NCBI GenBank assembly: GCA_003175985.1
Contig: PSRJ01000247.1
Span: 1 to 37,555, forward strand
Direction: 5' to 3'
DNA: 37,555 nt
From: Terriglobia bacterium
Lineage (GTDB): Bacteria; Acidobacteriota; Terriglobia; Bryobacterales; Bryobacteraceae
The position numbers were made by a program, and so were the translations under genes. The notes beneath the pieces are model-generated. The model searched no databases, was not told the origin of the DNA, and saw only the letters and a list, made by a program, of their open reading frames with translations. This document shows positions 1 through 37,555 of this stretch, one piece after another (position 1 is the stretch's first letter; each line of letters begins with the position of its first letter).

Positions 1-120
1 ATGATCGAGCTGGTGGGCTCCGAGCTCGTCAAGCGCGCGGCCGACCGGGCCAAGAGGCGCGAGGAGCGCCTGAAAGCGCAACGCGAAGGGCGCGAAGAAG
101 AAGAGCCAACTGAAGAGTAG
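1..120 (+). CDS. C-terminal end of an unidentified protein (5' partial)
   Basis: The frame is open from the first base and ends at TAG 118-120, giving 39 residues. An ATG sits at base 1, but the window edge makes it impossible to say whether this is the start or an internal Met; a truncated larger gene is more likely. The visible tail is highly charged, rich in Arg/Lys and then Glu, and probably forms a helix followed by an acidic disordered end. No family is recognised. The stop codon shares its last base with the GTG start of the next gene (TAGTG), so the two genes are probably translationally coupled. Confidence 0.5.
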   Translation: MIELVGSELVKRAADRAKRREERLKAQREGREEEEPTEE

Positions 121-581
121 TGCGCCTGCGACCTGCTACCGCGGAAGATATCGAGGTCATTCTCGATCACCGCATCGAAATGTACCGCGATATGGGATAC
201 CGCGATCCGGAACAACTGGCTCGCGTGCGCGGCGTCTCCCGAGAATACTTCAACGACGCGTTGCGTAATGGCGGCTACCACGCCATTCTCGCCGAGATTG
301 AAGACGCCGGGATAGTGGGCGGCGGCGGGGTGGTGGTGTGCCCGTGGCCGGGCTCCGTGGACCGCCTGCAGCCGCGGCGTCCTTGGATCTTGAATGTCTA
401 CGTCCGTCCCGGGTACAGGCGAAGAGGAGTGGCCCGGGCGATCATGCAAGAGCTCATTGCCTGGTGCCGGGCCGAAGGCTTCGATTGCGTCTGTTTGCAC
501 GCGAGCGACGAAGGGCGGCCGCTCTATGAGCAACTGGGCTTTCAGCCGACCAATGAAATGCGGCTGAACCTGCTCGGCTAG
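120..581 (+). CDS. GNAT-family N-acetyltransferase
   Basis: This 153-residue protein has the length and layout of a single-domain GNAT acetyltransferase, which moves an acetyl group from acetyl-CoA to an amine. The N-terminal MRLRPATAEDIEVI is the usual first strand and helix. Motif A, the acetyl-CoA pyrophosphate loop, is visible as VRPGYRRRGVARAIM (R-x-x-G-x-A) around residues 96-110. It is followed by the motif B region ending in LYEQLGF, which is typical of the family. The start is GTG at 120, overlapping the preceding stop by one base. The substrate cannot be told from the sequence; proteins of this type are usually cytoplasmic and act on small molecules, antibiotics or protein N-termini. 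Confidence 0.85.
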   Translation: MRLRPATAEDIEVILDHRIEMYRDMGYRDPEQLARVRGVSREYFNDALRNGGYHAILAEIEDAGIVGGGGVVVCPWPGSVDRLQPRRPWILNVYVRPGYRRRGVARAIMQELIAWCRAEGFDCVCLHASDEGRPLYEQLGFQPTNEMRLNLLG

Positions 582-653
582 CCGAACTGCTGAAAATACG
601 AAAGCGCTTTTCCGAGCCGCGGCTGGAAGGAGCGGTCCTCAAACCCCCAGGTA

Positions 654-695
654 TATACTTAAATAAAGCCTCCAATTAGAAAGAAAAGGGAAGAA
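654..695 (+). promoter_or_regulatory. Probable -10 element and ribosome binding site for the 701 gene
   Basis: In the 119-base gap after the acetyltransferase, TATACT at 654-659 resembles a sigma70 -10 box. It is followed by an AT-rich leader and a purine-rich AAGGGAAGAA at 686-695, a plausible Shine-Dalgarno site 5 bases before ATG 701. No good -35 hexamer is seen at 16-18 bases spacing. Confidence 0.4.
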
Positions 696-700
696 ATCGA

Positions 701-1603
701 ATGAGAGGCTTAAGAATTAAGGCGCTATTTGCGCTGATCGCGTGTACCCCCCTCAAATCCGGACAGGAGTTGCCCAATGGAGTGGAACTGCTGTTTGGAA
801 TCGGCAGCTATTTCAGGCCGACCGCGACGGATTACACCATCAATAACGGGTTCATTCAGGCTAAGAACCTCGGGCGGTTCGCTCCCCAGGGCCTGGTGGG
901 TCTGGGTTTTGAATTCTGCACGGCAAATTCGACGGCGCGGCGGTGCCGCCCCCACAAGTGGGCCAAGTATTTGAGCACATTTGCCAGCGCGCAATTTGGA
1001 AGCGATACCAACAGCACGGTCACAGGCTACACCCTCGGTTTGGGTATCGAATTGAGCCGCTATTTTCATGTGCTGGCCGGGTATTCGTTGATTCCGGTCG
1101 GGCAACCTGCGCCGGGATTCCAGCGCGCCGCCGCATCTTGGGTACGGGATCACCCCAGGGAGTACGCCACGTTCGACCCGGCCAACCTGGGCGGCAACAA
1201 CCTGAACGCCTTTGACGGCTTTCCCCTGCCGCAAGCGCCCGGATTGCCCGGCAGTGCCGGAGGTTTCGTGTACGGCGGCAACATTCTGGAGTCTCGTTAT
1301 CAACCGGGCTTCTTCTTCGGAATCGCGTTTCCCCTGAATCTGCGCGCGAGCCTGCATGCTGCTACGGGGGTAACCGTAGCGCCGGGCACCGTTTCACTGG
1401 GCGCTTCGGAGGCTGAAACCTTTGCCGCCCTCACAGCGGACGCAAGCGGCGTGACCTGGAGCATCAACCCCGATGTCGGGCGAATTACCCCGGTGGGCCG
1501 GTATAGCGCGCCAGCCCTCATCACCGCCGTGCAAACAGTCACTGTAACTGCGACCAGTGCGTCCGCCGGAATCGGTAGCGCCACGATTGCACTGCATCCA
1601 TAG
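701..1603 (+). CDS. Exported beta-barrel-like protein with C-terminal Ig-like domain
   Basis: This 300-residue protein begins with a basic n-region and short hydrophobic stretch, then L12-I13-A14-C15, which fits a lipobox and would make it a lipoprotein; ordinary signal cleavage a few residues later is the alternative. Residues of about 25-220 are rich in Gly and aromatic residues with alternating patterns such as GLVGLGFEFC, YTLGLGIELS and FHVLAGYSLI, as in small outer-membrane barrels. From about 222 the character changes to an Ig-like repeat: VTVAPGTVSLGASEAETFAA, then VTWSIN, ITPVGRYSAPA and TVTVTATSAS. That pattern is common in acidobacterial surface proteins. A barrel followed by a C-terminal Ig-like domain is unusual because most barrels end in an aromatic strand. 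The specific function is unknown. Confidence 0.65.
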   Translation: MRGLRIKALFALIACTPLKSGQELPNGVELLFGIGSYFRPTATDYTINNGFIQAKNLGRFAPQGLVGLGFEFCTANSTARRCRPHKWAKYLSTFASAQFGSDTNSTVTGYTLGLGIELSRYFHVLAGYSLIPVGQPAPGFQRAAASWVRDHPREYATFDPANLGGNNLNAFDGFPLPQAPGLPGSAGGFVYGGNILESRYQPGFFFGIAFPLNLRASLHAATGVTVAPGTVSLGASEAETFAALTADASGVTWSINPDVGRITPVGRYSAPALITAVQTVTVTATSASAGIGSATIALHP

Positions 1604-1841
1604 CCGATCGAGGGCGGAGTCCCGTGCCGGCGCCACGAGCCCGCGGACGGTCGCTTTCACGCCCTCCTGGCTGGCCGCAAAGCAGGGGAAAAGGCAAAAA
1701 CCCTGCACCACGCTCCGCCCTGCCGCGCAATAAAATCGCGCCGGCTTGACGCCTTTCACCTCCAGCCGGCGCTCCACGGGCACATACAATCCTGCAACCC
1801 CGCTGCCATACGGAAATGCTGGACGGAGTACCATCGAAGTT
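1604..1841 (+). other. 238-base intergenic region before the propeller gene
   Basis: No gene is supported here. TTGACG (1746-1751) and TACAAT (1785-1790) both resemble promoter hexamers but lie 33 bases apart, so they do not form a pair. GGACGGAG at 1821-1828 is purine-rich but somewhat far from ATG 1842. A minus-strand open frame crosses the region but has no recognisable product. Confidence 0.4.
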
Positions 1842-2963
1842 ATGGCGGTTTCCGCACACCGCTTGTCCCGCAGGGCGCTGCTGGCGAGTCTGGCTGCCGG
1901 CGCTGCGCTCGCAAGCGATTCCAAGAAGGGCAAGGGCGAGACATTCGAATCCGATTCGATGCCGTACAGCGATGCGGCCACAGAATTTCAGGTCTATCGT
2001 CTTACCGATCCCACCTACAGCAGCACGCTGCCGGCCGCATCCAGCCGCATCATCTCCCGAAACAGCGGTAGCCTCCTGTTCTGTTGCGACCGCACCGGTT
2101 CGCCACAGGCCTTTCGCCTGGATCTGAAATCGGGCGACACGCAGCAGTTGACCGACCACGCCCAGATGGAGGGCTCCTCGCTTACGCTGCTGCCCGACAG
2201 CCGCTCTTTTTGCTACTTCGCGGAAAATGTTCTCTATCTCGTGAACCTTGCAACGCTACGGGAACGCCCGATCTATACCATCCCCGATGGCTGGGAGATG
2301 TGCCCGGGAGTGAACGCCGGGGCCGATGGCGCGCATGTCACGTTCGGCGAGAAGCAAGGCGAGCGCGGCCGGCTGCGAAGCGTTACATTTCTGCAAGGCG
2401 CGGCCCGCACGATTGTCGAAACGCCATTTGCGCTCTCCGAACCGATGGAGCGGCCTTTGCGCTCACAGATCCTCTACCGGCAACCCGGTAAAGGGTTGTG
2501 GCTCGTCAATACGGATGGCCGCCAGAATCGTGAATTGAAACTGGCCGCGGGAGTGGCGGTCTCGGCGCACTGGGCTGCGGATGGCAAGAGCCTGTTCTAC
2601 CTCAATCTTCCGGATGACACAACGCAATTGAATACCATACGGGAATACACGCCCGACCAGGATGGCGATAAGCTCGTCGCGAAGACCAGCCAGTATGCCA
2701 GCTTCGGATGCAATCGCGATACGTCAGTGTTCGTCGGGGCAAGCCGGAATGTGGCGTCACCTGTGATCCTGCTCATGCTGAAGGTGAACCGGCGCGAGTT
2801 CACGCTGTGCGAGCACCGCGCGCACCATCCGGAAACCACATCGCCGCTATTCGCTCCGGACGCCCAGCGCATCTATTTTCAGAGCGATCTGCATGGCAAG
2901 CCGGCGCTCTACAGCGTCCACGTGGAGAGATTGGTGGAAAAAATCGAAGGGGATTCGCAATGA
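1842..2963 (+). CDS. Tat-exported beta-propeller protein, oligogalacturonate-lyase/TolB-like
   Basis: From ATG 1842 this is a 373-residue protein. The frame extends upstream to a TTG at 1746, but the ATG is preferred because it places a twin-arginine signal (LSRRALLASLAAGAALAS) at the very N-terminus, implying folded export through Tat. The mature part has repeated propeller-blade motifs: SGSLLFCCDRTGSPQAFRLD, SGDTQQLTDH, DSRSFCYFAENVLYLVNL, DGKSLFYLNL, and a last blade with RIYFQSDLHGKPALYSVHV. These WD40-like/TolB-type blades resemble the oligogalacturonate lyase family, a seven-bladed periplasmic propeller acting on pectin fragments. Lyase activity is not proven; it may only be a scaffold. 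Its stop overlaps the next start as ATGA (2960-2963), so the pair is coupled. Confidence 0.7.
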   Translation: MAVSAHRLSRRALLASLAAGAALASDSKKGKGETFESDSMPYSDAATEFQVYRLTDPTYSSTLPAASSRIISRNSGSLLFCCDRTGSPQAFRLDLKSGDTQQLTDHAQMEGSSLTLLPDSRSFCYFAENVLYLVNLATLRERPIYTIPDGWEMCPGVNAGADGAHVTFGEKQGERGRLRSVTFLQGAARTIVETPFALSEPMERPLRSQILYRQPGKGLWLVNTDGRQNRELKLAAGVAVSAHWAADGKSLFYLNLPDDTTQLNTIREYTPDQDGDKLVAKTSQYASFGCNRDTSVFVGASRNVASPVILLMLKVNRREFTLCEHRAHHPETTSPLFAPDAQRIYFQSDLHGKPALYSVHVERLVEKIEGDSQ

Positions 2964-3751
2964 AGTTGCGCCTGTTGGCCCTCTGCCTGGCCGCCCTGCC
3001 CCTATGGGGCGCGACGAAGGTGCTGGTGACCGTCGTGGACCCGAAATCCGGCGCGCCGGTCACAAGCTTGCACGCGCAGGATTTCAACGTGCTCGATGAC
3101 AAGACACCGCGCCGCGTCGAAGAAGCCGAATTCACGCACGACACGCTCGATTTGATGCTTCTGCTCGATACCAGTCTCGCGGGCGGCATGGTGCAGCCGC
3201 TGGCTGAGAATTTCGTCTCGCAGCTCCAGGCCAAGGAACAGATGGCGGTGGTGGCTTACCACTCCTCAGCCGACCTCATTCAGGATTTTACGTCGAGCCG
3301 CGAACTGATCCTGCGCTCTATGGCGAAAGTGAAATACGGCAATCAGCCCCATGTATTGGACGCCTTGTTTGCAGCGATTGACGGCGGTTTTCAAAATTCC
3401 GTATTCCGGCGCGTCATTCTGCTGCTCACCTCGGGTTTGGAGGGCGACAGCCGAATCAGCGAGCGAGAGGTGATCCGGCTGGCGCGGCGCAACCAGGTTT
3501 CGATATACCCGGTATACATGGTGGGTAGCGACCGGAGCCTGCTGGAACAACTGGCGCGCGAAACCGGGGGCGCGTCGTTCAATCTGCGCGACATGAAGAA
3601 ATCCGGCGGCGAGCCGGGGCCTCGCGTGTTCGAAGCGCTGCGTTCGCATTACACCTTAACCGTCAGCGGCAATCTGAGTCTTGGCGAAAAACTGAAGGTG
3701 GAAGTGAAACGCCCCGAGAAGCTTCAGGTATCGGCCCTGGCGCTCGATTAA
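2960..3751 (+). CDS. Exported VWFA-related protein
   Basis: The ATG at 2960 overlaps the propeller stop by four bases and gives 263 residues with a signal peptide (MKLRLLALCLAALPLWGA). Residues 20-60 form a small N-terminal beta domain (VLVTVVDPKSGAPV, QDFNVLDD), followed by a von Willebrand A-type fold of about 65-225 (LDLMLLLDTS, EQMAVVAYHSSADLIQDF, RVILLLTSGLEGDSR, YPVYMVG). This order matches the VWFA-related domain family that is expanded in Acidobacteriota. The metal-site motif DxSxS is incomplete: D70-T71-S72-L73-A74 lacks the second Ser, and the usual TDG loop reads TSG, so metal-dependent ligand binding may be weakened. Function is unknown; coupling with the propeller suggests a shared periplasmic role. 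Confidence 0.75.
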   Translation: MKLRLLALCLAALPLWGATKVLVTVVDPKSGAPVTSLHAQDFNVLDDKTPRRVEEAEFTHDTLDLMLLLDTSLAGGMVQPLAENFVSQLQAKEQMAVVAYHSSADLIQDFTSSRELILRSMAKVKYGNQPHVLDALFAAIDGGFQNSVFRRVILLLTSGLEGDSRISEREVIRLARRNQVSIYPVYMVGSDRSLLEQLARETGGASFNLRDMKKSGGEPGPRVFEALRSHYTLTVSGNLSLGEKLKVEVKRPEKLQVSALALD

Positions 3752-3754
3752 GGG

Positions 3755-4717
3755 TTATGATTCGGCCCTAGCGGTTTTGAACTCCGCGATCTCGTCCAGT
3801 TCTTTCGGCGTGAGCCGGAACTCCATCGCTCCTATCACACCGGCTACCTGTTCCGGAGAGCGAAACCCGACGATGGCTGCCGTCACGGCGGCATGACGCA
3901 GTGTCCATGCAATCGCCACTTCGCCCGCCGAGCGATTGTGCCGCCCGCCGATCTTTTTCATCAACTCGGCGAGTTCCAGATTGCGCGAGAGGAGGGGCTC
4001 CTGGAAATTGACGGCACGCTTCCGGAAATCGTCCTGGGGGAAACTCGCCACGCGCTCCCTGGTCATCCTGCCGCTCAGCAGCCCCGATTTCATGGGCGAA
4101 TAGACGATCACACCGATACCGTGCTTCAGGCAATACGGCAGCGTTTCCTCTTCCGCCTCGGGAGAGATGGCCGAGTAGGGAGGTTGCAGAGAAGTGATCG
4201 GCGCAAACCGGCGGCACCGGTCCATCTGCTTGGCGCTGAAATTGGAAACGCCGATCCAACGGACCTTGCCTTCCTGCTTCAGTTGGGCCAATGCGGCCCA
4301 GCCCTCTTCGATATCGGGGTCGGGATTCGGCCAGTGAATCTGGTAGAGATCGATGGCATCGATCTTTAGGCGCCGCAGGCTGTTCTCGCACTCACGGCGG
4401 ATGGAGTCGGCCTTCAACGAGTTGCTGATCTCGCGCTTCTCATTCCAGACCAGTGAGCATTTCGTGAACACATAGGGCCGGTTCGCGCGCCCTTCGATCG
4501 CACGCCCCACGACCTCTTCGGAGTGCCCCAGTCCATACACCGCCGCTGTATCGATCCAGTTCACGCCCCGATCGAGGGCGGCATGAATCGCGGAGATCGA
4601 CTGGGCATCGTCCTGAGGCCCCCAGGCAAAGGTCCAACCACCCCCACCCATCGCCCAGGCGCCAATTCCGATGGGCGAGATGTTCATATCGCTGTTCCCA
4701 AGTCGCTTTTTGTGCAT
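3755..4717 (-). CDS. Aldo/keto reductase
   Basis: This 320-residue NADPH-dependent oxidoreductase of the AKR superfamily acts on carbonyl compounds, probably in the cytoplasm. The catalytic tetrad is complete from the chosen start: D56 (WIDTAAVYG), Y61, K86 (VFTKCS) and H128 (DLYQIHWP). Later family motifs are GKVRWIGVSNFSAKQM, GVIVYSPMKSGLLSG and TAAIVGFRSPEQVAGVIGAM. The open frame extends to 4795, but ATG 4717 fits the family start (MHKKRLGNSDMNISPIGIGA); the extra residues look non-homologous. The substrate is not predictable. It is divergent from the FAD oxidoreductase, with start codons 19 bases apart, and its stop lies 3 bases from the convergent VWFA gene. Confidence 0.9.
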   Translation of the reverse strand: MHKKRLGNSDMNISPIGIGAWAMGGGGWTFAWGPQDDAQSISAIHAALDRGVNWIDTAAVYGLGHSEEVVGRAIEGRANRPYVFTKCSLVWNEKREISNSLKADSIRRECENSLRRLKIDAIDLYQIHWPNPDPDIEEGWAALAQLKQEGKVRWIGVSNFSAKQMDRCRRFAPITSLQPPYSAISPEAEEETLPYCLKHGIGVIVYSPMKSGLLSGRMTRERVASFPQDDFRKRAVNFQEPLLSRNLELAELMKKIGGRHNRSAGEVAIAWTLRHAAVTAAIVGFRSPEQVAGVIGAMEFRLTPKELDEIAEFKTARAES

Positions 4718-4736
4718 CTCTTTTACAATATCCGAG
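4718..4736 (+). promoter_or_regulatory. Compact divergent promoter region
   Basis: Only 19 bases separate the two divergent start codons. TACAAT at 4724-4729 is a near-consensus -10 box for the rightward gene and lies 7 bases before GTG 4737. Read on the other strand the same bases give TATTGT (4730-4725), 7 bases before ATG 4717. Both transcripts could therefore start at or next to the start codon. No convincing -35 hexamers are seen. Confidence 0.4.
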
Positions 4737-6176
4737 GTGGAGCCCTCTCGTGCGACGCGCGGCATAGTGATCGGCTCCGGACCGAACGGTCTCACCGCCG
4801 CGATTGAACTTGCGCTTGCGGGCGTTGCCGTTACGGTACACGAAGCCGCGCCCCTGATCGGCGGCGGGGCACGATCGGCGGAGCTTACTCTGCCCGGCTT
4901 CCTTCAAGACGTCTGTTCGGCTGTGCATCCCATGGCCGTTGCGTCGCCTTGCTTCGAGCGTTACCCGCTCAGAGAACACGGGCTCGAATGGATTCATCCG
5001 GAAGTTCCTTTAGCGCACCCGCTGGATGACGGCACGGCAGTGTTCTTGGAGCGGTCTATGGATGGCACCTGCGCCCACCTCGGCGAAGATGGCGAACGGT
5101 GGCGGCAGTTGCTGGAGCCGCTCGCACTGGCATGGCCGAGCCTCCGGCACGACCTTCTGGCGCCGCTTCATGTGCCGGAGCACCCTTTGCTGATGGCGCG
5201 CTTCGGCTGGCGTTTGCTGCGGCCGGCACGCGCGCTCGCCGAAACCACTTTCCGCGGTTCCCGGGCGCGAGCTCTGTTCGCGGGCATCGCCGCGCATTCC
5301 ATGCTGCCGCTCGAGGCACGCCCCAGCGCTGCCATCGCGCTGATACTGGCCGCGGCAGGCCACACAGGAGGCTGGCCTATTCCCCGGCGTGGCTCGCAAA
5401 GCGTCGCCGATGCCCTGGCTTCCTATCTGCGCTCCTTGGGCGGCAATATTCGCCCTGACTCACGAATCGAAACGCTGCCCGACGCCCCACTGGTTATGTG
5501 CGATATCACCCCCCGGCAGTTACTGAACCTGGCTGGAAATCGCTTTCCGGATAATTACCGGGCGGCGCTTGCCCGGTACCGTTACGGCCCCGGAGTCTTC
5601 AAACTGGATTGGGCTCTGGACGCTCCCATTCCCTGGCAGGCGGCTGCCTGCAGGCGAGCGGGTACGGTTCACTTGGGCGGCACTTTGGAAGAGATCGCTC
5701 ATTGGGAGCGCCATTTTACCGGGAATCCGTTTGTGCTGCTCGCCCAGCCGAGCTTATTCGACTCGACGCGAGCGCCGGACGGGAAGCACACGGCATGGGC
5801 ATACTGCCATGTTCCCCATGGTTCCACCGCAGATTTCACCGATGCCATTGAGTCTCAAGTGGAGAGGTTCGCGCCCGGTTTTCGAAAGCGGATCCTGGCG
5901 CGTCATGTATTGACTCCAAGGCTTCTGGAGGAACATAATGCGAATCTGGTCGGCGGCGATATTGGAGGCGGCGCGATGCACTTAGGTCAATTCTTCCTGC
6001 GGCCGAACCGCTGGCTTTATCGCACGCCGCTCGCCCATGTTTTTCTCTGTTCGTCGTCGACGCCCCCGGGCGGCGGGGTGCACGGAATGTGCGGATATCA
6101 CGCGGCGGTATCCGCCGCCCGGTCGGGTCTGATAGAATCTGGAGCACCTCACCAAACGAGAAGGAGGATTGAATGA
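4737..6176 (+). CDS. FAD/NAD(P)-dependent oxidoreductase, phytoene-dehydrogenase/Pyroxd2-like
   Basis: From GTG 4737 this is a 479-residue flavoprotein. It opens almost at once with the Rossmann dinucleotide-binding motif GIVIGSGPNGLTAAIELA (GxGxxG), ending in VHEA, the acidic residue that binds the adenine ribose. GGGARSAELTLPGFLQDVCS is the second conserved block of the phytoene-desaturase/amine-oxidase group. The C-terminal FAD motif is LCSSSTPPGGGVHGMCGYHA. The family oxidises hydrophobic or unidentified substrates, and no carotenoid genes are nearby, so the substrate is unknown. No ATG fits; upstream Met codons would add residues that overlap the divergent gene. The stop overlaps the aldolase ATG (ATGA), so the two are coupled. 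Confidence 0.82.
   Translation: MEPSRATRGIVIGSGPNGLTAAIELALAGVAVTVHEAAPLIGGGARSAELTLPGFLQDVCSAVHPMAVASPCFERYPLREHGLEWIHPEVPLAHPLDDGTAVFLERSMDGTCAHLGEDGERWRQLLEPLALAWPSLRHDLLAPLHVPEHPLLMARFGWRLLRPARALAETTFRGSRARALFAGIAAHSMLPLEARPSAAIALILAAAGHTGGWPIPRRGSQSVADALASYLRSLGGNIRPDSRIETLPDAPLVMCDITPRQLLNLAGNRFPDNYRAALARYRYGPGVFKLDWALDAPIPWQAAACRRAGTVHLGGTLEEIAHWERHFTGNPFVLLAQPSLFDSTRAPDGKHTAWAYCHVPHGSTADFTDAIESQVERFAPGFRKRILARHVLTPRLLEEHNANLVGGDIGGGAMHLGQFFLRPNRWLYRTPLAHVFLCSSSTPPGGGVHGMCGYHAAVSAARSGLIESGAPHQTRRRIE
6161..6167 (+). promoter_or_regulatory. Strong Shine-Dalgarno site for the exported aldolase
   Basis: AAGGAGG is a perfect anti-Shine-Dalgarno match, 5 bases before ATG 6173 and inside the last codons of the FAD oxidoreductase. 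It confirms the ATGA-overlap start and contrasts with the absence of such a site before the upstream gene. Confidence 0.8.
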
Positions 6177-7252
6177 ACCGAGTATTAATCATCATCGCGT
6201 TGCTGGCAGTGTGCGGAGCTGTCGCTTTCCATGCGCTGGGGCAGGCGCCGCCGCCGGCCCAGACGCCGAGGGCGAACGCCGATCCTTATGCCAACAATCC
6301 TGACGCCGGAACGCTTCGATTTCCCCTGGCTGCCCCTGCCGGAAAGGATAGCGGCGCCATCAAGAATGCGCTCCCAGGTGCGGCAAACGTAGGGCCCTTC
6401 GATATGAACACGTGGAAGTACGGGCCTGCCTGGAATGCACCCGCGAATTCGAAAATCTGGAATCCGGTAAAGCTGAAAATGATGCAAGGCGGGAAGGTGA
6501 CCGGCGGTACGGTGTTCAGTTCGACGGATCCCGAAACCTATTGCGCGATGGCAAACGCGGGTTATGACTTCATTTGGACCGAGATGCAGCACAACGCGCG
6601 CGACTGGGAGGCGGTGGCGCGCATGTGGCGTGCCTGCCCGCATGCCAAAGCCGTTCCTGGTGTTCGCGTCGCCTACGCGGACGAACGCGAAATCCAGCAT
6701 GCGACCGATGCGGGAGCACTGGTCGTCGTGGTGCCGACCGTGGATACCGTAGAGGAAGCCAAAGCAGCTCGGGATTGGACCTTCTACCCTCCTCTCGGAA
6801 AGCGCAGCAATGGCGGCGGTCAGGCTTTTGATCCAGCCGTGTGGGGCACGGTCCCCGGCGGATATCGCAACACGATTAACGACAATATCGTCCTGATCCT
6901 CATGATCGAGACGTTGGAAGGGATCAAGAATGCGTACGAGATCGCGAAAGTTCCGGGCGTGACCGCAGTCTTCGCGGCCAGCGGCGATTTGGGAAATTTC
7001 TCCGGATACGCACAAGGCTCCCCGGACTACGAGCGGCTGATCAACGTGGTGCATGATGCCGCGATTGAAGCCGGCAAGCGGCTGTGCGGCCCGTTCGCAT
7101 GGCGTGACCGCGCGGATTTCACCTGCTTCCAGGCCGGCAGCGAGACGGCAGCCATCGCACGCGGCGTGGCAGCCGAGCTGGGGCCGCTAGCCAATACGCA
7201 GCCTAAGGTCGAAGTGGGTCCGCTGGCGGAGGCCCCAGCGGCCAGACGCTGA
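6173..7252 (+). CDS. Exported HpcH/HpaI-family aldolase-like protein
   Basis: This 359-residue protein has a signal peptide (MNRVLIIIALLAVCGAVAFH, then ALGQ) and a Pro/Ala-rich linker. A HpcH/HpaI aldolase/citrate-lyase TIM barrel spans about 95-345. Family landmarks are present: H140 (TEMQHNARDW), R165 (VPGVRV), the metal-ligand pair E246 (LMIETLEG) and D272 (AASGDLGNFSG), and PTVDTVEEAKAARDWTFYPP. These correspond to the catalytic His/Arg and metal-binding Glu/Asp of HpaI-type class II pyruvate aldolases, so activity is plausible. Such enzymes are normally cytoplasmic; an exported form is odd. It overlaps the FAD oxidoreductase, suggesting one transcript. An anchored rather than released form is possible, since the hydrophobic stretch is long. 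Confidence 0.85.
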   Translation: MNRVLIIIALLAVCGAVAFHALGQAPPPAQTPRANADPYANNPDAGTLRFPLAAPAGKDSGAIKNALPGAANVGPFDMNTWKYGPAWNAPANSKIWNPVKLKMMQGGKVTGGTVFSSTDPETYCAMANAGYDFIWTEMQHNARDWEAVARMWRACPHAKAVPGVRVAYADEREIQHATDAGALVVVVPTVDTVEEAKAARDWTFYPPLGKRSNGGGQAFDPAVWGTVPGGYRNTINDNIVLILMIETLEGIKNAYEIAKVPGVTAVFAASGDLGNFSGYAQGSPDYERLINVVHDAAIEAGKRLCGPFAWRDRADFTCFQAGSETAAIARGVAAELGPLANTQPKVEVGPLAEAPAARR

Positions 7253-7278
7253 GCTACCGGATTCAGCGCTACAGCAGT

Positions 7279-7554
7279 CTATGCCTGAGGACCCGGGGGC
7301 ATTTTCCCTGAAAGTATAAAATCTGTGAACTCTTTCAGGGCGCGCTCGTACTTCAGCCGAGCGTGGCGATGGAGCCGCATGGCTTGGCGTAATGCGAAAG
7401 TCCCGTCAACCAGCCCCGGGTCCTCAGGATGCTCCGTGGCAGCAGAAATACTCGTCAGTCGCCGGTACTCGGTCGTGGCGCGCTGATATGCGGCTTGAGC
7501 CTCCTCAAGCCGACGCCTTAAGGATAAGGAGATCTCTTCCCTCGGGGCATTCAT
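7279..7554 (-). CDS. Small helical protein of unknown function
   Basis: This 91-residue protein is not recognised. It is predicted to be almost all helix, with charged heptad-like segments (SLRRRLEEAQAAYQRATTEY and HRHARLKYERALKEFTDFIL), so a coiled coil or helical hairpin is likely. It has no signal peptide and no Cys. The frame is preferred over other frames here because it fills the gap between the aldolase and the M64 promoter, starts with ATG 7554 and shows helical amphipathic patterning. It converges on the aldolase with 26 bases between stops. Some resemblance to small regulatory or scaffolding proteins is possible, but nothing specific can be assigned. Confidence 0.5.
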   Translation of the reverse strand: MNAPREEISLSLRRRLEEAQAAYQRATTEYRRLTSISAATEHPEDPGLVDGTFALRQAMRLHRHARLKYERALKEFTDFILSGKMPPGPQA

Positions 7555-7688
7555 ATGGGCCTTCGGTTTTTCACGTGCCTAACCACACGATAGAACCGAT
7601 CGTCAAGAGTCTAACAAATTCATTGAACCACCTGCCTCGGACAAAGATCCGGCTCACAGCACACTCGATCCGTTCGCGAGCCACGCTG

Positions 7689-7694
7689 TATAAT
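7689..7694 (+). promoter_or_regulatory. Consensus -10 box for the M64 peptidase gene
   Basis: TATAAT is a perfect -10 hexamer 31 bases before ATG 7726. The -35 region is weak (about 7665-7670, TCGATC). The hexamer overlaps an in-frame ATG at 7693, which would lie upstream of the transcript start; this argues for translation from 7726. The rest of 7555-7688 holds nothing else that I can identify. Confidence 0.5.
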
Positions 7695-7725
7695 GCGTTA
7701 TCCGCCCAAAACTGAGCGACCGCTG

Positions 7726-9108
7726 ATGAACCGCCTCGTGCTGCTGGCCCTCGCCGTCTCTACGGTGGCCGGCCAATCCACCATCCCCCGCACTCTGCGG
7801 TTCGATTACGTCCACTCGGGCAGCGCCACCGAAGAACACTTCGCCGTCGATAGCATCATCCTGGAAGGCGCGTGGCCGGGGCCGCTTAATCGCTGGATCG
7901 ATGAGACCAATCTAGGCAAATATTACTTCCAGGTTTTCGACCGCGCCACCAACCGCCTGCTCTATTCCCGCGGCTTCGCCAGTATCTACGGCGAATGGGA
8001 AACCACAGATGAAGCCAAACAGCAGAGCCGCGCGTTCCAGGAAAGCGTACGCTTCCCCGCCCCGGCCGCCCCGGTCCAAGTGGTCATCAAGAAGCGCGGG
8101 CTGCGTAACGAATTCCGCGAGGTCTGGTCCGCGGTAATCGACCCCGCCGATGCCGCGATCGATCGCAGCAGTGCACCCAAATTCAACGTCTGGGCCGTGA
8201 TGCAGAACGGCTCGCCGCAGGATAAGGTTGACCTGTTGCTGCTGGGCGATGGCTATACCGCGGCCGAAATGGAAAAGTGGCATCGCGACGCCCGCCGCAC
8301 CGCCGACCTGCTGTTCGCGGTCTCGCCTTTCAAAGAGCATCGGCTCGAATTCAATGTTTGGGCCATCGATACCCCCGCCGAAGAGAGCGGCGTATCGCGC
8401 CCCTCCGATGGTGTCTATCGCCGGTCTCCGCTGCGCGCAAGCTACGATGCGTTCGGCTCCGAACGCTACGTGCTGAGCTTTGATAACCGGCGCATTCGGG
8501 AGATTGCCGCCGCGGCCCCTTATGAATTCGTCGAAATCGTGGTCAACGACCGCAAATACGGTGGCGGAGGCATCTTCAATCTGTTTGCTACAGTCTCGGC
8601 CGATAATGCATTCACGCCATATGTCTTTGTTCACGAATTCGGGCACCATTTCGCCGGCCTGGCGGACGAATATTACACTTCCGATGTCTCCTACCTCAGC
8701 CCCACCGAAAGACCCGAGCCCTGGGAACCCAACGTGACCGCCGACGCGCACGCGGCCAAGTGGAAGGATCTGCTCAGCCCCGGAATCGACCTGCCCTCTC
8801 CCTGGCCTAAGGCCGATTTCGAGACCATGGAAGTCGAGATTCAGAAGCGCCGCCGCGAGATCCGCGCCGCCCACCGGCCCGAAACAGAAATGGGGGCGCT
8901 GTTTCGCCAAGAGCGCGACCGCGATACCAAACTGCTGTCTTCGGGAACGAACGCCGGTAGAGTGGGAGCCTTCGAAGGAGCCCTCTACGAGGCCAAGGGC
9001 TATTACCGCCCCCAGCAGGACTGCATTATGTTTACGCGCGATGAGGCCGGTTTCTGCGCCGCATGCCGCCGGGCTATCGAACGTATGATTCGCATGTACG
9101 CCAAATAA
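7726..9108 (+). CDS. Exported M64-family (IgA peptidase-like) metallopeptidase
   Basis: From ATG 7726 the protein has 460 residues and a short signal peptide (MNRLVLLALAVSTVAGQ). An N-terminal beta domain (about 20-140) precedes the catalytic domain, as in the M64 family. The zinc site is HEFGHHFAGLADEYY: H303, E304 and H307 form HExxH, and D314 lies where the third ligand falls in the metzincin pattern HExxHxxGxxH/D. Other M64 features are DLLLLGDGYT, FNVWAIDTPAEESG, and a C-terminal Cys-containing QQDCIMFTRDEAGFCAACRR. Characterised members include Clostridium IgA protease; here a general periplasmic or secreted protease is the safe reading. The start is supported by the -10 box at 7689. 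The aldo/keto reductase starts 6 bases after its stop, probably on the same transcript. Confidence 0.88.
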   Translation: MNRLVLLALAVSTVAGQSTIPRTLRFDYVHSGSATEEHFAVDSIILEGAWPGPLNRWIDETNLGKYYFQVFDRATNRLLYSRGFASIYGEWETTDEAKQQSRAFQESVRFPAPAAPVQVVIKKRGLRNEFREVWSAVIDPADAAIDRSSAPKFNVWAVMQNGSPQDKVDLLLLGDGYTAAEMEKWHRDARRTADLLFAVSPFKEHRLEFNVWAIDTPAEESGVSRPSDGVYRRSPLRASYDAFGSERYVLSFDNRRIREIAAAAPYEFVEIVVNDRKYGGGGIFNLFATVSADNAFTPYVFVHEFGHHFAGLADEYYTSDVSYLSPTERPEPWEPNVTADAHAAKWKDLLSPGIDLPSPWPKADFETMEVEIQKRRREIRAAHRPETEMGALFRQERDRDTKLLSSGTNAGRVGAFEGALYEAKGYYRPQQDCIMFTRDEAGFCAACRRAIERMIRMYAK

Positions 9109-9114
9109 AACACC

Positions 9115-10143
9115 ATGCAATTCACCACACTCGGGAAAACGGGAACCACGGTTTCGCGGCTCTGCCTGGGCTGCATGAGCTATGGTGGAGCTCCGGTGCC
9201 CAACTGGGCGCTCGGTACCCGCGGCTGGCACGTCAATAAGGAAGACGCCCGCGAACACTTCAAAATCGCCCTGGATGCCGGCATAAACTTCTTCGACACT
9301 GCCGATGTGTACTCCGCCGGGCAGAGCGAAGAGATCACCGGCTATTATCTGAACGAAATGGCCCGCCGCGACCACATCGTGGTCGCCACCAAGGTCCAGG
9401 GCGTGATGGGCCCGGGTCCGAACGACCGCGGTCTCAGCCGCAAGCACATCATCGCAGGCTGCGAGAACTCGCTGCGCCGTCTTCAGATGGATTATGTGGA
9501 TCTCTACCAGATCCACCGCTGGGATTTCAACGCCCCCGTCGAAGAAACACTCGAAGCGCTCGATTCCCTGGTCCGTGCGGGCAAGGTACGCTACCTCGGG
9601 GCCAGCAGCATGGCTGCCTGGCAGTTCTCCAAAGCCCTTTACATGGCAAAAGAAAATGGTTGGCACCGCTTCCGCGCGATGCAAAACCACTACAATCTCA
9701 CCTACCGTGAAGAAGAGCGGGAAATGATCCCGCTATGCATCGATCAGGGCGTGGCCTTGATCCCCTGGAGTCCGCTGGCGCGCGGATTTCTCACCGGCAC
9801 GCGGAAGCGCGAAGGCGGACTCACCCAACGCTCGCAGGTCGACACGTTTGCGAAGGACCTCTACTACACTGAGAACGACTTCCAGATTGCCGATGCGGTG
9901 GTGGCCGTGGCGGAGAATCGCGGCGTATCCGCCGCGCAGGTCGCCCTGGCCTGGGTGTTGCAGGCGCCCGGAATGACCTCGCCGATCGTGGGCGCCACCA
10001 AGACCGAGCAGCTCAAGGACCTGATCGCGGCGGTGGATCTCAAGCTCACGGGCGACGAAATCGCGGCGGTCGAAAAACCCTATCAGCCTCACGCCATCCG
10101 CGGGCATGTGCAGCCGAGCGCCCGATCGATGCTCGGTTCATGA
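9115..10143 (+). CDS. Aldo/keto reductase, YajO/YakC-like
   Basis: This 342-residue AKR-superfamily oxidoreductase shows a complete catalytic tetrad: D61 (FFDTADVYSAG), Y66, K93 (VVATKVQG) and H134 (DLYQIHRWD). Further motifs are GKVRYLGASSMAAWQ, MQNHYNLTYREEEREM, IPWSPLARGFLTG and SPIVGATKTEQLKDLI. The long insert with MARRDHIVVATKV and the overall pattern resemble the YajO-type group, although that group covers varied substrates and the named reaction cannot be assumed. It begins 6 bases after the M64 stop with no clear Shine-Dalgarno site. It is a different subgroup from the reductase at 3755-4717; the two share only the family core. Cytoplasmic, NADPH-dependent. Confidence 0.9.
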   Translation: MQFTTLGKTGTTVSRLCLGCMSYGGAPVPNWALGTRGWHVNKEDAREHFKIALDAGINFFDTADVYSAGQSEEITGYYLNEMARRDHIVVATKVQGVMGPGPNDRGLSRKHIIAGCENSLRRLQMDYVDLYQIHRWDFNAPVEETLEALDSLVRAGKVRYLGASSMAAWQFSKALYMAKENGWHRFRAMQNHYNLTYREEEREMIPLCIDQGVALIPWSPLARGFLTGTRKREGGLTQRSQVDTFAKDLYYTENDFQIADAVVAVAENRGVSAAQVALAWVLQAPGMTSPIVGATKTEQLKDLIAAVDLKLTGDEIAAVEKPYQPHAIRGHVQPSARSMLGS

Positions 10144-10212
10144 CCGCTTCGTATCCACGCCTACACTTGACGCGGGCTGCCGGATCACCCGATCCGCTAG
10201 ACTTGGGAGAGA

Positions 10213-11361
10213 ATGCGTAACCTCGAACGGGCCCTGCACGAAGCGCGGCACAACACCGATGAGTTGTTCCGCATCCTTGATCCTGATGCGCTCGATGCGC
10301 GGCCGATCCCCGAACGCCACCGCATTGTCTTCTACCTGGGTCATCTGGAGGCCTTCGATTGGAATCTGATCGCTCGCTATGCGCTCGACATCCCGTCCTT
10401 CCACGCGACATTTGATCGCCTGTTCGCCTTCGGCATCGATCCTCCGGAAGGGCAACTCCCCAGCGATCAGCCGTCCGACTGGCCGGATGTCCCCGAAATC
10501 GAGCGCTACAATCAGCGCACGCGCGAGATCATCGATCACGCCCTGCCCGACGTGTCACCCGAGTTGCTTCATGCGGCAATCGAACACCGGCTCATGCACG
10601 CCGAGACACTCGCCTATATCTTCCACAACCTGCCCTATCATCAAAAGCGGGGCTGTCCGGATCGGCAGGTTGCTGGCGGACCGCCTCCCCAGCCGCGCAT
10701 GATCGAGATCCCCGCGGGCGAAGTGCGGCTGGGCCGCGACGCCGAACAGCCGTTCGCTTGGGATAACGAGTGTGAACCGCACACTCTTGAGGTCCCCGCG
10801 TTTTCCATCGGCAAATACAAAGTAACCAACGGCGAGTATCTGGAATTCGTTCGTGAGGGCGGCCCAGCGCCATCCTTCTGGGTAGAAGGCGGTTCTTGGC
10901 ATTACCGCGGAATGTTCTCGGAGATGCCTCTGCCGCTCGATGCTCCGGTCTATGTTACGAAGTGCCAGGCGGAAGCCTATGCCCGGTGGCGCGGCGCCTC
11001 GCTGCCCACCGAAGCCCAGTTCCACCGCGCCTCTGAAGGCGTCCCGCCTTCGCAAAACGTCGACTTCCGGTTCTGGGATCCGCTGCCGGTGACCGCCGAT
11101 GACGCTCTCGTCAACGGCGGGCCTGCCCAGTTGACCGGCAACGGATGGGAGTGGACCAGCACTGTCTTTGCACCCTTTCCTGGATTCCGGCCGTTGCCGT
11201 ATTACAGCAACTACTCCGAGCCCTTCTTCGATGGCCAGCACTTCGTGCTCAAAGGAGCTTCGCCGCGCACCGCCGCCTGCTTCCTGCGGCCCGCGTTCCG
11301 CAACTGGTTCCGTCCGTCATATCCTTACATTTACGCCACGTTCCGGTTGGTGGAATCCTGA
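10213..11361 (+). CDS. egtB: Ergothioneine biosynthesis iron-dependent sulfoxide synthase EgtB
   Basis: EgtB is a non-haem iron enzyme that joins trimethylhistidine (hercynine) to a thiol donor with O2. The 382-residue protein has an N-terminal DinB-like four-helix domain with the three iron-binding histidines: H44 (YLGHLEAFDWN), then H125 and H129 in HRLMHAE (HxxxHxE). A C-terminal formylglycine-generating-enzyme-type domain (about 160-380) shows IPAGEVRLG, FSIGKYKVTNGEYLEF, ASLPTEAQFHRA and GNGWEWTSTVF. No egtA or egtC is present here, so cysteine may replace gamma-glutamylcysteine as donor, as in the Chloracidobacterium type II enzyme; this is inference. A GGGAGAG run just before ATG 10213 supports the start. 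It overlaps egtD by one base (TGATG). Confidence 0.92.
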   Translation: MRNLERALHEARHNTDELFRILDPDALDARPIPERHRIVFYLGHLEAFDWNLIARYALDIPSFHATFDRLFAFGIDPPEGQLPSDQPSDWPDVPEIERYNQRTREIIDHALPDVSPELLHAAIEHRLMHAETLAYIFHNLPYHQKRGCPDRQVAGGPPPQPRMIEIPAGEVRLGRDAEQPFAWDNECEPHTLEVPAFSIGKYKVTNGEYLEFVREGGPAPSFWVEGGSWHYRGMFSEMPLPLDAPVYVTKCQAEAYARWRGASLPTEAQFHRASEGVPPSQNVDFRFWDPLPVTADDALVNGGPAQLTGNGWEWTSTVFAPFPGFRPLPYYSNYSEPFFDGQHFVLKGASPRTAACFLRPAFRNWFRPSYPYIYATFRLVES

Positions 11362-12311
11362 TGTTCGCGCGGGCGCTTGCCAATGAATTCGCGCGCGACG
11401 TGAGAACGGGCCTCACGCGTGCGGGCCAGAAGACTCTCTCCTGCCGGTATCTCTACGATGACATCGGCTCTGCGCTCTTCGATGCCATCACCTATCTACC
11501 CGAGTATGGCCTGACGCGCGCGGATGCCCGAATCATTCAGGCACACGCTTGCGAGCTGGTGGCTTCGCTTCCGGCCAACGTCATCGTAGCGGAACTGGGC
11601 AGCGGCACGGGCTCGAAGACGCGGCCGATCCTGGAGCACCTGCGCACACGCCAGGTGGTGGCTTACTACCCCATCGACGTCTCGCGCGCGGCCCTGCAGC
11701 GCTGCGCACGCGAGTTGGACTCCTTCGGAATGGTGGCTCCCATCGAGTCGAGCTATTTGGAAGGCATCCGCCAGGTAGCCGAGCGGCGCGATGCCGGTCA
11801 GACTCTTCTGGTCCTGTTTCTCGGCAGCACGATCGGCAATTTCGAGCCGGAAGCCGCCATCGATTTCCTCCTCGCCTTGCGGCTCTGCCTGGCCCCCGGC
11901 GACGTCCTGCTGTTGGGCACGGATCTCGTGAAACCAATTGAGCAGATGACCCTGGCGTATGACGACCCCACCGGCGTCACTGCCGCCTTCAACCTCAATT
12001 TGCTGGGCCGCATCAATCGTGAGTTGGATGCCGACTTCGACCTGCGCCAGTTCGAGCATGTAGTCCGCTACACCGAAGAAGCGCAGCGCATTGAAATGCA
12101 CCTGCGCTCCCGCATGTATCAGATCGTGAGCATCCGCCGGGCCGATCTAATTGTCGATTTCGTGCCCAACGAGACCATTTGCACTGAAGCCAGCCACAAG
12201 TTCCGCCCCGAACAGATCGCCAGGCTGGCGCGGACGGCGGGGTTCCGTCTCCAAGAGCAATGGATGGACACGCAATGGGCCTTCGCTGAGAACGTATTGA
12301 TCGCGGAATAA
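11361..12311 (+). CDS. egtD: L-histidine N-alpha-methyltransferase EgtD
   Basis: EgtD trimethylates the alpha-amine of histidine with three S-adenosylmethionine molecules, making hercynine for EgtB. The chosen ATG at 11361 gives 316 residues, close to the roughly 320 of characterised EgtD, and overlaps the egtB stop by one base. The SAM-binding motif is VAELGSGTGSKT (about 76-87), followed by the EgtD signature FLGSTIGNFEP with N160. Substrate-site residues appear as Y200 (TLAYDDPTGVTAAFN) and E276/S278 (TEASHKF), matching the Glu/Ser pair that recognises histidine in mycobacterial EgtD. The frame is open further upstream, but that region is inside egtB. The order egtB-egtD and coupling point to one operon making the complete hercynine-to-sulfoxide step. 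Confidence 0.95.
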   Translation: MFARALANEFARDVRTGLTRAGQKTLSCRYLYDDIGSALFDAITYLPEYGLTRADARIIQAHACELVASLPANVIVAELGSGTGSKTRPILEHLRTRQVVAYYPIDVSRAALQRCARELDSFGMVAPIESSYLEGIRQVAERRDAGQTLLVLFLGSTIGNFEPEAAIDFLLALRLCLAPGDVLLLGTDLVKPIEQMTLAYDDPTGVTAAFNLNLLGRINRELDADFDLRQFEHVVRYTEEAQRIEMHLRSRMYQIVSIRRADLIVDFVPNETICTEASHKFRPEQIARLARTAGFRLQEQWMDTQWAFAENVLIAE

Positions 12312-12314
12312 ATC

Positions 12315-13424
12315 TCAGACGATGGCAGCCGCGGCTTGTGCTGCGTCCATACGGGGCTGCCTCAACATTGTTCCGATCCACCCTTCGACGCGCACGGCCA
12401 TGGCCTCAATGCTGAAGACCTCTGCCCGGCGGCGCGCATCTGCGCGCCGGATCTCGCCAATCCTGCTAATTGCAGCGGCCATCGCGCCTACATCCCCTGG
12501 TGGCACAATGAATCCGCAATCAGCGCCTGCCAGAATCTCCGGCGGGCCTCCGCGGTCGTAGGCAATCACCGGCGTACCGCAGGCGAGCGCTTCCAGCACC
12601 ACCAGCCCGAATGCCTCCACCCATTTCGGGGTCACCAGCATTGCCTGGGCCCTCCCCAGCAGTGCGGCCAGCCGCTCATGGGAAAGCAGTCCATGATAGA
12701 CGAGTTCGCCAGGCGCGGCTGCCCGCCAGGTTTTTTCCCAATAGGCGGAATCCTGTACCTTGCCGCATACATGAAGGGGAACTCCCGCCATCTGTGCGGC
12801 GCGCAGTGCGTCTTCGAGCCCCTTCTCCGGTGAGATCCTGGCCACCCAGATCAGCATCCGGTCAGGGTCGGAAGAGAACCGGAATTGATGGATATCTACC
12901 GCGCCGGGAATGATCCGGGCGCGGGCCACATCGACGAACGGAAAAGTAGCCGCCTGCGCGCGGGAGACGAAGGCAAATGACTCCGGCGCCGTTTGGTAGT
13001 GGTGGCGAATGGCCCGGTCGACCGCGTCGACACAGGACGGCAACGAGATCCAATGCAGCACCGGCGCGGCGAGGAACGGCGTCAAATGGTACGACAGCCA
13101 ATCGTAGGTCAGTGCGACAATGATGTCGTACTGTCGACTCACCGCGGCGGCCTGCCGCCACATTTGTTCGAGGACACCGGCACTGGTTCCTGCGGCCGGT
13201 CCAAACCGGTCGCTGACGGCCGCGCTCCTCGGCGGTGTGCCGTCAGCTTCATATACGCTGACTCCCGCCGGCAGGGAGCTTCCCGCGGGTGCGACCACGG
13301 CCACCTTGTGGCCGCGCGCCATCAACGCGGGTGCGATCTGATGGAGAGTCGTTTCGACCCCGCCTCCATCGCCGGAACCCACAGGGGAAACAGGCGTAGA
13401 CACAAACAGTATTCGCCAGGGCAC
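12315..13424 (-). CDS. Glycosyltransferase family 4
   Basis: This 369-residue retaining GT-B glycosyltransferase probably adds a sugar from a nucleotide-sugar to a glycan, lipid or small molecule in the cytoplasm. The N-terminal acceptor half has ILFVSTPVSP, a GGGVETTLHQIAPALMARGH loop and VAVVAP. The C-terminal donor half starts near LIWVARISPEKGLEDALRAA and holds the family signature EAFGLVVLEALACGTPVIAY (E-x7-E), then RGGPPEIL. The start is GTG at 13424; no better ATG was found. It converges on egtD with only 3 bases between stops, with no terminator visible. The acceptor is unknown; GT4 members related to this form are found in many isolated gene settings. Confidence 0.88.
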   Translation of the reverse strand: MPWRILFVSTPVSPVGSGDGGGVETTLHQIAPALMARGHKVAVVAPAGSSLPAGVSVYEADGTPPRSAAVSDRFGPAAGTSAGVLEQMWRQAAAVSRQYDIIVALTYDWLSYHLTPFLAAPVLHWISLPSCVDAVDRAIRHHYQTAPESFAFVSRAQAATFPFVDVARARIIPGAVDIHQFRFSSDPDRMLIWVARISPEKGLEDALRAAQMAGVPLHVCGKVQDSAYWEKTWRAAAPGELVYHGLLSHERLAALLGRAQAMLVTPKWVEAFGLVVLEALACGTPVIAYDRGGPPEILAGADCGFIVPPGDVGAMAAAISRIGEIRRADARRRAEVFSIEAMAVRVEGWIGTMLRQPRMDAAQAAAAIV

Positions 13425-13480
13425 TGTACCGTGATTACCTCTGTTTCGCCTGAACTGGCGTCAATCGTTCCAAAACTCTC

Positions 13481-13515
13481 TTTCGCATGGGACCGGCCCC
13501 CAGTATACACTGGGG
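13481..13515 (+). promoter_or_regulatory. Candidate promoter with palindromic operator before the BON gene
   Basis: TATACA at 13504-13509 resembles a -10 box, with TTTCGC (13481-13486) at 17-base spacing as a weak -35. The -10 lies within a perfect inverted repeat, CCCCAGT (13498-13504) and ACTGGGG (13509-13515), with a 4-base centre. A repeat in this position could be an operator or a hairpin at the 5' end of the transcript. It sits in the 143-base divergent gap. Confidence 0.4.
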
Positions 13516-13567
13516 CCTCCCGCTTCGACGGAACGGAGATTGCACTCATCCTGTTCCGGGAGGAACT

Positions 13568-14167
13568 ATGAAACGACTCGCCCGAAATGTCGGGATTCTT
13601 ACAGCCACGGTAATACTTTCCGCGGGCTTACTGCCGGCCAAAAAAGATAAGGATAAATACAAAGACACGTCATCGGCCAACCGCTCCGAAGCCAACATCA
13701 CCCAGCGTGGAGCCATTGGCGAGAATCGCGTCACGCGGGAAGTGCGCCATGAACTCGTGATGCTTCCCTATTACGGTGTGTTTGATAATCTGGCGTATCG
13801 CGTGGATGGCCCCACCGTGACTCTGCTGGGCCAGGTGACCCGCCCTACCCTTAAGGACGATGCCGCCAAAGTGGTCAAAAACATCGAGGGGGTCGAACGG
13901 GTCAACAATGAGATCCAGGTGCTTCCCCTTTCCACCGCGGACGACCAGATCCGCCTGGCCGAGTATAGAGCGATTTACGGGCAGACAGGCCTGGATCGAT
14001 ACGCTCTGCAAGCCGTCCCGCCGATTCATATCATCGTGAGCGGCGGTCATGTGACTTTGGAGGGAGTGGTAGCCAGTCAGGCGGATAAAGACCTGGCAGG
14101 CATCCGTGCCAACGGCGTGCCCGGAGTATTCTCCGTTATGAACAATTTGAGAGTGGAGAACCGCTAG
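13568..14167 (+). CDS. Exported protein with two BON domains
   Basis: This 199-residue protein has a signal peptide (MKRLARNVGILTATVILSAG) followed by a Lys/Asp-rich linker. Two BON (bacterial OsmY and nodulation) domains follow: about 60-125 (REVRHELVMLPYYGVFDNLA, then VTLLGQVTRPTLKDDAAKVV, ending VERVNNEIQVLP) and about 128-197 (IHIIVSGGHVTLEGVVASQA, then GVFSVMNNLRVEN). Both show the typical strand-Gly-strand and V-x-N-N-L/I ending. BON proteins bind phospholipid or peptidoglycan and help envelope stability under stress. ATG 13568 is chosen because GGGAGGA (13558-13564) lies just upstream; the frame is open earlier but without a signal peptide. Its TAG stop shares CTAG (14164-14167) with the stop of the convergent VWFA gene. 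Confidence 0.85.
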   Translation: MKRLARNVGILTATVILSAGLLPAKKDKDKYKDTSSANRSEANITQRGAIGENRVTREVRHELVMLPYYGVFDNLAYRVDGPTVTLLGQVTRPTLKDDAAKVVKNIEGVERVNNEIQVLPLSTADDQIRLAEYRAIYGQTGLDRYALQAVPPIHIIVSGGHVTLEGVVASQADKDLAGIRANGVPGVFSVMNNLRVENR

Positions 14168-15246
14168 TTACCGGGTTTGCCCGCCAGCCAGTATCCGGGG
14201 CGCGTCTGGATCTTCTTTACTTCAGGGTGCCCCGTCACCTCCACGGTGATTTCGTGGAAGCCGCCCTCCTCCTTGTTATTGGGGCTGTAGCTGATCAGAT
14301 ATTGGCTATGCAATTCCTCGCCAATGCGGGCGATAGCCTCCTCCAGGCCGCGCTGCTTCATGAAGCCGAACTCGCTACCGCCGGTTCCTTTGGTGAACAG
14401 CTCAACGGGATTGTCTTTGAAGATGTACTTCACATCTTTGAGCAGCTCGACCATCAACGGCAGGAATTCGGCGCGCCCGCCGTTCGAGCCGAACGTTTGT
14501 GCGACTGTGGTGGGCGTTGCGACGACATTAGGAGGCAGCACACCGGCCCGGGCCGCGGGAGGGACCGGATCGGGGCGTGGCTGGTTGGGCGGTGCGCTTA
14601 AAGTGGACACGAACCGGGACATGTCCACCGAATAGAACACGATGTTCGACAACTGCAGGTCTATCAAGGCCTCGCGCGCCCGGCTTTCGCTCGCCAGATC
14701 ACGGGTTTCGCCGATCATCAGCAGGATCCGCCGCCGGGTCTGCGGGCGATGGCTTAACATGCGAGCGCCTTCCACGGCAGCATCCACCAGGCGGTTCGCA
14801 TTGCTGCCTGGCTGAATCTTCTTCACCGCTTGCGCAATCAAATCGGCGTTCGATGTGAAATCCTGCAGCGTGCGAATGCGCGAATCGTACGCCAGCACAG
14901 CCGCCTCGCCCTGCTCGCCGATAACCAGAGGAGCGATCAGGTTGCCGATCTTGTTCACCTGCGGCAGAATGCTTTCAACGTGCGAGCTGGACTCAATCGC
15001 GATGACGATCGAAATCGGCTGATACGTGATATCCACCTCGATGTTCTGTTCCTTATTGTTGTCGAACAAGTGGAATTGGTTGGGTTGGATCCCGTTTACA
15101 TAGCCGCCGTCCCGGTCAAATACGGTGACCGGAGCCACAACGCGTTCCGTAGTGACCACGAAGGGAGGCGGGACCTCCGGGTTCTGCGCCTGTGGTTGTG
15201 CGACGAGACCGGCGCACAGAAACGGTAGAATCCATGTTTTCGACAT
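14164..15246 (-). CDS. Exported VWFA-related protein, end of the moco operon
   Basis: From ATG 15246 this is a 360-residue protein with a signal peptide (MSKTWILPFLCAGLVAQPQA). The order is N-terminal beta domain (FVVTTERVVAPVTVFDRDGG, QFHLFDNNKEQNI), VWA fold (about 77-330), and a beta C-terminus (QYLISYSPNN, EITVEVTGHP, RPGYWLAG), matching the acidobacterial VWFA-related family. In place of the metal motif DxSxS it has E85-S86-S87-S88-H89, so the first Asp and last Ser are changed. A CAGGAGTG Shine-Dalgarno site lies inside moaB, and the moaB stop is one base upstream, so it is probably co-transcribed and coupled. The role is unknown. It is distinct from the one at 2960-3751, which is shorter. 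Confidence 0.78.
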   Translation of the reverse strand: MSKTWILPFLCAGLVAQPQAQNPEVPPPFVVTTERVVAPVTVFDRDGGYVNGIQPNQFHLFDNNKEQNIEVDITYQPISIVIAIESSSHVESILPQVNKIGNLIAPLVIGEQGEAAVLAYDSRIRTLQDFTSNADLIAQAVKKIQPGSNANRLVDAAVEGARMLSHRPQTRRRILLMIGETRDLASESRAREALIDLQLSNIVFYSVDMSRFVSTLSAPPNQPRPDPVPPAARAGVLPPNVVATPTTVAQTFGSNGGRAEFLPLMVELLKDVKYIFKDNPVELFTKGTGGSEFGFMKQRGLEEAIARIGEELHSQYLISYSPNNKEEGGFHEITVEVTGHPEVKKIQTRPGYWLAGKPGN

Positions 15247-15247
15247 G

Positions 15248-15745
15248 TCACTCCTGCCGGGATGCCGCATGTTCGGTAAACCCGCGAAGCAATTCAAGCA
15301 CGTGCGGCACCAATTCTACGATAGCATCCAGGGACTCGACGGCACCCTTAGGAGAACCCGGAAGGTTCACAATCAGCACACTCCCGCGCGTTCCGGCCAC
15401 GGAACGCGAGAGCGCCGCAAGGGGTGTGGCTTGGCGTCCCCGGGCACGCATAAGCTCCGGCAAGCCTGGGATTTCGCGATCGATTGCCGCGCGCGTAGCT
15501 TCCGGTGTTACATCCCGAAGGGCCACACCGGTGCCGCCGGTTGTGAAAATCGCCGAAACCTGCCCGCCATCGGCCAGCGTACCCAATCGGGAAGTGATCT
15601 CTGGAGCCTCATCGGGCAGAGTCTCCATCACTGTCACTCTCCAGCCCAGTTGTTCCAGGCGTTCCCGCAAAGCGGGACCCGATCGATCGACCCGCGTGCC
15701 CGCGGAGACCGAGTCGCTGATGGTGAGCACTGCCGCATTGATCAT
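15248..15745 (-). CDS. moaB: MoaB/MogA-family molybdopterin adenylyltransferase
   Basis: This 165-residue protein belongs to the MoaB/MogA family, which adenylates molybdopterin with ATP ahead of molybdate insertion. Typical motifs are AAVLTISDSVSAG, FTTGGTG (nucleotide/pterin loop), RDVTPEATRAA, and VLIVNLPGSPKGAVESL. Whether it acts as MoaB or MogA cannot be read with certainty from the sequence; both names are used for the same fold. It lies between moaC and the VWFA gene, overlapping moaC by four bases (ATGA), as part of a leftward moco operon. No moaA, moaD or moaE is present in the window, so the rest of the pathway must be elsewhere. Confidence 0.92.
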   Translation of the reverse strand: MINAAVLTISDSVSAGTRVDRSGPALRERLEQLGWRVTVMETLPDEAPEITSRLGTLADGGQVSAIFTTGGTGVALRDVTPEATRAAIDREIPGLPELMRARGRQATPLAALSRSVAGTRGSVLIVNLPGSPKGAVESLDAIVELVPHVLELLRGFTEHAASRQE

Positions 15746-16215
15746 AGAGCGCCCTTGCGGTGAAAATCGCCGCTCTTGCCGCCGGTCTTTTCCAAGAGAT
15801 AGAGGTCTTGGATTTCGATCGATTTATCGAGCGCTTTAGTCATGTCGTAAACCGTGAGGGCGGCGACGGAAGCGGCCGTGAGCGCTTCCATTTCGACACC
15901 CGTCGCCGCGGTGGTGGTCGCGCTGGAAACGATTCGTACGCCCTCCGCTTCCACTGTCACATCGACATCGGCATGGGAGAGCATCAAGGGGTGACAGAGG
16001 GGGATCAGCTCCGCTGTGCGCTTGGCCGCCGAGATGCCGGCAATGCGCGCAATCTCCAGGGGGTTGCCCTTAGGATTTTCCGGCAGCCTCTTCAGGGCCG
16101 CAGCGCCGATACGCACGAACGCGTGGGCCCGGGCCGTACGCCTTGTATCCGGCTTGGCGCTCACATCCACCATGCGGGGGCTGCCGGCGGAATCATAATG
16201 CGAAAGTTTTTTCAT
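15742..16215 (-). CDS. moaC: Cyclic pyranopterin monophosphate synthase MoaC
   Basis: MoaC converts the MoaA product (3',8-cyclo-GTP) to cyclic pyranopterin monophosphate, the first pterin intermediate of the molybdenum cofactor. The 157-residue length is normal. Conserved segments are MVDVSAKPDTRRTARA, KGNPLEIARIAGISAAKRTA, LIPLCHPLMLSHADVDVTVE, and GVEMEALTAASVAALTVYDM followed by TKALDK, which carries the catalytic Asp and Lys. It overlaps moeA and moaB by four bases on each side (ATGA), a strong sign of a single operon with translational coupling. MoaC forms a hexamer in known species. The start ATG at 16215 is the family start. Confidence 0.96.
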   Translation of the reverse strand: MKKLSHYDSAGSPRMVDVSAKPDTRRTARAHAFVRIGAAALKRLPENPKGNPLEIARIAGISAAKRTAELIPLCHPLMLSHADVDVTVEAEGVRIVSSATTTAATGVEMEALTAASVAALTVYDMTKALDKSIEIQDLYLLEKTGGKSGDFHRKGAL

Positions 16216-17405
16216 TTGAGCAGAACGCGAATGAGTTCACCGCGCGCATATTCCCCGCGTTCCGGATCGGCCACCAGGTAGGCGTTGGCGCGCGTAAGCG
16301 AAGGAACATCACCCGAGCCATGCCAGCCGATCGGAGTCACTTCGGTTCCATCGGCGCTCAGCCTGGCGGGCAGAAAGCGAGTCAGCCCCGTCTTGTGGCG
16401 GAAGTCGCTGGTCAGCCGCGCAAACGGCATGAACAACGACACCTCCGCCTGGCCGGCGAGAGACTCGACGGCCGCACGGGCAAAGATCTCGAAAGTAACC
16501 ATGGTCGAAGCGGGGTTACCCGGCAAGCCGAAAAAGAATTTGCCCTGGACGCGTCCGAAGACCAGCGGCTGCCCGGGTTGAATGAGGACGCGATCGAAGA
16601 AGAACTCGGCGCCCAGATCGGAGAGCACCCGCTCGACCACATCGTATTTGCCCGCCGATACGCCGCCTGAGAGCAACAGTAGGTCGGCAGCGAGCCCCTG
16701 CTCGATCATCATGCGGGTGTGCGCCTCGGTATCGCGCGCTATGGGCAGCAGCCGCGGAATGCCGCCCGCACGTTCCACTTGCGCGGCGAGCGAGTATATG
16801 TTCGAGTTGCGAATCTGGAATTCGGCGGGCGTTTCATTCACTTCGACGATCTCATCGCCGGTGGGAATCAGCGAAACGACCGGCCGCCGGTAGACGGCGG
16901 CGTGCTCGCGGCCGAACGCCGCCAGCATGGCGGCGTCGGTGTAGTCCAGCCTTTTGCCGGCACGCAGAACCACCTCGTTAACGGCGGCTTCGCAGCCTTG
17001 CGGATTAATGAATTGGCGCGGCTCGGTGGAGCGATCGATGCGCACACGGCCGTTGACGCGCTCCGTATGCTCCACCATGACCACCGCATCCGCTCCGTCG
17101 GGAACCGGCGCACCGGTCATGATCTCGACCGCCTGCCCCGGTTGTACTTCGCCTTGAAAACGTTCCCCGGCGCGCACCTCGCCGATGATTTCGAGTTCCC
17201 CGGGAACATCGCCGGTTCGAATGGCATATCCGTCGCGCACCGAACGGGAGAGCGCTGGCACGTCACGGTCCGCGGTGATGTCTTCCGCAAGCACGCGTCC
17301 CGCGGCGCAAGACAGATGAACCTGTTCCGTGCCAAACATGTGGCGCTCGCCACGAACATGCAAGAGGACGCTCTCGCGCGCTTCGGAAAATGTCAGCGCC
17401 GGCAC
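16212..17405 (-). CDS. moeA: Molybdopterin molybdenumtransferase MoeA
   Basis: MoeA inserts molybdate into adenylated molybdopterin, the last common step of moco synthesis. The 397-residue length is typical. Landmarks are SRSVRDGYAIRTGDVPGELE (domain with conserved Asp), EIMTGAPVPDGADAVVMVEH, SLIPTGDEIVE, IRNSNIYSLAAQVERAGG, LLLSGGVSAGKYD, and FGLPGNPAS, all expected of the MoeA/gephyrin E-domain. The C-terminal beta domain is present. The GTG start at 17405 matches the family N-terminus; an ATG 8 bases upstream is in another frame. A TAAAAT hexamer (17417-17412) lies 6 bases before GTG. It is the first gene of the moeA-moaC-moaB-VWFA operon. Confidence 0.95.
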   Translation of the reverse strand: MPALTFSEARESVLLHVRGERHMFGTEQVHLSCAAGRVLAEDITADRDVPALSRSVRDGYAIRTGDVPGELEIIGEVRAGERFQGEVQPGQAVEIMTGAPVPDGADAVVMVEHTERVNGRVRIDRSTEPRQFINPQGCEAAVNEVVLRAGKRLDYTDAAMLAAFGREHAAVYRRPVVSLIPTGDEIVEVNETPAEFQIRNSNIYSLAAQVERAGGIPRLLPIARDTEAHTRMMIEQGLAADLLLLSGGVSAGKYDVVERVLSDLGAEFFFDRVLIQPGQPLVFGRVQGKFFFGLPGNPASTMVTFEIFARAAVESLAGQAEVSLFMPFARLTSDFRHKTGLTRFLPARLSADGTEVTPIGWHGSGDVPSLTRANAYLVADPERGEYARGELIRVLLK

Positions 17406-17456
17406 ATGGTCATTTTACCGTGCTCTGAACCTCGCGGCCCGCGTTACACTGGCCTC
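17406..17456 (+). promoter_or_regulatory. Divergent moeA/amidase promoter region
   Basis: Only 51 bases separate the two GTG starts. TAAAAT (17417-17412, minus strand) and TACACT (17445-17450, plus strand) are -10-like and each lies 6 bases before its own GTG, so both genes may be transcribed without a leader. No Shine-Dalgarno site precedes either GTG. Good -35 hexamers are not evident. Confidence 0.45.
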
Positions 17457-18827
17457 GTGCCGTACCGCGCTTCGTTGTGCCTCATGGCTGCCATGGTCCG
17501 TGAGCGCGCTATTTCGCCGGTGGAGCTGGTGGAAGCGCACCTCAAGCAAATCGAGAACCGCAATCCCTCGCTGAATGCATTTGTCACCGTGCTAGCCGAC
17601 GAAGCGTTGCGGGAAGCGCGCGAACACGAGGCGGCACTCATGCGCGGCGCGCCGTCAGGCCTTTTGCATGGCGTGCCCGTAACCATCAAGGACAGCTTCG
17701 ACGTAGCGGGCTACCCAACCGCAGTAGGCAGTCGTCTGAGAACGGGGCGCCGTGCCAGTCACGATGCGTCCGCCGTTCGCCGCCTGCGCGCCGAAGGCGC
17801 GGTCATCCTGGGAAAGACCAACACGCCGGAATTGCTGGCCTGCTACGAAACCGACAACTACCTCACGGGCCGGACCAATCATCCGCTGGATGCAGAGCGT
17901 ACGCCGGGCGGGTCGAGCGGCGGCGAGGCTGCGGCTATCGCCGCGTGTTGTTCGGCCGGGGGAATCGGAAGCGATGGCGGCGGTTCGATTCGAATCCCGG
18001 CGCACTTTTGCGGGATCGCTGGTCTAAAACCTACGCCGGGCCGCATCTCGACTACCGGTCACTTTCCTTCGCTGGGATATCCGGGGGGCCTTACCGGGGT
18101 CGCCGGGCCGATGGCACGCAGGGTAGAGGATTTGCGACTGCTGTTTTCGGCAATGGCAGGCTTTGATGCCTCCGATCCTTTCTCCAGCCCAGTGCCGCTG
18201 CGTGTTGCTGACACACGCGGCGCCCGCATCGGCGTGTGGGAGCAGTTCTACGACGTGCCTGTAGTTCCCGAGGTTCGAGCGGCGGTAAAGAAAGCGGCTG
18301 GGATTTTGGCAGGTCTCGGATTTGAACTCGATTCGTTTGCACCTCAGGGCTTGGAACGCGCTCCCAACATTTGGGCTTTTCTGTTCAGCGACTGGCCCTC
18401 TGCTGCAATCCGCCAACTGACACAAGGACGCGAATCGGATCTGCATTGGACCCTGGCCGAAAACCTGAGCCGCGCCGAACCAACGGGTCAACAGGTGTTG
18501 CAAAACCTGGCGGCTCGCGATCATATGCGTGCCTCTCTGCTCCGCCAGATGGAGAATACTCCCGTGCTCTTGATGCCGGTCTGCGGAATTCTGGCCTTCC
18601 GGCACCGCGAGCGGAAATGGATGATCGAAGGCCGGGAAATCGGAATGTTCCGGGCAATGATGCCGGCCCTCATCGCCAATGTGCTGGGTTTGCCGGCCGT
18701 GACGGTGCCAATGAGTACTTCGGATACTGGACTGCCTTGCGGCGTGCAGTTACTCGGACGGCCGTACGAAGATGAACGATTGCTGGAATTCGCGGTGCTG
18801 CTGGACAATGGTAGTAGCGATGCCTAA
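17457..18827 (+). CDS. Amidase-signature family hydrolase
   Basis: This 456-residue protein belongs to the amidase signature family, which cleaves carboxamides with a Ser-cisSer-Lys triad. From GTG 17457, K78 (VTIKDSFD), S153/S154 (TPGGSSGGEAAA) and nucleophile S177 (GSDGGGSIRIPA) are all visible. The N-terminal helix SPVELVEAHLKQIENRNPSL and later GLKPTPGRIS are typical. The frame is open far upstream, but that stretch is antisense to moeA. GatA is unlikely, as no gatB or gatC is nearby; a stand-alone amidase is the better call. It has no signal peptide. The following M16 peptidase overlaps its end by 8 bases, so the three genes to 21620 form an operon. Confidence 0.9.
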   Translation: MPYRASLCLMAAMVRERAISPVELVEAHLKQIENRNPSLNAFVTVLADEALREAREHEAALMRGAPSGLLHGVPVTIKDSFDVAGYPTAVGSRLRTGRRASHDASAVRRLRAEGAVILGKTNTPELLACYETDNYLTGRTNHPLDAERTPGGSSGGEAAAIAACCSAGGIGSDGGGSIRIPAHFCGIAGLKPTPGRISTTGHFPSLGYPGGLTGVAGPMARRVEDLRLLFSAMAGFDASDPFSSPVPLRVADTRGARIGVWEQFYDVPVVPEVRAAVKKAAGILAGLGFELDSFAPQGLERAPNIWAFLFSDWPSAAIRQLTQGRESDLHWTLAENLSRAEPTGQQVLQNLAARDHMRASLLRQMENTPVLLMPVCGILAFRHRERKWMIEGREIGMFRAMMPALIANVLGLPAVTVPMSTSDTGLPCGVQLLGRPYEDERLLEFAVLLDNGSSDA

Positions 18828-20154
18828 ATTCCTGCTGACTTGCTGCTGTGCAATTGCACTGTTCGCGGCGGATGCGCCTCGCAAGATTTTTCCGTATAGC
18901 TACGCCCAGGAAGATCTCGCCAACGGCCTGCGTCTGATTACGGTCCCCACGGACTATCCCAATATTGTTGCCCTTTACATCGTGGTGCAGGCCGGATCGC
19001 GAAACGAGGTGGAACCGGGACACACGGGTTTCGCCCACCTGTTTGAACACCTCATGTTCAAAGGCACGGAAACCTATCCGCAAGCCAGGTACGATTCCAT
19101 TTTGAAACAGGCCGGCGCATCCTCGAATGCGTTTACCACCGACGATTTCACCTGCTATCACACCACCTTTTCCAAAGAGGACCTGGAAAAGGTGCTCGCC
19201 ATGGAAGCGGACCGGTTTCAGCATCTGAAATACAACGAGGCAGAGTTCAAGACCGAGACACTGGCCGTATTGGGCGAATACAACAAAAACAGCGCCAATC
19301 CGGAAGCGAAACTCGACGAGGTGATTGCCGACACGGCGTTCGACCGCCACACCTACAAGCACACCACCATGGGCTTCCTCAAAGACATTCAGGATATGCC
19401 CAACCAATATGATTACAGCCTGCGCTTCTTCGACCGGTATTACCGGCCCGAGTACACCACCATTGTCGCGGTCGGCGATGTGAAACCGAAGGCGGTACAC
19501 GACCTGGTGGAAAAGTATTGGAGCGCCTGGAAGCGTGGCGACTACAAGGCGGAGATCCCCGCGGAACCGGTGCAGGATAAGCCGCGCAGGAATCAGGTTG
19601 ACTGGCCCGCGCCAACGCTTCCGATCGTGACGATCTCTTACAAGGCGCCGGCTTACAGCGAAGCAAGCAGGGATACCGCGGCGCTCGAAGCCATCGCATT
19701 TTTGGCGTTTTCCCCTACGTCCGAGCTGTATCAGAAACTGGTGATTCGGGAACAGAAGGCGGACCGGCTCAGCGCGGACAGTCCGCACAACGTCGATCCG
19801 TCGCTGTTCACGGTTACGGCAAGAGTAAAGAACGCGGCTGACATCGATTACGTCCGGGATCAGATCCTGGAAACCATCGCTGGTCTTCGGGAGAAGCCCG
19901 TGGATGGCGCGCGGCTCGATGCCGTGCGCAACCACCTGCGCTACTCGTTCGCACAGCGGATGGACAACAGTGACACGATCGCCCTGATCCTGGCCCGGTA
20001 CATCGCCCTGCGCCGCACTCCGGAAACGATCGAACGGCTGTATACGCAACTGGCGCAGGTCACGCCCGAAGATATACAGAAGAGTGCCGCAATGTACCTG
20101 GTGGACAATGGCAGGACGATCGTGACGGTAACCGGTCCGGGGGCTGGCCAATGA
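18820..20154 (+). CDS. Exported M16-family zinc peptidase (active partner)
   Basis: From ATG 18820 the protein has 444 residues with a signal peptide (MPKFLLTCCCAIALFAADAP). The inverted zinc motif HxxEH is H73-L-F-E76-H77 (FAHLFEHLMFKGTE), with downstream ligand E153 (AVLGEYNKN). It is therefore an active member of the pitrilysin/M16 family. The second half has the usual non-catalytic M16 domain. It is partnered by an inactive M16 protein from the next gene, as in the two-subunit periplasmic M16B peptidases. An alternative in-frame ATG at 18808 would add four residues. It overlaps the amidase by 8 bases and the next gene by four (ATGA). Periplasmic peptide degradation is the likely role. Confidence 0.9.
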   Translation: MPKFLLTCCCAIALFAADAPRKIFPYSYAQEDLANGLRLITVPTDYPNIVALYIVVQAGSRNEVEPGHTGFAHLFEHLMFKGTETYPQARYDSILKQAGASSNAFTTDDFTCYHTTFSKEDLEKVLAMEADRFQHLKYNEAEFKTETLAVLGEYNKNSANPEAKLDEVIADTAFDRHTYKHTTMGFLKDIQDMPNQYDYSLRFFDRYYRPEYTTIVAVGDVKPKAVHDLVEKYWSAWKRGDYKAEIPAEPVQDKPRRNQVDWPAPTLPIVTISYKAPAYSEASRDTAALEAIAFLAFSPTSELYQKLVIREQKADRLSADSPHNVDPSLFTVTARVKNAADIDYVRDQILETIAGLREKPVDGARLDAVRNHLRYSFAQRMDNSDTIALILARYIALRRTPETIERLYTQLAQVTPEDIQKSAAMYLVDNGRTIVTVTGPGAGQ

Positions 20155-21620
20155 GACTGCTTACCGGTCTGCTTCTACTGGCCACCAGCGCCATGGCGCA
20201 GATGCGCGTGGAATCGCTGCCGGGCAAGTCGCCGCTCGTGACTTTTCGAATCGTGTTTACGGCTGGTTCCGCTGTCGACCCGCCGGGCCAACCCGGCGTC
20301 GCCTATCTGACCGCGATGATGCTGGCCCATGGTGGCACTAGGGATTTGACGTACCGCCAGGTGCTCGACGCCCTCTTTCCCATGGCAGCGTCCGTAAACG
20401 CGCAAGTCGATAAGGAGATGGTCACGTTCTCCGGCTCCGCCCACGCGGACAATCTGGAGGCATATTACAAGCTGTTGCGCGGTGTGTTGCTGGAGCCCGG
20501 CTGGAGAGAAGAGGACTTCCGGCGCGTGAAGGACGACGCGATCAACTTCCTGCGCGTAAACCTGCGCGGCAACAACGATGAGGAACTCGCCAAGGAAGTT
20601 CTGGAACGGGCGATCTTTCAGGGCACACCCTACGACAACTACGCCGTGGGCACAGTTTCCTCCCTGGAAAGAATCTCGCTGGATGATGTGAAGCGTTTCT
20701 ACCGGACGCGTTACAGCCAATCCAATCTCATCCTGGGGGTAGCGGGCGGATATTCGCCGGCGTTTCTCGAGAGAATGAAAAAGGACTTCCGCGGTTTGCC
20801 GGAAGGAGCCGGCTTCCGGCCGCGGGAAAAAGCGCCCCCGCTGATCCAACACAACCGCGCAGTCATTGTCCAAAAGGAAACGCGGTCCGTCGCGATTTCG
20901 CTCGGATACCCCACTCTGGGCACGCGCGCCAATCCGGACTTTCCGGCGCTGCTGCTCGCAACCTCGTACCTGGGGCAGCACCGCTCCAGCAACGGCCGCC
21001 TGTATGACCGCATGCGCGAAAAACGCGGGCTAAACTACGGCGACTATGCTTACATCGAGTATTTCCCGCGAGGAATGTTTCAATTCGAGCCGAGCCCCAA
21101 CCTGGCCCGGCATTACCAGGTCTTTCAACTTTGGATCCGGCCGGTGGAACCGCCGACCACGAAATTCGCGCTGCGCCTGGCGCTCTATGAATTGGACAAG
21201 CTCTGCCGGGAAGGAATCTCGCAGGAAGCATTCGAAAACACGCGTGATTTTCTCAGCAAGTATGTCAACCTGCTGACCCGCACCAAAAGCGCGGAGCTCG
21301 GCTACGCCATCGACAGCCTGTACTACGGAGTTCCGAATTATGCCTTCTATCTCAAGTCACACCTGGCCAAACTGACACGCGACGATGTAAACCGCGTTAT
21401 CCACCAGTATTTCCGTTCCGAACGATTGATCATCGTGGTTGTGGGAAAAGACGGCGAAGATCTCAGAAAGCAACTCGCCAGTGAGGAGCCATCGCCGATG
21501 ATCTACAACTCGCCCAAACCCGCCGAGATCACCGAAGAGGATAAGATTGTCGCAAAGTTCCCGCTGGGCCTTCGGCCGGAGGATATCACGGTAGTGCCGG
21601 CCGAGCAGGTCTTCGAGTAA
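20151..21620 (+). CDS. Exported M16-family protein (inactive partner)
   Basis: This 489-residue protein has a signal peptide (MRLLTGLLLLATSAMAQ) and the two-domain M16 fold, but where HxxEH is expected it has YLTAMMLAHGG, with no zinc ligand. It is therefore a non-catalytic M16 subunit. REKRGLNYGDYAYIEYF (about residues 286-302) is the Arg/Tyr-rich segment that in such partners helps form the active site of the other subunit. The preceding gene supplies the zinc half. The start overlaps the previous stop as ATGA. The C-terminal tail, rich in Pro, Glu and Asp, is longer than in most partners. Function is as a pair in the periplasm or outer membrane. Confidence 0.88.
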   Translation: MRLLTGLLLLATSAMAQMRVESLPGKSPLVTFRIVFTAGSAVDPPGQPGVAYLTAMMLAHGGTRDLTYRQVLDALFPMAASVNAQVDKEMVTFSGSAHADNLEAYYKLLRGVLLEPGWREEDFRRVKDDAINFLRVNLRGNNDEELAKEVLERAIFQGTPYDNYAVGTVSSLERISLDDVKRFYRTRYSQSNLILGVAGGYSPAFLERMKKDFRGLPEGAGFRPREKAPPLIQHNRAVIVQKETRSVAISLGYPTLGTRANPDFPALLLATSYLGQHRSSNGRLYDRMREKRGLNYGDYAYIEYFPRGMFQFEPSPNLARHYQVFQLWIRPVEPPTTKFALRLALYELDKLCREGISQEAFENTRDFLSKYVNLLTRTKSAELGYAIDSLYYGVPNYAFYLKSHLAKLTRDDVNRVIHQYFRSERLIIVVVGKDGEDLRKQLASEEPSPMIYNSPKPAEITEEDKIVAKFPLGLRPEDITVVPAEQVFE

Positions 21621-21648
21621 GATTGCCGTTCCGTCGCGCGCAGTCCGC

Positions 21649-21654
21649 TATACT
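21649..21654 (+). promoter_or_regulatory. -10-like element before the PfkB kinase gene
   Basis: TATACT is one base from consensus and lies in the 42-base gap after the M16 operon. It is only 8 bases before ATG 21663, so the transcript would start at or next to the ATG. TTGCCG at 21623-21628 is the nearest -35-like sequence, but the 20-base spacing is long. No Shine-Dalgarno site is seen. Confidence 0.45.
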
Positions 21655-21662
21655 TTTCTCTT

Positions 21663-22583
21663 ATGTCCCTTGTCGTAGTCGGTTCGGTCGCGTACGATGG
21701 CGTCGAAACGCCGCATGGAAAAATTGATCGCATGCTTGGGGGCGCGGCGACGTATATCGCATTGGCGGCCAGCTACTTCACGCCCGTGAAGATCGTCGCG
21801 GTCGTGGGTGATGATTTCGCGCAGGAGGACATGGACCTGCTCACTTCGCGTGACATCGATGTGGAAGGCGTCGAGCGCGTCGCGGGCGGGAAGACCTTTT
21901 TCTGGGCGGGCGTTTATTCCGCCGACATGAACGACCGCACCACGCTGCGCACCGATCTCAACGTGTTCGCCGATTTCAATCCCAAGCTTCCCGAGGGCTA
22001 TCGTTCCTCACCTTTCCTGTTGCTGGGCAATATCCAGCCTGCGTTGCAGCGCGGTGTCCGCGGACAAATGAACGGCGTGAAGTTCACCGGGGGCGACACC
22101 ATGAACTATTGGATCAACGACTTCCGGGGCGAACTGCTCGAAACCTTGAAGGACTGGGATTTCCTGTTAATCAACGATAGCGAGGCGCGTCTTCTGTCAG
22201 GTGAACACAACCTCCGTCGCGCCACGGCGAAGATTCTCGAGATGGGCCCCAAGATTCTGGTGGTGAAGCGCGGCGAGTACGGAGCGGTGCTGTTTACCCG
22301 CGATTGCCACTTCATGGCTCCGGGCTATTTGCTGGAGGATGTGTTCGACCCGACCGGGGCGGGCGACTGCTTCGCCGGCGGATTCATGGGTTATCTGGCG
22401 GGCCGTGGAATCGAGCCGCAAAGCGGCAACATGGATTTTTCCGAGTTGCGCAAGGCGGTAATCTACGGCTCGGTCATGGGCAGCTTCTGCTGCGAAAAGT
22501 TCGGCGTCGATCGCTTCCGTACCCTGACGCGCGAGGAAATCGAAGCGCGGTACCAGGAGTTCAAGAGCTGCACGGCGTTTTAA
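21663..22583 (+). CDS. PfkB-family carbohydrate/nucleoside kinase
   Basis: This 306-residue PfkB (ribokinase) family member phosphorylates a sugar or nucleoside with ATP. The N-terminal VVVGSVAYDGVETP and GGAATYIALAASYF correspond to the first substrate-binding block. The C-terminal signature DPTGAGDCFAGGFMGYL includes the anion hole G232-A-G234 and catalytic D235. FLLINDSEARLLSGEHN is the usual middle motif. The substrate cannot be fixed; the extra segment with TFFWAGVYSADMNDRTTLRT suggests a subgroup other than ribokinase. The gene begins a rightward set running to 26677. The next reading frame overlaps its end in the -1 frame. Cytoplasmic. Confidence 0.9.
   Translation: MSLVVVGSVAYDGVETPHGKIDRMLGGAATYIALAASYFTPVKIVAVVGDDFAQEDMDLLTSRDIDVEGVERVAGGKTFFWAGVYSADMNDRTTLRTDLNVFADFNPKLPEGYRSSPFLLLGNIQPALQRGVRGQMNGVKFTGGDTMNYWINDFRGELLETLKDWDFLLINDSEARLLSGEHNLRRATAKILEMGPKILVVKRGEYGAVLFTRDCHFMAPGYLLEDVFDPTGAGDCFAGGFMGYLAGRGIEPQSGNMDFSELRKAVIYGSVMGSFCCEKFGVDRFRTLTREEIEARYQEFKSCTAF
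22555..22570 (+). promoter_or_regulatory. Shine-Dalgarno site and probable CTG start for the glycosyltransferase
   Basis: AGGAG at 22555-22559 is followed, 8 bases later, by an in-frame CTG (22568-22570). No ATG, GTG or TTG occurs in this frame between 22304 and the conserved first membrane segment, and the next GTG is near 22766, after the family motif. The CTG is therefore the best start. Confidence 0.5.
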
Positions 22584-24082
22584 AACGGCATCGTCACGGT
22601 TTCCCGGCTCTGTGCCTGCTGCTCCTGGCGGCGTGGAGCGCGGCGGCCGTATGGTACGTCTATTCGCACGGCTGGCTGCTTTACTACGGGGATGCCGAGG
22701 CCCACCTGAATATCGCGCGCCGGATCGTCGATTCCCAAACTCCCGGATACGACCAACTCGGCACCGTGTGGCTCCCACTGCCGCACGTGCTTATGCTGCC
22801 GTTGGTGCGCGTCGATCGCCTGTGGCGCACCGGTCTGGCAGGCTCGATTCCGTCCGCGCTCTCATTCCTCTGCGCGGGCGTCTTCCTGTTTGCGGCCGCG
22901 CGCCGAGTTTTCGATGCCGCCGCGGCGTCCGCGGCAACCGGATTATTCGCGGTGAACCCCAATCTGCTGTACCTGCAGTCCACGGCTATGGGTGAAGCGG
23001 TCTTCTACGCATGCATGATGGCGCTGCTGTACTGCACCATCCGCTTCCGCGAGACACAGGGATGGGCCTTGGCGGCAGGCGCGGGTGCCGCCTGCGCTCT
23101 GGGCAGTCTGACGCGTTACGAAGCCTGGTTCCTGATTCCGTTCGCGGCCGCTTATTTCGTCATCACGGCGCACCGGCGCCGCGCGGCTGTGGCAGCGCTG
23201 TTTGCAGTGGTAGCCGTACTTGGGCCGGCATACTGGATGGTGCACAACTGGTGGCTCACCGGAGACGCTCTGGATTTCTATCGCGGACCCTACTCCGCGA
23301 AAGCAATTCAAGGTTCGGCGCCCTATCCCGGCCATGGCGATTGGCGCCTGGCGTGGCTGTATTTTCGGACGGCCGTGCAACTCAGCGCGGGCCCGGGCCT
23401 GCTCTGGGCCGGCCTGGCGGGCATCGCCGCCACTCTTCTGAAGCGCGTGTTCTGGCCCGTTCTGCTCCTGTCCTTGCCGGGCGCTTTTTACATCTGGAGC
23501 ATGCACTCGGCTGCAACTCCGATCTTCGTGCCCGGTTTGTGGCCGAACTCGTACTACAACACGCGATATGGGCTTGCCGCTCTGCCTTTGCTGGCTCTCG
23601 CCGCCGGCGGCCTGGTGGCCCTCGTACCGCAGCGGGCGCGCATCCTGACAGCGGTTCTTGTCCTTGTAGCCGGGAACATCCATTGGGCTCTACATCGCAA
23701 CGCGGAAAACTGGATTACCTGGAAGGAATCGCAAGTGAACTCCGAAGGGCGCCGCCAATGGATTCGCGAAGCCGCGGAATTCCTCGGGCCCCGCTACCAA
23801 CCAGGCTCCGGTATACTCACCTCCTTCGGCGACGTGACGGCCATCTACCGGGAAGCGGGAATTCCCTTGCGGGAGACTTTCACAGGTGACAATGGCGTAA
23901 TCTGGCAGGCTACGGTCACGCGCCCGGACCTATTCCTGCGGCAGCAATGGGCGGTGGTCATGGGCGGCGACGCCGCGCAGAGCGCCATCAACCGCGCCGG
24001 CCGTTTTGGAATCCGCTACCGTTTGGAGAAAACGATCGTCGCGCCGAAATCCCCGGTGATCGAAATCTACCGCCGCATATGA
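22568..24082 (+). CDS. Integral-membrane glycosyltransferase (GT-C, ArnT/GT39-like)
   Basis: Taken from CTG 22568, the product has 504 residues. It has about ten hydrophobic segments, starting with ALCLLLLAAWSAAAVWYVYS. The first loop carries YYGDAEAHLNIARRIVDS, with the Asp typical of GT-C enzymes that use polyprenyl-phosphate sugars, then LGTVWLPLPH. Helices run through LFAVVAVLGPAYWMVHNWW, VFWPVLLLSLPGAFYIW, and LAALPLLALAAGGLVALV, and a soluble C-terminal domain follows (about 380-504). Acceptor and sugar are unknown. No canonical start exists; see the separate entry. It overlaps the kinase by 16 bases and dapF by four (ATGA 24079-24082), so these genes are coupled. A frameshift fusion to the kinase is less likely. 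Confidence 0.8.
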   Translation: MHGVLKRHRHGFPALCLLLLAAWSAAAVWYVYSHGWLLYYGDAEAHLNIARRIVDSQTPGYDQLGTVWLPLPHVLMLPLVRVDRLWRTGLAGSIPSALSFLCAGVFLFAAARRVFDAAAASAATGLFAVNPNLLYLQSTAMGEAVFYACMMALLYCTIRFRETQGWALAAGAGAACALGSLTRYEAWFLIPFAAAYFVITAHRRRAAVAALFAVVAVLGPAYWMVHNWWLTGDALDFYRGPYSAKAIQGSAPYPGHGDWRLAWLYFRTAVQLSAGPGLLWAGLAGIAATLLKRVFWPVLLLSLPGAFYIWSMHSAATPIFVPGLWPNSYYNTRYGLAALPLLALAAGGLVALVPQRARILTAVLVLVAGNIHWALHRNAENWITWKESQVNSEGRRQWIREAAEFLGPRYQPGSGILTSFGDVTAIYREAGIPLRETFTGDNGVIWQATVTRPDLFLRQQWAVVMGGDAAQSAINRAGRFGIRYRLEKTIVAPKSPVIEIYRRI

Positions 24083-24873
24083 GAATTCCATTCACGAAAG
24101 CGCACGGCGCCAAAAACGACTTTCTCTTGACGTGGCAGGACGAGGCCCCGGAAGGCGATTTTTCCGCGATTGCCCGCGCGATCTGCGACCGCCACACCGG
24201 CATCGGAGCCGATGGCTGGCTGCTCGTGGCGCGTGCCGCCGATAGCGAAGCCGACGCCGGGATTCAGCTCTACAATTCCGACGGCAGCGTCGCCGAGATC
24301 TCAGGTAACGGCACCCGCTGCGCCGCGGCTCTCCTTATCAAACACGGGTATGCTCCAGGCGTAGTACGGGTTCGCACCGGCGCCGGCGTTAAGACGCTGC
24401 GCCTCTTACGCCGCGGCGACCGGCATTTCGATCTCGAAATGAACATGGGCCGGCCCGAGATCACCGCGGAACGGTTCGACCTGCCGCTCTCGGGCGGGCC
24501 GCGCGATGTGACTCTGCTCTGGGTAGGCAATCCCCAGTGCGCCGTTCCGGTGGAGCATTTCGATTTCGATTGGCGCGCCATGGGCGCCGAGATCGAAGCC
24601 CACCCTCATTTCCCCGACCGCACCAATGTGTCGTTTTTGAAGCGCGTCGACGCGCATTCCATTGAGACTCGGTTCTTTGAACGCGGGGCGGGTGAAACTT
24701 TGAGTTCCGGCACCGGTTCCACCGCCGCGGCAGTAACGGCCGTGAGCCGAGGGCTGGCCGCCTCTCCTGTACGTGTGATCACCCCCGCCGGACCCATGGA
24801 TATCCGTCTGGAAGAGAACGCATACTTGATTGGTCCGGCTGAGATCATCGCGGAAGGCCAATTTTTCATGTGA
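24079..24873 (+). CDS. dapF: Diaminopimelate epimerase-like protein with Cys-to-Ser change
   Basis: This 264-residue protein has the two-domain DapF fold: TKAHGAKNDFLL, DRHTGIGADGWLLV, YNSDGSVAEISGNGTRCAAA and GNPQCAV match. DapF uses two cysteines as acid and base to convert LL- to meso-diaminopimelate, needed for lysine and peptidoglycan. The first, C81, is present (GNGTRC). The second, normally in E-T-x-A-C-G-T-G, reads E206-T-L-S-S210-G-T-G, so Ser replaces Cys. The enzyme may use Ser, work differently, or act on another substrate of this fold. The ATG overlaps the glycosyltransferase stop; no Shine-Dalgarno site. The next gene follows after 12 bases. Cytoplasmic. Whether another dapF exists in the genome is not visible. 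Confidence 0.85.
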   Translation: MRIPFTKAHGAKNDFLLTWQDEAPEGDFSAIARAICDRHTGIGADGWLLVARAADSEADAGIQLYNSDGSVAEISGNGTRCAAALLIKHGYAPGVVRVRTGAGVKTLRLLRRGDRHFDLEMNMGRPEITAERFDLPLSGGPRDVTLLWVGNPQCAVPVEHFDFDWRAMGAEIEAHPHFPDRTNVSFLKRVDAHSIETRFFERGAGETLSSGTGSTAAAVTAVSRGLAASPVRVITPAGPMDIRLEENAYLIGPAEIIAEGQFFM

Positions 24874-24885
24874 GAATTACGGGTA

Positions 24886-26211
24886 ATGTCGGAAGCCCAA
24901 ATCGCCATGCCGGCCACGGCACAAATTCTGGAGGAAAAGATTCGCTCGCGGCACGCCCGGGTCGGAATCGTCGGCCTCGGTTATGTGGGATTGCCGCTGG
25001 CGGTGGAGTACGCCAAGGCCGGCTACTCCGTTACCGGGATCGACGTTAGCGAGGGCAAGACCCAGCGCGTCAACACCGGCGATTCTTATGTCGGCGATAT
25101 CGCAAGCGCAACACTGGCGCCCCTGGTAGATTCCGGCAAGCTGCGCGCCACTACCGATTTTTCTGCCATTCTCGACCTCGATACCATCAACATCTGTGTT
25201 CCAACCCCGCTACGGAAGACCAAAGACCCGGACATGAGTTATATCGTGTCGGCATGCCAGGAAATCGCGAAACATTTTCATGCGGGCATGTTGGTGATCC
25301 TGGAATCGACCACCTATCCCGGCACGACCGACGAGCTGGTGCTTCCGATGCTTTCGAAGTCCGGCCTGGAAGTGGGCCGCGACTTCTTCCTCTGCTTTTC
25401 GCCGGAGCGGGTTGATCCAGGCAATCCCCGCTATCAGACCGCCAACATACCCAAAGTCGTGGGCGGCTGCACACCGGAGTGTACTCAAATGGGGAGCCTG
25501 TTCTACTCCCAGGCGCTGGAGCGGGTGATTCCTGTGAGCTCCACGCAAGTGGCCGAGATGGTCAAGCTTCTCGAGAACACCTTCCGCATGATCAACATCG
25601 GTCTGGTGAACGAAGTCGCGCTGATGTGCGATCGAATGGGAATCAATGTCTGGGAGGTAATCGACGCGGCGGCAACCAAACCATTCGGCTTTATGCCGTT
25701 CTATCCGGGTCCTGGGCTGGGCGGCCATTGCATTCCAATTGACCCGTGGTATCTTTCCTGGAAAACCAAGCAGACAGGCATTGAAGCGCGCTTTATCGAG
25801 CTCGCGGGATACATCAACGGACAAATGCCGCACTTCGTTGTGGAAAAAGTGCAGAACGCGCTGAATGACGTCAGTAAGCCTGTGAAAGGCTCCCGCGTTC
25901 ACGTCTTCGGAGTCGCTTACAAGCGCAACATAGATGACGTACGCGAATCTCCGGCTCTCGATCTCCTGCTGCTTTTGAAACAGCGCGGCGCGGTTCTGAG
26001 CTACAGCGATCCGTACGTCCCGCTGCTACGGCTGGACGGAGTCGACTTAACGGCTCAGCCGGAAGAGGCCGTCGCTTCCGCTGACTGCGTGGTCGTCGTC
26101 ACGGATCATTCCGCGTTCGATTACGAAGCGCTGGTGCAGCGGGCCCGGCTCATTGTCGACACACGGAATGCGCTGCGCGCGTTCACGTCGCCTAAGATCG
26201 TGCGATTGTAG
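24886..26211 (+). CDS. Nucleotide-sugar dehydrogenase (UDP-glucose/UDP-GlcNAc 6-dehydrogenase type)
   Basis: This 441-residue enzyme oxidises the C6 hydroxyl of a nucleotide sugar to an acid with two NAD+ molecules. The Rossmann motif is VGIVGLGYVGLPLAVEYAKA (GxGxxG). The catalytic region has ILESTTYPGT, ENTFRMINIGLVNE and PGLGGHCIPIDPWYL with thiohemiacetal-forming C282. The C-terminal NDP-sugar domain is VFGVAYKRNIDDVRESPALD. The pattern fits the WbpA/TviB-type (UDP-N-acetylhexosamine) subgroup better than classical UDP-glucose dehydrogenases, but this is inferred from the overall pattern. A role in capsule or O-antigen sugar supply would suit the adjoining glycosyltransferase. The start ATG is 12 bases after dapF; the N-terminal 23 residues are extra. 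Confidence 0.9.
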   Translation: MSEAQIAMPATAQILEEKIRSRHARVGIVGLGYVGLPLAVEYAKAGYSVTGIDVSEGKTQRVNTGDSYVGDIASATLAPLVDSGKLRATTDFSAILDLDTINICVPTPLRKTKDPDMSYIVSACQEIAKHFHAGMLVILESTTYPGTTDELVLPMLSKSGLEVGRDFFLCFSPERVDPGNPRYQTANIPKVVGGCTPECTQMGSLFYSQALERVIPVSSTQVAEMVKLLENTFRMINIGLVNEVALMCDRMGINVWEVIDAAATKPFGFMPFYPGPGLGGHCIPIDPWYLSWKTKQTGIEARFIELAGYINGQMPHFVVEKVQNALNDVSKPVKGSRVHVFGVAYKRNIDDVRESPALDLLLLLKQRGAVLSYSDPYVPLLRLDGVDLTAQPEEAVASADCVVVVTDHSAFDYEALVQRARLIVDTRNALRAFTSPKIVRL

Positions 26212-26218
26212 ATTTGTC

Positions 26219-26677
26219 ATGGCCTTTCAACTATTCTCCAGTGCCTTTGCCGAAGGGAGCTGGATTCCGGATTTGCACACCTGTCAGGGAGCGGATCTGT
26301 CGCCCTCGCTCGAGTGGTCGGGCGAGCCCTCCGGCACGCTCAGCTTTACGCTGATCGTCGACGATCCGGATGCACCGGGAAAGGTGTGGAATCACTGGCT
26401 GCTCTACGATATCCCGCCGAAAATACACAACCTTGCCCAAGGCTATAAACCGTCCAGCCTCGGTGTGGGTGGCCAGAACGATTTCGGCAAGAACGGTTAT
26501 GGAGGGCCGTGTCCTCCCAAGGGTCATGGCCCGCACCGATATTTTTTCAAGCTATATGCGTTAGACGTGCAGAATCTCGCCGTCCCCAAGGGAGCGAAAC
26601 GGGCCGAGTTGGATCACGCGATCCAGGGCCACGTGCTGGCCGAGACGCAGTACATGGGACGTTACGAGCGGAAGTAA
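26219..26677 (+). CDS. YbhB/YbcL-type PEBP-family protein
   Basis: This 152-residue protein is a phosphatidylethanolamine-binding protein homologue of the bacterial YbhB/YbcL group, sometimes called Raf-kinase-inhibitor-like. The ligand pocket motifs are DDPDAPGKVWNHWLLYDIP (with D-P-D-A-P and W-N-H-W) and GGPCPPKGHGPHRYFFKLYA. Length and order are normal. No signal peptide is seen, so it is cytoplasmic. The start ATG at 26219 is preferred; the frame continues upstream into the dehydrogenase end. It follows the nucleotide-sugar dehydrogenase by 7 bases and converges on the thiolase with 4 bases between stops. Its biological role is not known for bacteria. Confidence 0.9.
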   Translation: MAFQLFSSAFAEGSWIPDLHTCQGADLSPSLEWSGEPSGTLSFTLIVDDPDAPGKVWNHWLLYDIPPKIHNLAQGYKPSSLGVGGQNDFGKNGYGGPCPPKGHGPHRYFFKLYALDVQNLAVPKGAKRAELDHAIQGHVLAETQYMGRYERK

Positions 26678-26681
26678 ATCC

Positions 26682-27887
<1,206 letters not shown>

Positions 27888-27896
27888 AAACTCCCT

Positions 27897-27963
27897 ATTT
27901 TAGACCCCCGGTTGTAACGAATCAGGGGAATGCTTGACTTGCTCTCCGCAAACAGAACATAAT
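27897..27963 (+). promoter_or_regulatory. Divergent promoters for thiolase and TonB receptor
   Basis: For the receptor, TTGACT (27934-27939) and CATAAT (27958-27963) are separated by 18 bases; this is the best -35/-10 pair in the window. Leftward, TAAAAT (27902-27897) with CTGATT (27925-27920, 17-base spacing) could serve the thiolase, starting only a few bases before its ATG. A GGAGGGGG Shine-Dalgarno site (27986-27993) precedes ATG 27997. Confidence 0.55.
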
Positions 27964-27996
27964 CGCGCTAACGCGTAGCTCGCTTGGAGGGGGACC

Positions 27997-30900
27997 ATGA
28001 AGTCTTTTCGGTTTTTGGCTGCTACTTTTGCGCTGGCAGTGTGTAGTACCGCAGCCTGGGGGCAAGGCATCTCCTCTGCCCAGATTCAGGGAACGGTGCA
28101 AGATGCCTCCGGCCTGGCCGTGCCCGGAGCCGAGATCAAGGCCACACAGACCGAAACAGGCATCAGCCGGACGACGACCACCGGAGCCGATGGCGGCTAC
28201 GTGCTCCCCAATCTGCCAGTAGGCCCTTATTCGCTGGAAGTAACGAAACAGGGATTCGCGAAGTACGTGCAGACCGGTATTGTGCTGCAGGTCGCCGCGA
28301 ATCCCACGATCGACATCGCCCTCAAGGTTGGAGCCGTGAGCGAACAGGTTTCGGTCGAAGCCAATGCGGCCATGGTGGAAACGCAAAACACCGCCGTCGG
28401 CCAGATCATGGAGAACCAGCGCATCCTGGAACTCCCGCTGAATGGGCGCAACCCCGCCGACCTCATCCAGCTTTCCGGCGCGGCAGTCGGCGGATCGATT
28501 GCCGGACCAGCTTACAACGCCTCCAGCCGAAGCTTTCAAGGCGTGCTCGGCGGAGAAGGCTTCTCCGTGGCCGGCGGACAATCCTCGGGAATCGCCTACC
28601 TGCTCGACGGCACGCTCCACAACAATGCCTACGACAACCTGAACCTCCCGCTTCCCTTCCCCGACGCGCTTCAGGAATTCAAGCTTGAGACCAGCGCGCT
28701 CACCGCGCAGAACGGAATTCATGGCGGCGCTACGGTCAACGCGGTTACGAAGTCGGGAACCAACGAGTTTCATGGCGATGTTTTTGAGTTCCTCCGCAAT
28801 AACAAATTCAACGCCACGAATCCCTTCGCAGGCCGGGGCCCCGACGGCCGCCGCCTCACAGACGGCCTGAAACGCAACCAGTTCGGCGGCACCATCGGCG
28901 GCCCCATTAAGAAAAACAAACTGTTCTTTTTCGGTGGATGGCAGGAGACGCTGACCCGCATCACTCCAGCCGACACGCTCTCTTTCATACCAACGGCCCA
29001 AATGCTCGCGGGTGATTTCACCACGTTCGCCTCGCCGGCCTGCAACGCCGGACGGCAAGTCAACCTGGGTGCTCCGTTCTCCGGTAACCGCATTGCTCCC
29101 TCGCTGTTCAGTCCGGCCGCATTGAAGATCGTCAGCCGCCTTCCGACCACCGCCGATCCCTGCGGCCAGATTCGCTACACGAATCCGCTCCACCAGAATG
29201 AGTATCAAGCGGTCGGTAAAGGCGATTATCAGGTCAGCGCGAAGAACTCGCTGTTCGGCCGTTACATGGCCACTACGCTGACTCAGGTGCCGCCCTACGC
29301 GCTGGGAAACAACATTCTGCAAACCACGGTGGGCGGCCGCGATAACCTGGCGCAGTCGGTTACGCTCGGCGATACGCACCTGATCGGCGCCAGCATGGTG
29401 AATTCCTTCCGCATGGCCATGAACCGCACGGCCATCCACCGCACCAGCAAAGATTTCTTCTCGGCGCCTGAGGTCGGTATCAATGTATTCAGCTACATGC
29501 CGCATTACATGCTGCTAACGATCACGGGCGGCTTCGCTCTCGGCGGCGGCACGGAGAGCGAATCGACCTTCCGTACCACGACGTTCCAGCTTGGAGACGA
29601 TTTCAGTTGGGTCCGTGGATCGCACCAGATCTCCTTCGGCGCGAGCGGCGCCCGCTGGCAATCCAGTTCACAAGCCAACGTGCGCTCGCCGGGGCCGTTC
29701 ACTTTTGACGGCTCCGCTACCGGCCTGGGCCTGGCGGATTTTCTGGTGGGCCGTCCCAGCCTCTACGACCCGGCCGCTCCCAACACGCTCTTCATGGCGC
29801 AATGGTATCTCGGCCTCTACGCGCAGGATACCTGGAAGATTTCGCCGCGCGTGACCCTTAACTACGGGCTGCGATGGGAGCCCTGGTTCCCGCAGATCAT
29901 CACCAACGGCAACATCTACAACTTCAGCTTTGACCGCTTCACGCAGGGCAACAAGAGTGCGGTCTACAAGAACGCTCCGGCCGGCTTGTATTATCCCGGC
30001 GACCCCGGGTTTCCCGGAAAATCCGGCCAGTATCGCAAGATGCTCGATTTCCAGCCGCGCGTGGGAATTGCCTGGGACCCGCTGGGCGACGGCAAGATGT
30101 CGATCCGCGCCTCTTACGGGCTCTTCTACGACTTCGCCAATGGCCAGTTCTTCATCAACAGCACGATCGCGCCGCCGTTCGGCGATGAGGTTCGCGTGCC
30201 CAGCCCCGCCGGTGGGCTGGACGATCCCTGGCGCGGCGTGCCGGGAGGAAATCCGTTTCCCATCCAATTCAATTCGGCCAACGCATTGTTCCCGTTCGGT
30301 TCGCCGTACCTGACCGTGAACTACGACATGCCCGCCACGGCTCTCCACTCGTGGAATCTCAGCATCCAGCGGCAGATCGCGTCCAACTGGCTGGTGTCGG
30401 CCAGTTACATCGCTAATGAGACGCAGCACCTGTGGGCTTCCACGCAGCTCAATCCCGGAGTGTATATCCCGGGCAACTGTACCGCCGGGCAGTACGGCCT
30501 GACGGCGCCCGGGCTTTGCTCAACCACGACCAACCTCAATCAACGGCGTGTGCTCAGCCTGTTGAACCCGGCCGTCGGGCAGTATTACGGATACGTCGAC
30601 GTTTTCGATCCCGGCGGCACCCAAAGTTATAACGGGTTGTTGGTGGCCGTGCAGCACCGCCTCAGCCACGGATTGACGATTAGCGGTAACTACACCTGGT
30701 CGCACTGCATCGGCGATTACAGCCAGGAGTTCACCACGCCCAATGTCGGTTCCGGTTACCAGGTTCCCAATAATCGGCGTTACGACCGGGGCGATTGTGC
30801 CCTCGACCGCCGCCACAATTTCAATATGACGGGTGTGTATCAACTGCCCCGTTTCCGCAACGGCATCGTTCGGGCCGTGGTAACGGGCTGGAAGATTTCA

Positions 30901-31317
30901 CCGATTTTCCGTTACATCTCCGGCGCCGCGCTTACGACAACCACGGGTGTGGATCGCGCGCTCAACGGCAACACAGCGACGCAAAGGCCCATGCAGTTAC
31001 TCCCCGATCCGTATGCGCACGGTTTCCTGAATTACCTGAATTCCCGGGCTTTCACGCAGCCCGCTCTGGGGACTCTGGGCAACATGGGAACCTACAGCCT
31101 GCGCGGGCCGGGAGTATTCCAGATCGACACCTCTCTCGCCCGCGTTTTCCGCGTAACCGAGCGTAAGACTCTGGAAATCCGCGGCGAGGCCTTCAATCTG
31201 CCGAATTTCTTCCTGCGAAACAATCCGACGGTGGCGTTCAGCAGCCCGACCTTCGGCACCATTAACACGGCCCGCGACCCGCGAATCATCCAGCTAGCGG
31301 CGAAGTTCGTGTTCTGA
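27997..31317 (+). CDS. Oar-like TonB-dependent receptor with carboxypeptidase-regulatory-like domain
   Basis: This 1106-residue outer-membrane protein has a signal peptide (MKSFRFLAATFALAVCSTAA), then a carboxypeptidase-regulatory-like Ig-type domain (about 28-110: QIQGTVQDASGLAVPGAEIK, TTGADGGYVLPNLPVGPYSL). A plug domain follows (about 120-260, with LPLNGRNPADLIQLSG, VNAVTKSGTNEFHGDVFEFL) and a long beta barrel ending in Phe (LAAKFVF). This is the Oar-like receptor type expanded in Acidobacteriota. It should bring large or complex ligands, often plant glycans or peptides, across the outer membrane with TonB-ExbB-ExbD, which are not present here. It has a good promoter and a strong Shine-Dalgarno site. 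A cupin gene follows after 4 bases, probably on the same transcript. Confidence 0.93.
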   Translation: MKSFRFLAATFALAVCSTAAWGQGISSAQIQGTVQDASGLAVPGAEIKATQTETGISRTTTTGADGGYVLPNLPVGPYSLEVTKQGFAKYVQTGIVLQVAANPTIDIALKVGAVSEQVSVEANAAMVETQNTAVGQIMENQRILELPLNGRNPADLIQLSGAAVGGSIAGPAYNASSRSFQGVLGGEGFSVAGGQSSGIAYLLDGTLHNNAYDNLNLPLPFPDALQEFKLETSALTAQNGIHGGATVNAVTKSGTNEFHGDVFEFLRNNKFNATNPFAGRGPDGRRLTDGLKRNQFGGTIGGPIKKNKLFFFGGWQETLTRITPADTLSFIPTAQMLAGDFTTFASPACNAGRQVNLGAPFSGNRIAPSLFSPAALKIVSRLPTTADPCGQIRYTNPLHQNEYQAVGKGDYQVSAKNSLFGRYMATTLTQVPPYALGNNILQTTVGGRDNLAQSVTLGDTHLIGASMVNSFRMAMNRTAIHRTSKDFFSAPEVGINVFSYMPHYMLLTITGGFALGGGTESESTFRTTTFQLGDDFSWVRGSHQISFGASGARWQSSSQANVRSPGPFTFDGSATGLGLADFLVGRPSLYDPAAPNTLFMAQWYLGLYAQDTWKISPRVTLNYGLRWEPWFPQIITNGNIYNFSFDRFTQGNKSAVYKNAPAGLYYPGDPGFPGKSGQYRKMLDFQPRVGIAWDPLGDGKMSIRASYGLFYDFANGQFFINSTIAPPFGDEVRVPSPAGGLDDPWRGVPGGNPFPIQFNSANALFPFGSPYLTVNYDMPATALHSWNLSIQRQIASNWLVSASYIANETQHLWASTQLNPGVYIPGNCTAGQYGLTAPGLCSTTTNLNQRRVLSLLNPAVGQYYGYVDVFDPGGTQSYNGLLVAVQHRLSHGLTISGNYTWSHCIGDYSQEFTTPNVGSGYQVPNNRRYDRGDCALDRRHNFNMTGVYQLPRFRNGIVRAVVTGWKISPIFRYISGAALTTTTGVDRALNGNTATQRPMQLLPDPYAHGFLNYLNSRAFTQPALGTLGNMGTYSLRGPGVFQIDTSLARVFRVTERKTLEIRGEAFNLPNFFLRNNPTVAFSSPTFGTINTARDPRIIQLAAKFVF

Positions 31318-31321
31318 TAGC

Positions 31322-31816
31322 ATGCTCCTCATGCGCGCAATCAGCATTACCTTCACTTTGGCAGTTTGGACTGTCGCGGCCGTGGCCCAGCAACCGGCCA
31401 TGAAGACTTATACATCGGCGGCGGATATTCAGGCGCTTATCGCCAAATCCAAAAGCGAACGCAAGGAGAATCAGCCCACCGTGGCGCAGCCGATCCTGCG
31501 GCTGGCGCCCTACAATGCAAATCTGGAATACCGTGCGTCCGTAGGTCCGGCGGCGATCCATGAAAAAGAAGCGGAGATGTTCTACGTGATCGACGGAACC
31601 GCCACGTTGGTAACCGGCGGCAAACTGGCGGAGGAGAAGCGGACCAACGCCGAGAACCTCTCGGGCACCGGGATTGAAGGCGGCACGCCGCGAAATATCG
31701 GCAAGGGCGATTTCATTATCGTTCCCGAGAACACGGCGCACTGGTTCAGCAAAATCGACGGCACGCTGGTGCTGATGTCGTTTCACGTGCCGCGATCGGG
31801 CGCGGCTGCGCACTAA
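31322..31816 (+). CDS. Exported cupin-domain protein
   Basis: This 164-residue protein has a signal peptide (MRAISITFTLAVWTVAAVAQ) when read from the second Met (31331); the first ATG at 31322 adds three residues. A single cupin barrel (about 60-158) shows motif 1 as IHEKEAEMFYVIDGTA and motif 2 as GDFIIVPENTAHWF. Motif 1 normally has HxH; here H80 is followed by K82 in place of the second His, with E85 and H140 remaining as possible ligands. Metal binding may be altered. The gene starts 4 bases after the receptor stop and probably shares its transcript. Its role is unknown. It converges on the next gene with 12 bases between stops. Confidence 0.82.
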   Translation: MLLMRAISITFTLAVWTVAAVAQQPAMKTYTSAADIQALIAKSKSERKENQPTVAQPILRLAPYNANLEYRASVGPAAIHEKEAEMFYVIDGTATLVTGGKLAEEKRTNAENLSGTGIEGGTPRNIGKGDFIIVPENTAHWFSKIDGTLVLMSFHVPRSGAAAH

Positions 31817-31828
31817 ACGGAAATCGCG

Positions 31829-32482
31829 CTATTTCGGAAAAGGCGCGAGCGGCGGTTTGACACCTCCAGGAAGCGGGCTGCGGGCCGTGTTCATGACCAT
31901 CGAAAGGTACACGTAATAGCCCTCGATATTGGCCGCTTCCACCACCCCGGCTTCTCCAAACTTTGCCAGGGCGCGGGCATAAGTCGCATCGCTGACGCTC
32001 TTGTTGTGCTGCAGCTCCGCGCAGAAATCGTAAATCAGCTCTTCGTCTTCCGCCATACGGTCGGGACGGCGCCCTTCCACTATCGCGGCTATTGTTTCCT
32101 TGCTTAGACCTGCTTGCAGGGCAGCATTGGCATGGGCGTTGAACTCGTAATTGTTGGTCCACTCGCGCGCCGCGATCAGGATCGCAAACTCCGTCAGCTT
32201 ATTGCCGAGAACCGGGTGCTGCTGTACGTGCAAACGCATCTCCAGGGCCGGCACGACCCATTCCGGCGAACGCAGGATTACCGACCAGGGCGGGCCCACA
32301 AGTTCGGTCTTGCGAAGTTCCTTGTACTCGGCCGAGGCCTTTTTCTGCGCCTCGGTCTGTTTATCCAAAGGGATAGGAGGAAGCCGGTCCTGTGCAAATG
32401 CGGTCGCGGCCACCATGAAAATGCCGGCCAGCGGCGCGGCCCGGAGCAAGACTTTCGCGTATCTGCTGTAACTTTTCCACAT
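31829..32482 (-). CDS. Exported carboxymuconolactone-decarboxylase-like protein
   Basis: This 217-residue protein has a signal peptide (VLLRAAPLAGIFMVAATAFA) and one carboxymuconolactone decarboxylase (CMD/AhpD-like) helical domain. Landmarks are LTEFAILIAAREWTNNYEFN (conserved helix pair), E113 and H117 in EFNAHANAALQAGLS, and IVEGRRPDRM. AhpD-type peroxidases carry a CxxC pair here; none is present, so it is closer to the decarboxylase-type fold, which uses Glu and His. An exported CMD protein is unusual; most act in the cytoplasm on aromatic-derived lactones. It is divergent from the metallo-beta-lactamase operon, with 78 bases between starts. Confidence 0.82.
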   Translation of the reverse strand: MWKSYSRYAKVLLRAAPLAGIFMVAATAFAQDRLPPIPLDKQTEAQKKASAEYKELRKTELVGPPWSVILRSPEWVVPALEMRLHVQQHPVLGNKLTEFAILIAAREWTNNYEFNAHANAALQAGLSKETIAAIVEGRRPDRMAEDEELIYDFCAELQHNKSVSDATYARALAKFGEAGVVEAANIEGYYVYLSMVMNTARSPLPGGVKPPLAPFPK

Positions 32483-32560
32483 TGCGGCTTACCTTTTATT
32501 AAAATGGTTTGGCCTGGAGTTTGGAGACTATCGCAGCAAAGAAGGAAATGCAAGTCTGAT
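32483..32560 (+). promoter_or_regulatory. 78-base divergent region between CMD-like and MBL genes
   Basis: An AT-rich core, TTTTATTAAAA (32494-32504), stands out in the GC-rich surroundings and is likely to hold the leftward promoter. AAGGAA (32542-32547) is a possible, rather distant, ribosome binding site for the 32561 gene. No clear -35/-10 pair could be assigned to either direction. Confidence 0.35.
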
Positions 32561-33565
32561 ATGCGTAGAGCAATGCTTTTGAAGGGAACCCCGAGCTGGA
32601 TCGTCGCCGTTCTGTGTCTTCTCACAGGAGGCGCCCTTTCCAGCCGAGCTGCGGAAGCGGATTCCGGCGGACTCGATGTGATCCAGGTCCGGCCGAATTT
32701 CTACATGATCGCCGGGGCGGGCGGAAACATCGCCGTGCAGGTCGGAATGGATGGCGTGGTGCTGATCGATTCCGGCTCGGAAGGCGCATCCGACCGCGTC
32801 CTGGCCGCCCTCAAGAAAATTACACCGCTGCCGCCGCGCTACATCATCAACACCGGAGCTGAGGCCGATCACGTTGGCGGCAACGGCAACCTCTCTAAAG
32901 CGGGATTGACCATTTTCGTAAATCCGCTGGGGAATTCGAACTTCACCAATGCCATGACTAACGGCGGCGGCGCTTCGATCCTCGCGCACGATAGCATCCT
33001 GCGCCGGATGAGCGCTCCCACCGGCAAGAAGTCGGCGTTCCCCGTGGAGAGCTGGCCGAACGAAGCGTTCCGTCAGAAGAGGTGGTATGTCCGTATGAAC
33101 GACGAAGGCATCGAAGTCCTTCATCAGCCCGCCGCCCACAGTGATGCTGATAGCTTCGTCTTCTTCCGCAAGTCCGATATCGTTGTGGCCGGTGATGTTC
33201 TGGATACCACGCGCTTCCCCGTCATCGACATTGAAAATGGCGGCAGCATCCAGGGTGAAATCGATGCCCTGAACAAGCTGATCGAATTAGCCATTCCGCC
33301 GGGGCCTTTTATTTATGAAGGAGTCGGCACGTACGTCATCCCCGGCCACGGCCGGCCGTGCGAGCAGTTGGATGTTGTGGATTACCGGGATATGGTGGTG
33401 ATCGTCCGCGACGTCGTCGCCGACATGATCAAGCAGGGCATGACCCTCGAACAAATCAAGGCAGCGCATCCGGCGCGGCCCTATGAGACCGAGTACGGGA
33501 CGCAAGAGGGTTCCGCCAGCGCTTTCGTCGAGTCCATATACAAAAGCTTGACGGCCAGGAAATAA
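32561..33565 (+). CDS. Exported metallo-beta-lactamase-fold protein with altered metal site
   Basis: From ATG 32561 this is a 334-residue protein with a signal peptide (WIVAVLCLLTGGALSSRA). The fold follows the metallo-hydrolase pattern: GGNIAVQVGMDGVVLIDSG, the metal loop, AAHSDADSFVFFRKSDIVVA, GDVLD and VIPGHGRP. In the usual HxHxDH loop it has G99-A-E101-A-D103-H104: the two Zn1 histidines are lost and only the Zn2 Asp-His remain, with H193, D212 and H263. It may bind one metal, or have a changed chemistry. The frame is open upstream, but that part is antisense to the CMD-like gene. The start at 32573 is an alternative. It heads a rightward four-gene set with gaps of 28, 14 and 14 bases. 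Confidence 0.85.
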   Translation: MRRAMLLKGTPSWIVAVLCLLTGGALSSRAAEADSGGLDVIQVRPNFYMIAGAGGNIAVQVGMDGVVLIDSGSEGASDRVLAALKKITPLPPRYIINTGAEADHVGGNGNLSKAGLTIFVNPLGNSNFTNAMTNGGGASILAHDSILRRMSAPTGKKSAFPVESWPNEAFRQKRWYVRMNDEGIEVLHQPAAHSDADSFVFFRKSDIVVAGDVLDTTRFPVIDIENGGSIQGEIDALNKLIELAIPPGPFIYEGVGTYVIPGHGRPCEQLDVVDYRDMVVIVRDVVADMIKQGMTLEQIKAAHPARPYETEYGTQEGSASAFVESIYKSLTARK

Positions 33566-33593
33566 CTCCGTGAGACGGGAAGAGAGAAACTGC

Positions 33594-34379
33594 ATGCGAT
33601 ACCGAGTTTCGAGCGGGTTGTTGGCGCTGGCGATTGGCGCAGCCCTTCCACTGGCGGCGCAGCCTCCGGCGGGCGGCCGGGGCGGGCCGCCGCCAACTGC
33701 CAAGGCTGCGGCGCCAATCGATCTGACTGGTTATTGGGTTTCCATCGTGAACGAAGACTGGCGCTATCGCATGGTCATGCCCGCGCCCGGCGACTACCAG
33801 GGAGTGCCGATGAACGTCGAATCCCGCAAGGTCGCCGATACCTGGGATCCCGCCAAGGATGAAGCGGCCGGCGAACTCTGCAAAGCATACGGCGCGCCGG
33901 CTATTCTTCGCGTTCCGGGGCACCTCCGCTTCACCTGGCAGGACGACCAGACCATGCGCATGGAGACCGATGCCGGTACGCAGACCCGTCTGTTTCATTT
34001 CGGAAACTGGAAGGCCCCCGCAGGCCCGCCCACCTTGCAGGGAGATTCACTGGCCTCCTGGGAAGTTCGCGGTGGGGGACGCGGCGGCCCGGCGCCCGAT
34101 CCCAATGCTCCGCCCCAGGGCAAGGGCTCACTCAAGGTCACCACCACACACCTTAAGGCCGGTTACCTCCGGAAAAACGGAGTCCCCTACAGCGAAAACG
34201 CCCTTCTCACCGAATATTACGACATGCTCAAAGAGCAGAATGGCGACGTGATGCTTGTGGTCACGAGTGTTGTGGCCGATCCTCAGTATCTGCGCGAGCC
34301 GTTTATCGTGACTTCGCACTTCAAAAAGCAGGCTAATGACGCCGGGTGGAAGCCCACGCCGTGCTCCGTCCGATGGTAA
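33594..34379 (+). CDS. Exported protein of unknown function, tandem paralogue 1
   Basis: This 261-residue protein has a signal peptide (VSSGLLALAIGAALPLAAQ) and a low-complexity Gly/Pro linker. The body begins PIDLTGYWVSIVNEDWRYRM and includes DYQGVPMNVESRKVADTWDP, CKAYGAPAILRVPGHLRFTW and ETDAGTQTRLFHFGNW, ending with VTTTHLKAGYLRKNGVPYS and VADPQYLREPFIVTSHF. No catalytic motif is recognised; beta-strand content looks high. It shares full-length motif order with the next gene, so the two are paralogues. The start ATG at 33594 is chosen for its signal peptide and the AGAGAG run upstream; an earlier in-frame ATG would break the signal. It lies in the four-gene exported operon. It is not a known enzyme by inspection. 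Confidence 0.7.
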   Translation: MRYRVSSGLLALAIGAALPLAAQPPAGGRGGPPPTAKAAAPIDLTGYWVSIVNEDWRYRMVMPAPGDYQGVPMNVESRKVADTWDPAKDEAAGELCKAYGAPAILRVPGHLRFTWQDDQTMRMETDAGTQTRLFHFGNWKAPAGPPTLQGDSLASWEVRGGGRGGPAPDPNAPPQGKGSLKVTTTHLKAGYLRKNGVPYSENALLTEYYDMLKEQNGDVMLVVTSVVADPQYLREPFIVTSHFKKQANDAGWKPTPCSVRW

Positions 34380-34393
34380 GGAGAGGAATCAGA

Positions 34394-35287
34394 ATGACAC
34401 GCAATCGAATCGCTTGGCAGGCAGCGCTCTTCCTTTGCGCGGGCTTTCCCGCGCTGGCGCAGATCGATCTGTCGGGGTCCTGGGCTTCTAAGAATCACGA
34501 GGACGCGCTGGAACGCGGCGCCGGTCCCAATCCCGTAGATTTCACCGGAATCCCGTTCAATGAATCCGGCCGCGCCAAAGCTCTGAGTTATTCGCAATCG
34601 CAGATTTCGATGCCGGAGCGCATCTGCGCCTTCTACTCGCAGTGGCACATGATGGTCGGAACGTTCGGCCTGAAGATCTGGAACGAACCGGACCCGTTGC
34701 GCGGCGGAACTGCGGCGTGGGTGGTTGGTGAGTGGGAAGATCGGGCAGCCATGAGAATCTGGATGGACGGGCGTGCGCATCCCTCCAAGAACGCACCGCA
34801 CAGCCAGGAGGGCTTCACTACCGGCACCTGGGATGGCGACGTGCTGACCGCCGTCACCACGCACATGTTAACCGGGTACTTGCGTCGCAACGGCGTGATG
34901 ACCAGCGACCAGGCCACCATGATCACGCATTTCATTCGCCATGGCGATATGCTGACGCTGGCCTCGGAAATCGTCGACCCGATTTACCTAACTGAACCGT
35001 ACTACATCACCCGAACGTTTGTGAGCAATCCCGCCGGCATGAGTATCGGGGGCCCGCCATGCATTATTGGAGACGAGGGGGTGCCGGTGGGGACGGTGCC
35101 TCACTACCTTCCGGGGAAGAATCCGTTCCTCGATGAGATGACCAAGCTCTACGGAATCCCGCGCGAGGCGGCGCTGGGCGGAGCGGAAACCATGTATCCG
35201 GCCTACCGCGACAAGATCAAGGATAAGTTCGTGATGCCGGCCAAGTGCTTGCGGAATTGCGGCGGGCCGCCGCCCGGAGCGAACTGA
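34394..35287 (+). CDS. Exported protein of unknown function, tandem paralogue 2
   Basis: This 297-residue protein has a signal peptide (RIAWQAALFLCAGFPALAQ). It parallels the previous gene: IDLSGSWASKNHEDA, VDFTGIPFNESGRAKALSYS, CAFYSQWHMMVGTFGLKIWN, then VTTHMLTGYLRRNGVMTSDQ and EIVDPIYLTEPYYITRTFVS. Beyond that it has an extra 75-residue C-terminal tail with PPCIIGDEGVPVGTVPHYLP and a Cys pair (KCLRNCGGPPPGAN). A middle stretch, WEDRAAMRIWMDGRAHPS, is shared with similar exported proteins of unknown role. AAGGAG (34378-34383) is a good Shine-Dalgarno site 10 bases before ATG 34394. Function is unknown; the conserved core suggests the same ligand or partner as paralogue 1. Confidence 0.7.
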   Translation: MTRNRIAWQAALFLCAGFPALAQIDLSGSWASKNHEDALERGAGPNPVDFTGIPFNESGRAKALSYSQSQISMPERICAFYSQWHMMVGTFGLKIWNEPDPLRGGTAAWVVGEWEDRAAMRIWMDGRAHPSKNAPHSQEGFTTGTWDGDVLTAVTTHMLTGYLRRNGVMTSDQATMITHFIRHGDMLTLASEIVDPIYLTEPYYITRTFVSNPAGMSIGGPPCIIGDEGVPVGTVPHYLPGKNPFLDEMTKLYGIPREAALGGAETMYPAYRDKIKDKFVMPAKCLRNCGGPPPGAN

Positions 35288-35301
35288 GGGGGCAGCAAGA
35301 C

Positions 35302-36849
35302 ATGAAACGCTATGCCACGCTTTGTTGGCTGTTTTGTACCACCGCGCTGGCGGCTGACAGCCCCGTCCCGATACCGAACTCCACGCAGCTTCCGCTGAAC
35401 GTCAACAGCGATCACGGGCCTTACTATTACTACCCGACGTTTATGTTTCTAAGAGCCAGCCGCAATCTGGTTCCGATGGATCTGGCCAAGTCGGGTTACA
35501 CGGAGGACGAGTACCTCCTCAGCGGCGCCGCTAACGTTTACGACTGGACCGCCGACGGGTCTCTCAACGTGAAGACACCCAACGCGCCCTACGCGACTCG
35601 GATTCTGGTGCGGCATCCCATGGACCCCTCTAAATTCAGCGGCACGGTGGTCGTCGAAATCATGAATGCCGCCCGCCAGTGGGACTGGTCCATGATGTGG
35701 GGCTATCTCTCGCCGCAGCTCCTGGAACACGGCGATGCCTGGGTGGGAGTGACCATGCCCGGCGCGGTGCCCGGACTAAAAAAATACGACGCCGTGCGTT
35801 ATGCGGCAGTCTCCTTCAAGAACCCGGTAACCGGGGCCTGCCCCAATGGGAATCCCATGGCGCCGAACGAAGACGGTCTCAAGTGGGACATGCTCAGCCA
35901 GGTCGGCGCGGCATTAAAAAGCGATATGCCTTCGCGGCCGTTGGCCGGGTTCAAAGTGGATTACGTTTACATGACGACTCAGGGCGGCGACGTTGTCACG
36001 TACCTCAACGCCATCCATCCTCACGCAAAGTTGGCCAGCGGCAAGCCCGTTTATGACGGATACCTGATCAAGAGCATCGGCGGTCCGGGCAGGATCAATC
36101 AATGCGCTGCCCCGCCGGCCAGGAGCGATTCGCGTTATGTCATCCACAATGTGGGCGTTCCGGTAGTCAGCGTCTCTTCGCAGAGCGAGGTGCCCGGTGG
36201 ATTGGGCGCGCGGCGGCCCGATAGCGACGACCCCGCCGACCGCTACCGGCTTTACGAGATCGCGGGAGCGCAGCACCTTGACGTTTACCCCTATCAGACG
36301 TTCCCTTCGTTCGTGGATCAGGCGGTGGCGGGGAACGCGCAGGGCACGCCCGAGTGGCCTTTTGCCGCTCGCTGCACTCCCGAAATCCTTATGAATGAAA
36401 ACCCGTTGCTCAGTTATGAGTATCACGCCGCCTTGGCCAACCTCGATCAGTGGGTCCGGAAAGGAACGCCGCCGCCGAAAGCGGAACGTATCAAGGTGAA
36501 TGGCGCCGATACCGACCAGCCGAGCGTGGCGCTCGATCAATACGGCAACGGGTTGGGCGGGGTGCGTACCTTCTATGTCGACTACCCGGTCGCGACCTAT
36601 TACATGAGCAGCCCGGGACCCGGCAATTGTCCGGAATTCGGCCGGACGGCGCCTTTCGACTGGGGCCGTTTGGAATCGCTCTACGGCAACTACAAGAACT
36701 GGTCGAACAAAGTTTCCCAGTCCGTCGACCGCTCGGTGAAGGAGCGCTGGTTTACTGACTACGATGGCCGGAAGATCAAGGCTGACTTGAAAGTGAAGGC
36801 GGAGCCGATCACGGTAGTCGCACCGACGCGGCCAAGCAACGGGCGGTAG
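35302..36849 (+). CDS. Exported alpha/beta-hydrolase-domain protein (Abhydrolase_10-like)
   Basis: This 515-residue protein has a signal peptide (MKRYATLCWLFCTTALAA). The central part resembles the alpha/beta-hydrolase domain family of PF20091: FSGTVVVEIMNAARQWDWSM, LEHGDAWVGVTM, a nucleophile-elbow region VYMTTQGGDVVTYLNAIHP, and YEIAGAQHLDVYPYQ with the likely catalytic His. At the elbow the usual Ser appears to be Thr (T225-T226-Q-G-G), by my unaided alignment. If right, it has an altered nucleophile or no hydrolase activity. It is last in the four-gene exported set, starting 14 bases after the previous gene. The start ATG at 35302 gives the signal peptide; the frame extends upstream into the preceding gene. 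Confidence 0.75.
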   Translation: MKRYATLCWLFCTTALAADSPVPIPNSTQLPLNVNSDHGPYYYYPTFMFLRASRNLVPMDLAKSGYTEDEYLLSGAANVYDWTADGSLNVKTPNAPYATRILVRHPMDPSKFSGTVVVEIMNAARQWDWSMMWGYLSPQLLEHGDAWVGVTMPGAVPGLKKYDAVRYAAVSFKNPVTGACPNGNPMAPNEDGLKWDMLSQVGAALKSDMPSRPLAGFKVDYVYMTTQGGDVVTYLNAIHPHAKLASGKPVYDGYLIKSIGGPGRINQCAAPPARSDSRYVIHNVGVPVVSVSSQSEVPGGLGARRPDSDDPADRYRLYEIAGAQHLDVYPYQTFPSFVDQAVAGNAQGTPEWPFAARCTPEILMNENPLLSYEYHAALANLDQWVRKGTPPPKAERIKVNGADTDQPSVALDQYGNGLGGVRTFYVDYPVATYYMSSPGPGNCPEFGRTAPFDWGRLESLYGNYKNWSNKVSQSVDRSVKERWFTDYDGRKIKADLKVKAEPITVVAPTRPSNGR

Positions 36850-36859
36850 GCGAGATTTC

Positions 36860-36911
36860 TGGGACCGATGCCGGCATCTTCGCCCACGCCTGCATACGAG
36901 ACGTGGTCCCA
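36860..36911. repeat. Inverted repeat in the convergent gap before cofH
   Basis: Perfect 7-base arms TGGGACC (36860-36866) and GGTCCCA (36905-36911) enclose a 38-base loop that begins with the 12-base palindrome GATGCCGGCATC (36867-36878). It fills most of the 67-base gap between the hydrolase and cofH stops. It could fold as a bidirectional terminator hairpin, but no T-run follows on either strand. Confidence 0.35.
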
Positions 36912-36916
36912 CAGGT

Positions 36917-37555
36917 TCAGTAGCCCGTCGCGGATATGGGCGCGTGGTGCGTGTCGGAGCCAAATACTGGTATGGGTGGGCGAGGCAGGCGTTCCTCCGC
37001 GTCCGGATGTTCGAAAAGTTCGCGAATTAGATAAGAAGTGAACCGCTCCGCTGGAAGGCGCCCGATGGTGCGGATCAACGCGCGGAATTCGCCCGGTGCG
37101 ACGTACTCGCCGAAAGTGGCGCCGGCTGCTTTGGAGATGCTTTCTTCCATTAGCGTGCCGCCGAAATCGTTCGCTCCGGCTTCCATACACGCCAAGGAAT
37201 CTTCGAACCCGAGCTTGACCCAGGAAACCTGAATGTTGCGGATGTAATTGTTCAGGAGAAGGCGCGAAAGGGCGTGAACGATCAGATCCTCGTGAATCGC
37301 GTGGCCGGGGCGGGCATGTCCGCTCTTGAAAAGCTTGGTTTGTGAGTGGATGAATCCCAGGGGAACGAACTCCGTGAATCCGCCCGTGTCCTTTTGAATC
37401 TCACGAAGCAAAAGCAAATGCCGGACCCAATGTTCGGGAAGCTCGGTGTGGCCATACATCATGGTAGAGGTGGTTGGAATTCCGAGACTGTGCGCGGTCC
37501 GAATGATTTCGATCCACTGCTGCACTTTCAGCTTGTTGGGACTTAAGGACCGGCG
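36917..37555 (-). CDS. cofH: C-terminal part of FO synthase subunit CofH (5' partial)
   Basis: CofH is a radical-SAM enzyme that, with CofG, builds the deazaflavin FO, the chromophore of coenzyme F420. The frame is open to the window edge and gives 212 C-terminal residues. Recognised segments include SPNKLKVQQWIEIIRTAHSL, TSTMMYGHTELPEHWVRHL, DTGGFTEFVPLGFIHS, IRNIQVSWVKLGFEDSL, and AGANDFGGTLMEESISKAAG, which is the CofH/FbiC C-terminal pattern rather than MqnC/MqnE. The CxxxCxxC cluster motif lies outside the window. The GTG at 37525 within the frame is not the start. Whether cofG and other F420 genes adjoin is not visible. It converges on the hydrolase with a 67-base gap. Confidence 0.88.
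   Translation of the reverse strand, partial: RRSLSPNKLKVQQWIEIIRTAHSLGIPTTSTMMYGHTELPEHWVRHLLLLREIQKDTGGFTEFVPLGFIHSQTKLFKSGHARPGHAIHEDLIVHALSRLLLNNYIRNIQVSWVKLGFEDSLACMEAGANDFGGTLMEESISKAAGATFGEYVAPGEFRALIRTIGRLPAERFTSYLIRELFEHPDAEERLPRPPIPVFGSDTHHAPISATGY

Follow-up and report, generated by a model that had tools for sequence, protein, structure and literature searches.

A co-diversifying trio of an exported metallo-beta-lactamase-fold protein and two predicted calycin-type barrels, multiplied in genomes of uncultured Acidobacteriota

Polysaccharide utilisation loci (SusC/SusD) consist of an exported unit in many diverged copies, at times with a TonB receptor alongside, and the gene trio analysed here shares this organisation. 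However, the trio contains no SusD, no carbohydrate enzymes were seen with it, and its receptor is optional; none of the seven proteins listed below matches a SusD family. The individual trio members also resemble described protein classes. Lipocalins carry a GxW motif in the first strand of the barrel as their hallmark, and class B2 beta-lactamases are one-zinc enzymes. Two trio members, UA and UB, combine a predicted barrel with GxW at the first strand, as calycins do, but they show no sequence match to calycins, occur as paired paralogues coupled or fused to the third member, a metallo-beta-lactamase-fold protein (MBL), and possess extra N- and C-terminal segments. No description of the trio was found in our literature collection, which is incomplete. 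The available part of an article on gene duplication in Candidatus Solibacter usitatus places TonB receptors among the paralogues and does not mention beta-lactamase (PMC3174227), and the available part of an article on lanthanide systems in Acidobacteria contains nothing on the trio (PMC10875860). With a probability of about 0.5, we read the trio as an exported unit in which the two barrels capture a small ligand and the MBL processes or holds it, the copies differing by ligand.

The window, meaning the whole stretch of DNA that was analysed, comprises 37,555 nucleotides from a Terriglobia bacterium of the family Bryobacteraceae. Seven of its genes are relevant here:

27997..31317, + strand: TonB-dependent receptor, OMP_b-brl_4 (677 bits) and CarboxypepD_reg; outside the conserved unit
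31322..31816, + strand: exported cupin, Cupin_2 (PF07883) 36.5 bits, cut-off 27.2; alternative start at 31331
31829..32482, - strand: exported CMD-like protein, PF02627 20.4 bits, under the cut-off of 23; divergent from the trio
32561..33565, + strand: MBL, exported metallo-beta-lactamase-fold protein, Lactamase_B (PF00753) 48.7 bits, cut-off 22.7; trio core
33594..34379, + strand: UA, exported protein without a named family; GxW motif in a predicted calycin-type barrel; trio core
34394..35287, + strand: UB, exported and paralogous to UA; GxW motif in a predicted calycin-type barrel; trio core
35302..36849, + strand: Abhydrolase_10 (PF20091) protein, 369.5 bits, cut-off 23; 14 bases 3' of UB; optional partner

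Coordinates and profile matches bear out the frames, order, strands and families given by a sequence-only reading of this region, with the CMD-like protein falling short of the carboxymuconolactone decarboxylase profile. The last four genes form an operon, MBL-UA-UB-Abhydrolase_10, with intergenic gaps of 28, 14 and 14 bases, and the receptor stop at 31317 is separated from the cupin frame start at 31322 by the 4 bases originally reported. Signal-like N-termini were recovered in 7/7 products under a home-made signal-peptide rule that is weaker than SignalP, and a promoter and terminator scan yielded nothing above chance. The missing residues described in that reading are real as well: the cupin reads IHEKEAEMF, in which HxH is HEK and the second His has become Lys; CxxC is absent from the CMD-like protein; the MBL lacks the Zn1 pair; and the Abhydrolase_10 protein has TTQGGD at the Ser-motif position. 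Its orthologues carry TTQG[AS]D there and most other relatives have Ser, the nucleophilic Ser motif of alpha/beta-hydrolases being absent from the window protein and from its orthologues. Elsewhere in the window, two adjacent genes at 10213-12311 resemble an ergothioneine-type EgtB/EgtD pair, and a minus-strand fragment at 36917-37555, cut by the window end, resembles radical SAM proteins of the CofH type, which act in F420 biosynthesis.

All seven genes had been proposed to constitute one undescribed exported system. A system is present and several members look catalytically degenerate, but its boundary was drawn wrongly, the unit being MBL-UA-UB only. This emerged when conservation of the neighbourhood was examined in four congeners (G001-G004). 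The order of the MBL-UA-UB orthologues is strongly kept, in 4/4 genomes (G004:C594, G001:C25, G002:C233 and G003:C265, where the contig ends inside UA), at identities of 77-82% for UB (three congeners) and 73-81% for MBL (four congeners). Because the next-best copies within the own genome are just 55-59% identical, the trio duplications took place before these species diverged. In contrast, the other four genes (receptor, cupin, CMD-like and hydrolase) do not keep their place. All four congeners have a cupin orthologue (66-74%), but on another contig and with neither receptor nor trio alongside, and hydrolase orthologues (57-76%) likewise occupy other contigs, away from the orthologous trio. 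Among the four CMD-like orthologues (50-70%), three are remote from any trio and the fourth (L067) has a paralogous UB-MBL pair at a distance of about 2 kb. No clear receptor orthologue was found in the congeners, the one candidate, in G003, being a partial match (67%) where a contig ends. Synteny in the four congeners thus rules out the seven-gene set as a conserved unit. Since the orthologues of the companions are unlinked while the trio order is kept, the seven-gene grouping is local whereas the trio is not: MBL, UA and UB are grouped beyond chance, and the receptor-cupin pair, the CMD-like protein and the hydrolase are not.

Operon partners were counted across 74 trio modules, for which the module-neighbour background is small (17 triplets). 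DUF6152 was found in the operon of 21 modules, a DUF6644-like small membrane protein in 7, a receptor in 7 (1/21 in the own genus and 4/13 in the phylum set) and Abhydrolase_10 in 1, and neither cupin nor CMD adjoined any module (0/74). The receptor as an obligatory partner is ruled out by these counts, including the single case in the own genus, although trio loci with a receptor do exist in other lineages, for example L116 (TonB-UB-MBL-UA-ABH), L111 and L117. Because the own genome (G000) contains 109 matches to PF00593, the TonB barrel family, many of them in frames of 1000-1300 residues, a receptor near any gene is unsurprising. Abhydrolase_10 adjoins the trio in three lineages, namely this window, G128 and G357, and outside the window only at loci L116 and L108/L197; in G128, where the order is TonB-UB-MBL-UA-ABH, the gene beside the trio is the only one of its kind. 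It accompanies the trio rarely, though perhaps not by accident. Given 7/74 modules for the receptor and three lineages for the hydrolase, both are optional and not parts of one fixed pathway, and, like the remaining neighbours, the receptor mostly stands beside the trio by accident. A seven-gene periplasmic pathway, in which one TonB-imported ligand would be handled in sequence by the cupin, the CMD-like protein, the trio and the hydrolase, would agree with gene position, with the signal-like N-termini and with the receptors in some trio operons elsewhere. It is nevertheless very improbable, because none of the four congeners links its orthologues of the cupin, the CMD-like protein or the hydrolase to the orthologous trio, the receptor has only its partial match, cupin and CMD are missing beside all modules, and the CMD gene lies on the opposite strand.

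That MBL, UA and UB form one unit is well supported by their neighbourhoods, by gene fusion and by co-diversification. Among the 49 UA genes in 80 loci that had three genes present on each side, same-strand partners within three genes were MBL in 45, UB in 44 and both in 42; DUF6152 was present in 16 and Abhydrolase_10 in 1, and receptor, cupin and CMD in none (0/49). Gene order varies between UB-MBL-UA and MBL-UA-UB, sometimes with DUF6152 in between. UB and MBL are fused in a single reading frame in 9/80 loci, and such UB::MBL fusions also occur within the own genus, at several loci. Across 80 modules, the distance matrices of the partners were correlated at 0.62 for UA-UB, 0.63 for UA-MBL and 0.73 for UB-MBL. 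When partners were shuffled within genomes, which keeps the species tree, the maxima were 0.47, 0.50 and 0.48, and 0/2000 permutations reached the observed values; the neighbour counts and the co-diversification both derive from a home-made gene caller and from loci picked via UA. Because co-diversification exceeds the within-genome permutation, the partners belong together copy by copy, and this constitutes the strongest evidence for the unit. Together with the fusions, it predicts a physical complex.

The amplification of the unit is similarly supported. Counting matches of at least 90 bits, UB is present in 19 copies in the own genome and in 11, 9, 13 and 16 copies in G001-G004, respectively. 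A higher estimate, 30-50 copies of the trio in each genome, was abandoned, as the raw count mixed UA, UB and wider homologues. In 14 further genera of the bacterial family, that search returned nothing for UB; G227, from yet another genus, does have this protein family. In a phylum search that scored six candidates per genome, UA was found in 8/396 genomes from several families, mostly in multiple copies. The trio itself recurs in other families of this phylum and, beyond it, in further bacteria from soil and water. A scan of GTDB species genomes with UA found 413 relatives. The best-scoring 80 of these, which form the locus sample chosen through UA and most of which contain the trio, are mostly from Acidobacteriota, and about 10 lie in MAGs labelled Gammaproteobacteria, proteobacterium or Acidimicrobiia, these labels being the submitters' own.

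The description of UA and UB as two paralogous unknowns was confirmed by an identity of 28% and a profile E-value of 6e-42. Neither protein found a family in Pfam or NCBIfam, nor a credible match in the PDB by sequence. Structures were modelled using AlphaFold2 with input alignments from the fetched loci, which were shallow (Neff about 3), and reached a pLDDT of 85 for UB and 87 for UA. When the two models were submitted separately to VIA-align, the listed matches were calycin-type barrels, including retinol- and fatty-acid-binding proteins, NanoLuc and avidins, with a best Z of 9.4, where a note of the tool gives 7-8 as the usual best value when a model has no clear match. The best Foldseek E-values for the two models were 4.5e-3 and 1.8e-2, and none was 0.001 or lower. 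The GxW motif is invariant or over 90% conserved in both families and corresponds to G28-x-W30 in UB (strand 28-32) and G46-x-W48 in UA (strand 46-51). As both models agree and the conserved GxW sits in the first strand, UA and UB are predicted to be calycin-type barrels. Profile comparison additionally showed that exported 'DGKPDLSGVW' proteins (cluster C2; L093:17457-18176, L094:7414-8244 and others) are homologous to UB and UA, but these are rarely coupled to an MBL; one tested member has no Pfam family.

The MBL shares its fold with the metallo-beta-lactamase superfamily (PF00753). In the window protein, G99 and E101 replace the Zn1 His/His, whereas D103, H104, H193, D212 and H263 are kept (G-E-D-H-H-D-H), and the complete ligand set of HxHxDH plus His, Asp and His is therefore absent; the Zn2-side set that remains is the site used by class B2 enzymes. 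Among 127 aligned MBLs, all seven ligand positions are present in 48, only the Zn1 pair is missing in 36, and 43 show other losses, a number that alignment errors may inflate. The window MBL and its orthologues belong to the class that lost the Zn1 pair, except in G002, where more is lost. This loss is recurrent, since the tree needs 14 changes for the Zn1-loss state, at least 10 of them forced by starred branches. For an MBL lacking the Zn1 residues, both one-zinc catalysis and a pseudoenzyme role are possible. The nearest named families are distant: the window protein scores 73 bits against TIGR04559 (SoxH_rel_PQQ_2, SoxH-related quinoprotein relay metallohydrolase; cut-off 280), a relative reaches up to 98.6, and the class B2 beta-lactamase model NF033087 gives the window protein 20.9 bits (cut-off 240). 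With scores so far under the cut-offs, the MBL is not assigned to either family; unlike the named subfamilies in general, all of whose cut-offs it misses widely, the trio MBL is coupled to UA and UB.

The repeated loss of zinc ligands could instead point to a unit for binding, sensing or electron relay, with the MBL mostly a pseudoenzyme and the trio carrying or sensing a cofactor (a quinone, for example) on behalf of nearby dehydrogenases. The SoxH-related relay family being the nearest named one would fit this explanation, as would PQQ dehydrogenases and other oxidoreductases near some modules. We nonetheless consider it unlikely, given SoxH-type scores of 58-99 bits, a complete zinc site that persists in 48/127 aligned proteins, and PQQ enzymes near few modules only. 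Defence against antibiotics or toxins would be another role for these proteins, with the trio sequestering and hydrolysing soil antibiotics such as beta-lactams or lactones and the copies covering different compounds. The MBL profile does match class B2 and B3 beta-lactamase structures, as well as beta-lactamase models weakly, avidin- or lipocalin-like barrels would suit sequestration, and the copies are many. All NCBIfam beta-lactamase scores, however, are far under their cut-offs, and UA had no match in 72,556 plasmid records, unlike mobile resistance genes; additionally, PADLOC returned no match, which is weak evidence as it is an anti-phage library. Defence is thus an improbable function for the trio.

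Under the preferred reading of a ligand-binding exported unit, the UA and UB barrels would bind a small ligand, probably hydrophobic or aromatic, in the periplasm, a location and ligand class that we infer along with catalysis and specialisation by copy. The MBL partner, often beside or fused to UB, would hydrolyse this ligand, or hold it where the zinc site has eroded; the window MBL may accordingly resemble class B2 as a one-zinc enzyme or serve as a binding protein. A single shared hydrolysis is argued against because about one third of the MBLs are without further metal ligands. The unit would have been duplicated long ago, giving the 9-19 copies now present in a genome, and each copy would have diverged with its own partners; this co-divergence would be most simply explained if each copy handles a different ligand. 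A receptor and an Abhydrolase_10 protein could be recruited to single copies. More tentatively, the trio may represent an undescribed capture-and-processing system, a complex of a lipocalin-like barrel pair with an MBL, multiplied and diversified like sugar utilisation loci for a class of soil small molecules, and widespread in uncultured Acidobacteriota and some MAGs labelled Gammaproteobacteria. Two families without a Pfam or NCBIfam model, with hundreds of relatives in reference genomes and up to 19 copies per genome, are in any case steady partners of an MBL, and the trio offers a concrete starting point for experiments on functionally uncharacterised exported proteins of uncultured soil bacteria. 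Were every copy to handle a ligand of its own, the copies together would reveal the small molecules that these bacteria live on or defend themselves against.

Several further proteins recur around trio loci. Proteins of the DUF6152 family (PF19649) often share an operon with the trio (L070:4370-4756, L111, L114, L117 and others), and our incomplete literature collection contained no paper on this family. The DUF6644-like protein, whose Pfam score lies just under the cut-off, recurs near trios in 21 operonic cases at 13 loci (e.g. L111:3056-3517). Finally, L144, L160 and L166, from three different MAGs, have two genes in common 3' of the trio, encoding about 781-811 and 513-519 residues, which hints at a larger conserved block.
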